DNA from: an uncultured Chitinophagaceae bacterium | Lineage (GTDB): Bacteria; Bacteroidota; Bacteroidia; Chitinophagales; Chitinophagaceae | Reading direction: 5' to 3' | Length of the DNA: 64,000 nucleotides | NCBI GenBank assembly: GCA_903883945.1 | Contig: CAISCV010000087.1 | Coordinates: 1 to 64,000 of the forward strand | Shown: piece after piece, positions 1 to 64,000 of the stretch | Layout of the letters: every line of letters starts with the position of its first letter | Numbering within the stretch: position 1 is the first letter of the stretch | Notes under the pieces: generated by a model | What the model was told of the DNA's origin: nothing | Databases searched by the model: none | What the model saw: the letters and a program-made list of their open reading frames with translations, nothing else | Position numbers and translations under genes: made by a program

Positions 1-3000
1 ATGGAGTATAAGTAAAGGTATTAATGCTTGTAGTTCCCGATTTTGAATCATTTACATACCATAGGTAGGTCAATCCTGCTCCACCATTGGAATAATCTGA
101 TGCGTGTAAAGTAATACTTGTACCCGGACAGAAAGGATCAGTAGGAGCAAGAGTTACCATTGGTTCAATAATCGAATTGATGGTTAAGTTCAAAGTAGTT
201 AAACTATCACATCCACCCACGTTCAAGCTATCAAAAGTGTAGGTGCCACTTGTTGTATACGTGTTGCCATGCCAAGCAAAGCTACTACAAGCAGTTTGGG
301 TGATAGTTGCCGTAGTAGGAACACAACAAACAGTAGGCACATTGCCTATAAAACTACCTGTAGCCTCCGAACCAACTCCACATGGTATGGTACTTGTTAC
401 CGAATCATTTGCCGTATTAATAATACTAATGGTATTATCACCATTCAATACATAGGCTTTTGTGCCATCGGGGGTAAATCTTACCTCCCAAGGTTTGTTT
501 CCTACTTTTATAGTTTTGGTTACGGTGTAATTAAGGGTATTAACCACGCTTAAAGTATTGGCCCCATTATTTATAAAATATGCTTTGCTACCATCTGGCG
601 TAACGTTTACCATAGAATAGGAATTGGAGTTACCACCAAAACTGACAGATTTTATTAATGAATTGTTTGCAGTGTTATATATGTGTAGTCCTTGCCCATC
701 AGCTATAAATGATTTAGAACCATCAGGGCTTAAACTAACTCCCGTATAAGATAAAGCAAAATCACCCAATACACTGTCTGCCACTGCATCAAACTCGCCA
801 ACTGGTCCATAATCATCACTACCAACATAAATCTTCTTCCCATCGGGACTGATAGCTATAGTCCAACCACTATAGGTATTAATCGATGCAGTTAAAGTAG
901 TATCTATCAAATGTGTATTAGTGTTAATTACCGTTAAAGTAATTAATGGAAGAGAATTTGCTACAAATGCTTTTTTCCCATCTGGGCTAAAACATACTGC
1001 ACCCGGTCCATTACCAGCAGGTATGGTATTAACAACGGTGTTGCTAGCAGTATTTATAATACTAATAGTATTATCGTTTAAGTTGGACACATATACCTGA
1101 GTACCGTCTGGGCTAACACTTGAACAAGAAGGGCTACTACCTACTTTTATCTTTGTTACCAAAGAATTTGTAACAGTATTTATAACGGATACGATATCGA
1201 TACCATTAGGCACATAAGCAAAAGCGGTATAGCTATTTTTATTATTAAAGCTGTTAGCACTGCTGCCTAATCCACTTGTCGTCGTCACCTGTATTTTGCC
1301 AGTATCACCTGATGGAATTATAGCGGAAATATTATTATCACTATTAACAGTAAAAGCAATAGGAGTGCCCCCTACTTTTACGGCTGTAGCACCCGTAAAA
1401 CCACTACCAAATATGTTAACTGTAGTACTGTTACCCGTACAATTACCAGGAGGATTGAATGAGTAAATAACTGGTGGAACTGAAATGGTCAAATTCAGCG
1501 TTGTTAAACTATCGCAACCGGCAACATTAAGTGTGTCAAAAGTATAAGTACCACTTGCGGAATAAGTTTTACCATGCCAAGCATAGCTACCACAAGCAGT
1601 TTGGGTGATAGTTGCCGTTGTAGCTTGTTTTACCGTCAATTTCATTGGAGCAGCACTATCGCAACCTACACTGTTGGTAAGGTGTGCAATGTAGATACCT
1701 GCAGCATTTGCCGTAATGCCATTCCAGGTATAAGGCAACTGAGAGCTGCAGATAGTTAATTGTGTAGTATCGGGTATGTAAATTAAAGAATCGTAAGTAA
1801 TGGCAATGGAACCATTTCCAGAGTTTAATCCTTGCGTGTGTACTACATTAGTACAAAGAATAGGAGAGGTATAGGAGCTTCCACCACCTGCACCTAAAAC
1901 CTGATTACTATAAAAGGAAGGTGAACCACCACCATAATAACCGGCACCGCCACCGCCGCCATATGTATTATTAGCATTTGAACCTCCGGTACCCAATGAT
2001 CCATTGGCGGCGTAAAAATTACCTAAACCAATACCTCCTGCAGCCTGTGTGCCACCAGAACTGCTAGGGCCACCACCAACAAGCCCACCACCAGGGTAGC
2101 CATTATATTGATTAAAAGATTTAAAACCGCCGCCGCCGCCAGCACCTGCTACTAGTACACGATTGGCTAATGCAGTTCCTCCAATACGGATATCGGTAGC
2201 ACCACCACCACCAGCACCAGTAATAGACATGGCTCCATACGCGTTGCCACCTCCATTATAACCACCTGTTTTCCCAACTGCTGCACCACCCACATAAATG
2301 GAAAGTACTTGCCCTGAAGTTACGGACATATTAGCCTGAACCCTTCCACCAAGCCCCCCAATTCCTGTGAAAGCCGATCCTCCGCCAGCAGCACCTAAAG
2401 CATCAACGCTTAAACTTTGAGCACTAGAAGGTACTGTGTAAGATTGTACAGTACCTGTGTAATTAAAAGTTTTGGTAACAGGCTGAGTGGAAGATTTAAC
2501 CGAAAAGGTTGGCTGTTTTATAGTAAGGTTCAAGGTCGTTAGACTGTCACATCCATTTACATTTAATGTATCAAAATTATATGTTCCACTAGTAGTATAA
2601 GTGTTGCCATGCCAAGCGTAGCTACCACAAGCAGTTTTAATTACGGTGCCAGATAGACTGATAGGAGTAAAGCCATACACCCAATTAGATGTTGAACCAT
2701 TTAATGAAAAGTTTTGTAGTGTTCCATTGTACACACTTCCGGTGGTTGCATTATTAGACAAACTCGTAATACCGGCATTATTTGCAGACGCACTACCTTG
2801 ATTAAAATTGTAATAGGCAACTAGACCAGATTCATTACCCACCAATGCACTATTCATAGAAGCTCTAATCTCACATTGCGTAAGTGCTTTGTTATACACT
2901 CTAAGTTCATCAATGGAACCATTAAAAAAGGCTGATGTACAATTTGAGCCAATATTTCCTATGGTAAATTGGTCGGTGTTGCTAATATTAGCAATGCCGG

Positions 3001-3445
3001 GCCCTGTGGAAGAACCTGAATTTTTTCCATCCACATAAAACTGAAGCGTAGCACCAGAGCGAACAAATGCAACATTATGCCAATTACCATCATTAACAGC
3101 TATATTTCCACTTAAAGTATTGTAATTTACTAGAGGCGAAGCTTGATCTATTTCGGCACTCAAGTATTGACCAGCAGCAAATTCAAAAAAGCTTTCTCCA
3201 CCACAAATACTTCTTTTGCTTACAATCCAACCACCAACAGTGGTTTTAATCCAGCAATCAATCGTAAAATTGGAAGAGCCAAAGTTGCCTAATGACGTAC
3301 CACAAGACACTGAATTGTTTGTGCCATTCAGATTTAAGGCATTATTTGGGGCAATTTGTGCCAAAGCCTTATTGGCAAATAACACAAGTATAAAAGCTAA
3401 TACCTTAGCCAGAAAAGAACCTTTAACTGATGCCATATTGTTCAT
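1..3445 (-). CDS. Large secreted repeat protein, C-terminus beyond the left edge: signal peptide, LamG-like domain, ALK/LTK-type glycine-rich domain, IPT/TIG-like segment, YVTN-type beta-propeller, repeated 'C-SYAWHGNTYTTSGTY-F-LNV-GCDSLTTLNLTI' modules
   Basis: Not in the ORF track (no stop in window). Reading from ATG at 3445 on minus: MNNMASVKGSFLAKVLAFILVLFANKALAQIAPNNALNLNGTNNSVSC...; glycine-rich part ...GGGGATDIRIGGTALANRVLVAGAGGGGG...; propeller ...VGSSPSCSSVSPDGTQVYVSNLNDNTISIINTASNTVV.... Frame read open at position 2. Confidence 0.85.
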   Translation of the reverse strand, partial: MNNMASVKGSFLAKVLAFILVLFANKALAQIAPNNALNLNGTNNSVSCGTSLGNFGSSNFTIDCWIKTTVGGWIVSKRSICGGESFFEFAAGQYLSAEIDQASPLVNYNTLSGNIAVNDGNWHNVAFVRSGATLQFYVDGKNSGSSTGPGIANISNTDQFTIGNIGSNCTSAFFNGSIDELRVYNKALTQCEIRASMNSALVGNESGLVAYYNFNQGSASANNAGITSLSNNATTGSVYNGTLQNFSLNGSTSNWVYGFTPISLSGTVIKTACGSYAWHGNTYTTSGTYNFDTLNVNGCDSLTTLNLTIKQPTFSVKSSTQPVTKTFNYTGTVQSYTVPSSAQSLSVDALGAAGGGSAFTGIGGLGGRVQANMSVTSGQVLSIYVGGAAVGKTGGYNGGGNAYGAMSITGAGGGGATDIRIGGTALANRVLVAGAGGGGGFKSFNQYNGYPGGGLVGGGPSSSGGTQAAGGIGLGNFYAANGSLGTGGSNANNTYGGGGGAGYYGGGSPSFYSNQVLGAGGGSSYTSPILCTNVVHTQGLNSGNGSIAITYDSLIYIPDTTQLTICSSQLPYTWNGITANAAGIYIAHLTNSVGCDSAAPMKLTVKQATTATITQTACGSYAWHGKTYSASGTYTFDTLNVAGCDSLTTLNLTISVPPVIYSFNPPGNCTGNSTTVNIFGSGFTGATAVKVGGTPIAFTVNSDNNISAIIPSGDTGKIQVTTTSGLGSSANSFNNKNSYTAFAYVPNGIDIVSVINTVTNSLVTKIKVGSSPSCSSVSPDGTQVYVSNLNDNTISIINTASNTVVNTIPAGNGPGAVCFSPDGKKAFVANSLPLITLTVINTNTHLIDTTLTASINTYSGWTIAISPDGKKIYVGSDDYGPVGEFDAVADSVLGDFALSYTGVSLSPDGSKSFIADGQGLHIYNTANNSLIKSVSFGGNSNSYSMVNVTPDGSKAYFINNGANTLSVVNTLNYTVTKTIKVGNKPWEVRFTPDGTKAYVLNGDNTISIINTANDSVTSTIPCGVGSEATGSFIGNVPTVCCVPTTATITQTACSSFAWHGNTYTTSGTYTFDSLNVGGCDSLTTLNLTINSIIEPMVTLAPTDPFCPGTSITLHASDYSNGGAGLTYLWYVNDSKSGTTSINTFTYTP

Positions 3446-3655
3446 ATTAAATATTTTGGTGCAAATATCAGCGATAGAAATGAGAACGTTTCTAAGCCCT
3501 AGGGCGTATTTTTGGTTGGCTATATGGTCTACTTATACCCATTTAATCATATCGTTACAATCATTGAATATTTTGCACTACAAGTTGGAGTTAGAGATTT
3601 CTAAACTTTTGCTAAGCTGACAAATCTGGTATGGCAGGGTGATGCTGTTGTGAAG

Positions 3656-3821
3656 CTACCGTTAGGACACATCTTTATAGTTAGTTTTAAGAAAACTAAA
3701 AACCATACTTTCTGACTCAGATTTTAAACTCTTCGCTAAGGTCTCCCAGTTTCTCCTCCTTTGGGAGGAGGTGGGTCTAAAGTAGAGAAATGCTATTGAA
3801 AAAGATGTGTCCTAACGGTAG
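3656..3821. mobile_element. MITE-like non-autonomous element, 166 bp, perfect 21-bp terminal inverted repeats, 9-bp target site duplication
   Basis: ctaccgttaggacacatcttt (3656-3676) and its exact reverse complement aaagatgtgtcctaacggtag (3801-3821); flanking direct repeat gttgtgaag at 3647-3655 and 3822-3830; internal hairpin ctcctcc-tttg-ggaggag at 3753-3770. Confidence 0.85.
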
Positions 3822-3919
3822 GTTGTGAAGAGGATGGTGGGATGATAGGTTAGCCTTGTCCACTTTTGGAAAGTTGACAAGGCTTTATTGCTGCAGGTAT
3901 ACAAGTTCAATACAGAAAC

Positions 3920-4330
3920 TTACTTAACCACAAATCTATAACACTCAAAAATAAAAAGGCAAGTACAAAGCATTGCAGTCGTTGAAAAAAACAACGATAA
4001 TAACACTACTAGAGACAGTGTCTCTTCAATTGTCTTGAAGAAGCCCCAGAAAGGCTTTTGGGGCTTTGAATGAAGCTTGCTATTCATTTTGGTCTGAACA
4101 TATCCACCTTTTCTATGAAGGAACTTTTTACCCTTGTGGGTTATAAGCATTCGCTGTTCTATTTCAGTAACCACTATATATTGGTCTTCCACTAACCGAC
4201 TAACCAATATTGCTACATTACCAACTACATTGGCAAATGCAAACTCTCTCAACCTTATCACCTTAGCTTCTCTGTCCAGACATACCAAAATAGTATCTAG
4301 ATTTTGTTCAAATACCAATCTATTATCCAT
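3920..4330 (-). CDS. Hypothetical protein with C-terminal transmembrane segment
   Basis: 136-aa ORF, hydrophobic C-terminus LVVLLSLFFSTTAMLCTCLFIF. Confidence 0.5.
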   Translation of the reverse strand: MDNRLVFEQNLDTILVCLDREAKVIRLREFAFANVVGNVAILVSRLVEDQYIVVTEIEQRMLITHKGKKFLHRKGGYVQTKMNSKLHSKPQKPFWGFFKTIEETLSLVVLLSLFFSTTAMLCTCLFIFECYRFVVK

Positions 4331-4359
4331 ATAAAATTTATTTACTTATCCGCCATTAA

Positions 4360-5397
4360 CTATTGAACCACCAACTTTTCTGTTCTTTTACCCTCCGAGG
4401 TAATAATCGTTATTACATAGAAGCCAGAGGCAATTGAAGACAAGTCTACAGTTGTTCTCTTGCCAGCTAGCTTCTGAAGGCATACTACTTTTCCAAAGGC
4501 ATCTGTAATGTATAAATATCCTTTACTGTTAGCTTTTGGATCATCAATTGTCACCCTCTTACAAGCAGGATTAGGATACAGTTCGAAGGCTCTTTTGGGC
4601 AATAGAACAATTGTATTAGACCATACAGTGTCATTCACCGCGCAGGCAGCCTTACTGTAAACGCTGCATCTTACCCTATCTCCCCGCTTTAGGGCAGTTG
4701 CTTCATAGACAGAATCACTGCCAGACTGTACGGTAACCACATTTAAGCTAAAAGTATAAACAGGCGCATTCCCACCATTAGTAGTTGAAGCACTAAACAC
4801 AACGGGACTTCCATCTGCCACTTCCGAACTCGTTGTTAAAACTAACTAAGGCACTGCCTTTTCTTTTACCAGAAAAAAAAGGGTGTTGCTGTATACGGAT
4901 TGATGTGTAATACAAGCAGCAGCATCTTTCAAATCCATCCTTACTTTTACAGAATCGCCGTTTTTGGGTGTGTAGATAAAATTACTATCAGTACCATCCC
5001 CCACATTTACTGTGTAATTGGGGGTGAAAAGTGTGTAGTAAGGTTTTATCTTTAAATTGCTGGAAGCAACAATATCAACTACAGAACCCTTGCAAACCAC
5101 AAGTGCATTTGCGGCAATAGTAACCCTTGGCTCAACCGGCTTTATTACAGAAAGTACCAGCGTAGCTGTACTATCCAACCCAACAGAACTGATTAGATGA
5201 ACAGTATAAGTACCTGACAAAAAATAGGCATTTCCATTCCACCTGAACGGCAATTTGGATGAACAGATTTGAACACTGTCAATAGACCTGGCTGCTTTTG
5301 CGTGTGTACTGGCACTAGCCACAAAAACAATTAACAAAGCAATACCCGCAACCCCTCTCCACCTCTCCGTTTTCATCCAAGTAAAAATTTGTGGCAA
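4360..5397 (-). pseudogene. T9SS type A sorting-domain protein interrupted by an in-frame TAG
   Basis: ORFs 4846-5397 and 4360-4821 are in the same frame, separated only by TAG at 4846-4848; readthrough gives ...LVKEKAVP*LVLTTSSEVADGSPVVFSAS...; C-terminus FELYPNPACKRVTI...GKRTEKLVVQ is T9SS-like. Confidence 0.8.
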
Positions 5398-5583
5398 AGC
5401 AACTGAATCAAGCCAAAAAAGTATATACCACCCAGGGCATATTTTGGGGCGTAATAACTATAAATTGTCTATTTATCTAAGCCCTAGGTAGTATTTTTTA
5501 CGCAAAACAACCCATTAACTACTGCCTAGTCAGTAGAGAGTACAAATTAATATTACATTTATCCAAATTTTTATAAGGGGAAG

Positions 5584-7617
5584 ATGTCTATTAGGAAATT
5601 ATATTGCTTGCTTGCAGCTTCCATCTGCTTCTTACTGATAACAAGTTGCAAAGAAAAAAAAGAGCCTTCATCTGAAAGCAGTCAACAATTTCAGAATAGT
5701 TATAACGACATAAGTAATAGCAATAAAAGAGACAGTATAAAGGCTATCGAATTTGTACACTTACTGGATAGCATACAAATGCCAAGTGTAAAAAATGCCC
5801 CAACCATCGATAGCCTTTTTGAATACTTGTTTAATCAATGGGTAGCCAACCCGGAAAGCTTTGCCAATATACCAGAGGAATTTTCTAAGGCAACTAATAA
5901 CAATAAGCTTTCCGAGCATAGCAAAAAAGCTGCTGTATTATATCTTTCGCTTTCATTTTACATTCAATATAAGATTGAACAGATGGATAGCATTATTTTA
6001 CAAATCAGCAAGCATGAAAATGAATTAGACGATGCCAATAAAATATTATACTACCGAAATCTTGGATTGCAATTAACCCTTAAAAATAGAACTGGCGAAG
6101 CCGTTTCCTCCTTTCAAAAGGCATTAGAGTTGGTCAAAACCAATCCAAATTATAACAGTTGCGAGCTTGGCAATATTTACTGCAACTATGCCACGGTGTA
6201 TCTGAAAATGAACGATAATACAAAAGCATTGGAACTACTAAAAAAATCATATTCCCTTCTGGCAAACAACAACTGCAATGCAAATGATTTACAAACTACA
6301 ATTCTTAATACCGGAGTTGCCTACGTTAACCTTCATTTAATTGATAGTGCTATTTGCTATTATAAAAAGCAGTTGCCTTTGCTAACCAACAACTCTTTTA
6401 GAAACTATACAATGAGTTATGTGGCTTACCTTAATATTGGAGGGGCATATATTGAAGAGAAAAAGTATGACTCTGCCAGATACTATTTTGCTGAAGCTGC
6501 ACTCATAAATGATAAAGTAAAAGATGAGAATCTATCCATACTGCTCAATACATTTTCTGCCATTGCCAATGCGCCCATCAAAGATGTAAGTAAGGAAGTG
6601 AGCCAGATAAAAAACTACGTAGCACTCTTTTACAAAAACAATGATTTGTATGATGTTCAGAACGTCTATGAAGCATTGAATAAAATTGCTGTAATAAAAA
6701 ATCAGTACAAGGATGCACTATATTACTTGGAAAAGCTAGATTCTATAAAAGAACTTGCAACCTCTGCCGAGAACAAAAAGATGGTGGGTGAACTTGAATT
6801 AAAATACCATACTGCCGAAAAAGACCTGGAGATAACCAAGCAACAATCACAAATAAAACAAAGTCGTAACTTAACTTTCTTCCTCATAGCCTGCATCATT
6901 ATCCTGATTTTGATAGCCATACTAAGTATCAAAACAATAAAAGATAGAAAAGAACGAGAAGCAGAAACAATGCGGGAACATTTTACCCATCAACTATTGG
7001 AAGGCACTGAACACGAAAGGGAACGAATTGCCGGCGAGTTGCACGACAACATCAATCAGCGTCTTGTTATGCTAAAAAAAGACAACTTTATTTCCAACCC
7101 TTTGATGGCAGGAAGAATAGAAGACCTCATCAACAGCATACGTAACATAGCCCGAAACCTATACCCAGTTTCTCTTCCGCATATTGGCTTGCAGTACAGC
7201 ATAGAACACCTTTGCGAAGAAATGACAACCAACAGCGCCATGCTCATTACTTCAGAAATAAGCTTTAACGAAACTATTCTAAACAAAAGCACCGAGCTTC
7301 ACCTATTTCGTATTGTACAGGAAGCGCTAAACAATACTATCAAACACGCAAATGCTACCGAAGCAAAAGTTACCATAAAAGATTATACGCAACAGCATCT
7401 ACTCATGATAAATATTAAAGACAATGGCAGAGGTTTTGAGGTAGACACATCCCTGAAAAGTAAAGACTCATTTGGTCTCCTCAGCATCTTGCAACGTTGT
7501 AAAGCTATTAAGGGTATTTGCAACATCCATGCGGGCAATAATGGCACAATTATCAGCATTAACGTCCCCTATTCTTCTCATCAAATTCTAGAAAACATAA
7601 ATCAACAATATGTATAG
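5584..7617 (+). CDS. TPR-containing sensor histidine kinase (NarL-system type)
   Basis: Lipoprotein-like N-terminus (LLITSCKE), TPR-like helices, TM segment, H-box 'HERERIAGELHDNINQRL', HATPase 'IVQEALNNTIKHANA...DNGRGF'. Confidence 0.9.
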   Translation: MSIRKLYCLLAASICFLLITSCKEKKEPSSESSQQFQNSYNDISNSNKRDSIKAIEFVHLLDSIQMPSVKNAPTIDSLFEYLFNQWVANPESFANIPEEFSKATNNNKLSEHSKKAAVLYLSLSFYIQYKIEQMDSIILQISKHENELDDANKILYYRNLGLQLTLKNRTGEAVSSFQKALELVKTNPNYNSCELGNIYCNYATVYLKMNDNTKALELLKKSYSLLANNNCNANDLQTTILNTGVAYVNLHLIDSAICYYKKQLPLLTNNSFRNYTMSYVAYLNIGGAYIEEKKYDSARYYFAEAALINDKVKDENLSILLNTFSAIANAPIKDVSKEVSQIKNYVALFYKNNDLYDVQNVYEALNKIAVIKNQYKDALYYLEKLDSIKELATSAENKKMVGELELKYHTAEKDLEITKQQSQIKQSRNLTFFLIACIIILILIAILSIKTIKDRKEREAETMREHFTHQLLEGTEHERERIAGELHDNINQRLVMLKKDNFISNPLMAGRIEDLINSIRNIARNLYPVSLPHIGLQYSIEHLCEEMTTNSAMLITSEISFNETILNKSTELHLFRIVQEALNNTIKHANATEAKVTIKDYTQQHLLMINIKDNGRGFEVDTSLKSKDSFGLLSILQRCKAIKGICNIHAGNNGTIISINVPYSSHQILENINQQYV

Positions 7618-8233
7618 AGTATTAATAGCGGATGACTATCCTGCAATAAGTATAGGAACAAAGTTCTTTCTAGAACAAAAAGGACATCACATAGTGTCTG
7701 TTTGTACAAATGGTATAGAAGCCTACAATGAAATACTATCCAAACAACCCCAGATTGCAATACTGGATATTAGTATGCCTGGCATGAAAGGATTGGAAAT
7801 TCTGAAAAAAATAAAAGAACAAAAGTCTCCAACAAAAATCATTTTCTATACCATGCACAATGAAATCAGTATTTTCAATCTTGCCATTGCCTTAGGCGCA
7901 AAAGCATACCTCATCAAAGATTTACCTCTAGAAGAACTAGAAAAATGCATTCGTGAAGTAGGTGCGGGCGATATTTATAGCAGTAAAATAATGGAAAGCA
8001 AAATACTGCTAAATAATGAGGGGAATAATGAGGACATTCTATTGAAGCTGACCGTGTCTGAAAGGAAAATATTAGAAATGATTGCTGAACAAAAAAGTAG
8101 CAAACAAATAGGAGAAGGCCTTTTTATAGCAGAAAAAACAGTTAAGGTACACCGAAGAAATATCGCCAAGAAACTAAATATCCCACCATCCAACAATTCC
8201 CTGAGCATTTGGGTAGCAAAGAACTGGAAATAA
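7610..8233 (+). CDS. LuxR/NarL-family response regulator
   Basis: REC domain (ADDYPAIS...AILDISMPGMKGLEIL) and C-terminal HTH (LTVSERKILEMIAEQKSSKQIGEGLFIAEKTVKVHRRNI); overlaps the kinase by 8 nt. Confidence 0.92.
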   Translation: MYRVLIADDYPAISIGTKFFLEQKGHHIVSVCTNGIEAYNEILSKQPQIAILDISMPGMKGLEILKKIKEQKSPTKIIFYTMHNEISIFNLAIALGAKAYLIKDLPLEELEKCIREVGAGDIYSSKIMESKILLNNEGNNEDILLKLTVSERKILEMIAEQKSSKQIGEGLFIAEKTVKVHRRNIAKKLNIPPSNNSLSIWVAKNWK

Positions 8234-8325
8234 GATAGAGGGAGTAGATTGAACCAAGAAACTGTTAGTTGTACTCATCAAAAAACTGAATTGAATCAAG
8301 AGTCTTATTGATTAAGACAATCAAA

Positions 8326-8700
8326 CTAGTTGATGTTAGTATACGTTTTCGCACGGCCATTGCAAGAAGCCAAGTCTTCGTCGATATTACAAATGCCATC
8401 TTTCCAGATTTTGTTCTTCCATTCAGGCGTAGGCAATTCATCTTTCAACACCCTTCCATAGCCATAAAGAGTAGCTAACTGACAAGTCTTTTCGTCTAGC
8501 GTCATCTGTGAAAGCAAATCCGCTACACGCTTTTCTACGGGTTGAGAAGGGTCTTCGAAGACATCTTTCTTGCCATTCTTATTAAAGTCAGTCCAGCCAT
8601 TTTTGTAGATAGAGGAATGATCTAGTTGGGCAGTAGCTGTAATAGCAAATAGAATAAAAGCAATGGATTGAACAATTACATACTTGAGAAAAGACATCAT
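8326..8700 (-). pseudogene. Truncated glycoside hydrolase family 3 (beta-glucosidase-like), N-terminal fragment
   Basis: Signal peptide then YKNGWTDFNKNGKKDVFEDPSQPVEKRVADLLSQMTLDEKTCQLATLYGYGRVLKDELPTPEWKNKIWKDGICNIDE, typical of a GH3 N-terminus, but only 124 aa. Confidence 0.7.
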
Positions 8701-8863
8701 TAATGGCAGTTAAAAGTTTAATAACTTGACAAAAGTGAGAAATAACCGCAAACGATGCCGTCTTAATTACGAAAACGATTTTAGTAGGTAGTCGATTACT
8801 TGTATTAATATCGGGTTATACATTTTAACTAATCACTCCTGACAATTTATTTACTTTGCGCCC

Positions 8864-9772
8864 ATGTGTAAAATGTGGGTCAATCTGCTGTTGTTTATTT
8901 GTTTGGTTGCGTCAAAAAAGACCGTTGCCCAATCGAGCCCTTTAGATGGTAACTGGTACAGTAATGGAACTGTTATTATAGAAGGAAGCACCAATAGTTA
9001 TCTAGGTGAGCTGAAGCTAAAACAATATGGAAGGGCACTAAAAGGAGAATTCAACTATTATTTTAGGGATAGCCTCTTTACAAATCATATAGAAGGTGTG
9101 GTAGATATGGGCTCACGCTTTGTAGTATTTAACCCTTTTCCAATCATCCTGCACTCCTCAACCAGTACCAAAACGGGCGTGGATTGCTCAATGACTGGCG
9201 AGTTTATGTTGCGGATGTCGAGGGTAGGGTCCTATTTGGCAGGGAAGTTTGTGGCTGAGAAAACATATAAGTACACTTGTCCTGAAATAGCGTTTGATTT
9301 TGAAAAGAACAACGATTCTATTACCCCTATTCAAGAGGCACAACAAGCGACTATCGTTGCAAAAGCAACAGATACAGCCATCATTGCAAGAGATCCAGTT
9401 GCAGAGATTACCAAAAAACAATTTGACGAAAGACCTAAAGATTATTTTTTGGATGTTCCTGTAGTGTCAAAAACTATCAAGATAGAATTATATGATAATG
9501 GCGCCATCGATTACGATTCCATCAGTGTTTTCCTGAATAATAAACTGATACTTAAAGAAACCATGCTTTCGCATACTGCTATCAAATTGACATTGTCACT
9601 TGATGACAGTTTGCCTATCAACGAATTGGGTGTTTTTGCCAACAACGAGGGACTGATTCCGCCCAATACGTCTACGCTCATATTGATAGATGGCGACAAC
9701 AGGCAGGAGATAGAAATGAATAGTAGTTTGCACCGTACGGCTACCTTGCGATTAAGAAAGAAGAAGCAATAG
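8864..9772 (+). CDS. Hypothetical secreted protein
   Basis: 302 aa with signal peptide (MCKMWVNLLLFICLVASKKTVAQ). Confidence 0.75.
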   Translation: MCKMWVNLLLFICLVASKKTVAQSSPLDGNWYSNGTVIIEGSTNSYLGELKLKQYGRALKGEFNYYFRDSLFTNHIEGVVDMGSRFVVFNPFPIILHSSTSTKTGVDCSMTGEFMLRMSRVGSYLAGKFVAEKTYKYTCPEIAFDFEKNNDSITPIQEAQQATIVAKATDTAIIARDPVAEITKKQFDERPKDYFLDVPVVSKTIKIELYDNGAIDYDSISVFLNNKLILKETMLSHTAIKLTLSLDDSLPINELGVFANNEGLIPPNTSTLILIDGDNRQEIEMNSSLHRTATLRLRKKKQ

Positions 9773-10242
9773 CTTTTCTAGAGTGTAAGAAAAAATTTGC
9801 TTTGTGAGTGATGCATTTGAATAAGTCTTAAATGCAAAATTTTTGATAACCCATAGACGACTCCCTCTAAATTTTTCTTTGCAAGTGCAGCTATTTGAAT
9901 TACCCTTTTTTAAATATTTGATATCCGATGTTAGATAAATTAGGTCTGATGTTGGAATGTAGACACGTGATGATGTATAAATGATATGCAATGTTGGTGC
10001 AGAACACCCAATATCAGCGAGGTGGGCTACCAATTGCCAAACCCCATTTATCTTATAAAGATTCTTTTGCCTGCTGTACCAAGATTTTGTTTTCAGTATT
10101 CAATGTTCCTTGTTTTTTGAATTTCGAATATATATCTTGTAGTTTTTTTAGTGCAGGAATTGCAAATAATTCTTGAATCCCATTGCTTCTACGATGCATT
10201 TAACCTCATAGGCTTTTTTGTTGCTTAATGCAAATGAGCACA

Positions 10243-10267
10243 ACTACGAAACTTAAAGTTTCGTAGT
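10243..10267 (-). terminator. Strong 11-bp stem hairpin after the VOC/DoxX operon
   Basis: actacgaaact-taa-agtttcgtagt, perfect 11-bp stem, just downstream of the minus-strand stop at 10276; no strong U tract, so function is inferred. Confidence 0.5.
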
Positions 10268-10275
10268 GCGGAGGT

Positions 10276-10719
10276 TTAGTATTCTCCAATTACAATTTTC
10301 TTCTGCTTCATCATTACTTGCCAGGCATTGGGTTTACGCATTAGTTCACCCAGATTTTTGGGTATCACTTGCCAACGAAGTCCATATTTGTCTATACACC
10401 AACCACACTGCACCTCTTTGCCGTCTTTGGTAAAGTAGTTCCAATATTTGTCGATATCGGTTTGGTCATCACAATTGATGGCAAATGCCAGTGAATCATT
10501 AAAAGGATGGTGCTCTTTTGCAGTACTCATCAACGTGTAGGACTGTCCAAATATTTTTACCTGGCACATCTCTGTGTTCCCACTAGGAGTTTCCCCCAAA
10601 GGCATGATGCCTCCCGCTTGAAATTCGGTATCAAAAATGGTTTTATAGTAGTCTACAACGGACGAAATCTTTCCACCATCTGCATTAAACCAAAGGCAAG
10701 GCGTTATTTTATTTATCAT
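10276..10719 (-). CDS. VOC / PhnB-like superfamily protein
   Basis: MINKITPCLWFNADGGKISSVVDYYKTIF...; 3-demethylubiquinone methyltransferase/PhnB-like pattern. Confidence 0.85.
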   Translation of the reverse strand: MINKITPCLWFNADGGKISSVVDYYKTIFDTEFQAGGIMPLGETPSGNTEMCQVKIFGQSYTLMSTAKEHHPFNDSLAFAINCDDQTDIDKYWNYFTKDGKEVQCGWCIDKYGLRWQVIPKNLGELMRKPNAWQVMMKQKKIVIGEY

Positions 10720-10725
10720 ATAATG

Positions 10726-10944
10726 TTATGCTGTTTTTCCTTTAAAAGCGGCAAATATTGCCATTGCATGACCATGTCCTAATTCGAAATCTTCTTTAAG
10801 CCAATTTGTAATCTCGGCTGCTTTAACCGTTTCTACTAATGACCCTTCTTTCAAGAATCCTTTTGCTTCTGCAAGCTTTTTGAATTCCTCAGGTGTTTTA
10901 CCTGTCTTAAGTTTTATATTATTTATGTATGCTTGAAATGACAT
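10726..10944 (-). CDS. DUF4287 domain protein
   Basis: 72 aa: MSFQAYINNIKLKTGKTPEEFKKLAEAKG...GHGHAMAIFAAFKG. Confidence 0.8.
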   Translation of the reverse strand: MSFQAYINNIKLKTGKTPEEFKKLAEAKGFLKEGSLVETVKAAEITNWLKEDFELGHGHAMAIFAAFKGKTA

Positions 10945-10968
10945 TGTAAATACTTTTTGCTTTGTTGA

Positions 10969-11331
10969 CTAGTCATTCATTTTGTGGTAATAAATGTAGG
11001 AAACAGCCAGAATGCCCAAGAATATGTATGGAAAGAAGGAAAAGAACACCACTCCTTCCACTGCAAAGTAGCTGATGGAGGCGAATATAAAGTCGAATGC
11101 AAAGCCGGCATAAGCCCATTCTTTTATTCGCTTAGGGACTTGTGGAATCATCAAAGCTAATACGCCTAATACCTTAAATGCTGCCAAGGCATCTCCAAAA
11201 TAGAGTGGATACCCTAGATGTTTGATACCTTCCTTGGCCATTTCTGTTCTAAAAGTTAAGGCGGGCATCACGCCTTCAAACAAGGCGATGATTGTCGTAC
11301 TTGTCCAAAAAAAAATCTTATAAAGTTTCAT
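10969..11331 (-). CDS. DoxX-like membrane protein
   Basis: 4-TM, ...GYPLYFGDALAAFKVLGVLALMIP...KEWAYAGFAFDFIFAS. Confidence 0.82.
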   Translation of the reverse strand: MKLYKIFFWTSTTIIALFEGVMPALTFRTEMAKEGIKHLGYPLYFGDALAAFKVLGVLALMIPQVPKRIKEWAYAGFAFDFIFASISYFAVEGVVFFSFFPYIFLGILAVSYIYYHKMND

Positions 11332-11495
11332 GTTATCTCGTTTAAAATTTTAATTGATTCATTGAATGAGTATTTGCATTTACTTAAAATATCCCAAATA
11401 CAAAAATGAGTACTTTAGTTGGGATGCTTACTCTCTTTCTTATTCTTTTTTTGCTTCTATGTTTTTTTTAGTCTTTGCGGCGAAAGAAGGCTTGC

Positions 11496-11933
11496 TTACA
11501 ATTGTCCTTTATACTTTGGATCAAAGTCCACCATCCATTCTATACCGTATTTATCCCTAAACATCCCAAAATAAGAACCCCAAGGACTGTCTCCAATAGG
11601 CATTTCTACTTGTCCGCCTTCCGAAAGTCCGTTAAATAGTTTGTCGGCTTCTTCTTTACTTTCGGCGCCAATGGCTATTTTGGATCTATTTTCGTTTTCA
11701 TTCACCCTGCCCAAAATTTCAGGTACATCATTACCCATCAACACATTTTTACCAATAGGCAATGCAATGTGCATAATCTTATTCGCTTCGCTTTCTGGAA
11801 TTTGATATCCCGGGCTTGATAAATCTTTGAAGCGCATAATCATTGCGAATTCTCCTCCAAATACTGATTTGTAAAAGTTGAATGCTTCCTCGGCATTCCC
11901 ATTAAAATTGATGTGCGGGTTAATTAGTGCCAT
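11496..11933 (-). CDS. VOC / PhnB-like protein
   Basis: MALINPHINFNGNAEEAFNFYKSVFGGEF...PWGSYFGMFRDKYGIEWMVDF. Confidence 0.9.
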   Translation of the reverse strand: MALINPHINFNGNAEEAFNFYKSVFGGEFAMIMRFKDLSSPGYQIPESEANKIMHIALPIGKNVLMGNDVPEILGRVNENENRSKIAIGAESKEEADKLFNGLSEGGQVEMPIGDSPWGSYFGMFRDKYGIEWMVDFDPKYKGQL

Positions 11934-11970
11934 AACTTGTATTTTATGTTGTTGTTAAAGTATTTGTTAT

Positions 11971-12384
11971 TCAGTTGCTTTCTGTATAAGCTTTAAAGTT
12001 ATTTAAGATTGCTTGCCAACCACCCTTTTGCATTTCTATGGGGTTTTCATTCTCCGGGTCAAAGAATACAATTACTTCAGTATCATTACCTAAATCATTA
12101 CACTTTACGGTTGCATGTCTATCACCAAAGCCATAGGTAAATTCTTTTCCATCTATTATTTCAGAATAAACAGCTTCAAAGTCGAAACCAAAACTACCAT
12201 CTCTGGCTTCCATTCTTGCTTTATAGGTACCGCCTACCTTCATATCGTTTTTGGCTTCAGGACAATGCCAGCTAGGGTCTGCAAAGTTCCAATGGATTAT
12301 ATGATTGGGGTTGGTATAATAATCCCAAACTTTCTTTACGCCTGCGCTCACTGATACTGCAACTGTGATCTTTGAATTGCTCAT
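11971..12384 (-). CDS. SRPBCC (AHSA1-like) family protein
   Basis: MSNSKITVAVSVSAGVKKVWDYYTNPNHIIHWNFADPSWHCPEAKNDMKVGGTYKARMEARDGSFGFDFEAVY; annotated start 12468 is an upstream alternative. Confidence 0.88.
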   Translation of the reverse strand: MSNSKITVAVSVSAGVKKVWDYYTNPNHIIHWNFADPSWHCPEAKNDMKVGGTYKARMEARDGSFGFDFEAVYSEIIDGKEFTYGFGDRHATVKCNDLGNDTEVIVFFDPENENPIEMQKGGWQAILNNFKAYTESN

Positions 12385-12391
12385 TGTTATA

Positions 12392-12805
12392 CTATTTATT
12401 TTTTTTATTTTTAAATGCTTCCATATCCAAATATAGGATACCCCAGGCATGCCCATCAAAATCTTCAATCGTTCTCACCTGCATAAATCCTTCATCAATC
12501 ATGGGGGTGGGTTCTGTGCCACCTGCTTTCAATCCATTCGCCACTATTTCATTTACGCTGTCAATGCTTGCCACGGGTAATGTAAAAGAGGAGGATAAGT
12601 AGTTTTTTGTGTCTGACAATCCTTTCTTCTTACCCGTATTAAAAAAATGTTTCGATTGCAGCATCACATAAATGGATTCACTCCAAACCATACATTTCTG
12701 ATCATGAAAGGTAAATAGTGGATTGATAGTAAATCCTAATTCTGTATAAAAGTGCAATGATTTATCCAAATCTTCAACTGGCAAATTGATAAAAACCTGT
12801 TTCAT
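12392..12805 (-). CDS. VOC / glyoxalase-like protein
   Basis: MKQVFINLPVEDLDKSLHFYTELGFTINPLFTFHDQKCMVW...GGTEPTPMIDEGFMQVRTIEDFDGHAWGILYLD. Confidence 0.9.
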   Translation of the reverse strand: MKQVFINLPVEDLDKSLHFYTELGFTINPLFTFHDQKCMVWSESIYVMLQSKHFFNTGKKKGLSDTKNYLSSSFTLPVASIDSVNEIVANGLKAGGTEPTPMIDEGFMQVRTIEDFDGHAWGILYLDMEAFKNKKNK

Positions 12806-12944
12806 CGTTTAAAAATACAAATGGTTAACTACTCATGCAAAAGTGCAACCTCTGTTTAAATAAACCACTTGTTTAAAAAGACAAATTAAGGGTGTTTTAC
12901 GACAAACTTGTTATTTATCTTCGCCACCAAGAAAATATTAAAAA

Positions 12945-13922
12945 ATGCACGTAAGTATTCTTGTCCCTGAAAGTTCGGTTATGCAGGCGATTGCCGATCC
13001 ACAATATCTGTTTTCAGCAGTTAATCAATTTATGGTAGCTGCTGGCAAGGAGCCTTTGTTTGATGTGCAGTTAGTTGGAATTACAAAAGAAGTAAAAATT
13101 AATAATGGGTTATTCTCCATTAATGTTTCGCAACTGCTGGGAGACACAACCCAAACCGATCTGGTCATTATTCCTGCGTTGTTTGGTGATATGCCCACTG
13201 CCATTGAAGCAAACAAACAAATGTTGCCTTGGATCAGGGAGCAATATGATAACGGTGCAGAAGTGGCCTCCCTTTGTGTGGGTGCTTTTTTGTTGGCTTC
13301 AACGGGGTTACTCGATGGAAAAAAGTGTTCTACACATTGGGGTTTTCAAAACTTGTTCAGGACAATGTTTCCAAAGGTTGACGTAATAGATGGAAGTATT
13401 GTTACAGAGCAAGGGAGACTCTATTCGAGCGGTGGTGCCATGAGTTACTGGAACTTATTACTTTATCTGGTAGAGAAATATACGGATAGGCAAACGGCTG
13501 TATTGGCTTCCAAGTATTTTGCGATAGATATAGACAGGGAAAGCCAAGCCGCATTTGCCATGTTTCAAGGACAGAAGAATCATGCAGATGAAGCAGTGAA
13601 AAAGGCGCAGGACTTTATTGATACCAATATTAAAGAAAGAATTTCTATTGATGAGCTGGCAGGTTTAGTAGCAGTGGGCAGGCGTAGTTTTGAAAGACGG
13701 TTTAAGCTTGCCACCAACAACTCTGTTCTGGAATACATCAATAGGGTGAAAGTGGAGTTGGCCAAGCGTAACCTGGAGGTAAGTCGTAAAAACATTAATG
13801 AAGTGATGTATGAGGTAGGCTATGCCGATGCAAAAGCTTTTAGGACTATTTTTAAGAAGGTTACAGGTCTCACCCCTATTGATTATCGTGCAAAATACAA
13901 CAAGATAGCGGTGAGTGGTTAG
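12945..13922 (+). CDS. GlxA-type transcriptional regulator (DJ-1/PfpI domain plus AraC HTH)
   Basis: ASLCVGAFLLASTGLLDGKKCSTHWGF (DJ-1/PfpI) and C-terminal AraC HTH (VAVGRRSFERRFK...VGYADAKAFRTIFKKVTGLTPIDYR). Confidence 0.92.
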   Translation: MHVSILVPESSVMQAIADPQYLFSAVNQFMVAAGKEPLFDVQLVGITKEVKINNGLFSINVSQLLGDTTQTDLVIIPALFGDMPTAIEANKQMLPWIREQYDNGAEVASLCVGAFLLASTGLLDGKKCSTHWGFQNLFRTMFPKVDVIDGSIVTEQGRLYSSGGAMSYWNLLLYLVEKYTDRQTAVLASKYFAIDIDRESQAAFAMFQGQKNHADEAVKKAQDFIDTNIKERISIDELAGLVAVGRRSFERRFKLATNNSVLEYINRVKVELAKRNLEVSRKNINEVMYEVGYADAKAFRTIFKKVTGLTPIDYRAKYNKIAVSG

Positions 13923-14005
13923 TTGTGAGTGAATTATACACCTTGATTAGCAAGATGAGGAGCGTATTACTTTATACATCTAAGCTTGGAATTTTGAGAA
14001 AGGGT

Positions 14006-14245
14006 TTATTTGATACTATTGTAAATACCTATCAAGCCTACCAATATCCAAAAGGAATTAAGTACGATGTATGATTTGTTTTTTCTTTCTGACGCACAAT
14101 AGGTAAGTAGTAATGCACTTAGGGTATTGGCAATCCATAATGCCAAGAATGGTGTAGACTTACCCATTATACTTAAAGCCGAGAATGATAAAATTCTAAT
14201 TCCTACACCGACACCTTCCAAAAGGTTAATTATCTTTTCTGTCAT
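14006..14245 (-). CDS. Small hypothetical membrane protein
   Basis: 79 aa with hydrophobic segments. Confidence 0.4.
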   Translation of the reverse strand: MTEKIINLLEGVGVGIRILSFSALSIMGKSTPFLALWIANTLSALLLTYCASERKNKSYIVLNSFWILVGLIGIYNSIK

Positions 14246-14391
14246 TTATTTATTTGTTAAGTTTTCAAAGGTAAGTTTCCCAAACTGATGCATGAGTATT
14301 TTGAAATAAGGAACTCAGGCGGGGCCAATTAGTTGTTGTGGTTTTCATTTTATGTATAACAAGCTACCATTATTAGAATAGCCCTGCTTAT

Positions 14392-14426
14392 AACTCATAT
14401 TTCACAATTCATGTTTCATAACTGCT
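14392..14426 (+). repeat. Degenerate heptamer repeat upstream of ychF
   Basis: aactcat-atttcac-aattcat-gtttcat-aactgct in exact 7-bp register. Confidence 0.55.
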
Positions 14427-14433
14427 TGGCTAT

Positions 14434-14441
14434 TACATTTG
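14434..14441 (+). promoter_or_regulatory. Bacteroidota-type -7 box (TAnnTTTG) for ychF
   Basis: tacatttg, 22 nt upstream of the ATG at 14464; no clean -33 TTG assigned. Confidence 0.45.
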
Positions 14442-14463
14442 CACCTCAAAAAATATAATTGTA

Positions 14464-15567
14464 ATGAGTTTGCAAGCAGGAATTGTGGGGTTGCCAAATG
14501 TGGGTAAATCTACTTTGTTTAATGCAGTTAGTAACAGTGCCAAAGCACAGGCAAGCAACTATCGCTTCTGTACTATTGAACCAAATGTAGGATTGGTAGA
14601 CGTGCCAGATACCCGCATTGATAAACTGGCAGAATTGGTAAAACCTAATCGTACTGTTCCTACTCAATTAGAAATAGTAGATATTGCAGGCCTCGTAAAA
14701 GGTGCAAGCAAGGGAGAGGGATTGGGTAATAAATTCTTAGGAAATATTCGGGAAGTAGATGCTATTATACATGTAATCAGGTGTTTTGAAGATGAAAACG
14801 TGTTGCGGGAAGAAGGTGCCATCAACCCGGTGAGTGATAAAGAGATAATAGATACCGAGCTGCAACTGAAAGATCTGGATAGCGTAGAAAGGAAGTGGAG
14901 TAAGGTAGAAAAGATGGCAAGAGTAGGAAGCGATACCAAAGCTAAAGCCGAGTTTGACATACTGAACCGTTGTAAAGATTGTTTATTGCAAGGAAAAAGC
15001 ATTCGTACCCTTAACCTAGATAAAGAAGAAAAACTAGCAGTTGCTGATTTGTTTTTGTTGACGGATAAACCTGTTTTATATGTTGCAAATGTAGACGAAG
15101 CAAGTATGCATACCGGCAACAAATATTCGGAAGCTTTAAAGGCGGCTGTAGCAGAAGAAGGTGCACAAGTGATAGTGATGAACAATAGTATCGAAGCACA
15201 GATTGCAGAACTGGAAGGTTCTGATGACAAGGCGATGTTTATGGAAGAATATAAAATGACACAACCTGCCTTAAATCGATTGATTCTCTCCGCTTACAAT
15301 CTATTAGGGTTGGAAACTTACTTTACAGCTGGTGTACAAGAAGTACGCGCCTGGACCATTCATAAGGGCTGGAAAGCACCACAAGCTGCAAGTGTGATAC
15401 ATACCGATTTCGAAAAAGGGTTCATCAAAGCGGAAGTAATTGCATTTGAAGACTTTGTAAAGTACGGAAGCGAAGCAGCTTGCAGAGACAATGGGAAACT
15501 AAGAATAGAAGGGAAAGAATATATTGTGAAGGATGGCGACGTAATGCACTTTAGGTTTAATGTGTAA
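14464..15567 (+). CDS. ychF: Redox-regulated ATPase YchF (OBG-family GTPase)
   Basis: MSLQAGIVGLPNVGKSTLFNAVSNS...NYRFCTIEPNVGLVDVPD...IVDIAGLVKGASKGEGLGNKFLGNIREVDAIIHVIRCF. Confidence 0.97.
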   Translation: MSLQAGIVGLPNVGKSTLFNAVSNSAKAQASNYRFCTIEPNVGLVDVPDTRIDKLAELVKPNRTVPTQLEIVDIAGLVKGASKGEGLGNKFLGNIREVDAIIHVIRCFEDENVLREEGAINPVSDKEIIDTELQLKDLDSVERKWSKVEKMARVGSDTKAKAEFDILNRCKDCLLQGKSIRTLNLDKEEKLAVADLFLLTDKPVLYVANVDEASMHTGNKYSEALKAAVAEEGAQVIVMNNSIEAQIAELEGSDDKAMFMEEYKMTQPALNRLILSAYNLLGLETYFTAGVQEVRAWTIHKGWKAPQAASVIHTDFEKGFIKAEVIAFEDFVKYGSEAACRDNGKLRIEGKEYIVKDGDVMHFRFNV

Positions 15568-15609
15568 GGAAAGAGTACTAGGTTATAAGTTAACACAGAA
15601 ATTTAATGG

Positions 15610-15644
15610 GTAATTGTCAATTGTCAATTACCCATTATCAATTA
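15610..15644. repeat. Heptamer repeat/hairpin in convergent intergenic region
   Basis: gtaattg-tcaattg-tcaatta-cccatta-tcaatta; also an inverted repeat aatgggtaattg/caattacccatt. Confidence 0.6.
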
Positions 15645-15647
15645 TAT

Positions 15648-16076
15648 CTATGCTCTGTGATAATCGGCGCGCCAGTTTTTGATTGATTCTTTTATTTGTT
15701 TGGGAGTGAGATTTTGATTTAATGTCTTAGAAATTAAATCTAAATACTCATTATCCGATGCAAAGCGAAGAGCAATTACCTGATTGATAGTTAGTTTGTC
15801 ACTTAAAGGTTTTCCTGTAAGTATAAAGTGACGCAAACTTTCTTCGGCACGGATAGCCCTATCCTGCGCTCTAAGCGGAAAAGTTCTTAGGAAAACAAAA
15901 AATAAGCCTAGAATTACTGCAATTAAACAAATAAGGGAAGCCGAATAAAGATTCTCTTTGGCAGAATGTGCCAGGTTTATAAAGGAACCAACCAGTAAAG
16001 CCAAAATAGCCACAAAAGAGATTACGTGGTATCCAATAACGAATCGAGCATGGTTCTTAAAATTTTGTTCTGTCAT
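15648..16076 (-). CDS. DUF6526-like membrane protein
   Basis: 142 aa, two TM segments, ...RTFPLRAQDRAIRAEESLRHFILTGKPL...TPKQIKESIKNWRADYHR. Confidence 0.75.
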   Translation of the reverse strand: MTEQNFKNHARFVIGYHVISFVAILALLVGSFINLAHSAKENLYSASLICLIAVILGLFFVFLRTFPLRAQDRAIRAEESLRHFILTGKPLSDKLTINQVIALRFASDNEYLDLISKTLNQNLTPKQIKESIKNWRADYHRA

Positions 16077-16230
16077 TTTGTTGTTTTTTTAGATGATTAA
16101 TGAATGCAAGATGCAGGTTTAAATTAATATTGTAAAAGAATTTTGTTTACAACACGTAATAAAAATCAAAGGGCAGATGGTTATATACTACCAAGCTGCC
16201 CTTTATTGATTTAAAAGCTGTTTGAGTTAA

Positions 16231-16629
16231 TTAATCCTTGGTTAAATGAACCTTAGTCATTTCAAAATACTGGTTCTGTAACTCGTGTACATATTGTACA
16301 TGTGGGTTGTGGCGCTTGTCTTCTCTATACCACATCTCGAAATGAGAGAAATTGCCAGAGTCGGGCGTCACGAGTCTGAATGCTCCTTTTGTAAACTTTA
16401 TATTGCCTTGTTCATCTCTCAAGGGGGTAAAGTTGAGGTCGAGCATTGCTTTGGTTGATAAAGGAATGGGTAGCAGATGATTGGGTTCGAACCAAAAGTC
16501 CTGAACATTGGTTAAAACCTGAACCAATTGTTGGTCTTTTTGAAGTCCGATAACTTCTCCGTCCCATACCTTCCCTTCGTACTCGGCCTGAAGGTAGTCG
16601 CCGATTTGAATGTCTTGAAACTTAATCAT
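16231..16629 (-). CDS. Hypothetical protein
   Basis: 132-aa intact ORF, MIKFQDIQIGDYLQAEYEGKVWDGEVIGLQKDQQLVQVLTNVQDFWFEP. Confidence 0.7.
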   Translation of the reverse strand: MIKFQDIQIGDYLQAEYEGKVWDGEVIGLQKDQQLVQVLTNVQDFWFEPNHLLPIPLSTKAMLDLNFTPLRDEQGNIKFTKGAFRLVTPDSGNFSHFEMWYREDKRHNPHVQYVHELQNQYFEMTKVHLTKD

Positions 16630-16738
16630 AATGGTAGCAATTTGTTTTTGGAGGACAATGTAGTAATAAAATTTGTTTTTGCAATAAAATGTGCTGAAAA
16701 AATTGTTACTGTTACTATAAAATAGGATGTAAGGGTTT

Positions 16739-16766
16739 AAAAAAAAGCCCTTGTAGAGACAAGGGC
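16739..16766 (-). terminator. Intrinsic terminator on the minus strand
   Basis: On minus: gcccttgt-ctct-acaagggc (perfect 8-bp stem) followed by TTTTTTTT. Confidence 0.75.
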
Positions 16767-16993
16767 CGGAACATGAGAAAATCCTACTGTACTTTTTTGC
16801 TATTTAATGAACCGCTGCAAATGTGACGGAGTAGTGTTAACAAATTATTAAAGCAATGTGATGTTATTGTTAGCATTATAAAAATCTTTAAGGAATTTTT
16901 ATTTAAATCAATATTATCTTATTGTTAACTAATAAAATAATTAGAGCTATACGAAGTCATACCTCTATTTTTGCGTCACAAATTTTATTATAA

Positions 16994-17641
16994 ATGGGAC
17001 TTAACACAATCGGCAGTTTCTTTATGCCCAAGAATAAAATCTTCTACGAATTGTTCGAACAAGTTGCAGACACTGTTGAAGAAATGGGGGAACAATTAAA
17101 GAAAGTAGTAGCAGAACCCGATCGAGATAAAAGAGCCCCCCTCATAAAGTATGTGGAAGACCTTGAGCATAAAAACGATGACCATACCCATAAACTATTT
17201 ACTGAGCTTGGCAGAAACTTCATCACCCCTTTCGACAGAGAAGATATACACTACCTCGCTACCGCCTTGGACGACATCTGCGATTTGATATATAGTTCTG
17301 CTAAAAAGATTAATTTCTACAACATCAATCCAAACGATACAGGTATCCAGAAGATGGCAGACCTGATTGCGCAAGGATGTAGCGAAATAAAAGTAGCGGT
17401 ATATGGATTGCGCGACATGAACAACCTACGTAGAATGACCGAAGCTTTGGTAAAAGTAAACAGTGTAGAGAATCAGGCCGACGATGTATTTGATATGTGT
17501 ATAGAGCGTTTATTTGAAACCGAAGATGATGCTAAAGAGGTAATTAAGAAAAGAGAAATTTATCAGGCAATGGAAATTGCGACTGATAAGTGCGAAGATG
17601 CTGCCAATGTTATAGAAAGTATTATCATCAAATACTCTTAA
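16994..17641 (+). CDS. DUF47 family protein (PhoU-like, Pit accessory)
   Basis: MPKNKIFYELFEQVADTVEEMGEQLKKVV...HKLFTELGRNFITPFDREDIHYLATALDDICDLIY; adjacent to pit. Confidence 0.92.
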   Translation: MGLNTIGSFFMPKNKIFYELFEQVADTVEEMGEQLKKVVAEPDRDKRAPLIKYVEDLEHKNDDHTHKLFTELGRNFITPFDREDIHYLATALDDICDLIYSSAKKINFYNINPNDTGIQKMADLIAQGCSEIKVAVYGLRDMNNLRRMTEALVKVNSVENQADDVFDMCIERLFETEDDAKEVIKKREIYQAMEIATDKCEDAANVIESIIIKYS

Positions 17642-17722
17642 TTGATTTTTCCAAGGGCATCAAATTGCTCATGTATAAACAATTAAACGTTTATTGAAGG
17701 CAATTCAAAAATTAGCTACCTT

Positions 17723-18763
17723 ATGTTTACTTTACTAATCGTAATTATAGTACTTTCTTACATTTTCGATTTTATCAACGGGTTTCACGATTCAGCCAAT
17801 TCCATCGCAACTATAGTATCCACCAAAGTACTTACGCCGTTTCAGGCTGTTATATGGGCTGCCTTCTTCAACTTTGCTGCCTTCTTCATTTCCAAGTATG
17901 TATATCATGAGTTTGGTATCGGTAATACCGTTGCCAAGTGGGTAAACGCAGACTTTATTAATCTTCAGGTAATTCTTTCGGGAATAGTTGCAGCCATCAT
18001 CTGGAACTTAATTACGTGGTGGTTTGGTATTCCGTCAAGTTCCTCTCATACTTTAATGGGTGGTTTTGTGGGTGCTGCTTTGGCGCACGCCGGCGGGTTT
18101 ACAAATGGTACCACTACCGTTATCAACTATGCTAAAGTTGTTCCTACCTTCTTGTTCATATTTTTGGCTCCGTTGATAGGGATGATTATTGCCTTCTTCA
18201 TTACGATAATGATTGTGCATATATGCAAGAAAAGTAATCCTTATAAAGCAGATAAATGGTTTAAAAAGCTACAGTTGTTGTCTAGTGCTGCCTTTAGTTT
18301 GGGGCATGGGGGCAACGATGCTCAAAAGGTGATGGGTATTATTGGTGCAGCTATTATTTTCTATCAAGGTAAGCTAGGGCATAAATTAACTTTCAATCAG
18401 TTTGCCGACGAATATCCATGGGTTCCATTCTGTAGCTTTCTCGCTATTGCATTGGGTACCTTGAGTGGTGGTTGGAAGATTGTGAAAACAATGGGAACAA
18501 AGATTACCAAAGTAACTCCTTTAGAAGGCGTTGCCGCTGAAACAGCCGGAGCAATTACCTTGTTTCTAACCGAGCATTTCAAAATACCCGTATCTACTAC
18601 TCATACCATTACTGGTTCTATCATTGGCGTTGGGGCAACTAAGCGTTTGAGTGCTGTAAGGTGGGGCGTAACAATCAATCTATTGTGGGCTTGGATAGTT
18701 ACCATACCTATTTCTGCTTTAATGGCTGCCTTAATTTACTATTTCTTCAATCTTTTCTTGTAA
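17723..18763 (+). CDS. pit: Inorganic phosphate transporter, Pit family
   Basis: DFINGFHDSANSIATIVSTKVLTPFQAV...GIPSSSSHTLMGGFVG...SLGHGGNDAQKVMGII...PVSTTHTITGSIIGVG. Confidence 0.95.
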   Translation: MFTLLIVIIVLSYIFDFINGFHDSANSIATIVSTKVLTPFQAVIWAAFFNFAAFFISKYVYHEFGIGNTVAKWVNADFINLQVILSGIVAAIIWNLITWWFGIPSSSSHTLMGGFVGAALAHAGGFTNGTTTVINYAKVVPTFLFIFLAPLIGMIIAFFITIMIVHICKKSNPYKADKWFKKLQLLSSAAFSLGHGGNDAQKVMGIIGAAIIFYQGKLGHKLTFNQFADEYPWVPFCSFLAIALGTLSGGWKIVKTMGTKITKVTPLEGVAAETAGAITLFLTEHFKIPVSTTHTITGSIIGVGATKRLSAVRWGVTINLLWAWIVTIPISALMAALIYYFFNLFL

Positions 18764-18883
18764 GTATTCATTAAAAAGAATACTATGGTTTATTTTTGGA
18801 TAAGATAACTTCTCGGAAGAATCTGTTTAGGGTTAACAAAAATCTTCTTTTATATTTCCTACAAAACGTGGTTCTTTGCAGAC

Positions 18884-19930
18884 ATGTACAAACTACTCAG
18901 ATCTGTTTTATTTAATTTCAATACAGAGGCTGTTCATCATTTTAGTATGGGCAGTCTTTCTTTTGCCTGTAAAATTGGTTGGTTGAAGAAGATAATCAGT
19001 AATCATTTTTCTTATCAGCATCCAAAACTAAAAAGGGAAGTCTTTGGATTGAAGTTTAGTAATCCTGTTGGTTTGGGTGCTGGATTCGATAAGAATGCAC
19101 TATACCTGACTGAACTAGAAGCATTAGGGTTCGGATTTGTAGAAATAGGCACTGTGACTCCAAAGCCTCAATCGGGTAATGATCAACCTCGTCTTTTCCG
19201 TTTGCCAAAAGACAAGGCTTTGATTAATAGGATGGGCTTTAATAATGATGGAGTAGAAGTGATTGCACAGCGTTTGGAGGAATGGAGGAAGCAACAGTTA
19301 ACCGATGACCGTTTGCCGTTGACCGTTGGAGGAAACATTGGAAAGAATAAATTAACCCCCAATGAGGATGCTTGGAAAGATTATGAAATATGCTTTAATG
19401 CCTTGTTTGATGTGGTTGATTATTTTGTGGTGAATGTGAGTAGCCCTAATACGCCTGGGCTTAGAGCGTTGCAGGAGAAGGATGCGTTGAGGAAAATATT
19501 GGCGAACCTACAAGCCATCAATCAACAAAAAGAAAATCCTAAACCTTTATTGTTAAAGATAGCACCAGATTTAACCAACGAACAATTGGATGATATTGTA
19601 GATCTTGCCCTTGAAGTAAAATTAGCTGGATTGGTTGCAACGAATACAACTATAAGTCGAAACAATTTAGTTACACCTTCCACCGAAGTAGAAGCCATTG
19701 GGATGGGTGGGCTGAGTGGGAAGCCTGTACAGAAGCGCAGTACAGAAGTTGTTGCTTATCTTGCTAAACAATTGAATGGTCAAATACCTATTATAGCTAG
19801 TGGTGGCATATTTACGGGTGATGATGCCAAGGAAAAGTTGGACGCAGGTGCCACATTAATTCAAGTGTGGACTGGCTTTGTGTATGAAGGGCCTGGTATT
19901 GCCAAGCGTATTTGTGAAGGGTTAGTATAA
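18884..19930 (+). CDS. pyrD: Quinone-dependent dihydroorotate dehydrogenase
   Basis: GLKFSNPVGLGAGFDKNA...GFGFVEIGTVTPKPQSGNDQPRLFRL...NVSSPNTPGLRALQ...IIASGGIFTGDDA. Confidence 0.97.
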   Translation: MYKLLRSVLFNFNTEAVHHFSMGSLSFACKIGWLKKIISNHFSYQHPKLKREVFGLKFSNPVGLGAGFDKNALYLTELEALGFGFVEIGTVTPKPQSGNDQPRLFRLPKDKALINRMGFNNDGVEVIAQRLEEWRKQQLTDDRLPLTVGGNIGKNKLTPNEDAWKDYEICFNALFDVVDYFVVNVSSPNTPGLRALQEKDALRKILANLQAINQQKENPKPLLLKIAPDLTNEQLDDIVDLALEVKLAGLVATNTTISRNNLVTPSTEVEAIGMGGLSGKPVQKRSTEVVAYLAKQLNGQIPIIASGGIFTGDDAKEKLDAGATLIQVWTGFVYEGPGIAKRICEGLV

Positions 19931-20026
19931 TCTGCGCTTTCATATCTTATCTTCAATAATAATAATCTCCCGACACAAAGGTTTTTCTTTTCCCTGCCGT
20001 CTAAGGATAAATAAACAACTAGATTT

Positions 20027-22036
20027 ATGCAATTATTCAAACTCAGACACAGCATTTCAGTATCTATCCTATTCATTTTATTGCTTTGTAATAGTAAAGC
20101 AATCAGTCAGTACAATACCCTTTGGATACCAGATACACTCTCTGGTACAACTTTTAATTTAACAATCAAAGACACTTTTGCACAGTTCAAAAAAGGCAAT
20201 CAAACAATTACAGGTGCCATTAATAACAATAAGTTCTGGGGGCCCACCCTTATTTTCAATCAAGGCGATACCGTTCACATGTCTGTAACAAATAAACTAA
20301 ATGATTCTACCACTATTCACTGGCATGGAATGCACTTGCCTGCTGTTATGGATGGTGGCCCGCATCAGGTAATTCCAGCAGGCACTACTTGGCAACCCTA
20401 CTGGAAGGTGGTAAATAAAGCATCTACTTATTGGTATCATCCCCATTTGCACAACATGACCATGTCTCACCTCACAAAAGGAATTGGGGGGCTAATTATA
20501 GTAAGGGATGCTGAAGAAGCCGCGCTTGCTTTGCCGAGAACTTATGGTGTAGACGATATTCCATTGGTGGTAACTAGCCGCAGCTTTGATGCTTCCAATG
20601 CTTTTACAATGACCGACAATAAAACCATTAGCGAATATGGTGATACCCTCTTAACCAATGGCGTAACGCGTGCACAAATCAGTTTACCTAAACAGTATGT
20701 ACGCTTTAGAATACTGAATGCCGAAATAGAAAGAGGGTATAATATTGGCTTTAGTGACAACAGAATTTTCTATGTAATTGGCACGGATGGCGGATTATTA
20801 AATACGCCTGTTGCCCTCACTAGAGTTACCTTAATGGTGGGTGAAAGGGTAGAAATTATGGTAAACCTCGGTAATGATGCAGTAGGTAGTAGCTTGAACC
20901 TGATGAGTTACAATAATGGTCTTGCCTTCGGATTCCCTGGTGCAGAGCCCAACAAATCGGGGTTAAATGGTAGTTATCTAAACAACCTAAATTTTAATAT
21001 ATTACATATAAATGTGGTTGCCGCCACTGCAAATGCCATTACTTCGGTGCCTACAAAACTGGCTAACAATACTTACTGGAGTGCAAGTGATGCAACTGTT
21101 AGCCGATCTCTAACAGTTACTGCTGGTTCTGGTGTTGGGTTATCAGAGTTTTATTTTGACAATACTGCTTTTGTGTATAATACCATCAACAAAACGGTAA
21201 TCTTAAATAATATAGAAAAGTGGACAATTACCAATAGTCAGATATTTACACACGCCTTTCATATTCACGATGTAGAGTTTAAAGTTGTTGCAAGAAATGG
21301 TAGTGCCAGCAGCATTTATAGTTGGGAAACTGGCTGGAAAGATGTACTCTATCTGCCTAAAGGCGAGTCTGTTTCTTTTGTAGCCAAGTTTGATGATTAT
21401 TCCGATAGTATCCATCCCTATATGTATCACTGCCATTTTTCCAATCATGAAGATGGCGGAATGATGGGGCAGTTTGTGGTTAAGAACACGAGTAGTTTGC
21501 CCCTGAGTTTACTTAGCTTCACCACCGTATTGGCTGATAAAGAAGTTTCGGTAAAGTGGACGACTGCCAACTTGATTAGTACTAAGTCTTTTGCCATTGA
21601 AAGAAGTGCAGACGGCATTAACTGGTCTCAAATAGGCACTGTTTCTTCCAACAATTCTGCTAGCATAAACACCTATTCTTACACGGATGTAGCACCGCTT
21701 TTTGGTATCAACTATTATCGGTTAAAGATGGTAGACAACAACGCAAACTTCACTTATTCCAATGTACAATCTGTAGAGACAACTAGCAATGCCTTTCAGT
21801 TCAAAGTATATCCAAATCCTGCGAAGAGTAGGCTCTACTTCAACTTCACGGATCCTACTTATGAAGTTTATTATATGCGAGTGGTTAATCAATTAGGCAA
21901 AACAATCTTTATGTTGCCTCGTCCGCAATTGCAAAGTGGATTGGATATCAGTACTCTTGCCAAAGGAACTTATTTTCTTCAAGTAACGGATGAGAAAACG
22001 AAGAAAACGGTAACGAAGGAGTTCATTGTTAATTGA
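20027..22036 (+). CDS. Multicopper oxidase with C-terminal T9SS type A sorting domain
   Basis: Cu motifs HWHGMHLP, YWYHPHLH, HAFHIHDVEF, YHCHFSNHEDGGMMG; C-terminus FKVYPNPAKSRLYFNF...LAKGTYFLQVTDEKTKKTVTKEFIVN. Confidence 0.93.
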   Translation: MQLFKLRHSISVSILFILLLCNSKAISQYNTLWIPDTLSGTTFNLTIKDTFAQFKKGNQTITGAINNNKFWGPTLIFNQGDTVHMSVTNKLNDSTTIHWHGMHLPAVMDGGPHQVIPAGTTWQPYWKVVNKASTYWYHPHLHNMTMSHLTKGIGGLIIVRDAEEAALALPRTYGVDDIPLVVTSRSFDASNAFTMTDNKTISEYGDTLLTNGVTRAQISLPKQYVRFRILNAEIERGYNIGFSDNRIFYVIGTDGGLLNTPVALTRVTLMVGERVEIMVNLGNDAVGSSLNLMSYNNGLAFGFPGAEPNKSGLNGSYLNNLNFNILHINVVAATANAITSVPTKLANNTYWSASDATVSRSLTVTAGSGVGLSEFYFDNTAFVYNTINKTVILNNIEKWTITNSQIFTHAFHIHDVEFKVVARNGSASSIYSWETGWKDVLYLPKGESVSFVAKFDDYSDSIHPYMYHCHFSNHEDGGMMGQFVVKNTSSLPLSLLSFTTVLADKEVSVKWTTANLISTKSFAIERSADGINWSQIGTVSSNNSASINTYSYTDVAPLFGINYYRLKMVDNNANFTYSNVQSVETTSNAFQFKVYPNPAKSRLYFNFTDPTYEVYYMRVVNQLGKTIFMLPRPQLQSGLDISTLAKGTYFLQVTDEKTKKTVTKEFIVN

Positions 22037-22051
22037 TAATTCTAATTGATA

Positions 22052-22645
22052 ATGAAAAGAGGCATTGCATTATTCATTTGTTTGATAGGATTTGTTTTGG
22101 CAGGTAATTGCCAGAGCGAAAAGAAGATTACTGACTTCAGGCTGTTAAACATTGAAGGCAAATACATTTCTCTAAAGGATTATCCCCACGCAAAAGGGTT
22201 TATGATTGTTTTTACGAGCAATCATTGTCCTTTTGCTAAGTTGTATCCGCCACGGCTCAATGCACTCAATACAAAATATAAGCCGTTGGGCATTCCGGTT
22301 ATTGCCATCAGTAGTACCGATACCGTTTCTTATGAAGAGGATACTTATGAGTCGATGGTTGCAAAAGCTACTAAAGAGCATTTCAACTTCCCTTATTTGT
22401 ATGATGGTTCACAGACTGTTGCCAAAGATTTTGCTGCGCAAAGAACACCCCACGCTTTCTTAATCTGGAAAGAAAGCGATAGCTGGACCATTAAATATAA
22501 TGGCGCCATCGACGATAACGGTGCTCATCCCGAGTTGGTGCAAAAGCATTATTTGTCGGATGCGGTGGATGCTTTATTAAAAGGAAAAGAAATTAATCCG
22601 AAAGAAACTAAGTCCATTGGATGCCAGATATATTTTAGAAAATAG
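22052..22645 (+). CDS. Thioredoxin-like/redoxin family protein (AhpC/TSA-like), secreted
   Basis: Signal peptide; SLKDYPHAKGFMIVFTSNHCPFAKLYPPRLNAL...AAQRTPHAFLIWK; ATG at 22052 preferred over TTG at 22046. Confidence 0.85.
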   Translation: MKRGIALFICLIGFVLAGNCQSEKKITDFRLLNIEGKYISLKDYPHAKGFMIVFTSNHCPFAKLYPPRLNALNTKYKPLGIPVIAISSTDTVSYEEDTYESMVAKATKEHFNFPYLYDGSQTVAKDFAAQRTPHAFLIWKESDSWTIKYNGAIDDNGAHPELVQKHYLSDAVDALLKGKEINPKETKSIGCQIYFRK

Positions 22646-22770
22646 GACTCTTGAATTTATTAAACAGCCTCAAATGTCCTTTTTCTAATGATCTGAGTAT
22701 GTGGCCACAAACGCTAGGTGTGTTTAACAAAGTGAGAAAGCGCTTAGAAGTTTCGCTAAGTATACCAGCC

Positions 22771-22818
22771 AACTAATTTATAGGGCCTAAAAAAAGTTGC
22801 AAGTACTATAAATTAGTT
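22771..22818. other. AT-rich 13-bp perfect inverted repeat upstream of rpoN
   Basis: aactaatttatag (22771-22783) / ctataaattagtt (22806-22818). Confidence 0.6.
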
Positions 22819-22985
22819 AGAAAGAGCTTTGAAACAACTTTCGGGATATCATTCTTATCGGTATTTAACTACTATTAAACAATGCTTTTGGTTTTCTTAG
22901 TAAACCTTTTGCCTTCATTGTATAGTTGCATTTATAAATTACCATATTTTTACGCCCAATTATTATCGTATCAGGGTACTAGATT

Positions 22986-24476
22986 ATGGCATTAGGACAA
23001 TCATTACAACAAAAGCTTCTTCAGAAATTATCTCCTCAGCAAATACAGTTGATGAAATTGCTTCAGGTACCTACGGCTAATCTGGAGGAACGTATCAAGG
23101 AAGAATTAGAAGAGAATCCTGCTTTAGAAATGGGAGAGGATGAGGATACTAAAGAAACGGAAGATGAAATAAAAGACGAATTTGAGGAAGAAGAAGAGGA
23201 AAACTTTGATTTGGATGGAAGCGAAGATGAATATGAAAACCCTGATGTGAGCGAATATGTGGTAGATGATGATGGCGAAATTGCAGACTATAAAATGAAG
23301 GATGATAACTATCCCGAAATGGACGACAAGCAAACACTGCCCATCAAACTAGAGAATAGCTTCTTCGATTTGGTATTGGATCAGTTGGGTATGTTGGAAC
23401 TAGATGAACGTCAATTTAAAATAGCCGAACAGATTGTGGGGAGTCTAGATGATGATGGTTATCTGCGGCGTGAGCTCAGCTCAATAGCCGATGACCTAGC
23501 ATTCAGGCAAAATGTGTTGACGGATGAAAAGGAAATAGAAAGCATCATCAGAGAAATCCAACACTTCGACCCGCCCGGAATTGCCGCCAGAGATTTACAG
23601 GAATGTTTAATTCTGCAACTGAAACGCAAGCAAGGTGAAGGTATCAGCGTTCAGGTGGCGATTGAAGTCTTGACAAAATATTACGAAGAGTTCATCAAAA
23701 AGCACTATGAAAAAATACAACGTGGGTTAAGTCTTACCGACGATCAACTAAAGGAGGTTATACACCAGATCATTAAGCTAAATCCCAAACCAGGGGGAAC
23801 AATTGGTGAAATGAACAAGGGTGAAACATACATAATTCCAGATTTTTATATTGTAAACAATGGTGGTATACTTGAACTTTCACTTAACTCACGGAATGCC
23901 CCCGAACTAAAAATTAGTGAAGGGTATCGAGAAATGATGAAGCAGTACGACCGTGGTAGCAAGAAAGACAAGCGGCAAAAGGAGGCAGTGATATTTATTA
24001 AACAAAAAATAGATAGTGCCAAATGGTTTATAGAAATGATTCAGCAAAGACAGCAGACATTGCTCTCTACAATGGGAGCAATTATGCGACATCAAGAGGA
24101 GTTTTTCCTTACAGGGGATGTATTGAATATGAAACCGATGATACTTAAAGATGTTGCCGAAAGAACCGGGCTGGATATCAGTACCGTTAGTCGTGTTGCA
24201 AACAGCAAGTTTGTTCAAACAGAATTTGGTACCTATCGGCTAAAATATTTCTTTAGCGAAAGCCTTAGTACAGACAGTGGCGAAGAGGTGAGTACCAGAG
24301 AAGTAAAAGAGATATTAAGTAATATGATTGATGCAGAAGACAAACACAAACCACTTAGCGATGAGTTTCTGACTGATATGCTCAACGAAAAAGGCTACAA
24401 TATCGCCCGGAGAACAGTAGCAAAATACAGAGAACAATTAAATATATCGGTCGCAAGACTTCGCAAGGAATTATAG
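22986..24476 (+). CDS. rpoN: RNA polymerase factor sigma-54
   Basis: N-terminal QSLQQKLLQKLSPQQIQLMKLLQVPTANLEERIKEELEENPALE; RpoN box-like RRTVAKYREQLNISVARLRKEL. Confidence 0.97.
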   Translation: MALGQSLQQKLLQKLSPQQIQLMKLLQVPTANLEERIKEELEENPALEMGEDEDTKETEDEIKDEFEEEEEENFDLDGSEDEYENPDVSEYVVDDDGEIADYKMKDDNYPEMDDKQTLPIKLENSFFDLVLDQLGMLELDERQFKIAEQIVGSLDDDGYLRRELSSIADDLAFRQNVLTDEKEIESIIREIQHFDPPGIAARDLQECLILQLKRKQGEGISVQVAIEVLTKYYEEFIKKHYEKIQRGLSLTDDQLKEVIHQIIKLNPKPGGTIGEMNKGETYIIPDFYIVNNGGILELSLNSRNAPELKISEGYREMMKQYDRGSKKDKRQKEAVIFIKQKIDSAKWFIEMIQQRQQTLLSTMGAIMRHQEEFFLTGDVLNMKPMILKDVAERTGLDISTVSRVANSKFVQTEFGTYRLKYFFSESLSTDSGEEVSTREVKEILSNMIDAEDKHKPLSDEFLTDMLNEKGYNIARRTVAKYREQLNISVARLRKEL

Positions 24477-24518
24477 CTCATGAGTTATCTAATACTCTTT
24501 GTTTCTTCTCTTTTCTAT

Positions 24519-24552
24519 AACTCATAATTTATAACTCATAACTCATAAATAA
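24519..24552 (+). repeat. Heptamer repeat abutting the start codon of 24553
   Basis: aactcat-aatttat-aactcat-aactcat-aaataaATG; complementary atgagttat near the rpoN stop (~24480). Confidence 0.7.
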
Positions 24553-25188
24553 ATGACTTTCGCCTCTCGTCTTATTACTATAATTGCTAAAGTTATTTCC
24601 TACGTCCTTCACCCACTTTTCATCCCTACTTATGTTTTTATGTATCTGGTGCATCAGTTTCGTTTCGAATTTGCAGGGATAACGGATTGGCAATTAAAAA
24701 TGAAGATATTCAGTGTTTTCTGGATGACGGCATTCTTCCCCGCTTTTGCAGTGTTTCTATTATGGAAGCTTCAGTTTAGCGAGAGTATCTTTCTTCGGAC
24801 ACAAAAGGAAAGAATTATCCCCTACTTCATTTCTATGTTTTTTTATTGGTGGATGTATTACTTAAGCAGAACCTTTACCGACCAGCCTGATGTATTAAAG
24901 TTCTTTTATTTTGGCATATTTGCAGCAACTTGCTTTGGGGTGTTCATTAATAATTACATCAAGATTAGCTTACATGGCATCGCAATGGGAGGGGCAATGG
25001 CAGCAATCATTATGTTTGCATTCATCTATCAAGCAGCAACAGGTTATGCTATTACAGCAGTGGTTATACTCACTGGTGTTGTATGTACCGCTCGCTTTTT
25101 AGTAAGTAATCATACAAGACTAGAAATCTATTCAGGCGTATTACTAGGAATTGTTTGTCAATTAATAGGGTATTGGTTTGTGTCATAA
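24553..25188 (+). CDS. PAP2-like integral membrane protein
   Basis: Multi-TM; SLHGIAMGGAMAA and RFLVSNHTRLEIYSGVLLG resemble PAP2 motifs. Confidence 0.65.
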   Translation: MTFASRLITIIAKVISYVLHPLFIPTYVFMYLVHQFRFEFAGITDWQLKMKIFSVFWMTAFFPAFAVFLLWKLQFSESIFLRTQKERIIPYFISMFFYWWMYYLSRTFTDQPDVLKFFYFGIFAATCFGVFINNYIKISLHGIAMGGAMAAIIMFAFIYQAATGYAITAVVILTGVVCTARFLVSNHTRLEIYSGVLLGIVCQLIGYWFVS

Positions 25189-25344
25189 GTCTTAGGTTGT
25201 AAGTTTAAGACATAAGTAGTGAATACTAAGTAGTAGGTAATTGGTAATAAGTAAGCAACAGAATTTGGTAGAAAAGGTTACAAGAATGTATTTGTGGTTA
25301 AAGTTGTTTAGACTCCTTTTTTTAGACTTACCACTTATAAGTGT

Positions 25345-25365
25345 AACTAATAACTAATAACTAAT
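25345..25365 (+). repeat. Heptamer repeat aactaat x3 directly abutting ATG 25366
   Basis: aactaat-aactaat-aactaat then ATG. Confidence 0.8.
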
Positions 25366-27705
25366 ATGTGGTATCGTTTAGGAGCGTTTGTTTTAAAAAA
25401 TAGAATAGCGTTATTAATTGGTTTATTGATAGCTAATGTATTTGCGATTTATGAGGCATCTCAGGTTAAGATGAGCTATGATTTCTCTCGTGCTGTGCCT
25501 TCTGATAATCCCAAATTAATGGAGTTTCAAGCTTTTAAAGATAAGTTTGGCGAAGATGCTGCTGCGGTTGTGGTTGGCATAGAAAGTAAAGACTTCTTTA
25601 CTCCCAAAGTATTTAATGCGGTAAGTCAGTTGGGTAAGGAGCTAAAGACTGTCCCTAATGTGCAAGATGTATTAAGTGTGCCAGTAACCTTAAATCTCAT
25701 CAATGATACCCTAAATAAGAATTTCAAGTCTAAATCTATCTTCCAATCCAACTATACATCCCAAGCTGTTTTAGATAGTGATAGGAGAACTTTCGAAGGA
25801 TTACCTTTCTATAGAAGCTTGTTGTACAATCCCCAAACTAATAGTTATATCCTAGCAATAACTTTAAATCAGGATACAGTTAATAGTCCTAGGCGTACTT
25901 ATCTAATCAATACCATGCTTGAACCTATAAGGAAGTTCGAGAAAGAAACGGGCATCACTACAAAAATTAGTGGTTTGCCCTACCTACGTGTAGTCATTGG
26001 TGATAAGATAAAAGAAGAAATGAAGTTCTTCCTCATCGGCTCTTTACTCTTATCTGCTTTCACTTTATTCCTCTTCTTCCGAAGTGTAAGTGCTACTATC
26101 ATGAGCCTATTGGTTGTAGGTATGGGTGTTATTTTCAGTGTAGCTACAATGGTTCTCTGTGGCTATAAAATTACCTTGTTAACAGCCCTTATCCCACCAT
26201 TGATAGTGGTGATTGGAATTCCCAACTGTATCTATTTTCTCAATAAATACCACACATCCTATTTAGATACCGGCAATAAGGAAGAAGCCCTCAAAACAAT
26301 GGTAGGGCGTATGGGTATTGTTACGCTGTTCTGTAACATAGCTGCTGCCATTGGGTTTGCGGTGTTCTCCTTTACGAGTAGTGCTTTGCTGCAAGAGTTC
26401 GGAGTGGTTAGTGGAATCAATATCATGCTGCTGTTTGTTATCTCCCTCATCTTTATTCCATCTGTGCTGAGCTATTTGCCTGCGCCAGAAGCAAAGCACG
26501 TCCGCTACCTGAACAACAAATTCCTTGAAGATATTTTAGTTAAGATAGATTATTGGGTCTTCAATCATTCACGTTGGGTTTATGCCGTAACAGCGGCTAT
26601 TACTGTCTTTGCCATAGTAGGACTTTTCAGACTTAAAAGTGAAGGATTTGTGGTAGATGATATGCCAAAGACCGATAAATTGTATATAGACCTCAAATGG
26701 TTCGAAACCAACTTTAAGGGTGTTATGCCTTTGGAGATTATGGTAGATACAAAAAAGAAAAAAGGACTGATTCGAAGTACCCGCCCATTGGCTAAGATAG
26801 ATGAATTTTCCGAATATATTGCCGGCAAGCCCGAAGCCGGTCGCCCATTAAGTTTGGTTGAAGGACTAAAGTTTGCCAAACAAGCCTATTTCGATGGGGA
26901 TAGTATGAGCTATAATGTTCCTGCGGATGTAGATATGGCTTTCCTTGGTGCTTATCTGGCTCCCAAACAAGATAGTAGTGCAAAGCTTACCACCAAAAGT
27001 AATGCTGCCCTCAAACTGATGAGTAGGTTTGTAGATAGCAACAAACAAGTAGCTAGGATCAGTGTAAATATGAAAGACATTGGCAGTTATGAATTGCCTG
27101 TGTTCTTGAAGGATTTAGAGAACAAAAGCAACCAGATATTTGATACAACAGCTTATAAAGTAACCTTTACGGGTAGTAGCGTTACCTTTTTGGAAGGGTC
27201 TTCTTTCATTATCAAAGGCTTGCGAGATAGTATTTGTTGGGCATTTCTACTTATTACCCTCTGTATGCTCTATCTGTTCAAATCTTTCAAAATACTAATT
27301 TGCTCACTCATTCCCAACATCATTCCGTTAGTAATTACGGCAGGTGTAATGGGGTGGGCAGGTATAACACTCAAGCCATCAACGGTATTAGTTTTTAGTG
27401 TAGCACTTGGCATTGCCATAGATGTCACCATAAGATTTCTCATCAATTACAAGCAAGAACTACCCTATTATAAAGGAAAAGTAACACCTACGCTCGAGCA
27501 AACGATTCGTCATACAGGCATCAGTATCATCTATACCTCTCTGGTCTTAATAGCAGGTTTCATTATCTTTTGTTTTAGTAGTTTCGGGGGTACCACCTCT
27601 CTCGGATGGCTCACCTCTCTTACCTTGGTCGTAGGTACATTGACTAACTTAATTTTATTGCCTGTATTGATATTAGGGACTTCTAAGAAAGAGGATAAGG
27701 TATAG
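25366..27705 (+). CDS. RND superfamily / MMPL-like transporter
   Basis: 779 aa, two RND halves; GVIFSVATMVLCGYKITLLTALIPPLIVVIGIPNCIYFLNKYH and SVALGIAIDVTIRFLINYKQEL. Confidence 0.9.
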   Translation: MWYRLGAFVLKNRIALLIGLLIANVFAIYEASQVKMSYDFSRAVPSDNPKLMEFQAFKDKFGEDAAAVVVGIESKDFFTPKVFNAVSQLGKELKTVPNVQDVLSVPVTLNLINDTLNKNFKSKSIFQSNYTSQAVLDSDRRTFEGLPFYRSLLYNPQTNSYILAITLNQDTVNSPRRTYLINTMLEPIRKFEKETGITTKISGLPYLRVVIGDKIKEEMKFFLIGSLLLSAFTLFLFFRSVSATIMSLLVVGMGVIFSVATMVLCGYKITLLTALIPPLIVVIGIPNCIYFLNKYHTSYLDTGNKEEALKTMVGRMGIVTLFCNIAAAIGFAVFSFTSSALLQEFGVVSGINIMLLFVISLIFIPSVLSYLPAPEAKHVRYLNNKFLEDILVKIDYWVFNHSRWVYAVTAAITVFAIVGLFRLKSEGFVVDDMPKTDKLYIDLKWFETNFKGVMPLEIMVDTKKKKGLIRSTRPLAKIDEFSEYIAGKPEAGRPLSLVEGLKFAKQAYFDGDSMSYNVPADVDMAFLGAYLAPKQDSSAKLTTKSNAALKLMSRFVDSNKQVARISVNMKDIGSYELPVFLKDLENKSNQIFDTTAYKVTFTGSSVTFLEGSSFIIKGLRDSICWAFLLITLCMLYLFKSFKILICSLIPNIIPLVITAGVMGWAGITLKPSTVLVFSVALGIAIDVTIRFLINYKQELPYYKGKVTPTLEQTIRHTGISIIYTSLVLIAGFIIFCFSSFGGTTSLGWLTSLTLVVGTLTNLILLPVLILGTSKKEDKV

Positions 27706-27731
27706 TTGTAAGTTAAAAGTTATAAGTTATT
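27704..27731 (+). repeat. Heptamer repeat immediately after the MMPL stop
   Basis: agttgta-agttaaa-agttata-agttatt overlapping/following the TAG at 27703-27705. Confidence 0.7.
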
Positions 27732-27954
27732 TGTGTGAAGTGTAGTATTTTACAATATTAACTAATAGCTTTTTGGGCTTGCCTAGTCAGCCCACTTCAA
27801 ATTAGTTACAATCTTCGCTGCTATCGCACGCTTTTCAGGTGTGGCTTCGATACAGTAAAACCCTACTGAAAAATACGCATCTTGTGTATTGAACCCAAAT
27901 ATGTTGCAGGTGTGTAGTAATAGTCAAAATTGCACAGATTACAGGCAGGCAACT

Positions 27955-28285
27955 AAATAAACCCAATCATAGTAAGGATATAACGTATCGATGGTTAATA
28001 AACCCCATTCGTGTTAAGATAAAGGGTAGCCAACATAATATAAACCCTACCCGACTTACGATGTGGCGTATCAAAGCTACAATAAACCCCACCCAACCTC
28101 GGATAAACCCCACCCAACTGATGACATAGCATATCAAAGGACAGATAAACCCCGTCAGGGTTAAGATGAAGGAAATAAACCCCATCAAACTAAAGATTTA
28201 GCGTATCGAAGGTTAAATAACCCCTATCAAGGGTTAGATAAACCACATCTAAGGCTCAATAAATTCCATCAAGGGTAAGATATAC
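27955..28285. repeat. Array A: degenerate intergenic repeat with ~21-bp base period
   Basis: First C of the 'ATAAACCCC'-type unit (degenerate at the ends) at 27962, 28003, 28045, 28087, 28108, 28150, 28180, 28221, 28243; degenerate copy at 28264. Spacings 41,42,42,21,42,30,41,22,21. Confidence 0.75.
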
Positions 28286-28311
28286 CACTGGTGTTCAACC
28301 ATTTTTTATTC

Positions 28312-30339
28312 CTACCAGATTTTTATTCTTTCACTTTCGGGTTTATACATCTTATCGCCTGGCTTTACATCGAATGCTTTGTAGAAAGGAGTAAAATTAC
28401 TCAATGGTCCCAAGACCCTCCAGTTTTCTGGTGAGTGTGGATTGGTGAGAACCAACTGTCTCAGGCTTTCATCTTTTTGTTTGGCGCGCCATACTTGCGC
28501 AAATGAAATAAAAAAGCGTTGATCAGGCGTAAAGCCATCAATCTTTGTATTTCCTTTACCTTGCTTGGTCATTTTAAAGGCATCATACGCTATTGCCAAT
28601 CCGCCATTGTCTGCCATATTCTCGCCTGTTGTTAAAGCTCCATTTACATGTAGGGTATCCAATACGGTAAAGGAGTTGTATTGCTCAATTACTTTTTTGC
28701 TTCTTGCTACAAATTGCGCACTGTCATTGGTAGACCACCAATTGCTGAGGTTACCCTCTTTGTCATATTGTGCACCCTGGTCATCAAAACCGTGTGTCAT
28801 TTCATGCCCAATTACCAAACCTATACCACCATAGTTGATGGCATCATCTGCCTTGGGATCGAAGAAAGGAAATTGCAATATTCCAGCAGGAAATACTATT
28901 TCATTAAAAGATGGATTGTAATATGCATTAATGGTTGGAGGCGTCATATCCCATTCTGTTTTATCGACTGGTTTACCCACCTTATTAATAGAACGATTAA
29001 ATTCGAACTGACTACAAGCTTGTAGGTTTTCAAAGTAGGTATTTCTGTTAATGGTTACCTTGCTGTAATCTTTCCATTTTTCGGGATAACCAATCTTCCT
29101 TAAAAAGGCATGCAGTTTGTCTTTTGCTTTCGTTTTGGTGCTGTCGCTCATCCAGTCTACTTTATTAATTCTTGCTTCGAAGGCAATGCTTAGGTTGTTC
29201 ACCAATTCCTTCATACGCAATTTAGCATCTTCGGTAAAATATTGTTTTACGTACAATTGTCCAAGTGCTTCGCCCAGATTAGCGTCGGTAGAACGATACA
29301 TTCTTTCCCATCTTGGCTTAATTTTTTGCTGACCACTTAATGCTTTCTGGTACTCGAAAGAGGTATTTACAAAGTCGCTGCTTAATGCCGAAGATGCTCC
29401 CTTAATGATGGCTGCTTTAAGGTAAACTTTCCAGGTTGCTATTGGAGTAGCTTGCAATAATTCATCAATTTTTTTATAGAATGCAGGTTGATTTACATTC
29501 ACTGAGTCCACTTTTACACCAAGTGTACTCAAAACAGTCAACCAATCAAACGTAGGCATTTGTTTCTGAAGGTCTGCTACAGCCAGTTTGTTATAATTGC
29601 TTTGAGGATCACGTAGTTCTACTTTGGTACGATGACTACCAGCAAGTTGTTTTTCCAATTCATAGATGGCGTCTGTATTCTTTGCGGCAGTAATAGTGTC
29701 ACTTCCTGTAAGAACAAACAATTTTTTAAGTCTCCTTTTATAAGCGGCTTGTATCTTGAGAGTGGCTGCATCTGTCTTAAAATAGTAGTCCCTGTCAGGC
29801 AATCCAATGCCCGATTGATAGAAACCCAAGATGTTCATGCTGCTATTCTTATCGTCAGAACCAACGTAAGGGGCATAGAGAATGTCATTGTTTTTGGTTT
29901 GTTGTTTTGCAATGAAAGCAACTATTCCCTTTACATCTGTAAGGTCATCAATTTCTTTTAAAGTAGGCTTAATGGGGTCGTATCCACGTTTTTCTATAGT
30001 AGCAGAATCCATCCCTGCGGCATAAAAGTCGCCTACTTTTTGTTCGATACTACCAGCCGGTGTGCCACCCTTCGACACATCTACCAATATCCCTTTTACA
30101 TGTTCTTTAGTTACGTTATATACATCCAAAAAAGATCCAATCCTTGTTTCGGTAGGTGGTATAGTAGTGTTTTTTATCCATTTTCCATTTACATACAAAT
30201 AGAAATTATCTCCAGGCTTTACAGAGCTGTCAATATTTGCTTTCTCAATAAAAGCATGCCTCTTTTCTGTTTGTTGACCATAGGCCGATAGTCCTAATGT
30301 TACAAGGATTACAGCTATAAACAAGTGATGTTTCTTCAT
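28312..30339 (-). CDS. M13 family zinc metallopeptidase (neprilysin/PepO-like)
   Basis: PAGILQFPFFDPKADDAINYGGIGLVIGHEMTHGFDDQGAQYDKEGNLSNWW...GENMADNGGLAIAYDAF. Confidence 0.96.
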   Translation of the reverse strand: MKKHHLFIAVILVTLGLSAYGQQTEKRHAFIEKANIDSSVKPGDNFYLYVNGKWIKNTTIPPTETRIGSFLDVYNVTKEHVKGILVDVSKGGTPAGSIEQKVGDFYAAGMDSATIEKRGYDPIKPTLKEIDDLTDVKGIVAFIAKQQTKNNDILYAPYVGSDDKNSSMNILGFYQSGIGLPDRDYYFKTDAATLKIQAAYKRRLKKLFVLTGSDTITAAKNTDAIYELEKQLAGSHRTKVELRDPQSNYNKLAVADLQKQMPTFDWLTVLSTLGVKVDSVNVNQPAFYKKIDELLQATPIATWKVYLKAAIIKGASSALSSDFVNTSFEYQKALSGQQKIKPRWERMYRSTDANLGEALGQLYVKQYFTEDAKLRMKELVNNLSIAFEARINKVDWMSDSTKTKAKDKLHAFLRKIGYPEKWKDYSKVTINRNTYFENLQACSQFEFNRSINKVGKPVDKTEWDMTPPTINAYYNPSFNEIVFPAGILQFPFFDPKADDAINYGGIGLVIGHEMTHGFDDQGAQYDKEGNLSNWWSTNDSAQFVARSKKVIEQYNSFTVLDTLHVNGALTTGENMADNGGLAIAYDAFKMTKQGKGNTKIDGFTPDQRFFISFAQVWRAKQKDESLRQLVLTNPHSPENWRVLGPLSNFTPFYKAFDVKPGDKMYKPESERIKIW

Positions 30340-30575
30340 AAGTTACTTTTTAGTGACGTAGGTGTGCAATATATCTAGTTTTAAATTACAAAGCAGTTTT
30401 GATTGATTTATTTCATTCGGAAGATATCAATTAGATGCTGTTGGGTTACCAGTTTGTTTGAAATTGAATTCAATCCGAATGTTTTTACACAAACTTCTTA
30501 GTTCTGAATGACAACCAAAGATTTAAAAGTATTTAATTATTTGCTAATTGTACATTTCCCTTTACTTTTATGCTT

Positions 30576-31955
30576 ATGAAAAAGTTAATAGTACTGCTAT
30601 CCGCGCTGCCAGTATTGGGGTTGGCGCAAACAAATGATGATTCTATCTTCATTAAAAAGATTAGTGATGATGTATTACAAAACGGTCGTGCCTACGTGTT
30701 GTTGCACGATCTTACCAAGAGTATTGGGGGCCGGTTGGGAGGTTCGCCCGAATTTGCGAAGGCGATCCAATGGGGGAAAAAAACAATGGGTACGCTAGGC
30801 GCCGATAAGGTTTATTTGCAACCTTGCATGGTGCCTCGGTGGGTGCGGAATGGTAAAACAGACAAGGTAGCGGTAGTTTCTGTAAACAACAAGCCTTTGT
30901 TTAAACCGTTGGATGCACTTGCTTTGGGCAACTCATTGGGAACGCCAACCGAAAAAGGGATCACTGCGGAAGTGTTTGCAATAAACGATTTTGAACAGTT
31001 GGAGAAATATAAGGATCACCTGAAGGGAAAGATTGTTTTTTATAATTATCATTTCAACCCTACCAATATCTCCACCTTCACATCGTATGCAGATGCAGTT
31101 AGGTATAGGGGGGGAGGTGCAAGCAGAGCCGCCAAGTATGGCGCAGTGGGTATGATTGTACGTTCGATGAGTGAGTCTACTGATAATAATCCACATACAG
31201 GAGATATGGAATATAACGACTCTTTTCCTAAAATACCAGCTATGGCTATTGGATTGCAGGATGCAGATAAGTTGTGGAGACTATGTCAGTTGTCTACGTC
31301 TGTGATGTTGAATATTACTACCCATGGTAAAAAACTGCCAGATGCGACCGCAGCAAACGTAATTGCGGAAATAAAGGGAAGTGAATTTGCTGATGAGATT
31401 ATTACTGTTGGCGGTCATTTGGATAGTTGGGATGTGAATGAAGGAGCAACCGATGACGGTGCTGGGGTCGTACATACGATGGAAGTACTTCGAGTATTTA
31501 AAGCATTGGGATATCAACCTAAACGCACGATTCGTTTTGTATTGTTTGCTGATGAAGAAAAGAGTGGGAATGGTGCTCAAAAGTATGCCGATGAAGCAAA
31601 GGCAAAAGGTGAGAAGCATATTTTTGGCTTTGAAAGTGATGCAGGCGGCTTTACTCCTCGTGGATTTAGCTTTAAGGTTCCTCCGGCTGCGTGGAGTAAG
31701 TTAAATGAGTGGAAAGTATTATTTGAACCCTATGGTGGAAGCCGTTTTGTAGTTGGTGGCGGTGGTGCTGATACCGAACCGCTAGCGGAAGCATTCAATA
31801 CACCCGTTGCAGAGTTAAACCCTGATAGTCAGCGATATTTTGATATCCATCATTCTCGTGCAGATGTTTTTGAGAATGTGAATCGTAGGGAATTGTTGTT
31901 GGGTGCAGTAAACATTGCTGCCCTGATTTATTTGGTAGATAAATATGGAATGTAG
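30576..31955 (+). CDS. M28-like (M20/M28) aminopeptidase with PA domain
   Basis: GGHLDSWDVNEGATDDGAGVVHTMEVLRVFKALGYQPKRTIRFVLFADEEKSGNGAQKY; signal peptide. Confidence 0.93.
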   Translation: MKKLIVLLSALPVLGLAQTNDDSIFIKKISDDVLQNGRAYVLLHDLTKSIGGRLGGSPEFAKAIQWGKKTMGTLGADKVYLQPCMVPRWVRNGKTDKVAVVSVNNKPLFKPLDALALGNSLGTPTEKGITAEVFAINDFEQLEKYKDHLKGKIVFYNYHFNPTNISTFTSYADAVRYRGGGASRAAKYGAVGMIVRSMSESTDNNPHTGDMEYNDSFPKIPAMAIGLQDADKLWRLCQLSTSVMLNITTHGKKLPDATAANVIAEIKGSEFADEIITVGGHLDSWDVNEGATDDGAGVVHTMEVLRVFKALGYQPKRTIRFVLFADEEKSGNGAQKYADEAKAKGEKHIFGFESDAGGFTPRGFSFKVPPAAWSKLNEWKVLFEPYGGSRFVVGGGGADTEPLAEAFNTPVAELNPDSQRYFDIHHSRADVFENVNRRELLLGAVNIAALIYLVDKYGM

Positions 31956-32008
31956 GGAGAGAGTAGATAGTAGCTATGAGTTACTTGTTGTCTCTAATTA
32001 AAATCAAT

Positions 32009-32050
32009 CTATTATCTACTATCTATTATCTGCTAGTACTAACTATAAAA
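32009..32050 (+). repeat. Heptamer repeat upstream of ATG 32053
   Basis: ctattat-ctactat-ctattat-ctgctag-tactaac-tataaaa; left arm gtagatagtag at 31963-31973. Confidence 0.6.
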
Positions 32051-32052
32051 TT

Positions 32053-32445
32053 ATGAGTATAAAGAAAATAGGGTTTACAACGCTTGTAATTGTTGTACTT
32101 GTTTTGGCTGTAGTTGTTTATGCACGCTATTACTTTGTATTCGCAGAAGGAACAAAGGCAGGGCAGCTTAATACTTTTCAGCATAAGGGATATGTCTTTA
32201 AAACTTGGGAAGGTATACTCATACAAAGTGGTTTTAAGGCGAATGTACAGAGTAATGAATTCGAGTTCAGTGTACAGAAAGAAGAGGTTGCCAAGCTACT
32301 AGAGGAGAATTCGGGTAAGGAAATGGAACTGCACTACAAGCATTATTTTGGCGTGCTTCCTTGGCGAGGCAATACCGACTATGTAGTGGATAGTGTTTAC
32401 TATATATCCAATGCCAATGTTAAGGGAACTATTAGCCCCAAATAG
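32053..32445 (+). CDS. Conserved Bacteroidota single-TM protein of unknown function
   Basis: MSIKKIGFTTLVIVVLVLAVVVYARYYFVFAEGTKAGQLNTFQHKGYVFKTWEG. Confidence 0.75.
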   Translation: MSIKKIGFTTLVIVVLVLAVVVYARYYFVFAEGTKAGQLNTFQHKGYVFKTWEGILIQSGFKANVQSNEFEFSVQKEEVAKLLEENSGKEMELHYKHYFGVLPWRGNTDYVVDSVYYISNANVKGTISPK

Positions 32446-32538
32446 CTAAACGGAGATAAAAACTATTTTTCGAATACGTTAGCAACTTACAATAATCACT
32501 CGGCACTAATATTGTAATGTTGCGCAAAATACTTTTTC

Positions 32539-33138
32539 ATGAAAAGAAACCTTATTATTATTACCCTATTGTTTTGTACTGCATTGAGTTCTTGTATAAA
32601 AACAGAAGTGATACCTACACAATTAAAGATGCAGGTAATTGATGGACAAGGGTATACGGTACCTGGTGCGAGTGTGTATTTGTATGCAACAAATAATGAT
32701 TTTTATAAGGATATAAATGTAGTAGCCAAAGGAACTACCGATGCGAATGGGTACATATACTTTACGAATCTTTCAACACAGGTGGACTATTATTTCTATG
32801 TACAGGATGGGTGTCAGGATAATTTTAATAATGTTAATCATTTGTCTTATACCTTAGAACCCAATACCGTGAATGCGATAGAACCAGTTGTTGTTTCATC
32901 GGTAGGCAACATTGTTGTTCAAAGTAGTTTTTCCTATCCATACAAGATACTTATTGACGGGCAAGTATATCTTGACAATCTTCCTGCAATGAAGTCAGCC
33001 ACTTTTTATGAGATGCCAGCAGGTACGCATACCGTTGAAGTAATACAGTTTAGTGGATATATAGGGTTACCCAATGATGAAATATTTAATAATGTGACTG
33101 TTAAATGTGGTGCCTCCACTATCGTTAGTTTTCCCTAG
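32539..33138 (+). CDS. Lipoprotein with carboxypeptidase-regulatory-like fold
   Basis: Lipobox ALSSC; LKMQVIDGQGYTVPGASVYLYATNNDFYK...GTTDANGYIYFTNL. Confidence 0.75.
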   Translation: MKRNLIIITLLFCTALSSCIKTEVIPTQLKMQVIDGQGYTVPGASVYLYATNNDFYKDINVVAKGTTDANGYIYFTNLSTQVDYYFYVQDGCQDNFNNVNHLSYTLEPNTVNAIEPVVVSSVGNIVVQSSFSYPYKILIDGQVYLDNLPAMKSATFYEMPAGTHTVEVIQFSGYIGLPNDEIFNNVTVKCGASTIVSFP

Positions 33139-33164
33139 AGATTATCGAGTTCAAACTTCCTCAA

Positions 33165-33204
33165 AAGAATAACCTGAATATGGGTCTTGATTCAGGCTAT
33201 TCTT
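33165..33204 (+). other. Imperfect hairpin just upstream of the terminator
   Basis: aagaataacctgaat (33165-33179) / attcaggctattctt (33190-33204), 14 of 15 pair. Confidence 0.6.
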
Positions 33205-33215
33205 AATATAGCTAG

Positions 33216-33254
33216 AGTGCGACAACTATCAATTGGTAGGGTCGCACTTTTTTA
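33216..33254 (+). terminator. Rho-independent terminator
   Basis: agtgcgac...gtcgcact followed by TTTTTT. Confidence 0.88.
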
Positions 33255-33534
33255 TTGCCAAGCTTGTTGGTCATAGACTCCTTATGATGATGTAATTTAT
33301 GAAAATAATATATTAAGAAACAGCATCACTTGGAATAACCACAACAACCCTCACTTTATGTTAATAATATTGGCATATGTTCAAACTAGCATTAATTAGT
33401 CGTATTGTGTAATGTTTTATTCACTATTATTTTGTTATGTAAATAATAATCGCTTTATTGCACTCACTTTGCAAGTAAATTAAGTGCTTGTGTAAGTTTC
33501 AAAAAATTATTATCAGTACTAAAAAACGCAATTT

Positions 33535-36500
33535 ATGTTCAAACATTACAAACAAGCATTAACTGTTCTTTTGTTCCTTGTCACAACGTTTGCCCAGGCG
33601 CAGTCGCCACAAGCTTCTATTCGTTCGAATGGAAATGCAAAAAACAACTTCTTTACAACAGTTAGCCAAGCTGCTCTCCAAGTTAAGACGTTGAAAGCTG
33701 TGCTTCAAACGCCACAAATGATGAAAGCCAAAGAAACTTTAAAGAACTTTAAGCTTTATTCAATTGATGAAAATGCATTGAAGCAATATTTGGCACAAGC
33801 TCCTCTTGAAAACAATATTGGTAAGAATAAGCTCGATTTGCAAGTTCCGATGCCAAATGGAGAAATAGAAACATTTGAAGTTGTAAACTCTCAAGTATTA
33901 TCTCCAGAAATTGCTAAGCAATTTCCTTCTATTAAAACCTATAACGGTACTGGTAAGACCAACAAAGGTTTAATTATTCATTTTACAGTGTCAAATAGCG
34001 GTTTTAATGCAATTGTACTTGGTAGCAAAAATGATTTCTACATCGAAAGGCAAACCGACAACAAGACAAGGGTTGCAAATTATATCAGTTATTATGTAAA
34101 AGACATTGTTACACCTAAAGATTTCAGGAAAACGAATAATTCTTGTGGAGATAAAGGTCACACAATGCTGCATATAGAACCTAGTATGCCTGTGAGGTCA
34201 TTATTAGATTTTCAGCGTTCTTCATCTGGCAAAGGATTATATACGCCTAATTTTGGTGTTTCATTAAGAACATTCAGATTGGCTATGTCTGCTACTGGAG
34301 AGTATACAAATAACTTTCCTGGGGCTACTATTGCCGACAAACAACAAGCGGCTTTTGAATATATCGTTGCAGAAGTAAACAGAATGTGCGCTGTTTATAA
34401 AACTGATTTGGGGGTAACTTTTACGTTGGTAAGTGGTACCAATACAATTTTAACAGATACTAAAACCCTAAGTAATGGCGATCAAAGTGCTTTATTGGCA
34501 CAAAATCAAACACTTTTGGACAATGTGATTGGTTCTGATAAATATGATGTAGGTCATTCGCATACTTTTGATGGGGTAGGTACTTCTGGTGGCGGATTGG
34601 CTGTAAGCCCAGCCATTTGTAATGCGTCCTCAAAAGCGGAAGGGGTGAGTGGAACAGGAGGAGCTCCTTGGGTACAATTGTTTTTTGACCAAACATTCTT
34701 TCATGAAATGGGGCATCAGTTTGGCATGAGCCATTCTTACAACAGCAACATTCCTGTATGTACTACAAGAGAACAAAAAACAGCAGCAGAACCAGGTTCG
34801 GGTGCTACCATTATGAGTTATGGGTTTACTTGTGGGAGTGATGACTATCTTCAAAATTCTACAACTTTCGGTCCTATTCTTCACTTTCACACGCTAAATA
34901 TTGATCAGGCTCTTGCAACCATAAATGCTAATAGCTGTTACGTTTCTACTCCGTCGTCTAACATTGCACCTGTTATTACGGCTGTTACTCAAGGAACAAC
35001 GATTCCAAAATCTACTCCCTTCTCTTTGTCAGCAACAGCTTCAGATGAGAATGGTGATAACCTAACGTATACCTGGGATGGTAAAAATGTTGGGCTAGAA
35101 GCAACACCTGTACCTGGAGATATAGACAATACCGCAATTCCTCCCTACTCCAGAAGTTATGAGGCATCTGCTTCAGGAGATAGGGTTTTCCCTATTTTAA
35201 GTTCCATTTTAGATGGCACTAATCAAGCAAAAGGCGATAAACTTCCCTCCATAAGCACTACCTTAACCTATGGGTTAACAGTAAGAGACAATAATTCGGA
35301 AGTAGGAGCGATTGCTACATCGGATGTGGTTCTTACCGTTGATGGAAACGCTGGGCCATTCCTGATTACCAATGATTTAACGGGCATTCTTCAGCCAAGC
35401 TCAAACCAAACTATCACCTGGAATGTAAATAACACAGATGGTAGTAATGGAAGTACAGTGAATGTTCCTAATGTAAAAATTTCCTTATCCACTGATGGTG
35501 GGCAAACCTTTGGTACCGTATTGTTAGAGTCTACTCCCAATAATGGTTCCGCAAGTGTAACCCTACCCAACCTTACTACGAATTCGGCTAGAATAAAAGT
35601 AGAAGCTATTGGAAATATTTTCTTTGATATTTCTAATTCCGATTTCACGATAAGTTCAACTGCAACTGCTGTCAATACCTGGACGGGTGTTACCTCGTCT
35701 GACTGGACCGATGTTAGCAACTGGTCAAACAATGTAGTTCCAACTGCTACCGATGATGTAGTTATACCAGGTGGTAAAAATCCACCTGCTATTGCAGGAA
35801 CCCAAGCGGTGAAAAACATTACGATAAACAGTGGTGCAACTGTTACCCTAACAGGTGTTTTACAAGTAAATGGTAATATTCAAAATGATGGTGTTGTAAG
35901 CGATGCCGGAACCGTGGATGTAGTTGGTACAACAGCAGCAACAATTAGTGGAACAGGTACGGTAAATAATCTTACCCTAGATAATACTGGGGGTACAAGT
36001 ATTGCCCCAGAGATTACCAATAAATTATCTGTTACTGGTTTACTAACTGTAAATGCAGCCCTTCAAACCAACGATCACCTGGTTATAGTTAGCACTGCAA
36101 CCCAATCTGGGATGATTAAAGATGAAACAGGTGCGTTAAGCGGAAAAGCGTATATCCAACACTTTACTTCAGGCTCATTTGGTTACCACCATTTTAGTAG
36201 CCCTGTAAGTGATGGTATTGTGAATATGTGGGGCAACGTAGCATTTCCGATGTTTGGCGACGACGGGGTTGTTGCTTTGGGAAGTAACAGAGGTGCTTTG
36301 CAAATATATAATGAAGTAGATAATACCACTTCTGTTTTAGATTCCAGCTATTACAACTACACCGTTTTAACCAATCCGCTTACACCTGCACAAGGCTATA
36401 CGGCTTGGTTAAATAGCTTGCCTACGCTAAATACGTTTGGTACACCAAACAATGGAGGTATTGGTATTAATGTAACACATAGTGCCGGTACAAACGACCC

Positions 36501-37437
36501 TAAGGGTTGGAATTTTGTGGGTAATCCTTACCCGTCACCTATCAGCTGGACTGCGCTGAAAGCATTAAACCCCGATTTGTTTAGCAGTGATGCTGCCTGT
36601 TATATCTGGAAGACCTCAGGTGGTCTTAATGGAAGCTGGTCTACTTACGATGGTGTTGCGGGTGTAAATGGTGCAGGTGATGTGATCAATTCTTCTTTGG
36701 GCTTCTTTATATATGTTGATAAAAGTGGTACTCTGAAATTTGATAATACCGTAAGGACTTACTCATTTAATTCTCCTGAGGTATTTGGTACTAAAACTGC
36801 TTCTAGCAACATGCTACGACTATCTATAAAAGATGCCATCAATGGAACAACCGATGAAGCAGTGGCATATACAAGTAATAAAGCTAGATTCTCCAAAAAG
36901 ATTCCGCAACCAACTGGGGCTACCAATGCAACGATAGCCTTTGAAGTAAAAGGTTCAAAAGCGGCTATCAATGTTTTGACAGCGATAGACAGCAAGACGG
37001 AGTTGCCTGTTACGGTTCTTACACCAAAGGCAGGTACTTATACTTTAAGTTTAAGTACTAAGAACATCAGCTTGCCCGTTTACTTAAAGGATGCGGTAAC
37101 TGGAACATACACCGATTTATCGGCTGCAACCACTATCACTACAAGTGCTAAGGAAACAAGTGGAAGATACAGTATTGTATTCTCGAACCTTACTTCATTC
37201 ACCACAAACAACCTCACTACTTATCCAAACCCTGCAAAGAACGTGGTTACAGTAAAAGGAAGTCATATAGCTTCAGTTCAGGTTATTGATAATCTGGGAA
37301 GAGTTGTTAGGATTGTTTCTTTGAAAGATGCTACAAACCCAACTATATCTGTAAGTAATCTACAAGCAGGTGCCTATCATTTAAGGGTACAAACAACGGA
37401 TGGTAAGTTTAGTAATTTGGGTATTGTGAAGGAATAA
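33535..37437 (+). CDS. T9SS-secreted reprolysin-like zinc metalloprotease
   Basis: Signal peptide; HEMGHQFGMSHSYNSNIPVC; 1300 aa; C-terminus TYPNPAKNVVTVKGSHIASVQVIDNLGRVV...GAYHLRVQTTDGKFSNLGIVKE. Confidence 0.93.
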   Translation: MFKHYKQALTVLLFLVTTFAQAQSPQASIRSNGNAKNNFFTTVSQAALQVKTLKAVLQTPQMMKAKETLKNFKLYSIDENALKQYLAQAPLENNIGKNKLDLQVPMPNGEIETFEVVNSQVLSPEIAKQFPSIKTYNGTGKTNKGLIIHFTVSNSGFNAIVLGSKNDFYIERQTDNKTRVANYISYYVKDIVTPKDFRKTNNSCGDKGHTMLHIEPSMPVRSLLDFQRSSSGKGLYTPNFGVSLRTFRLAMSATGEYTNNFPGATIADKQQAAFEYIVAEVNRMCAVYKTDLGVTFTLVSGTNTILTDTKTLSNGDQSALLAQNQTLLDNVIGSDKYDVGHSHTFDGVGTSGGGLAVSPAICNASSKAEGVSGTGGAPWVQLFFDQTFFHEMGHQFGMSHSYNSNIPVCTTREQKTAAEPGSGATIMSYGFTCGSDDYLQNSTTFGPILHFHTLNIDQALATINANSCYVSTPSSNIAPVITAVTQGTTIPKSTPFSLSATASDENGDNLTYTWDGKNVGLEATPVPGDIDNTAIPPYSRSYEASASGDRVFPILSSILDGTNQAKGDKLPSISTTLTYGLTVRDNNSEVGAIATSDVVLTVDGNAGPFLITNDLTGILQPSSNQTITWNVNNTDGSNGSTVNVPNVKISLSTDGGQTFGTVLLESTPNNGSASVTLPNLTTNSARIKVEAIGNIFFDISNSDFTISSTATAVNTWTGVTSSDWTDVSNWSNNVVPTATDDVVIPGGKNPPAIAGTQAVKNITINSGATVTLTGVLQVNGNIQNDGVVSDAGTVDVVGTTAATISGTGTVNNLTLDNTGGTSIAPEITNKLSVTGLLTVNAALQTNDHLVIVSTATQSGMIKDETGALSGKAYIQHFTSGSFGYHHFSSPVSDGIVNMWGNVAFPMFGDDGVVALGSNRGALQIYNEVDNTTSVLDSSYYNYTVLTNPLTPAQGYTAWLNSLPTLNTFGTPNNGGIGINVTHSAGTNDPKGWNFVGNPYPSPISWTALKALNPDLFSSDAACYIWKTSGGLNGSWSTYDGVAGVNGAGDVINSSLGFFIYVDKSGTLKFDNTVRTYSFNSPEVFGTKTASSNMLRLSIKDAINGTTDEAVAYTSNKARFSKKIPQPTGATNATIAFEVKGSKAAINVLTAIDSKTELPVTVLTPKAGTYTLSLSTKNISLPVYLKDAVTGTYTDLSAATTITTSAKETSGRYSIVFSNLTSFTTNNLTTYPNPAKNVVTVKGSHIASVQVIDNLGRVVRIVSLKDATNPTISVSNLQAGAYHLRVQTTDGKFSNLGIVKE

Positions 37438-37439
37438 TA

Positions 37440-37488
37440 GTGAGTGGTGAGAAATGAGTGGTGAGAAAGTGAGTAAGTAAGTGGTGAG
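37440..37488 (+). repeat. Heptamer repeat right after the metalloprotease stop
   Basis: gtgagtg-gtgagaa-atgagtg-gtgagaa-agtgagt-aagtaag-tggtgag. Confidence 0.65.
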
Positions 37489-37515
37489 TAGAAAACGCTT
37501 CAAATTACAATATAG

Positions 37516-37556
37516 AAAGTGCAGCTACTACCTTAAGGGTGGGGCTGCACTTTTAG
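37516..37556 (+). terminator. Rho-independent terminator after the metalloprotease
   Basis: aaagtgcagc...gctgcactttt. Confidence 0.82.
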
Positions 37557-37842
37557 TTTTATTTTGGTCTGTTAAATTATCTAGCTTACAACTACTATTT
37601 AGTTGATTGTAGAACTTACAATGAACCTACTCTGAAATTGAAACAGAATGGTTTCTATTTTGAGCTAGCTCGTTCAAAATGAAGGCCTTGCGAGGCACTA
37701 AGCAATCTTTTTCTAATAATATAAGTCACTTATAATACAAAAAAAGGCTGATTCGTGACCTAAAAAGACGTTTACTAATTTTGAACAGATTAAATTTTCG
37801 AAGAGGTTTATTTTTTTAAAAATTGTAATACTTACCAGAGCG

Positions 37843-38136
37843 TCATTTTTTGTTATTTGCCCTATCTTTTTTCCTGAAGGTGTCATCTAAAACGTTACTT
37901 GCCCTACTCCTTTTTTGGGGAATGCCACCCATAACGTTATTCGCCCTATTCCCATTTTTAGGAATGCCACCCATAATGTTACTTGCCCTACTCCTTTTTT
38001 GGGGAATGCCATCCATAACGTTATTTGCCCTATTCCCTTTTTTGGGAATACCATCCATAACATTATTTGCCTTATTCCTGTTTTTTGGGATGCCACCCAT
38101 AACGTTATTTGTACTATTCTAGATTTCCTGAATGTT
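37843..38136. repeat. Array B: 42-bp intergenic tandem repeat
   Basis: 'aacgtta'-type core at 37891, 37933, 37975, 38017, 38059, 38101: exactly 42 bp apart; degenerate flanking copies. Confidence 0.93.
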
Positions 38137-38510
38137 GGTTCTTTCCTTATTTAATCCGTTGCCGATATGTGGAGCATAATATGTAAGGGAATCCATTGGG
38201 GTTACAGATACTAATGCCGTGCAATAGCGGCAATTTGTCCCGCATTATAAAATAGGTCGTAATACAATGATTGCTGATGTGTAAGACAAACAAAATGGAA
38301 CAGCTCCAATTTGTAAAGGCCAGATTAAGAAAATAAAGATTGGTCTACTACTTTGCAAATATATTCCTATTCACTATTTATTGGAGGAGGGATTGCTGGT
38401 ACTTTTTGGCAAGTGGCAGCTTTGATGGGCTAGTTGGTTGTTTGTTGCTATTACAACTTTTAAAAAATTTATAATAGCTATGCGCCATCTGCCCAAACAG
38501 GAAGGCTTCG

Positions 38511-38640
38511 ATGGAAGCTATCAACAAATTGACCGCTATATACAGCAAAACGGAGTTGCCGATAACCATCAGCACGCCAAAAGCGGGCATGTACTTCCCC
38601 TCACATTGCTCCTTTGATAACTTATATTTCCATTCGCCAA
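38511..38640 (+). pseudogene. Relic of a metalloprotease C-terminal segment
   Basis: MEAINKLTAIYSKTELPITISTPKAGMY vs KAAINVLTAIDSKTELPVTVLTPKAGTY in 33535-37437 (nt ~36958 onward), similarity also visible in nucleotides. Confidence 0.75.
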
Positions 38641-38754
38641 CCCCTTTTTTAATTAATCATTCCATGAAATATGAGAATAATCAGTTTTTAAACTAATCAA
38701 TGTCACCAATGGTGGAAGTGCCAAAAAATACTTTTGCCCCATAATAAAACAACT

Positions 38755-38922
38755 ATGGGTGTATTAATCATTTTACTGATTGCTAGTATTGGCGTTGCCG
38801 TTACCTTTTTGTTTGCCTTCTTATGGGGCGTGAAAAATAAACAATTTGATGACAATTACGCTCCTCCATATCGTATTCTCTTCGATGATAAACCTACAAT
38901 ATCATCAACAGACGAGAAATAA
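38755..38922 (+). CDS. ccoS: cbb3-type cytochrome oxidase assembly protein CcoS
   Basis: MGVLIILLIASIGVAVTFLFAFLWGVKNKQFDDNYAPPYRILFDD; directly upstream of ccoNO. Confidence 0.9.
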   Translation: MGVLIILLIASIGVAVTFLFAFLWGVKNKQFDDNYAPPYRILFDDKPTISSTDEK

Positions 38923-38992
38923 ATAGATAACTAACCTTTTTTTCAATCAAATAATTCATAACATCTTTTTTCATTACTAAAACAACGACTAT

Positions 38993-41149
38993 ATGCAGGT
39001 AGAGAAATTTTATTACGACAACAAAACGGTTAAATGGTTTGCTTATGCCGTGATGGTATGGGGACTGGTAGGTATGTTGGCCGGCCTTTGGATTGCTATC
39101 GAAATGTATTATCCCCCACTAAGTATGGGTTTCGCTCCCACCACTTTTGGTAGAATGAGACCGGTACACACTAATGCCGTCATTTTTGCCTTTGTGGGTA
39201 ACGGTATTTTTATGGGAGTGTATTACTCCTTGCAACGCTTGTGTAAAGCAAGGATGTTCAGCGATACACTTAGTAAGATTCACTTTTGGGGATGGCAACT
39301 GATTATCGTTGCTGCTGCACTCACCCTTTGGGCAGGGTGTACTTCAGGTAAAGAATATGCCGAATTGGAGTGGCCAATTGATATTGCCATTGCTTTAGTT
39401 TGGGTACTTTTTGGTGTCAATATGTTTGGAACCATCATCAAACGTAGAGAAAGCCATATCTATGTTGCCATCTGGTTTTATATCGCCACCTGGGTTACAG
39501 TTGCCATGTTGCACATTGTAAATTCAATGGAGTTGCCAATTTCATTCCTTAAGAGTTATAGTATGTATGCCGGGGTACAAGATGCCTTGGTGCAATGGTG
39601 GTATGGTCACAATGCAGTAGCATTTTTCCTTACAACTCCTTATTTGGGGTTGATGTATTACTTCCTTCCTAAGGCAGCCAATCGTCCTGTGTATTCTTAC
39701 AGACTATCTATCATTCACTTCTGGGCATTGATATTTATCTATATCTGGGCCGGTCCTCACCACTTGTTATATACTGCTTTGCCAGATTGGGCACAGTCTC
39801 TAGGTACAGTATTCTCTATTATGTTGATTGCTCCAAGTTGGGGTGGTATGCTGAATGGTTTATTTACACTCCGTGGTGCTTGGGATAAAGTTCGTGAAGA
39901 ACCGGTATTGAAGTTCCTGGTAGTAGCAGTTACCTGCTATGGTATGGCAACCTTCGAAGGCCCTATGTTGAGTTTGAAGAATGTAAACGCTATCTCTCAC
40001 TTTACCGACTGGACCATCGCTCACGTACACATCGGTGCATTGGGATGGAATGGATTTATGACCTTTGGTGTACTCTATTTCTTGATTCCTAAAATGTGGA
40101 ATACACCATTGTACTCTAAGAAACTAGCAAACACACACTTCTGGTTAGGAACCATCGGTATTGTATTATATGCCATTCCTTTGTATTGGGCAGGTTTTAC
40201 ACAAGCAATGATGTGGAAGACTTTCACACCAGAAGGACAGTTGAAATTCCAGTTTTTAGAAACTGTTACACACATTCTACCTATGTACATCGCAAGAAGT
40301 GTGGGTGGGGCTATCTACATAGCAGGTGTGGTTGTAATGACTTACAACCTGATTAAAACAATTGGTAAAGGAAGTTTTGTTGCTGATGAAGCAGCCGAAG
40401 CAGCACCTTTCCCTAAAGAAATAAAAACACATAGCAACGAATACTGGCACAGATGGATCGAAAGAAGACCTATGCAAATGTTGGTGTTTAGCTTAATAGC
40501 AGTTGCCATAGGTGGTGCTATAGAAATTGTTCCTACCTTCTTAATCAAATCAAACATTCCTACCATCAGTAGCGTGAAACCTTATACACCATTGGAGTTA
40601 CAAGGACGTGATATCTACATCCGTGAAGGTTGTTACTTGTGCCACTCTCAAATGATCAGACCTTTCCGTGATGAAGTAGCCCGTTATGGCGAATACTCCA
40701 AAGCCGGTGAGTTTATATATGATCACCCTTTCCAATGGGGTTCAAAAAGAACAGGTCCAGATTTAGCTAGGGTAGGAGGTAAGTATCCCGACAGTTGGCA
40801 TTTCAATCACATGCAAGATCCCCAGTCTATGTCTCCAGGTTCCATTATGCCTTCTTATCCTTGGTTGTACGAAGATGACATTAATGCTTTCACTACCCCT
40901 AAGAAGATATGGGCTATGCGCAAATTGGGCGTACCTTATCCAGAAGGATATGAAGATAAATGTAATGCCGACTTGCAAAAACAAGCAAATGAGATTGCTG
41001 ATCGGTTAAAAGGCGATAAGCTGGATATTAAACCTCAAAAAGAAATTGTGGCACTCATCGCTTATTTACAAAGGTTAGGTAAAGACATAAAAGCGGCACC
41101 TAAGCAAGAAACAACTGTAACAGGCGACGCATCCGTTCCAGGTAACTAA
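38993..41149 (+). CDS. ccoNO: Fused cbb3 oxidase subunits I/II (CcoN-CcoO)
   Basis: CcoN half (WFAYAVMVWGLVGMLAGLW...HTNAVIFAFVGNGIF) fused to CcoO half (GRDIYIREGCYLCHSQMIRPFRDEVARYGEYSKAGEFIYDHPFQWGSKRTGPDLARVGGKY). Confidence 0.97.
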   Translation: MQVEKFYYDNKTVKWFAYAVMVWGLVGMLAGLWIAIEMYYPPLSMGFAPTTFGRMRPVHTNAVIFAFVGNGIFMGVYYSLQRLCKARMFSDTLSKIHFWGWQLIIVAAALTLWAGCTSGKEYAELEWPIDIAIALVWVLFGVNMFGTIIKRRESHIYVAIWFYIATWVTVAMLHIVNSMELPISFLKSYSMYAGVQDALVQWWYGHNAVAFFLTTPYLGLMYYFLPKAANRPVYSYRLSIIHFWALIFIYIWAGPHHLLYTALPDWAQSLGTVFSIMLIAPSWGGMLNGLFTLRGAWDKVREEPVLKFLVVAVTCYGMATFEGPMLSLKNVNAISHFTDWTIAHVHIGALGWNGFMTFGVLYFLIPKMWNTPLYSKKLANTHFWLGTIGIVLYAIPLYWAGFTQAMMWKTFTPEGQLKFQFLETVTHILPMYIARSVGGAIYIAGVVVMTYNLIKTIGKGSFVADEAAEAAPFPKEIKTHSNEYWHRWIERRPMQMLVFSLIAVAIGGAIEIVPTFLIKSNIPTISSVKPYTPLELQGRDIYIREGCYLCHSQMIRPFRDEVARYGEYSKAGEFIYDHPFQWGSKRTGPDLARVGGKYPDSWHFNHMQDPQSMSPGSIMPSYPWLYEDDINAFTTPKKIWAMRKLGVPYPEGYEDKCNADLQKQANEIADRLKGDKLDIKPQKEIVALIAYLQRLGKDIKAAPKQETTVTGDASVPGN

Positions 41150-41177
41150 CAATTTTCAATTTTCAATTATTAATTAT
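41150..41177 (+). repeat. Heptamer repeat between ccoNO and ccoQ
   Basis: caatttt-caatttt-caattat-taattat, one base before ATG 41179. Confidence 0.75.
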
Positions 41178-41178
41178 C

Positions 41179-41340
41179 ATGAAGTTCATTCATTATCTCG
41201 AAAAAATAACTAGTGTCAGTATCTATGGCGTTGCAGCATTTGTAATTTTTAGTTCCTTCTTTATTGGTATGCTTATTTGGGCACTCAAAGCCGATAAGAA
41301 CATGATAGAAGAAATCAAACAAATACCGCTAAACCTCTAA
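41179..41340 (+). CDS. ccoQ: CcoQ-like small subunit
   Basis: 53 aa, absent from the ORF track: MKFIHYLEKITSVSIYGVAAFVIFSSFFIGMLIWALKADKNMIEEIKQIPLNL; position between ccoNO and ccoP. Confidence 0.75.
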   Translation: MKFIHYLEKITSVSIYGVAAFVIFSSFFIGMLIWALKADKNMIEEIKQIPLNL

Positions 41341-41367
41341 CATTATTCAAACTATTAATCTATCAAT

Positions 41368-42549
41368 ATGAGCAATTTATTTAAAAAAATAGTACTACCA
41401 TTTGCCTTGGTTATTCTTGGTACGTTTAGCGCATTTGCAGATGGTCCCAAACCACCTTCTTCATTAACTAATCCGTTTGTGACACTTCTGGCAATTATTA
41501 TCGTTTTGTTGGCTGTTGTTATCGGAATATTAGCAAAGCTTGTTATTGGGTCTGCCTTTTTAAAATTACAAAAGGAGAAAAGTGATAAAGGCAAAGGTCT
41601 TACAACCTTTCTGACTCTGTTTTTCATTGGCTTGTCGATGAATCTTTTTGCACAAGACAAAGCAGTATCCGATTCTACAGCTAATGTAGCAGACAAAACT
41701 TTTGCAAGTGGATTGGCAGGTGTATCCGAGACAGCTTACTACCTGCTTGGTAGTGTGGTAATTTTGGAAGTGGTAATTATTGCTGCACTTCTTATGATGC
41801 TAAGAGCGTTTTTGGCTGTTGAGAAAAAAGCTGTAGTTACAGAAACTGCTGATGCTCCCGTTCCTGCTAAACCACAATATGACTGGTGGGAAAAAGTAAA
41901 TAGTTTTAAACCTATCCATCAAGAAGCTGATATCGATTTAGGTCATGATTATGATGGTATACGTGAGTTAGATAATCGTCTACCTCCTTGGTGGTTATAT
42001 GGTTTTTATATGTGTATTGTGTTTGCTGGTATCTATTTATGGCGTTATCATGTTGCGCAAACTGCTCCTTTAAGCAAGCAAGAATATGAAATTTCGGTGG
42101 CACAAGGCGAAGCGGAGAAAGCGGCATACCTAGAGAAGGCTGCTAATAATGTAGACGAAAATACCGTGAAGTTAATTGTTGATAAAGCCGAACTAGAGCC
42201 TGCAAAGAAAATATTTGAAACTACTTGTGCCGCTTGTCATACCGCTACAGGTGCTGGAAATGTAGGACCAAATCTAACGGATGATTATTGGTTGCATGGC
42301 GGCAGCATCAAGGATGTTTTTAAAACAATCAAATATGGATGGCCTGATAAAGGAATGAAGAGTTGGAAAGATGATTTTTCTCCTGTACAGATTGCACAAT
42401 TAGCTAGCTACGTAAAATCATTGCATGGTACCAATCCGCCAAATCCAAAGGCTCCACAAGGAACTTTATATGTAGAGGAAACGGCAGGCAAAGCAGTAGT
42501 AGATTCAACCAAAAAAGACAGTAGTGCTACAGCTACTGAAAAAAAATAA
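41368..42549 (+). CDS. ccoP: cbb3 oxidase subunit III (CcoP), mono-heme
   Basis: CcoP N-terminal domain; single CxxCH (FETTCAACHTATGAGNVGPNLTDDYWLHGG). Confidence 0.94.
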   Translation: MSNLFKKIVLPFALVILGTFSAFADGPKPPSSLTNPFVTLLAIIIVLLAVVIGILAKLVIGSAFLKLQKEKSDKGKGLTTFLTLFFIGLSMNLFAQDKAVSDSTANVADKTFASGLAGVSETAYYLLGSVVILEVVIIAALLMMLRAFLAVEKKAVVTETADAPVPAKPQYDWWEKVNSFKPIHQEADIDLGHDYDGIRELDNRLPPWWLYGFYMCIVFAGIYLWRYHVAQTAPLSKQEYEISVAQGEAEKAAYLEKAANNVDENTVKLIVDKAELEPAKKIFETTCAACHTATGAGNVGPNLTDDYWLHGGSIKDVFKTIKYGWPDKGMKSWKDDFSPVQIAQLASYVKSLHGTNPPNPKAPQGTLYVEETAGKAVVDSTKKDSSATATEKK

Positions 42550-42676
42550 ATGAGTTAAGAACTTGGCTCACAAAGGATTTTGATAAGAGATGCAAAGTGT
42601 TGATATAATATAATTACAAATTCTTTGTGTCCCTTGTGTTTCTTTCCATTGTGTTCTTTGTGGTAAAAAAAATAAA

Positions 42677-44095
42677 ATGAGTACACACATCAATTATAGC
42701 GGAGTATTAGAAACAGAATCGTTTCGCAACAGCTTGGCTACTGTTGATAAAAGTGGTAAACGGAAATGGGTATTTGCACAAAGGCCTCAAGGTAATTTCT
42801 ATAATTACAGAACCTATGTAAGCTGGGTCTTTTTCCTGATATTCTTTGGACTGCCGTTTATTGAGTACAATGGGCAACCTTTGTTTCTATTCAATATTCC
42901 CAATGCTAAGTTTATAATATTTGGTAAGATATTCTGGCCGCAGGACTTCTTTATATTCGGACTCACCATGATCACTTTCGTCGTGTTCATCATCCTTTTT
43001 ACGGCTGCTTTTGGGCGACTGTTTTGTGGATGGGTATGCCCACAGACTGTTTTTATGGAGATGCTCTTTCGTAAAGTCGAATACTTGATATTAGGTGATG
43101 CCGCCAAACAGAAAGCATTAAAAGAGGCACCTTGGACAACGCAAAAGATTTTTAAGGTTGGATTAAAGCATGTAGTGTTCTACCTCCTCGCATTTATAAT
43201 TGCCAACTTCTTCCTCTCTTATATTATTGGTCTAAAAGAATTGTGGAAGATAATGGTAGAACCTATTAGCGCCCACGTCGGAGGATTTACGTCTCTCATC
43301 ATTTTCTCTAGTGTATTCTATGGGGTATATGCCTTCTTCAGAGAGCAGGTTTGTACAGTCGTTTGCCCTTATGGCAGGTTGCAGAGTGTACTATTAGATA
43401 AGAATTCTATGATTGTCGCTTACGACTATAACCGTGGCGAACCAAGAGGTAAGTTCACCAAACAGGAACATGCCAACCTAGGTGATTGTATAGATTGTTT
43501 TCAGTGTGTAAAGGTTTGTCCTACCGGTATAGATATACGTAACGGTACCCAAATGGAGTGTGTGGGTTGTACTGCTTGTATTGATGCATGTAATTTTATG
43601 ATGGAGAAAACAAACAGGCCATTGGGGTTGGTTAGATATGTGTCTGAAAATAATATCACCAACAAGGAGCCACTCCATTATACCACCCGTATGAAACTGT
43701 ACACGGGGTTGTTAAGTACTTTGCTTATTATTCTAATTACGCTTTTGATGAACCAAAAAGATGTGGATGCAACCATTATGCGTACACCAGGCATGTTATA
43801 TCAGGAGATTGGGAAGGATAGTATTTCTAATCTATATAATATCAAAATAGCAAATAAAACCATTAAGGGAATTCCGTTGAGTTTACGTATGGAAGATCAA
43901 CAAGGAAAAGTAGATATCATTGGAGGACAGAAAATAGATGTTAAAAAGGAAGATGAAAGCTCTGGCAATTTCTTTGTAACTCTCCCAAAAGAAATGTTGC
44001 ACAATAGAAAAACAAAAATAAAAATAGGGCTCTACCAAGGAACGGAAAGGATTGATGTAATTAGTACTAACTTTTTGGGCCCAATCGTAAACTAG
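42677..44095 (+). CDS. ccoG: cbb3 oxidase accessory protein CcoG (polyferredoxin)
   Basis: CGWVCPQTVFMEMLFRKVEYLI...QVCTVVCPYGRLQSVLLD...CIDCFQCVKVCPTGIDIRNGTQMECVGCTACIDACNFMM. Confidence 0.96.
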   Translation: MSTHINYSGVLETESFRNSLATVDKSGKRKWVFAQRPQGNFYNYRTYVSWVFFLIFFGLPFIEYNGQPLFLFNIPNAKFIIFGKIFWPQDFFIFGLTMITFVVFIILFTAAFGRLFCGWVCPQTVFMEMLFRKVEYLILGDAAKQKALKEAPWTTQKIFKVGLKHVVFYLLAFIIANFFLSYIIGLKELWKIMVEPISAHVGGFTSLIIFSSVFYGVYAFFREQVCTVVCPYGRLQSVLLDKNSMIVAYDYNRGEPRGKFTKQEHANLGDCIDCFQCVKVCPTGIDIRNGTQMECVGCTACIDACNFMMEKTNRPLGLVRYVSENNITNKEPLHYTTRMKLYTGLLSTLLIILITLLMNQKDVDATIMRTPGMLYQEIGKDSISNLYNIKIANKTIKGIPLSLRMEDQQGKVDIIGGQKIDVKKEDESSGNFFVTLPKEMLHNRKTKIKIGLYQGTERIDVISTNFLGPIVN

Positions 44096-44107
44096 TTAAC
44101 GATTAAC

Positions 44108-44196
44108 GTTTAGTGATTAATGATTAATACACTTAATAATCGCTATTTGCTACACATTAATCATTAATCATTAAACATTAATCACTAAACATTAAT
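44108..44196 (+). repeat. Inverted heptamer repeat between ccoG and fixH
   Basis: Left arm gtttagtgattaatgattaat (44108-44127 region); right arm cattaat,cattaat,cattaaa,cattaat,cactaaa,cattaat (44155-44196), ATG at 44200. Confidence 0.8.
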
Positions 44197-44199
44197 AAC

Positions 44200-44637
44200 A
44201 TGAACTTCGGAAACAAATTATTACTCGTATTTGCAGTCTTTGCAGGCTTAATGTCTTATATGGTCTATCGCTGTTTCAGCGTACCAGTAGATTTGGTAAG
44301 TAATGAATATTACAAAGATGAAATAGCCTACCAGGAAGTAATTGATGGCACTAAAAATGCCAATGCCTTGCACGCAAAGGCAACCGTCAAAGAAAGTGCT
44401 ACGGATGTTGTTATTCAATTGCCCGAAGAGATGAAGAACCATTCTGTGAAAGGAACAGTGTTGTTTTACTGTCCATCTAATATGGATAATGACAGACACC
44501 TCACCCTTGCAACAGATGCCGACGGAAAACAAACTATTGAACTAAAAAAGTTCAGTAAAGGAAACTATACAGTAAAGATTGACTGGCAAGACGCCACCAC
44601 ACACTTTTATACCGAACGACCTCTAACGATTCTTTAA
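44200..44637 (+). CDS. fixH: FixH family protein
   Basis: MNFGNKLLLVFAVFAGLMSYMVYRCFSVPVDLVSNEYYKDEIAYQEVIDGTKNA. Confidence 0.9.
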   Translation: MNFGNKLLLVFAVFAGLMSYMVYRCFSVPVDLVSNEYYKDEIAYQEVIDGTKNANALHAKATVKESATDVVIQLPEEMKNHSVKGTVLFYCPSNMDNDRHLTLATDADGKQTIELKKFSKGNYTVKIDWQDATTHFYTERPLTIL

Positions 44638-44643
44638 TTTCAA

Positions 44644-44726
44644 TGATTAGTGATTAATGTTTAATGATTAATACTCAAGCGAAACATTAATCATTAATCA
44701 TTAATCATTAAACATTAATCTTTAAA
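44644..44726 (+). repeat. Inverted heptamer repeat between fixH and the TauE/SafE-like gene
   Basis: Left gattaatgtttaatgattaat (44652-44672) is the exact reverse complement of attaatcattaaacattaatc (44700-44720); right arm heptamers from 44685. Confidence 0.85.
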
Positions 44727-44727
44727 A

Positions 44728-45426
44728 ATGCTTCTCCCTGCCTTCCTTCTTGGTTTAATCAGTAGTTTCCATTGTGTGGGAATGTGCGGACCATTGGCTA
44801 TGGCCGTGCCCGTGCAGCATTTGTCGGTTACAGCAAAGAAGTTCGCCATTATCCTGTATCATACAGGGCGCATCCTCACTTATACCTTGTTGGGACTACT
44901 ATTCGGACTCCTAGGCCGACACATCTTCATTGCAGGTTTTCAGCAGAAAGCCTCGTTGATATTGGGAAGCATCATCCTCGCGGTGGTAGTCTACCAACGA
45001 CTTTCCCGCAACAGCTATACCCCGCCGTTCATCCAATCTTTCACCAATATGTTGCAGGATATCATGCGGAAGCTATGGGGAAAGCACTCTTCCTTAAGCG
45101 CTTTTCTGTTAGGGATGACCAATGGTTTGCTCCCTTGCGGAATGGTTTATTTCGCTTTGGCGGGTGCATTAAGTAATGACTCTATTACAGGAAGCATCTT
45201 CTTTATGGGATTTTTTGGGTTGGGCACTTTACCACTCATGCTCTCCGTTCATTTTCTAGGAACAGGCTATCTCACCCTATCCTTCCGTAGCAAAGCACGC
45301 AGACTAGTGCCTGTATTCATTGGTTTTATGGGTGTGCTGTTAATACTTCGTGGCTTAAACTTAGGTATTCCCTTTATTAGCCCTTATTTAGGCAATGATA
45401 TGGGCAAAGTAATTTCTTGTCATTAA
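44728..45426 (+). CDS. Sulfite exporter TauE/SafE-like (CcoH-like urease-accessory family) membrane protein
   Basis: LLPAFLLGLISSFHCVGMCGPLAMAVP...FLLGMTNGLLPCGMVYFALAGAL. Confidence 0.9.
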   Translation: MLLPAFLLGLISSFHCVGMCGPLAMAVPVQHLSVTAKKFAIILYHTGRILTYTLLGLLFGLLGRHIFIAGFQQKASLILGSIILAVVVYQRLSRNSYTPPFIQSFTNMLQDIMRKLWGKHSSLSAFLLGMTNGLLPCGMVYFALAGALSNDSITGSIFFMGFFGLGTLPLMLSVHFLGTGYLTLSFRSKARRLVPVFIGFMGVLLILRGLNLGIPFISPYLGNDMGKVISCH

Positions 45427-45495
45427 ATAAGCGTTGAATTTTTTGTCAGTTACTAAAAGGGATATTTCGTTGGCAACTTGTCTTATAAAAAAGCC

Positions 45496-46269
45496 CTACT
45501 TGAACCGATAGCCCACAATACATTTAAAGATATTATTATCCGTGCTATGGGTTAATCCAAAGCCGTAACCGATATTAAATTCCCAATTGGGGTCGAAATC
45601 GGCATCTAAGGAAAGGAATAAATTGTGTTGCTGCTGCTGTTGGGGCAGCGGGTTATTCAGCCCCCCTACCGCTCCATAGTATTCTATTCCAGGCGACAGG
45701 GTTTTCGAAACATCATAACTAATTTTGGCATTTGGAGAGAAGTCATAACCAGAAGAAGCATTTGCACCGTGCAATGATTTGTCAAATACAGGATTAAAGC
45801 ACAGGTATAGTTTATTAATCTTTTTATCGATAATTGGGCGTATTTCCAGAGTCCAGTCATCCGCACTAAACTGTAGTTTCTGATACCCTACTTCCATTGA
45901 AAGGCTTAGTCCAACAGGAAAATGATATCTGGTTGGCAGCATTACTCTCGGTCTTATATGGCTGCCCAAATAAGCAGTACGGTTGTCGCTTCCAATTGAA
46001 TTAAAAAAGTAGAAACCCGTCTCTAGCCAATCATTCCAACCATGTGTAATTTCAACAGTTTCGTGCACGACCTGGTTGGTGGGAAGAACGCCTTTGTCCA
46101 TGCTAGTAGACCCCTCGCCCGTAAAGTTGCTGTGCAACTCGATCATTGTGTAGTTTTTGGTCATTGTTTCTGATCCGTATACTTGTATTTCGTAATTATC
46201 TTGGGCGGAAGCTATTTTTCCTGTTATTAAAAAGAAAACAAAAGCAATTAGTAATTTCATATTCATCAA
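45496..46269 (-). CDS. Predicted outer-membrane beta-barrel protein
   Basis: Signal peptide, alternating amphipathic strands, C-terminal ...FKCIVGYRFK. Confidence 0.65.
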   Translation of the reverse strand: MMNMKLLIAFVFFLITGKIASAQDNYEIQVYGSETMTKNYTMIELHSNFTGEGSTSMDKGVLPTNQVVHETVEITHGWNDWLETGFYFFNSIGSDNRTAYLGSHIRPRVMLPTRYHFPVGLSLSMEVGYQKLQFSADDWTLEIRPIIDKKINKLYLCFNPVFDKSLHGANASSGYDFSPNAKISYDVSKTLSPGIEYYGAVGGLNNPLPQQQQQHNLFLSLDADFDPNWEFNIGYGFGLTHSTDNNIFKCIVGYRFK

Positions 46270-46379
46270 TACAATAAATGATCTAAGTTGGTTTAATAAG
46301 AATGGATTTATTAATAGGCACTTTTAATCTAATTTAAATAAGTAGAATTGTCAGGAAGTATTTATTTTTACTTCAAATC

Positions 46380-46745
46380 TTACTTTTGTGCAGGTTTTAG
46401 TAGTTTATACAACAGATAAAAGATACCGAATGTTAGCGGAGACATGCCAAAACCTGCATAACTATGAACAATAAAATGCCCCTTTATAAACCCTTCAATA
46501 CTAAATATCCATCGAATGAGATAATTTAGTAAAAAGAACCCATATAAGACTGTCCACAGATATAATAGTAAAATATTCGACGCCTTTCGCCAATAAAGCC
46601 ACCCTACAATGCTTGTAAGTAGTAATTGAATGAATATAATCAGGTCGTTGTAATGTATAAATTGTAATTTATTTAAAAACAAGTTGCAAAGAATATCATT
46701 AACTATAATCAGGCTGACAGTAAGTAGTAAATGATAATATTTCAT
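46380..46745 (-). CDS. Small polytopic membrane protein next to the exosortase
   Basis: 121 aa, about four TM segments. Confidence 0.6.
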   Translation of the reverse strand: MKYYHLLLTVSLIIVNDILCNLFLNKLQFIHYNDLIIFIQLLLTSIVGWLYWRKASNILLLYLWTVLYGFFLLNYLIRWIFSIEGFIKGHFIVHSYAGFGMSPLTFGIFYLLYKLLKPAQK

Positions 46746-46791
46746 AACGAAGTGCTTTCTTCTTTGGCAATTGATAATAATCTGGGGTTAT

Positions 46792-47346
46792 TTATATGAG
46801 CTTTCTATCTTTTAAAAACTTCACCCAAAGCATAAACATACAGGCATAAACAATTGTGGTAAATATATAATGATGTGCAACATTGGTCCATTCGGGCTTG
46901 TTGAAAAGTAACCAGATCAATGCAAAAAGTCTTACGAGATTGAGGACTAAAATCAGTACAATACCTATTGCAAAATAAATAAGTTTCTTCGCTATCTCTC
47001 CTGGAACACTTAAAAGAAAGCCAATATATAAAACATACAATTTGAAGGCGTTGCAGGCATCCCCTATTAGTAATAAGCCCTTTTTATTAAAAAGGATCAA
47101 TTCGCCTCTGTGGATTCCTTTTAAACTAAAGCCTGTTTTGTATAGATGATTGAGCAAGTAATGGGTAATTTCTGCGGTGAAATTGGTTAAAGGTCTGTCA
47201 AATAACCGGGTTGGGCTTAGGTAAAAGATATAAACTATATTAAATAGGATTGCTAGTATAAAAGCCTTTACGGCAAATCGTTTTGTATCGACAGACAACA
47301 GCTTATATTGCCTTTTTAATTCTATTTTTAATTCCGATACACTCAT
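46792..47346 (-). CDS. Exosortase/archaeosortase family protein
   Basis: Cys/Arg/His triad context: LLIGDACNAFKLYVLYIGFLL, LVLNLVRLFALIWLL, VAHHYIFTTIVYACMF. Confidence 0.88.
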   Translation of the reverse strand: MSVSELKIELKRQYKLLSVDTKRFAVKAFILAILFNIVYIFYLSPTRLFDRPLTNFTAEITHYLLNHLYKTGFSLKGIHRGELILFNKKGLLLIGDACNAFKLYVLYIGFLLSVPGEIAKKLIYFAIGIVLILVLNLVRLFALIWLLFNKPEWTNVAHHYIFTTIVYACMFMLWVKFLKDRKLI

Positions 47347-47409
47347 ATCTATGCGCTTAGTTAATAATCATCATTTGGGTTATATGCTTAACTTTTATCT
47401 TTAATGGGG

Positions 47410-48810
47410 CTATTTAGATGTTTGATAGCAACCCAGATCCGGTTTAGTTGCCGGGCGTGAATGCCCGTCCAGATCGGTTAACAAGTTTGTATTTGCACCT
47501 GCTTTAAGGGCAGGATTCGTATTGGTATTGGCTAAATGAAAGTCGAAGAATAGATTGCCCAAATCTATGTTAGTAAAGGTTGGAATTACATTTACCTGAC
47601 AATAAAAGTTAAGTTTTACATAAGGGGCTATGTCGTCCTTATCCTTGTATAGCACATTGTTGAAGTTTACATTGGCACTGGTAACTGTTTTGGCAAAAAC
47701 CACTTCATTCGTTACCAAGCTCCCCAACCCATACAAAATGCTGTTATTGAAGGTGCAATTAAGCGGAAAAGAAAGGTTGTAGCTATCGGTATTACTGATA
47801 CTCACCACCGGATTGGTGTGTGATACGTAGCTGTTGTCGTAGCTAGTTACCGTACATTGGTCGAATGTGTAGCTACCCCCTTCGGTTATGTTGATGTTGC
47901 TGCCACTGTTGGTAATCAAACAATTGGTTGCATTGATACTGCTGTAAGCGGCACCGATTGCGATGTTGTAGATATTGCTAAAAATACATTTATCCAGCGT
48001 AAGTACCGGATTAGTGGTGGCAGCGGGCCCAACCACCGATACGCCATTGTATCCATTTAGGATTGTACAATATTGCAGGAAATTGTTGCTGCTGCTTGCT
48101 GTGAAATAGATGCCTGGCCACGACCCAGGAAAGCCATTGTAGGGCGCATCGAGCCTGTCGCACCTAAAACTAATGCGGTTGGTGGTATCGCCCACTGCAT
48201 TCAAAGTTCCTTTGATGATGAGTGATGCTTTTGCGTTGGCATACACTTTTGTGCCTTTTTGTATGGTGAGCGTTTTGCCAGAATCTACCGTTACATCACC
48301 TAGCAATACAATGGGTAACTTATTGGTCCAGGTGGTATCGTTTTTAATCTCGGTTTTTTTAATAAAATTAGCATTATGACCATACGCAACCAGTTGCAGC
48401 CAGGTGGTATCTCCGTTGTAAGTGATGCGAATACTGTCTCTTCGGATAAAAAAAGTATCCTCGTTTGTTGCACTGATAGACACACTCACATAACCCCATA
48501 GACTATCATTGGCATCAATGGTTTGATTGTTAAAGGATGCACCAGGCGAACCATCTAAATTGAGTTTAAAAAAGGAGTTGGCACCGCCCATCAGTTGTAC
48601 ATTACTTAGTAAAAGTTTCTGGTTGTTGTTATTAAATATCCTGAAAGAACCAGTAATAGAACCTGTTGTGGTAAAGACAGTATCGAAGTAAAGGGTGTCG
48701 GAAGACAGACTAAGAGACGCATTTTTGCTCGTAATAAAAGTATCTTTCTTACACGAAGAAACAGATGCCATAATGAGAATAGCCAACAGTATAACAGAAA
48801 CAACTTTCAT
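47410..48810 (-). CDS. Lipoprotein with right-handed parallel beta-helix, choice-of-anchor-like
   Basis: Lipobox MASVSSCKKD; beta-helix repeats; C-terminus DLDGHSRPATKPDLGCYQ. Confidence 0.82.
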   Translation of the reverse strand: MKVVSVILLAILIMASVSSCKKDTFITSKNASLSLSSDTLYFDTVFTTTGSITGSFRIFNNNNQKLLLSNVQLMGGANSFFKLNLDGSPGASFNNQTIDANDSLWGYVSVSISATNEDTFFIRRDSIRITYNGDTTWLQLVAYGHNANFIKKTEIKNDTTWTNKLPIVLLGDVTVDSGKTLTIQKGTKVYANAKASLIIKGTLNAVGDTTNRISFRCDRLDAPYNGFPGSWPGIYFTASSSNNFLQYCTILNGYNGVSVVGPAATTNPVLTLDKCIFSNIYNIAIGAAYSSINATNCLITNSGSNINITEGGSYTFDQCTVTSYDNSYVSHTNPVVSISNTDSYNLSFPLNCTFNNSILYGLGSLVTNEVVFAKTVTSANVNFNNVLYKDKDDIAPYVKLNFYCQVNVIPTFTNIDLGNLFFDFHLANTNTNPALKAGANTNLLTDLDGHSRPATKPDLGCYQTSK

Positions 48811-48939
48811 TTGGTAAAAATAGGCGTTAGCCGTTAAATAATATGAAGGCGTAATAATTTATGAGTTAATTACCGCTAGAAGCCCCTTTTCAGCTTCATT
48901 TTTTGCTATGAAAGGGTGAAATAGGGTTTGACTAGTGGG

Positions 48940-49120
48940 CGGGAAAACATTTCCTGTACACCAGAAAACATTCCGGGGGCACCAGAAAACATTCCGGGGG
49001 CACCAGAAAACATTTCGGGGACACCGGAAAACATTCCGGGGACACCGGAAAACATTTCGGGGACACCGGAAAACATTTCGGGGACACCGGAAAACATTTC
49101 GGGGACACCGGAAATGTTTG
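48940..49120. repeat. Array C: 21-bp intergenic tandem repeat
   Basis: c-c-(a/g)-gaaaacatt(c/t)c-gggg(g/a)ca units at 48961, 48982, 49003, 49024, 49045, 49066, 49087 plus degenerate end copies. Confidence 0.95.
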
Positions 49121-49209
49121 CCATTGATTTGACCCCTCCTGAAATTACTTGACAGTTTTTGGTGTTAATATTACTATTTGTTTACCGTAATTTGGGTTAT
49201 TACTTATGC

Positions 49210-49982
49210 AAGAATACAGCTTTGTTTGCTACTCCTACTTTTCTAAAGATAGACGGCACAGTAAGAGAAAAGGTGTTAGCCTATATTCTTGACCCGGCAA
49301 AGAAGGATACTAGGATAAAGAACCTATCGAAAAGGGTGATGGATTTAATAGGTAATATGTACCCGATTGATGACAGGGAAATAGAAAAATATATAGTAGC
49401 CATCTTATCAGACTTTAGCGATGAACAGTTTACTGATCTTGCCAATAACGAATACAGCTATGTAAAAAGATTAAGGACAAAATAAATGCGCTATCAGAAG
49501 TATTTGCCGAAGAGCAATTTAGAAAGTTGTTGGATATAGATAAGATATTCATCAAGCCTACATATAGTTTACTAACACAAATTGCACCTGGAGAGACTTC
49601 CAAAGACATTGCTAAGTCATTGTATGAAAAAGAAGGCAGTATGAATGGGTTTGAAGAAAGGGTGATTAATGACATTGCCAATCTACAAAATATCCAATTC
49701 TGGACAAGGAACACGGATAAAAAAGGCATAGGCTTTTGCATTAATGGCTTCATTAATCATTATCCAGATTTTATCATTCAAACAAAAAGTGGAAAGACCA
49801 TAATAGTAGAAACAAAAGGAGATGACAGAGATAATAGTGACAGTGAAATGAAGATTAGGCTTGGTACAGCTTGGGCAAATAAGGCAGGTAGCAACTTTAA
49901 GTACTTTATGGTATTTGATAAGAAAGAAGTTATTGGGGCATATAAGCTTGATGAATTTATAAAGTTGATACAACAATTGTAA
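49210..49982 (+). pseudogene. C-terminal remnant of a type III restriction / DEAD-DEAH helicase-nuclease (Res-like) subunit, frameshifted
   Basis: ORFs 49159-49485 and 49527-49982 are continuous if one A is added to the A-run in gtaaaaag (~49462): ...NEYSYVKKIKDKINALSEVFAEEQFRKLLDIDK...; C-terminus YPDFIIQTKSGKTIIVETKGDDRDNSDSEMKIRLGTAWANKAG. Confidence 0.72.
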
Positions 49983-50126
49983 GAAATGAAATTCCCTGCC
50001 GGTTCCCACTGGAGCAAGTGTTCAGCGATAGCTGGTCACTTGTTCCTATTAGTCAAACCAGTTTTTAACTGGAATATGCTAAGAAAAAATTCCTGCTAAT
50101 ATAGCGTATCACTAGATTGGGTATTC

Positions 50127-51362
50127 CTAATATTCCATTTCTTTCAACGAAGGGGCTTTGAACCAAGTGGTGGTTACTACCAATAAAGTCATGCAGCCGC
50201 CAAATACCACTGAGGGAATTACGCCCAACAGCTTTGCAGCCACACCACTTTCAAACTGCCCAAACTCGTTGCTGCTGTTAATGAACATGGAGTTTACACT
50301 CATTACGCGGCCCCGCATATTGTCGGGGGTTTTTAATTGTAAGATGGTACCACGGATTACGACACTTATGCCATCTAGCAAGCCACTAATGACCAAGGCG
50401 GCAAAGGACAGCCAAAAAATTTTGGAGAGGGCGAAAGTTATGATACAAATGCCAAAACCTGCAATGGCATACATGAGCTTTCTGCCTTGAGCACCATTGA
50501 TAGGAAAGAAGGTAAGGGTAATGATGATAGTTACCGAACCAATATCAGAAGCTGCATTGAGCCAGCCATAACCAACAGGTCCACAATGTAAAATGTCTTG
50601 TGCAAAAACAGGAATCATGGCCACGGCACCACCAAAGAAAACCGCAAACAAATCGAGTGATAATGCACAGAGTAATTCTTTAGTTTTAAATACAAAGTGT
50701 AAGCCTTCTTTTACACTTTCCCAAGTTTTCTTTTCGGTACTTAGATTCAAAGCAGGCTTTTTTGGTAAACTAAATAACAGGCAGAAACCTAATGCCGCTA
50801 ATACAGCAACCACTATCAAAGCGCCTGTGTTCCCGAAACCGGCAATCAGGAAGCCTGCACCCGCATGACCAATTACTGAAGCTGATAACCAGCAGCCCTG
50901 GTTCCAGGTAATGGCATTTTGTAAGACTTCCTTTGGAACTGTGGTGGGCAGGATGGTATTGAAAACCGGACTAACAAATGAGCGTAAAATGCCTGTCAGG
51001 AATATTATGATATAGATACAAAACACAACAATGTGGGTGCTAAACATTGCAAATGAAACTTTGGAGGAAAGCGCAATAAGTGCTAAGACAGCCAGAAAAT
51101 AAAAGGCTACCCCTATTAGCATTAGCTTTCTTTTTTCGCTGATGTCTATAACGTGCCCTGCATACAATGCAAGCGAAAGCGCAGGTATCACTTCGCTTAG
51201 TCCTATCAATCCGATGGCAAAGGGTTCGTGTGTTAATTCGAAAACCCACCATCCCACCAATGTGCCTAGCATTCTTAAAGCCATAATGAAGGAAAACCTG
51301 CCCAATAGAAAGTTTCTGAATTCTGGAAATTGTATTGCTGAGAAAGCTTTGTGTTTATTCAT
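50127..51362 (-). CDS. MFS transporter (enterobactin-exporter/DUF894-like)
   Basis: 12-TM pattern, FRNFLLGRFSFIMALRMLGTLVGWWVFELTHEPFAIGLIGLSEVIPAL. Confidence 0.9.
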   Translation of the reverse strand: MNKHKAFSAIQFPEFRNFLLGRFSFIMALRMLGTLVGWWVFELTHEPFAIGLIGLSEVIPALSLALYAGHVIDISEKRKLMLIGVAFYFLAVLALIALSSKVSFAMFSTHIVVFCIYIIIFLTGILRSFVSPVFNTILPTTVPKEVLQNAITWNQGCWLSASVIGHAGAGFLIAGFGNTGALIVVAVLAALGFCLLFSLPKKPALNLSTEKKTWESVKEGLHFVFKTKELLCALSLDLFAVFFGGAVAMIPVFAQDILHCGPVGYGWLNAASDIGSVTIIITLTFFPINGAQGRKLMYAIAGFGICIITFALSKIFWLSFAALVISGLLDGISVVIRGTILQLKTPDNMRGRVMSVNSMFINSSNEFGQFESGVAAKLLGVIPSVVFGGCMTLLVVTTTWFKAPSLKEMEY

Positions 51363-51450
51363 TAATTAAGTTGTATGTACGATCGTAAGCAAAATTATAA
51401 GTAGGAATACTTACAACGGCCAGTCAATTTAGTTTGGGGATAAGTGGGTT

Positions 51451-52611
51451 TTATTCTTTGTTTTTACGTTCTAGCCAAAGCCTTACTTCTCTCATCACTT
51501 TTTCATTACGAATGACTATACTAAACTTCTGGTCGTAATCCCACAGAGTTAGAGGGATATTCAATTCATCCATTATGTTTGTAATATCTTCTAAATAATT
51601 GCGACGATACTTTTCGTCTGCTTGGTTAATTACGCCTGCTTCAGTACATATTAAAGGCATACTTCTTTTTTTGCATTCCTCTGCTATTCGGCGTAGTCTC
51701 ACTGTAATATATTCTTTGGTGCCTTCGGCAGGGTATTTAGCGTAATCTTGTTCTATATCTGTGCCGGTGTAGGCTTTATCCAGGTTGGGCATTCTTCTTT
51801 TTTCATAGGGATAGGGTATATTCGTCACATAAGTATGGTCTTTAACCCATTCAGCCCCCTGATGTGTAAAAATGTAGGGCTCATAAAAATGGATGGTGTA
51901 AAGTATTTTGTCGTCATCAATTTTGCCTAAATCCAATAGTTCATCGGCATTGTTGTAGTTGGTACCACCTATAATATAATATCGCTCTTTTTCTTCCCAG
52001 CGTAATCCTTTAACAATGTAATTGATGTCTTCTTTCCAGGAAGTTCGTTCCTCTGTGGGTTCATTATACAGTTCAAAAAATAAAGATTGATAGCCCATAC
52101 CCCGGAATTTATTCTGCATTTGTTTCCACATCCACATGATTCGATCTCTTTCCAACATGCGGTTGTCGCTACCATAATATACCTTGCCGTAGTGATAGGT
52201 AATGATGAGTTTTAGACCCAATTTTTCACAGGTATTGTATGCATCTCCAAGTTTATCTAGCAAGGCAACCTGAAAATTGGACGAGTTTGGTTGCAGGTAC
52301 ATATCAAAAGCAACTGGCAGTCTTACTGTTTTGAAGCCGGCATTTTTGATAGCTGTTAATTTGTGGTTAATGTCTACATTCAACAAGCTGTCGGGAGGCT
52401 CCCAAGTATGTTCCAGTAGAGACAAATTCACTCCAGCGCCCATATTTGGGGGTATTTGGGCACAGTTATAATTTTTACTGCCGCAGTTATCCACACTGTT
52501 AGCAAAAAGTGGGAAGGTAATGGCATGTAATAGCACTAATAATATCATATTTGTACTAATTACAGCTATTTTCACAAAATAATTTGAATTTGTCTCTTTA
52601 ACCCGTGTCAT
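51451..52611 (-). CDS. Glycoside hydrolase family 5 (cellulase-like)
   Basis: GAGVNLSLLEHTWEPPD...GFKTVRLPVAFDMYL...LIITYHYG...FFELYNEPTEE...LICTEAGV; ATG 52611 preferred over 52665. Confidence 0.9.
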   Translation of the reverse strand: MTRVKETNSNYFVKIAVISTNMILLVLLHAITFPLFANSVDNCGSKNYNCAQIPPNMGAGVNLSLLEHTWEPPDSLLNVDINHKLTAIKNAGFKTVRLPVAFDMYLQPNSSNFQVALLDKLGDAYNTCEKLGLKLIITYHYGKVYYGSDNRMLERDRIMWMWKQMQNKFRGMGYQSLFFELYNEPTEERTSWKEDINYIVKGLRWEEKERYYIIGGTNYNNADELLDLGKIDDDKILYTIHFYEPYIFTHQGAEWVKDHTYVTNIPYPYEKRRMPNLDKAYTGTDIEQDYAKYPAEGTKEYITVRLRRIAEECKKRSMPLICTEAGVINQADEKYRRNYLEDITNIMDELNIPLTLWDYDQKFSIVIRNEKVMREVRLWLERKNKE

Positions 52612-53989
52612 GCTAAGTGATTTGAAGTTCTCTTTTGTAAATATAGACCAAGAAAGTCTATCCAATGAACTTGGGGCTAAAGTAAAATATTATGCCAATG
52701 TTATACATTGGACATTAATATATTCTTTGCCACTGTTTTGGTTATTGGATTATTCTTTTTTGTCTACGGACTGGCTGCCACTATTCGGTACTAGGATTGT
52801 ATTGGTTATATTGTGTCATAGTATTTATTTGTATGGCGGAATGCCAAAGAATAATTGGGATACAGAGATTACAATGTCTTTCATCATAGGACTCAACACT
52901 GTCTTCTATGCAGTGGTTTGTTCTGTAATTTCTATTTCATCTGTATTACCTTATTTTTTGATGTTCTCAGTGTACTTTTTGTTGCTGAATATTTCTATTT
53001 TTTGGAAACCTGTATATTCAATCATACAATGTGGGGTAGCTTATTTTTTGATTATTGTAGTCTTCAGGTTAATAAATAGGTATGACGGATATGCGGTACT
53101 CATTTCCAATGGAGGGGGGCTTTTCTTTGTAATATCATCTTTTTCATGTCTCATTGGATTTAACAGATACCAATTAGCTAAGAAAGAGATTGCTAAAAAC
53201 GTAATGATAGAGATGGCCAATAATCGACAGATAGATCAGTATGAAAAGATAGTAGATCAACAAAAGCAAATAAATGAGGCAAATAGAAAGCTAACTAAGT
53301 TGAGTCAATACAGATATGATACGCTTAATATGATGCTCCATGATTTTAGAAATTTTACAGGATCTATACAGATGTCATTAGACTTGTTGGGACAAACTAA
53401 TGAAAACCTCACCGAGGAACAAAAGGAGATCTTGGGTTATATAGGTATAGGGAATGATAAGCTGAATTATTTATCTCAAAAGTTAACAGCTTCAGCAATT
53501 GACGATTCTGAGAAAATCGATTATAGTTTTACTCAGATCGATTTGGGCAAGAAAGTAGAACAGGCTGTCATTGATTTATCAGATGCTGCAACGATGAAGC
53601 AGATTAATCTTCAATTGAATATTGATCCTTCGTCCATGACTGTTTTTCTGGATGAGATATTCTTAGATCAGGTCTTAGCAAAATTATTATCTAATGTAAT
53701 CAGGTATGCGAGTAGTGGAACCATAGTTAGTGTGCATTTACACAAGACTGACACTAAAGCTATTGTAGATATTGCTAATAAGGGGAAATTGTTAGGTCGT
53801 CAGAAATTGGACGAATTATTCAACGACATTGAAAGTAAAAAGGATTCTTCAACAAATTCATATTCTGATAACACCTCTGGGTTTGCTGTGTCAAGAAATT
53901 TGGCAGAACAAATGGGAGGTAAATTAACGTACAACAGCGATGAAATGACTGGAAATTTTTATCGGCTGGAGTTTAATATTTATAAATAA
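52610..53989 (+). CDS. Membrane sensor histidine kinase
   Basis: Multi-TM N-terminus, H-box-like MLHDFRNFTGSIQMSLDLL, ATPase region VLAKLLSNVIRYASSGTIVSVHL...GFAVSRNLAEQMGGKL. Confidence 0.85.
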   Translation: MLSDLKFSFVNIDQESLSNELGAKVKYYANVIHWTLIYSLPLFWLLDYSFLSTDWLPLFGTRIVLVILCHSIYLYGGMPKNNWDTEITMSFIIGLNTVFYAVVCSVISISSVLPYFLMFSVYFLLLNISIFWKPVYSIIQCGVAYFLIIVVFRLINRYDGYAVLISNGGGLFFVISSFSCLIGFNRYQLAKKEIAKNVMIEMANNRQIDQYEKIVDQQKQINEANRKLTKLSQYRYDTLNMMLHDFRNFTGSIQMSLDLLGQTNENLTEEQKEILGYIGIGNDKLNYLSQKLTASAIDDSEKIDYSFTQIDLGKKVEQAVIDLSDAATMKQINLQLNIDPSSMTVFLDEIFLDQVLAKLLSNVIRYASSGTIVSVHLHKTDTKAIVDIANKGKLLGRQKLDELFNDIESKKDSSTNSYSDNTSGFAVSRNLAEQMGGKLTYNSDEMTGNFYRLEFNIYK

Positions 53990-56032
53990 ATGAAAATGAA
54001 ATTCAAATTTATTTTATTGGCAGCCCTAGTGCTTGGTGCGATTGGTGTGAATGCACAATCTATTCGTTCTTTTGAGTCTATGGGGTATGAGGATGCCGCA
54101 ATTACTGGGATAAACGGTTCGTTGACGTATTTTATAAAAGTAAAGCCGGATGATGATGTTAATAAAAGTAGGCTTGTATTAAACTTCTCTGCTTCGCAGG
54201 TTCTAAACCCCGTTTCCTCGTTTATAGTGGTAAGTATAAAAGATTTGCCTGTATTTACCCAACGAATAGCCGTTTCTCCTACAGATACATTATTTAGAAT
54301 TGAAGTTCCTTTAAACCAAACAGAGGTTCAACCAGATGGTAGGTATATTAAAGTCAAGATATCTGTAACAATGAGTATACACGAAGAGCAGTGTAAAGAT
54401 ATTGACAACATTTCTCTTTGGCTGAGTGTAAAAAATAGCTCCTACATGAATGTAGTTAGCCAAGATATTGTAGGCTATCAAAGGAGTTTGAAAGAGTGGA
54501 TTCAAGAATTTACTTCTGTTTACACTCCAGCAGTTGCAGATTTAAATGATATGACATCTGGAGGAGTGTTGTATACCATATTGAAGCAGGCTACCCAAAA
54601 GGAAATTTATACAGGGGTTTACAATACATCCGATTCATTACCTTATGGGGTTGTAACTGGGGTTGCAGACAAGCTTCCTTATTCTGTTCGCCAAGTAATT
54701 CCTTCAATGGGGAAAGGACAAGGGCTTATCTCTCTGGCTAGGGTAAATACTGGCATGGGGTTAAGAACGATTATGGTAGTCACCGGTGCAGATATAGAAG
54801 GATATAAGAAAGCAATTAATGCACTAACGAGTAATAAAAGGTTAAATAGTACCTTCTCTGAAAAGATGTTGATCGATGAGGCTGTTCCCAGTTATGCAAA
54901 TATCGAAAATAAGTCCCCTTTAATTACAAGCTTGGAAAGTTTAGGGGCTACACCTTCGTTGCTAGAAGGTATAGGTTCGTTAAAGAGTAAATATATTTTC
55001 TCGCTCACAGAGTTCAATGCAATTCCTACCAAATTAACTTTCCACTTAGAAAGTTACTTTTCTAACTTGAGACAAGATGATAGAGGCTTTATCAATATTT
55101 ACCTGAATCAAAACTTAGTTTACAGCTCTAATTTGGTTAATAGAACTAGTTTCATAGAAGATATAGACCTGAAGCCGTATATGTTGAGCAAATTCAATAC
55201 GCTCGAAGTTGAGTTTAGATTCCACCCTTACACAAAGGCTTGTGAAAGTGGGTTTAGTAGTTTCTTTGCCTTTACCAACGTAAAAACTTCAACGTTAACT
55301 TTTGTAGGTGAGCAGGAAAATAAGTTTTATAGTTTCTTCAACTTCCCTGCTGAGTTTAGAAAGGTGCCAACTAAAATAGTAGTTTCACCAATGTTATATA
55401 ATTCTAACATTATTTCTTCAATTGGGGAACTATTTTATCAATTAAATGCACCGTTCAATCCTAACTACAGTAGAATTATTGTACCACCACTTGTATCTGC
55501 TGATAATACAAAGATGGATGACTTAAAGGGATTCAACGTCATTGCACTTCTTAACAAAAATGATAAGTTTGTAGACAATTTCAAACAGTTGCCCGTAAAT
55601 TTTAAAAAGGACTTTCAATTATACAAAGATGACCAAGGCAAGTTGACCTATTCTATCAATGATTTTTCTAATAGTGGTTTGGCAGAAATATTTAAAGAAA
55701 GAGGTAGTACTATATTGATGGTTACTTCGTTGGGTGGTGACAGTGCCAATAAATCTGCGTTCGAAAGTGTAGTAAAGAACTTTAGTACACAGCTAACTGA
55801 AATTGAAAGTAATGTTTGTATTGCTAATAGTGGGGGAAAGAGTAATTATTTCTTTAAACTTCCTGAAGATAATGACTTAGTTACTTATCGTGGTGAAACT
55901 AATGGCTTCCAGATTTTCTACGAAAAATACAAATGGATATTGTTAGGCTTACTTCTCGTACTAGTACTATTAGCCTTCTTATTTGTTCGCAATAAAGTGA
56001 AAGAATCTCAAGAAACATTTAAGGAACTGTAA
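53990..56032 (+). CDS. BcsB-like cellulose synthase regulatory subunit
   Basis: 680 aa, signal peptide, C-terminal TM; GVVTGVADKLPYSVRQVIPSMGKGQGLISLARVNTGMGLRTIMVVTGADIEGYKKAINAL. Confidence 0.8.
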   Translation: MKMKFKFILLAALVLGAIGVNAQSIRSFESMGYEDAAITGINGSLTYFIKVKPDDDVNKSRLVLNFSASQVLNPVSSFIVVSIKDLPVFTQRIAVSPTDTLFRIEVPLNQTEVQPDGRYIKVKISVTMSIHEEQCKDIDNISLWLSVKNSSYMNVVSQDIVGYQRSLKEWIQEFTSVYTPAVADLNDMTSGGVLYTILKQATQKEIYTGVYNTSDSLPYGVVTGVADKLPYSVRQVIPSMGKGQGLISLARVNTGMGLRTIMVVTGADIEGYKKAINALTSNKRLNSTFSEKMLIDEAVPSYANIENKSPLITSLESLGATPSLLEGIGSLKSKYIFSLTEFNAIPTKLTFHLESYFSNLRQDDRGFINIYLNQNLVYSSNLVNRTSFIEDIDLKPYMLSKFNTLEVEFRFHPYTKACESGFSSFFAFTNVKTSTLTFVGEQENKFYSFFNFPAEFRKVPTKIVVSPMLYNSNIISSIGELFYQLNAPFNPNYSRIIVPPLVSADNTKMDDLKGFNVIALLNKNDKFVDNFKQLPVNFKKDFQLYKDDQGKLTYSINDFSNSGLAEIFKERGSTILMVTSLGGDSANKSAFESVVKNFSTQLTEIESNVCIANSGGKSNYFFKLPEDNDLVTYRGETNGFQIFYEKYKWILLGLLLVLVLLAFLFVRNKVKESQETFKEL

Positions 56033-56054
56033 GTTGCCTTAATTAAAAAGAAAT

Positions 56055-57908
56055 ATGGCTCAGTGTGTATTGCATAAAATGACATCAGAAGGTTCATTTT
56101 CGGATGAAAAGCTCGAAACTGTATTACATATTTCGGATGTTTATAGCTATGCTCCCATCAAAGCAGCACTAAACTTTGGATTTCTGGTAAGACGGGATTA
56201 TTTGGACTTCCTAGAAAAGCATAATCAGAGTATCATTGATATCAGAAATGAGGAATTAGATGAAGTGTATATCAATCAATGTGATATATCCCACATGAAC
56301 TCTTTTCTATATCTGCCATTAAGAAAAAATAGTAGTGGGGAGTTATTAGTAGCTGCGGCTGATCCTTTCGATGAAAAGCTTATAACTAGTCTGGTAATTA
56401 AATTCAAATGTAAAATTATATTACTAGCTGCCTCAGATTTGGATATTACATGGCTCGGACATAAACTAAGAGGCGAGTTTTTTGTGAAGGAAGCGGTTTT
56501 TAGTTTGATGAAAACACATCCGGAGAGCTCTGCACTAATAACTTTTACCGATGCTCAGCTTTACTTTATTTTTGGTTCAATTGGGCTTACGTTTGCGCTA
56601 ATCATTCTTTTCTTCAAGCCTACGTTCATAGTGTTGAATTTACTTTCCTCACTGTTCTTTCTCTTTTCAATTCTTTTTAAACTATATCTAGCGCTAACAG
56701 GGTCTAAATCTGAGTTGCATTCTGTAGTTTCTAAAAGTGAGATAAAGGGAGTAAATGAATCTACACTACCAGTTTACACAATCCTACTTCCGGTTTATAA
56801 AGAGGATAAATTGATTCGTAAACTTATTTGGAACTTAAGAAGCCTTGATTATCCTAAAGAGAAGTTGGATGTAAAGCTACTTATTGAAGAAGACGATGAT
56901 AAAACGTTGAATGCAGTAAGAAACCTTGACTTCCCTGCCAATTTCGAGGTAATCGTAGTTCCGTTTCATATGCCAAAAACAAAACCAAAAGCTTGTAATT
57001 ACGGGTTACACTTTTCTAGAGGAGAATATCTAGCAATTTATGATGCAGAAGATGTTCCGGATAGTGATCAACTTAAGAAAGTGGTATGTCAGTTTAGAAA
57101 ACTGCCAGAAGAGTTTGTGGTACTTCAGGGTGCATTGAATTACTTCAATAAAAATGAAAATCTTTTGACAAGAATGTTCACTTTAGAATATTCTTATTGG
57201 TTCGATTATATGCTTAGTGGGTTGGAGACCTTAGATGTTCCTATACCACTAGGGGGCACTTCAAATCATTTTAAGTTGGCAACCCTTCTGGAGTTAGGGG
57301 CTTGGGATCCATTCAATGTTACCGAGGATGCCGATTTGGGGTTAAGGGTATTTGACAATGGGATGAAGGTAGGGGTTGTAAATAGTACGACATTGGAAGA
57401 AGCAAACAATGAATTTTTTAATTGGATTCGTCAGCGTAGTCGTTGGATTAAAGGATATATGCAAACATACCTGGTTCACATGCGTGATCCTGCAAGATTG
57501 GTGAGACAGGTAGGTTGGAGAGGGTTCTTTGGATTCAACTTCTTTATTGGGGGTACTTCTTTTACTTTCTTGTTGTATCCGATATTACTACTCTTCTTTG
57601 TTATTTACATGATTTTCAAGTTCGCATTCATTCGAAGCATATTCCCAGACTGGGTATTGTATATTTCTATTTTTAATTTTGTTGCAGGAAATGTACTAAT
57701 GATTTATGTAAACATGTTAGCGGTGTTTAAGAGGCGTTATTATGAGTTGATATTGTTTTCGATACTGAATCCTATTTATTGGTTAATGCACTCAAGGGCA
57801 GCTTATATGGGATTGTGGCAGTTAATTACTAAGCCGTTTTATTGGGAAAAAACAAACCATGGATTAAGTAAATTGTCATCTACAAGTGCAGTTGTAACTC
57901 CTGAATAA
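56055..57908 (+). CDS. Processive-type GT2 glycosyltransferase (BcsA/XagB/NfrB-like) with N-terminal GspE-N/MshEN-like domain
   Basis: YTILLPVYKED, YDAEDVPD, TEDADLG, QRSRW (QxxRW); N-terminal IKAALNFGFLVRRDYLDFLEKHNQ...LPLRKNSSGELLVAAADPFDEKLI. Confidence 0.88.
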   Translation: MAQCVLHKMTSEGSFSDEKLETVLHISDVYSYAPIKAALNFGFLVRRDYLDFLEKHNQSIIDIRNEELDEVYINQCDISHMNSFLYLPLRKNSSGELLVAAADPFDEKLITSLVIKFKCKIILLAASDLDITWLGHKLRGEFFVKEAVFSLMKTHPESSALITFTDAQLYFIFGSIGLTFALIILFFKPTFIVLNLLSSLFFLFSILFKLYLALTGSKSELHSVVSKSEIKGVNESTLPVYTILLPVYKEDKLIRKLIWNLRSLDYPKEKLDVKLLIEEDDDKTLNAVRNLDFPANFEVIVVPFHMPKTKPKACNYGLHFSRGEYLAIYDAEDVPDSDQLKKVVCQFRKLPEEFVVLQGALNYFNKNENLLTRMFTLEYSYWFDYMLSGLETLDVPIPLGGTSNHFKLATLLELGAWDPFNVTEDADLGLRVFDNGMKVGVVNSTTLEEANNEFFNWIRQRSRWIKGYMQTYLVHMRDPARLVRQVGWRGFFGFNFFIGGTSFTFLLYPILLLFFVIYMIFKFAFIRSIFPDWVLYISIFNFVAGNVLMIYVNMLAVFKRRYYELILFSILNPIYWLMHSRAAYMGLWQLITKPFYWEKTNHGLSKLSSTSAVVTPE

Positions 57909-59494
57909 TGAATAGATTTATTGAGAAATATATAAATGGATTTCTGGCACTTGTTCTACTTGTGTTTTATCTGCTATTATCTTGGATAATACACAGGGCT
58001 GGGTATGACCATTCTGAAAATTTATTTATTGCTGAGAAAATAAAAATATTGTTTGACACGAATGAAAATAACCTTGTTACTGTAGGTACAACCTTTCCAA
58101 CTGTTGTATTTTTATCTTCCTTATTATTTACCCCTTTTGGACCTTTGTTCGCAACGGTTTTAGCTTCAATATCTCTAACTGTATTGCTGTATTATTCTAT
58201 ATTAAAAGATTTTAAGGAAACGTCGAAACTACCTGACTTTGTTTATATACCATTGGTGTCTTTACTTTTCTTCATGCACCCTGGTTTAATTTATGCTGCA
58301 ATTTCCGGAAGAGGTGTTGCAGCCATACTTCTTTTCTTTTATTATTTATTCAGAAGTCTATTCAGGTACTACAGAACCCAAACTACTTTCTATCTTTCAA
58401 TGGCAAGCATTTACCTTACAGGTCTTGTTTTCTGCGATTTCAATTTTATCTGGTTGTTGTTGGCATTCTTTCCATTTATAGTATTTGTTTCTTTAGAAGG
58501 ATTAAAAATCAATAAAGAACAGGCTCCTGTTGCCCAGTATTTTGAGTCGGTTAATAATTCTTCCCAACGACGTAAGCTCACAAACAGAGCTGTAGCAATA
58601 TATATAATCATATTCTTGTTGCCAGGGGGCGCATTACTTTTATTTGGCTACTTAAATGATAGTCACGCAGGTAACCCCACTTATTACCTAACGAGTCAAT
58701 ATGCAAACTGGCATGTGCTTGGCAATATTCCACTTGGGGATGTAATTAGTCAAAAGGGAACTAATGCCACCTTACAATCACAGATTGTTTTTCAAGCGTA
58801 TGTTCTTCTGCTTAATCCTTTGTTGCTATTAACTTTTTACTACTTTAAAGGCAAATTGTATGAGTTCTTTACAATTGTAGCCCCTTTCATATTGGTCGCA
58901 ATTTTAATTATTAATACACAATTTTATTTTCTAATAGAGTACTATCTAATCTTTTTGATATTAGGAATTGTTGGTCTAACTTTTTATGCAGGCAGACAGT
59001 TTACCAAAAAGGTTACTTGGTTCATTTTTTTTATTGTAGGTCTGCTGAATGTTTTTATGGGAATTTATTATTTCAAACGAACCAATGATGAAGAAGAAAA
59101 GAAATTTTTCTCTACACTTAGACATTATAAGAATTGGGGTAGAAAAAAAGAAACAGATGAAGATTTTAAAGTGGCTAGATACATTAATGAAATTGCGGAT
59201 GTTAACAATAAGGTATTGGTCGACGATGCTGCAGCGTTTAAAATTGTCGCGCAACTAAAATCTTTAGAAGGTATTGAGTTGCCAGCTAATAAAAGTTTTG
59301 GTACGGTAGTAGAAAATCCATTGGTTGGCGTAAAGTATATGTGTGTGGCAAAATTGGAAAATAAATATAAAAACTTTACTGTACTTAACTCGTATAACCT
59401 TGCTATGATGCAAGCAAAGGGGCAATTTATAACCGAATTGGTATATCAAACAGAAAATTGGGCCATCTATAAGCTGTATCCTGTAGAGGAGTAA
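57908..59494 (+). CDS. Polytopic membrane protein, GT39-like organisation
   Basis: 528 aa, many TM helices; start overlaps the preceding stop (TAATG). Confidence 0.65.
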   Translation: MNRFIEKYINGFLALVLLVFYLLLSWIIHRAGYDHSENLFIAEKIKILFDTNENNLVTVGTTFPTVVFLSSLLFTPFGPLFATVLASISLTVLLYYSILKDFKETSKLPDFVYIPLVSLLFFMHPGLIYAAISGRGVAAILLFFYYLFRSLFRYYRTQTTFYLSMASIYLTGLVFCDFNFIWLLLAFFPFIVFVSLEGLKINKEQAPVAQYFESVNNSSQRRKLTNRAVAIYIIIFLLPGGALLLFGYLNDSHAGNPTYYLTSQYANWHVLGNIPLGDVISQKGTNATLQSQIVFQAYVLLLNPLLLLTFYYFKGKLYEFFTIVAPFILVAILIINTQFYFLIEYYLIFLILGIVGLTFYAGRQFTKKVTWFIFFIVGLLNVFMGIYYFKRTNDEEEKKFFSTLRHYKNWGRKKETDEDFKVARYINEIADVNNKVLVDDAAAFKIVAQLKSLEGIELPANKSFGTVVENPLVGVKYMCVAKLENKYKNFTVLNSYNLAMMQAKGQFITELVYQTENWAIYKLYPVEE

Positions 59495-59652
59495 AACATT
59501 CTGACTACCTACACAATTTGAATCTTTAGTATAATTCCCATCAATAGGACTTGTTTAAATATATTTTTCCATCGCCGAAGGTATTTCAAACATCCAGCGT
59601 CTCACTTGTTTAATGGTTTATCATATAGCTGTTAAAACAAAGCAATAACCAT

Positions 59653-60225
59653 TTGAACGAGCAATTACTCATACAACAACTACAACAAGGTATAGAGCAA
59701 GCGTTTGCCCAAGTGGTCGATGCATATAAGCACTTGGTTTATAATACTGTTTTAAGCCTTTTGCAGAATAAGGATGAGGCAGAAGACGTGTCACAGGAAG
59801 TATTTATTCAAATGTATCAGTCTATTGGTCAATTTAAAGGAGAGTCTAAACTTTCTACTTGGTTGTATCGGATTGCAGTTTCCAAGTCGCTCGATTGGCA
59901 AAGACGTAAGAATAGAAAGAAACGTTTTGCTTTTATCGAGGGATTGTTTGGCGCAGATGACAGCATCAAACATGATCCACCAGAGTTTAACCATCCAGGT
60001 GTAGTTATTGAAAACAAAGAGAAAGCCAGTTTGCTTTTCAGGGCAATCAAATCTTTGCCAGAAAATCAAAAGGTTGCTTTTACCCTCAATAAGGTAGAGG
60101 GGTTGAGTTATATGGAAGTGGCAGAAGTAATGCAAGTAACAGAAGCTTCTGTAGAAGCTTTGTTGCATAGGGCAAAACAAAATTTAAGAAAGGAACTAGG
60201 CAATTATTATCATAAACATAAATAA
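59653..60225 (+). CDS. ECF RNA polymerase sigma factor
   Basis: NKDEAEDVSQEVFIQMYQSIGQFKGESKLSTWLYRIAVSKSLD...LPENQKVAFTLNKVEGLSYMEVAEVMQVTEASVEALLHRAKQNLRK; TTG start. Confidence 0.93.
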   Translation: MNEQLLIQQLQQGIEQAFAQVVDAYKHLVYNTVLSLLQNKDEAEDVSQEVFIQMYQSIGQFKGESKLSTWLYRIAVSKSLDWQRRKNRKKRFAFIEGLFGADDSIKHDPPEFNHPGVVIENKEKASLLFRAIKSLPENQKVAFTLNKVEGLSYMEVAEVMQVTEASVEALLHRAKQNLRKELGNYYHKHK

Positions 60226-60231
60226 ATTCTG

Positions 60232-60588
60232 ATGGAACATTTACACAATCAGGAGCTACAAATAGAAGAGGTTATCAATAGCATCCAGCATATTTCGAGG
60301 GCTGAAGCGCCACCTTTTTTCTATACCCGTTTGCAGGCAAGAATGCTAAAGACAGAAGAGCAGACTTTTATGTTACAACTTCTTGGAATAATTACAAGAC
60401 CTGTATTTGCAATAAGCACCCTCTCCTTGTTTGTATTACTAAATGCAGTTGCAATTACCTCTGTCTTGAAAGATAGTAGGGTAGTAGCCAATCGTGCAAT
60501 AAGTAGTGATGGGGCACTGCAATCTTTTGTAAAGGAGTATGATTTATCTGTTTCTACGCTATACAGCGATATAAAAACGAATGAATAA
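60232..60588 (+). CDS. Putative membrane anti-sigma factor
   Basis: 118 aa, one TM, directly downstream of the sigma gene and overlapping the next ORF. Confidence 0.65.
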   Translation: MEHLHNQELQIEEVINSIQHISRAEAPPFFYTRLQARMLKTEEQTFMLQLLGIITRPVFAISTLSLFVLLNAVAITSVLKDSRVVANRAISSDGALQSFVKEYDLSVSTLYSDIKTNE

Positions 60589-61163
60589 TGAAAAACACTA
60601 ATTCTAGAACAGGCTGGATAATAACTATATTGATATTGGTAATTATCAATATAACCACCTTGTTTACAATCTGGCACACCGTAAATGAACACCACCCACC
60701 TAAAAATGGAAAAAGTGCTTCAAACTTTCTCATAAAACAACTAGCGTTTGATAGTATTCAAAAAGAAAAATATTTGCTACTTGTTCAACAGCATCAACAG
60801 GATATAAGAGATATCAAGGAGCAAGCAAAGGAGTCTAAGGGAACTTTTTTTTCTTTAGTATCAGATACAACTATCTCTGATGAAACCATCAAGGCTCAAG
60901 CAATGAAGGTATTTGAAGGCGAGTATCAAATAGCAATCATAACATTTCACCATTTTCAACAGGTTCGAGCATTGTGTACGCCCGTACAAAAGAAAAAGTT
61001 TGATAGCATCATTAAAGAACTTGTGGCAATGATGGGACCTCAAAATGGGCCACACCAACCTCCTCATGAAGGAAATCCTAGTTCAAGGGAGGGGCATCAC
61101 CCACCACCACCAGATGGTGAAGGCTTTCCTCCCCCACCGCCAGATGATAATCCCAGACCCTAA
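60588..61163 (+). CDS. Spy/CpxP- or CnrX-like periplasmic sensor with His/Pro-rich tail
   Basis: N-terminal TM anchor, helical region, tail GPHQPPHEGNPSSREGHHPPPPDGEGFPPPPPDDNPRP. Confidence 0.7.
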   Translation: MKNTNSRTGWIITILILVIINITTLFTIWHTVNEHHPPKNGKSASNFLIKQLAFDSIQKEKYLLLVQQHQQDIRDIKEQAKESKGTFFSLVSDTTISDETIKAQAMKVFEGEYQIAIITFHHFQQVRALCTPVQKKKFDSIIKELVAMMGPQNGPHQPPHEGNPSSREGHHPPPPDGEGFPPPPPDDNPRP

Positions 61164-61410
61164 TAGTGGTCTCTTCTTTAGATTTATTCAGTAGAACCTT
61201 TTTTAAAGTCTAAGTACATATTTTACCAAAATATGCCTGCATCCTTCATACCCAGATTCAATATTTCAATAGAACCAAGGCTATCTTACCGTTTTGATGC
61301 CCTTTTGAGGAAGTATCAATAATTTAATAGTCAAAATATGTAATAGTTTATTATTATTGCATCTAATCATTTGTACCACCGTATATATGAACCTGAAAGC
61401 AAACAAGACA

Positions 61411-62169
61411 ATGAAAAATATATTTCGGTTTGGGTTCGCCTTCTTAATCCTTACTGTGCTTACACAAAATGCTTCTGCGCAAGGTACTCCTGTGTCAGCC
61501 GGTGGTGATGCTAAAGGGAGTGGAGGAACAGTAAGCTACTCCGTGGGAGAGGTGGTATACACCACCAAAAAGTCTACAAGTGGTTTCGTAATTGAAGGAA
61601 TTCAACAAGGGTATACTTCATCCGAATTGCCCATTTCACTTTTGGCATTTTCAGCCACCGTATCCAATAAATCACAAGTACAACTCTCATGGGAAACCTC
61701 CTCAGAACAAAATAATAAATTCTTCGATGTGGAGCGTTCTGTCAACGGGGTTTCTTTCAGTAGCATCCTTACTGAAAATAGTAAGGGAAATAGCACCAGT
61801 ATACAAGCCTATACTGCAGAAGATAATGACCCCTACATCGGTATTGCTTATTATCGCCTAAAACAAACAGATATTGATGGAAAAACTACTTATTCCAAAA
61901 CTATCACAGTTACGATTATTTCATCGGAAAGTGAGCTGAAAGCCTTTCCCAATCCAACTACCTCTATTTTGAATTTGCAAATTGATAATGCGGCTACCCG
62001 CAAACTGGTGTATGCATTATATACTATCGATGGAAGGTTAATTGTGCAACAAAACATAAATAATACCACCACTACTATTACTACCTCTAGTCTTGCCAAT
62101 GGCACCTACTTATTACACGTAAAAGACAAGGGAATTCTGGTAAAATCATTCAAAATAATAAAGAATTAA
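61411..62169 (+). CDS. Secreted protein with T9SS type A sorting domain
   Basis: MKNIFRFGFAFLILTVLTQNASAQGTPVSAGGDAKGSGGTVSYSVGEVVYTT...; C-terminus KAFPNPTTSILNLQI...LANGTYLLHVKDKGILVKSFKIIKN. Confidence 0.85.
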   Translation: MKNIFRFGFAFLILTVLTQNASAQGTPVSAGGDAKGSGGTVSYSVGEVVYTTKKSTSGFVIEGIQQGYTSSELPISLLAFSATVSNKSQVQLSWETSSEQNNKFFDVERSVNGVSFSSILTENSKGNSTSIQAYTAEDNDPYIGIAYYRLKQTDIDGKTTYSKTITVTIISSESELKAFPNPTTSILNLQIDNAATRKLVYALYTIDGRLIVQQNINNTTTTITTSSLANGTYLLHVKDKGILVKSFKIIKN

Positions 62170-62182
62170 TTAATTAATAAGT

Positions 62183-64000
62183 ATGAAACAAATAATCTAC
62201 CTCATTGCCATTCTCTTCATAACCATTCGAGTTCAGGCACAAGCACCTCAGCAGATAAGTTACCAAGCAGTTGTTCGTAATAGCAGCAACGTGCTTGTTA
62301 CCAATTCAACCGTGGGGGTGTCTATCAGTATTGTAAAGGACTCTGCAAATGGCGCCATTGTTTATAGCGAACTGCAAACTGCAACAACCAATGCAAACGG
62401 GCTTTTCAGTATTATTATTGGTAATGGTCTTTTTGCAAGTGGAAGTATTGCAGCAATCAACTGGGGTGTTGGCGTATACTACATCAAATCGCAAATTGAT
62501 CCTAATGGAGGCATCAACTTCTCTATCACAGGTACAAGCCAGTTGTTAAGCGTGCCGTATGCTTTATATGCTGCTAATGGAAACCCTTCTGGGAGAAACA
62601 AAGGTGATTTGCAATATTGGGATGGAAGTAAATGGGTTATTTTACCAGCTGGGGTTAATGGTAATGTTCTTACAATGGCTAATGGCATACCCACTTGGGC
62701 AACTCCTCCTCCTACTACTACCGTTTTAGCCCCTACTGTAGCCACTATTTCTGCTACAGCCACTGGTGCTACAACTGCTACCGTGAATGGTATTGTTACT
62801 TCCAATGGGGGAGCAACCGTTTCTGCCAGAGGCTTTTGTTGGTCTGCTACCAATACCAATCCATCTTTGTCGGACAATAATACAACTGGTACTTTTAAAT
62901 CTGTTGCTGCCGATACTTTCTTTGTTAATTTATCTAGCCTCTCTGCAAATACAACCTACTATATTCGGTCTTATGCTACTAACAGTTCTGGTACTGCTTA
63001 TGGCGCCACACTTAGTTTTACAACAGCAGCAGCCATCAGTGCTCCAACTGTTACCTTGCTTTCCGCTGTTGCGCCAGTATTTAGTCCCGGATTCTTTATT
63101 TCTGGATATGGTGCAAGTCTGATTGTTTCTAATGGAGGTGCACCAGTTACCTCTCAAGGTGTATGTTGGTCTTTATCACCCAACCCAACCTTGTCCAACT
63201 TCTACATTACAGGTACCTTCGTGGCTACAAATGATACTTTTAATACTACTTTTAATGGAATGAATCCATCATCACCCACTACCTATTACCTCAGGGCTTT
63301 TGCTACAAATAGTGTGGGCATTAGCTATAGCAACCAGATTATTTTGCAAGTACCCGGCTATGTAAGTGGTATTACTACTCCAAGTGTAACAACTGTTACC
63401 GCCACTGCTACCAGTACTACAACTGCGTCTACTTCGGCTTTGGTAACGCTCATTGGTGGGGCAAATGTTACTGCAAGAGGTTTTTGTTGGTCTACCAATT
63501 CCAATCCTACATTGTCGGATAACAACATTAGTGGAACCTTCGCTACACCTGCTACGGATACTTTTTATGCCAACTTAGCTAATCTCACCCCTAATACTAC
63601 CTATTTTGTAAGGGCGTATGCTACCAATAGTGCAGGTACTGCTTATGGCAACCAACTATCGATTACCACTTCATCGGGTACTACAGGCTCCCATAAAATT
63701 GGCGAAAGCTTTGGAGGCGGAACGGTGTTTTATGTAGATGGAACTGGACATGGGTTGATTGCAGCACTAAGCGATCAAGGGTTTATTCAATGGGATTTAA
63801 ATAAAAAGACTGATGGAACTTTTGTAGTTACCGGTGCTACTGATACTACGAATGGTGCGGGAGCTACTAATACAGCCACTATCAAATCGGTTCTTTCGGG
63901 TACTTCCTATGCTGCATATATGGCTGCTCAAACAGCAAATGGATATGACAATTGGTATTTACCATCCTTGGGCGAATTACAACTGATGTTTATCAATTTG
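62183..64000 (+). CDS. Large secreted protein with Fn3-like repeats and DUF1566-like segment, C-terminus beyond the right edge
   Basis: Not in the ORF track. MKQIIYLIAILFITIRVQAQAPQQISYQAVVRNSSNVLVTNSTVGVSISI...; three ~90-aa repeats (ATVSARGFCWSATNTNPSLSDN...LSANTTYYIRSYATNSSGTAYG); ...YDNWYLPSLGELQLMFINL. Confidence 0.85.
   Translation, partial: MKQIIYLIAILFITIRVQAQAPQQISYQAVVRNSSNVLVTNSTVGVSISIVKDSANGAIVYSELQTATTNANGLFSIIIGNGLFASGSIAAINWGVGVYYIKSQIDPNGGINFSITGTSQLLSVPYALYAANGNPSGRNKGDLQYWDGSKWVILPAGVNGNVLTMANGIPTWATPPPTTTVLAPTVATISATATGATTATVNGIVTSNGGATVSARGFCWSATNTNPSLSDNNTTGTFKSVAADTFFVNLSSLSANTTYYIRSYATNSSGTAYGATLSFTTAAAISAPTVTLLSAVAPVFSPGFFISGYGASLIVSNGGAPVTSQGVCWSLSPNPTLSNFYITGTFVATNDTFNTTFNGMNPSSPTTYYLRAFATNSVGISYSNQIILQVPGYVSGITTPSVTTVTATATSTTTASTSALVTLIGGANVTARGFCWSTNSNPTLSDNNISGTFATPATDTFYANLANLTPNTTYFVRAYATNSAGTAYGNQLSITTSSGTTGSHKIGESFGGGTVFYVDGTGHGLIAALSDQGFIQWDLNKKTDGTFVVTGATDTTNGAGATNTATIKSVLSGTSYAAYMAAQTANGYDNWYLPSLGELQLMFINL

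Follow-up and report, generated by a model that had tools for sequence, protein, structure and literature searches.

Within a 64,000-nucleotide stretch of DNA from an uncultured Chitinophagaceae bacterium (the window), we identified a five-gene locus whose products likely form a synthase-dependent machine for exopolysaccharide, of the xag/sfz type, from which control by c-di-GMP has been lost and in which a membrane histidine-kinase-like protein (HK) most likely exerts control. In the model we favor, a GT2 synthase would polymerize an activated hexose and thread the chain through the inner membrane, a BcsB-like subunit would take up the chain in the periplasm, a GT-C protein would draw on a lipid-linked donor and, working from the periplasmic side, attach sugar units to the chain or to a partner, and a GH5 enzyme would trim or release the chain. 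The GT2 would have descended from c-di-GMP-gated synthases; in the Bacteroidota clade, its MshEN domain would have lost the c-di-GMP-contacting residues in hosts without diguanylate cyclases and persisted in a structural or protein-contact role. The HK would most likely supply control, either by direct contact with the synthase or via an unlinked regulator.

Analysis of the locus confirmed five open reading frames, namely GH5 on the minus strand and HK, the BcsB-like gene, GT2, and a polytopic protein, all on the plus strand. The tight plus-strand operon reported in a preliminary description of this DNA was evident in the sequence itself, with a TAAATG junction between HK and the BcsB-like gene and a TAATG junction between GT2 and the polytopic protein; the spacing between the BcsB-like gene and GT2 is 22 bp. 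The order and strand of these four genes were kept in all 63 related loci with enough flanking sequence (from Chitinophagaceae, Pedobacter, Mucilaginibacter, Spirosoma, and Fibrisoma), and GH5 was present in 52 of the 63. The sequence flanking the module was unrelated among the relatives compared. The gene arrangement is conserved far beyond chance, and a strict module of a divergent GH5 followed by HK-BcsB-GT2-polytopic protein is widespread in Bacteroidota.

The divergent secreted GH5 was present as first described, but its start had to be corrected. The longest open reading frame (51451..52665, minus strand; Pfam Cellulase PF00150, 112 bits) overlaps the start of HK by 56 bases. The true start is probably the internal Met at the signal peptide (MILLVLLHAITFPLFA), at about position 52548, and a short intergenic region would therefore separate GH5 from HK. 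Both the acid/base NEP and the nucleophile TEAG sites are present, and N201-E202-P203 and E342 were at least 97% conserved across 52 relatives. The closest PDB relatives were CelC, FnCel5A, TmCel5A, and CcsZ (6uje).

GT2 Pfam families, PDB matches, and the tree identified the product of 56055..57908 (plus strand) as a processive GT2 polysaccharide synthase with an N-terminal MshEN-type domain. The catalytic motifs DAED (residues 330 to 333), TED (423 to 425), and QRSRW (460 to 464), encoded within 57042..57446 of the plus strand, were invariant in a 32-row alignment, and the top PDB matches by both sequence and fold were BcsA and hyaluronan synthase. The presence of BcsB, the alignment of the GT2 to BcsA, and the resemblance of the GH5 to endo-beta-1,4-glucanases and to the Clostridial cellulose hydrolase CcsZ are consistent with a cellulose synthase (Bcs) operon of the ordinary kind, controlled by c-di-GMP, in which a divergent N-terminal receptor replaces PilZ. 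However, in a tree computed without XagB, Sfz2, other proteobacterial relatives, or the Shinella GT2, the window GT2 belonged to a clade that spans phyla and is marked by an MshEN domain at the N-terminus, and BcsA, PgaC, and the Listeria GT2 fell across a 98/93 branch from it; NfrB formed a very long branch and is of unsure placement. The GT2 scored 54 bits against a CelA cut-off of 699 bits. PilZ was not found in the GT2 by a Pfam scan at E <= 1, and BCSC_C (PF05420) was absent from the whole of the organism's own genome, the E. coli control being positive, in agreement with the earlier remark that neither PilZ nor BcsC was visible. The tree, the missing PilZ and BcsC, and the low CelA score led us to reject a cellulose synthase proper; with the lost RLG motifs and missing GGDEF proteins described below, they make the Bcs operon reading very improbable.

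The MshEN-type domain (residues 1 to 150; 56055..56504, plus strand) was modeled with a pLDDT of about 93. Profile matches to MshE (5htl, E=1.5e-11) and PilB (5tsg, E=1.3e-14), together with a Pfam MshEN match (PF05157) of 29.4 bits against a cut-off of 23.1, indicate that the domain is homologous to those of MshE and PilB, and the GspE-N-like N-terminus noted previously was thereby confirmed. The Pfam match was rejected as support for ligand binding, since it covers only residues 60 to 138, past the motif region. The c-di-GMP-binding motifs of MshEN are two RLGxx... motifs (PMC5013675), and the G491L substitution of an RLG-type glycine in NfrB abolishes NfrB-dependent phage infection (PMC8669472). 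Motif 1 is without RLG in the alignment of relatives. Column counts at the second site, here P34-I35-K36 (56154..56162, plus strand), showed the glycine to be replaced by lysine (K36) in 81 of 81 relatives. The Geobacillus GT2 retains RLG/PLG motifs (SRLGELLVKEKLL and SPLGQIVISLGYV), the PLG lying at the site of the window P34-I35-K36.

A GGDEF protein was found neither in the organism's own genome nor in 48 other module-bearing genomes, making 49 of 51; the other two have one. Because this lack is general in the family (192 of 200 genomes are without GGDEF), we treated it as lineage background and rejected it as an association specific to the module. The c-di-GMP binding hinted at in the preliminary description was not borne out: with both RLG motifs lost and GGDEF missing from the host, the domain as read from its sequence cannot act as a standard c-di-GMP receptor. 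The invariant residues K36, G42, and R46 suggest a kept surface, and the domain might instead bind some other nucleotide ligand. We regard this as improbable, since the conservation is equally explicable as structural or protein contact and no ligand candidate was found; c-di-AMP was rejected as a substitute, there being no c-di-AMP cyclase (DAC) in the organism's own genome.

Control in our model would most likely come from the HK (52610..53989, plus strand; Pfam HATPase_c), whose motifs were compared in an alignment of 30 sequences and by column counts over 70 relatives. The window protein has H244 and N362, an altered G1 box (DIANKG), and an eroded G2 box (TSGFAVSR) in which the first glycine is missing. 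D245 and N362 were kept in 70 of 70 relatives and H244 in 64, the H-box being lost in the other 6, and the first G2 glycine was missing in 20. Canonical HDLKN and LGLGLSIAK boxes occur in Mucilaginibacter and Spirosoma; the histidine is lost in Pedobacter and three Chitinophagaceae. Because the histidine and the N box are retained in most members, a normal kinase is possible on these motifs. Together with the canonical boxes, this retention is consistent with a conventional sensor kinase in the same machine that acts on transcription through an unlinked response regulator, the MshEN remnant being only a scaffold. We consider this a real but lesser possibility, as no response regulator was recognized in the module loci examined, the histidine is not universal, and the gene is retained in 63 of 63 loci despite motif erosion in places, including the window G2 box. 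As the source of a new regulatory input, the ever-present HK-like protein is the strongest candidate, and it may have taken over the switch; this role in control is the most inferential part of the model. It is also conceivable, if doubtful, that after the loss of c-di-GMP a dedicated membrane (pseudo)histidine kinase came to dock on the vestigial MshEN domain and to switch the synthase by direct contact. If so, the HK would belong to the polysaccharide synthase as a subunit and not to a two-component system.

The BcsB-like periplasmic subunit (53990..56032, plus strand; PF03170, 73.2 bits) has a signal peptide, two BcsB stretches, and a C-terminal transmembrane segment, and every one of the 63 module loci has its gene. 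A PDB search with the BcsB profile gave nothing useful, and a plasmid search with the Geobacillus BcsB matched only that protein itself. The window module contains no outer-membrane exporter, and the glycan may thus stay in the periplasm or cell envelope. The missing BCSC_C and the absence of a porin-like gene from the Chitinophagaceae and Mucilaginibacter modules would fit such retention, as would the monoderm Geobacillus, which needs no outer-membrane exporter. We nevertheless think retention unlikely: a probable outer-membrane beta-barrel protein is encoded between BcsB and GT2 in Pedobacter, Spirosoma, Fibrisoma, and two other Bacteroidota. Homologues of this protein are found elsewhere in most other module genomes, with a fragment in the organism's own genome, and export in trans is therefore possible.

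The preliminary description had left the last gene (57908..59494, plus strand) as a large polytopic protein, and its predicted GT-C glycosyltransferase fold had been missed. The model (pLDDT 86, pTM 0.88) was searched against the PDB with Foldseek, and the top 14 matches were all GT-C enzymes or complexes containing one, among them STT3/OST, ALG9, ArnT, PglB, AftA, and Pmt4 (E values of 2.8e-5 to 4e-3; TM-scores of about 0.5). E43-K44 is invariant in the first external loop region and is a candidate only as catalytic acid. The modeled fold makes the protein a candidate for a glycosyltransferase that acts in the periplasm with a lipid-linked sugar, and a decorated rather than a plain polymer is therefore predicted.

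The polymer could be a mannan-type chain, with GDP-mannose as the donor, instead of a glucan. The first gene of the Geobacillus cassette is GMP_PMI-like (ManC-type; TIGR01479), the divergent hydrolase of the Hyphomicrobiales cassette is of GH113, a family known for beta-mannanases, and an archaeal mannosyltransferase is among the GT2 fold matches. A phosphomannose isomerase also flanks sfz (PMC8250860). However, the ManC match, at 241 bits, lies below the model cut-off of 373 bits, the window GH5 is closest to endoglucanases, no sugar-nucleotide gene was recognized in the Bacteroidota module, and the donor residues of the GT2 are unreadable from sequence, so we hold a mannan to be the less probable product by some distance.

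These observations define an operon, conserved in many Bacteroidota of soil and freshwater (Mucilaginibacter among them), for an uncharacterized extracellular glycan. They also offer a clean natural example of how a receptor domain can outlive its second messenger: within one synthase family, the motifs are intact in Geobacillus, and their loss is fixed in Bacteroidota without diguanylate cyclases. The label "cellulose synthase, c-di-GMP-binding", to be expected from annotation pipelines for these proteins, is probably wrong on both counts.

Among known systems, the closest are the xag-like/sfz cassettes of stalk-forming iron oxidizers (bcsB-xagB-xagC-xagD; Sfz1 to Sfz4), with which we group Xanthomonas xagABCD. 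In these cassettes, as in the window, a BcsB-like gene adjoins a GT2 with an N-terminal EpsE/GspE-N (MshEN) domain (IPR007831); the cassettes continue with an uncharacterized protein of ~500 amino acids and then a glycoside hydrolase (PMC4643136, PMC8250860). Orthology with XagB/C/D and Sfz2 to Sfz4 is drawn from published domain descriptions and gene lengths: the polytopic protein, at 528 amino acids, agrees with XagC/Sfz3 (about 500 to 511; Table 2 of PMC8250860) in length only, and the divergent window GH5 differs from Sfz4, by description a GH10. The window module adds the HK gene, has lost the RLG motifs, and occurs in hosts without GGDEF. The non-BcsA GT2 and its MshEN-type N-terminus held as originally interpreted, and neither outcome named in advance as refuting that interpretation was observed, namely a GT2 grouping with ordinary BcsA or with non-polymerizing GT2s, or a neighborhood not conserved in relatives. 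The pairing of BcsB with a GspE-N GT2 is not new, being found already in xag-like/sfz cassettes, the Achromobacter nfr cluster (PMC8669472), and a Geobacillus plasmid.

That Geobacillus stearothermophilus plasmid (CP128455) has the same order, BcsB-GT2-GT-C (GT39), with a GT2 48% identical over its full length, but keeps the c-di-GMP motifs, has the ManC-like gene upstream, and is without HK and GH5. The BcsB-GT2-GT-C core therefore crosses phyla, reaching Geobacillus and probably Hyphomicrobiales. E. coli NfrB/NfrA, the N4 glycan receptor, likewise combines a GT2 with an MshEN-type domain, and the Achromobacter nfr cluster adds a BcsB homologue (PMC8669472). In NfrB, however, this domain is C-terminal rather than N-terminal, the system is c-di-GMP regulated with NfrA as its outer-membrane partner, and the GT2 is very distant. 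The BcsA/BcsB cellulose synthase shares the GT2 fold and BcsB partner but differs in its GT2 clade, PilZ, BcsC, and c-di-GMP control. Listeria pss likewise has a GT2-BcsB pair but differs in GT2 clade, absence of MshEN, and presence of a GGDEF gene, and Clostridial ccs, in which a GH5 is also found beside a cellulose synthase (PMC7710045), differs in GT2 clade and in having neither MshEN nor a BcsB homologue.

All five open reading frames that the preliminary description had placed at 51451-59494 of the window were present there. A gene with a Pfam GH5 match lies divergently on the minus strand, and on the plus strand follow genes for a histidine kinase-like protein (HK; 52610-53989; Pfam HATPase_c match), a BcsB-like protein (53990-56032; Pfam BcsB, 73 bits), a GT2 synthase (56055-57908; several Pfam GT2 models and Pfam MshEN, 29.4 bits), and a polytopic protein without a significant Pfam match (57908-59494). 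The HK/BcsB and GT2/polytopic junctions are TAAATG and TAATG, respectively, and 22 bases separate BcsB from GT2. In the window sequence, the longest form of the GH5 ORF runs into the HK start; the true start is more likely internal, at the signal peptide near 52548. A Pfam scan detected no PilZ domain in the window GT2, and no BCSC_C domain was found in the window's own genome. Within the same genus, an ECF sigma factor, a putative anti-sigma factor, and an LTXXQ-like protein lie immediately 3' of the module (window 59653-61163); at another module locus, L083, a similar sigma/LTXXQ pair adjoins GH5, at the module's opposite side.

The module is real and conserved. Among 200 genomes of the same family, full-length GT2 was found at 70 to 98% identity in 14 relatives, together with fragments, and its neighborhood consisted of the same five genes with differing outer flanks, GH5 being missing at one locus (L046). 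A scan of species genomes recovered 80 GT2 loci at 60 to 98% identity, from Chitinophagaceae, Sediminibacterium, Hydrotalea, Pedobacter, Mucilaginibacter, Spirosoma, and Fibrisoma. The order and strand of HK-BcsB-GT2-polytopic were kept at every locus with sufficient flank (63/63), 52 of which also carried the divergent GH5. GT2 diverged slowly, with approximately 60% identity still at the far end of the sampled loci; across the same loci, BcsB, HK, and the polytopic protein went down to 20 to 35%. At phylum scale, the BcsB profile matched 10 of 396 genomes, and the BcsB-GT2-polytopic core was retained in the more distant Bacteroidota genomes G557, G415, and G269. The reading of the module as an exopolysaccharide synthase machine is well supported by homology, with a putative polymer product, a putative route of export, and a putative role for the HK in its regulation.

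By sequence and fold, the solved structures nearest to GT2 were BcsA and hyaluronan synthases. In a maximum-likelihood tree computed from the catalytic core, GT2 grouped across phyla with sequences from Geobacillus, Hyphomicrobiales, Frigoribacterium, and others, in a clade apart from BcsA, PgaC, and Listeria PssC; NfrB lay on the same side of the tree, its placement being unsure because of a very long branch. Outside the phylum, the close full-length relatives were plasmid-borne. The Geobacillus relative belongs to a BcsB-GT2-GT39 operon downstream of a ManC-like gene (GMP_PMI; L180 6564-7943), the first of its cassette, hinting at GDP-mannose as the donor in that branch. The Hyphomicrobiales GT2 is preceded by a protein that matches BcsB only weakly (E 0.01) and by a divergent GH113; on its other side come genes for a polytopic protein, a response-regulator-like protein, and a kinase. 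Separately, a second GT2 without MshEN, 31 to 33% identical to the module GT2, adjoins a UDP-GlcNAc 2-epimerase-like (WecB-type) gene at L050 7530-10054 (own genome, contig C281) and L193 7877-14457, and a distant GT2 in genome G212 is also close to a WecB-type gene, reminiscent of the NfrB-WecB link.

An N-terminal GT2 profile, built with the Geobacillus and Hyphomicrobiales rows included, matched MshE (5htl, E=1.5e-11), PilB, and PilF, and the structure model of this part was confident. The Pfam MshEN match in the window GT2 spans aa 60-138 only and does not probe the ligand motif. The published c-di-GMP motif comprises two copies of RLGxx(L/V/I)(L/V/I)xxG... (PMC5013675). At these copies, the Geobacillus GT2 retains SRLGELLVKEKLL and SPLGQIVISLGYV, and the Hyphomicrobiales GT2 retains IGELLVAKGLL and FGDIILSKGW. 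In the Bacteroidota module, the first copy is without RLG and the second is PIKAALNFGFL, with lysine replacing the RLG glycine in 81/81 sequences; G42 and R46 are likewise fixed. In Escherichia coli NfrB, the substitution G491L at an RLG-type glycine abolished N4 infection (PMC8669472). A search run with positive controls detected GGDEF in 2 of the 51 distinct genomes that bear the module, and not in the own genome. This scarcity is lineage background, as GGDEF occurs at all in only 8 of the 200 family genomes. GGDEF is missing from nearly all hosts, and therefore the MshEN domain there cannot read c-di-GMP. A search of the own genome for a c-di-AMP cyclase was also negative.

Among 70 HK sequences, all retained D245 and the N-box asparagine, and 64 had the phospho-acceptor histidine; the six that have lost it are three from Pedobacter and three of Chitinophagaceae type. 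The first G2 glycine was missing in 20/70, the window HK among them; the gene was nonetheless present in 63/63 modules. No response regulator was recognized within the module. The pattern fits a regulatory subunit en route to a pseudokinase; alternatively, the HK may be an ordinary kinase whose partner is encoded at an unlinked site. In the Hyphomicrobiales cassette, the C terminus of the response-regulator-like gene (L181 13419-14348), next to the kinase, resembles a diverged GGDEF domain; this pair is possibly a c-di-GMP-era version of the HK link.

Both GH5 catalytic glutamates were conserved. Among solved structures, CelC-, FnCel5A-, and TmCel5A-type endoglucanases were its best relatives, and CcsZ, which belongs to the Clostridial cellulose locus (PMC7710045), ranked lower; the GH5 suggests that the polymer may have a beta-1,4-linked backbone.

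The polytopic protein model (41 sequences; pLDDT 86, pTM 0.88) had GT-C enzymes as its top 14 structure matches (STT3, ALG9, ArnT, PglB, AftA, and Pmt4), and counterparts in Geobacillus and genomes G372 and G269 gave weak PMT-family matches. GT-C enzymes take lipid-linked sugars on the non-cytoplasmic side; therefore, we naturally infer that this GT-C-fold protein decorates the chain.

Between BcsB and GT2, Pedobacter, Spirosoma, Fibrisoma, G557, and G415 encode an extra secreted, beta-barrel-like protein of approximately 275 aa; its gene in G269 instead adjoins BcsB in divergent orientation. Unannotated and likely an outer-membrane beta-barrel, the protein lies between BcsB and GT2 at the loci L116 (7133-7960), L119 (7155-7994), L122 (7157-7978), L124 (7154-7978), and L186 (8176-9009, minus strand), with no Pfam match at any of them. 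Most other module genomes carry homologues elsewhere, the own genome a fragment, and in several an acyltransferase-like gene adjoins the homologue. One homologue lies near a GT2-like fusion of approximately 1,140 aa. With its barrel fold predicted from sequence, the protein is a candidate exporter in cis or in trans, and a candidate general exporter for synthase-dependent polysaccharides of Bacteroidota.

The pairing of BcsB with a GspE-N GT2 had been proposed as a distinct beta-glycan secretion system. A bcsB-xagB-xagC-xagD cluster is common to stalk-forming iron oxidizers (Kato et al. 2015, PMC4643136), and the sfz cassette comprises a BcsB (Sfz1), an EpsE-N GT2 (Sfz2), an unknown protein of approximately 500 aa (Sfz3), and a hydrolase (Sfz4) (PMC8250860). 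The window module is like this xag/sfz kind in architecture, and therefore the pairing was already on record (PMC4643136, PMC8250860) and is not new. The literature searched yielded no published description of this Bacteroidota module. Compared with these cassettes, the Bacteroidota variant appears new in that loss of the c-di-GMP motif is fixed, an HK-like partner is obligatory, the GH5 is divergent, and the third gene is assigned to GT-C.
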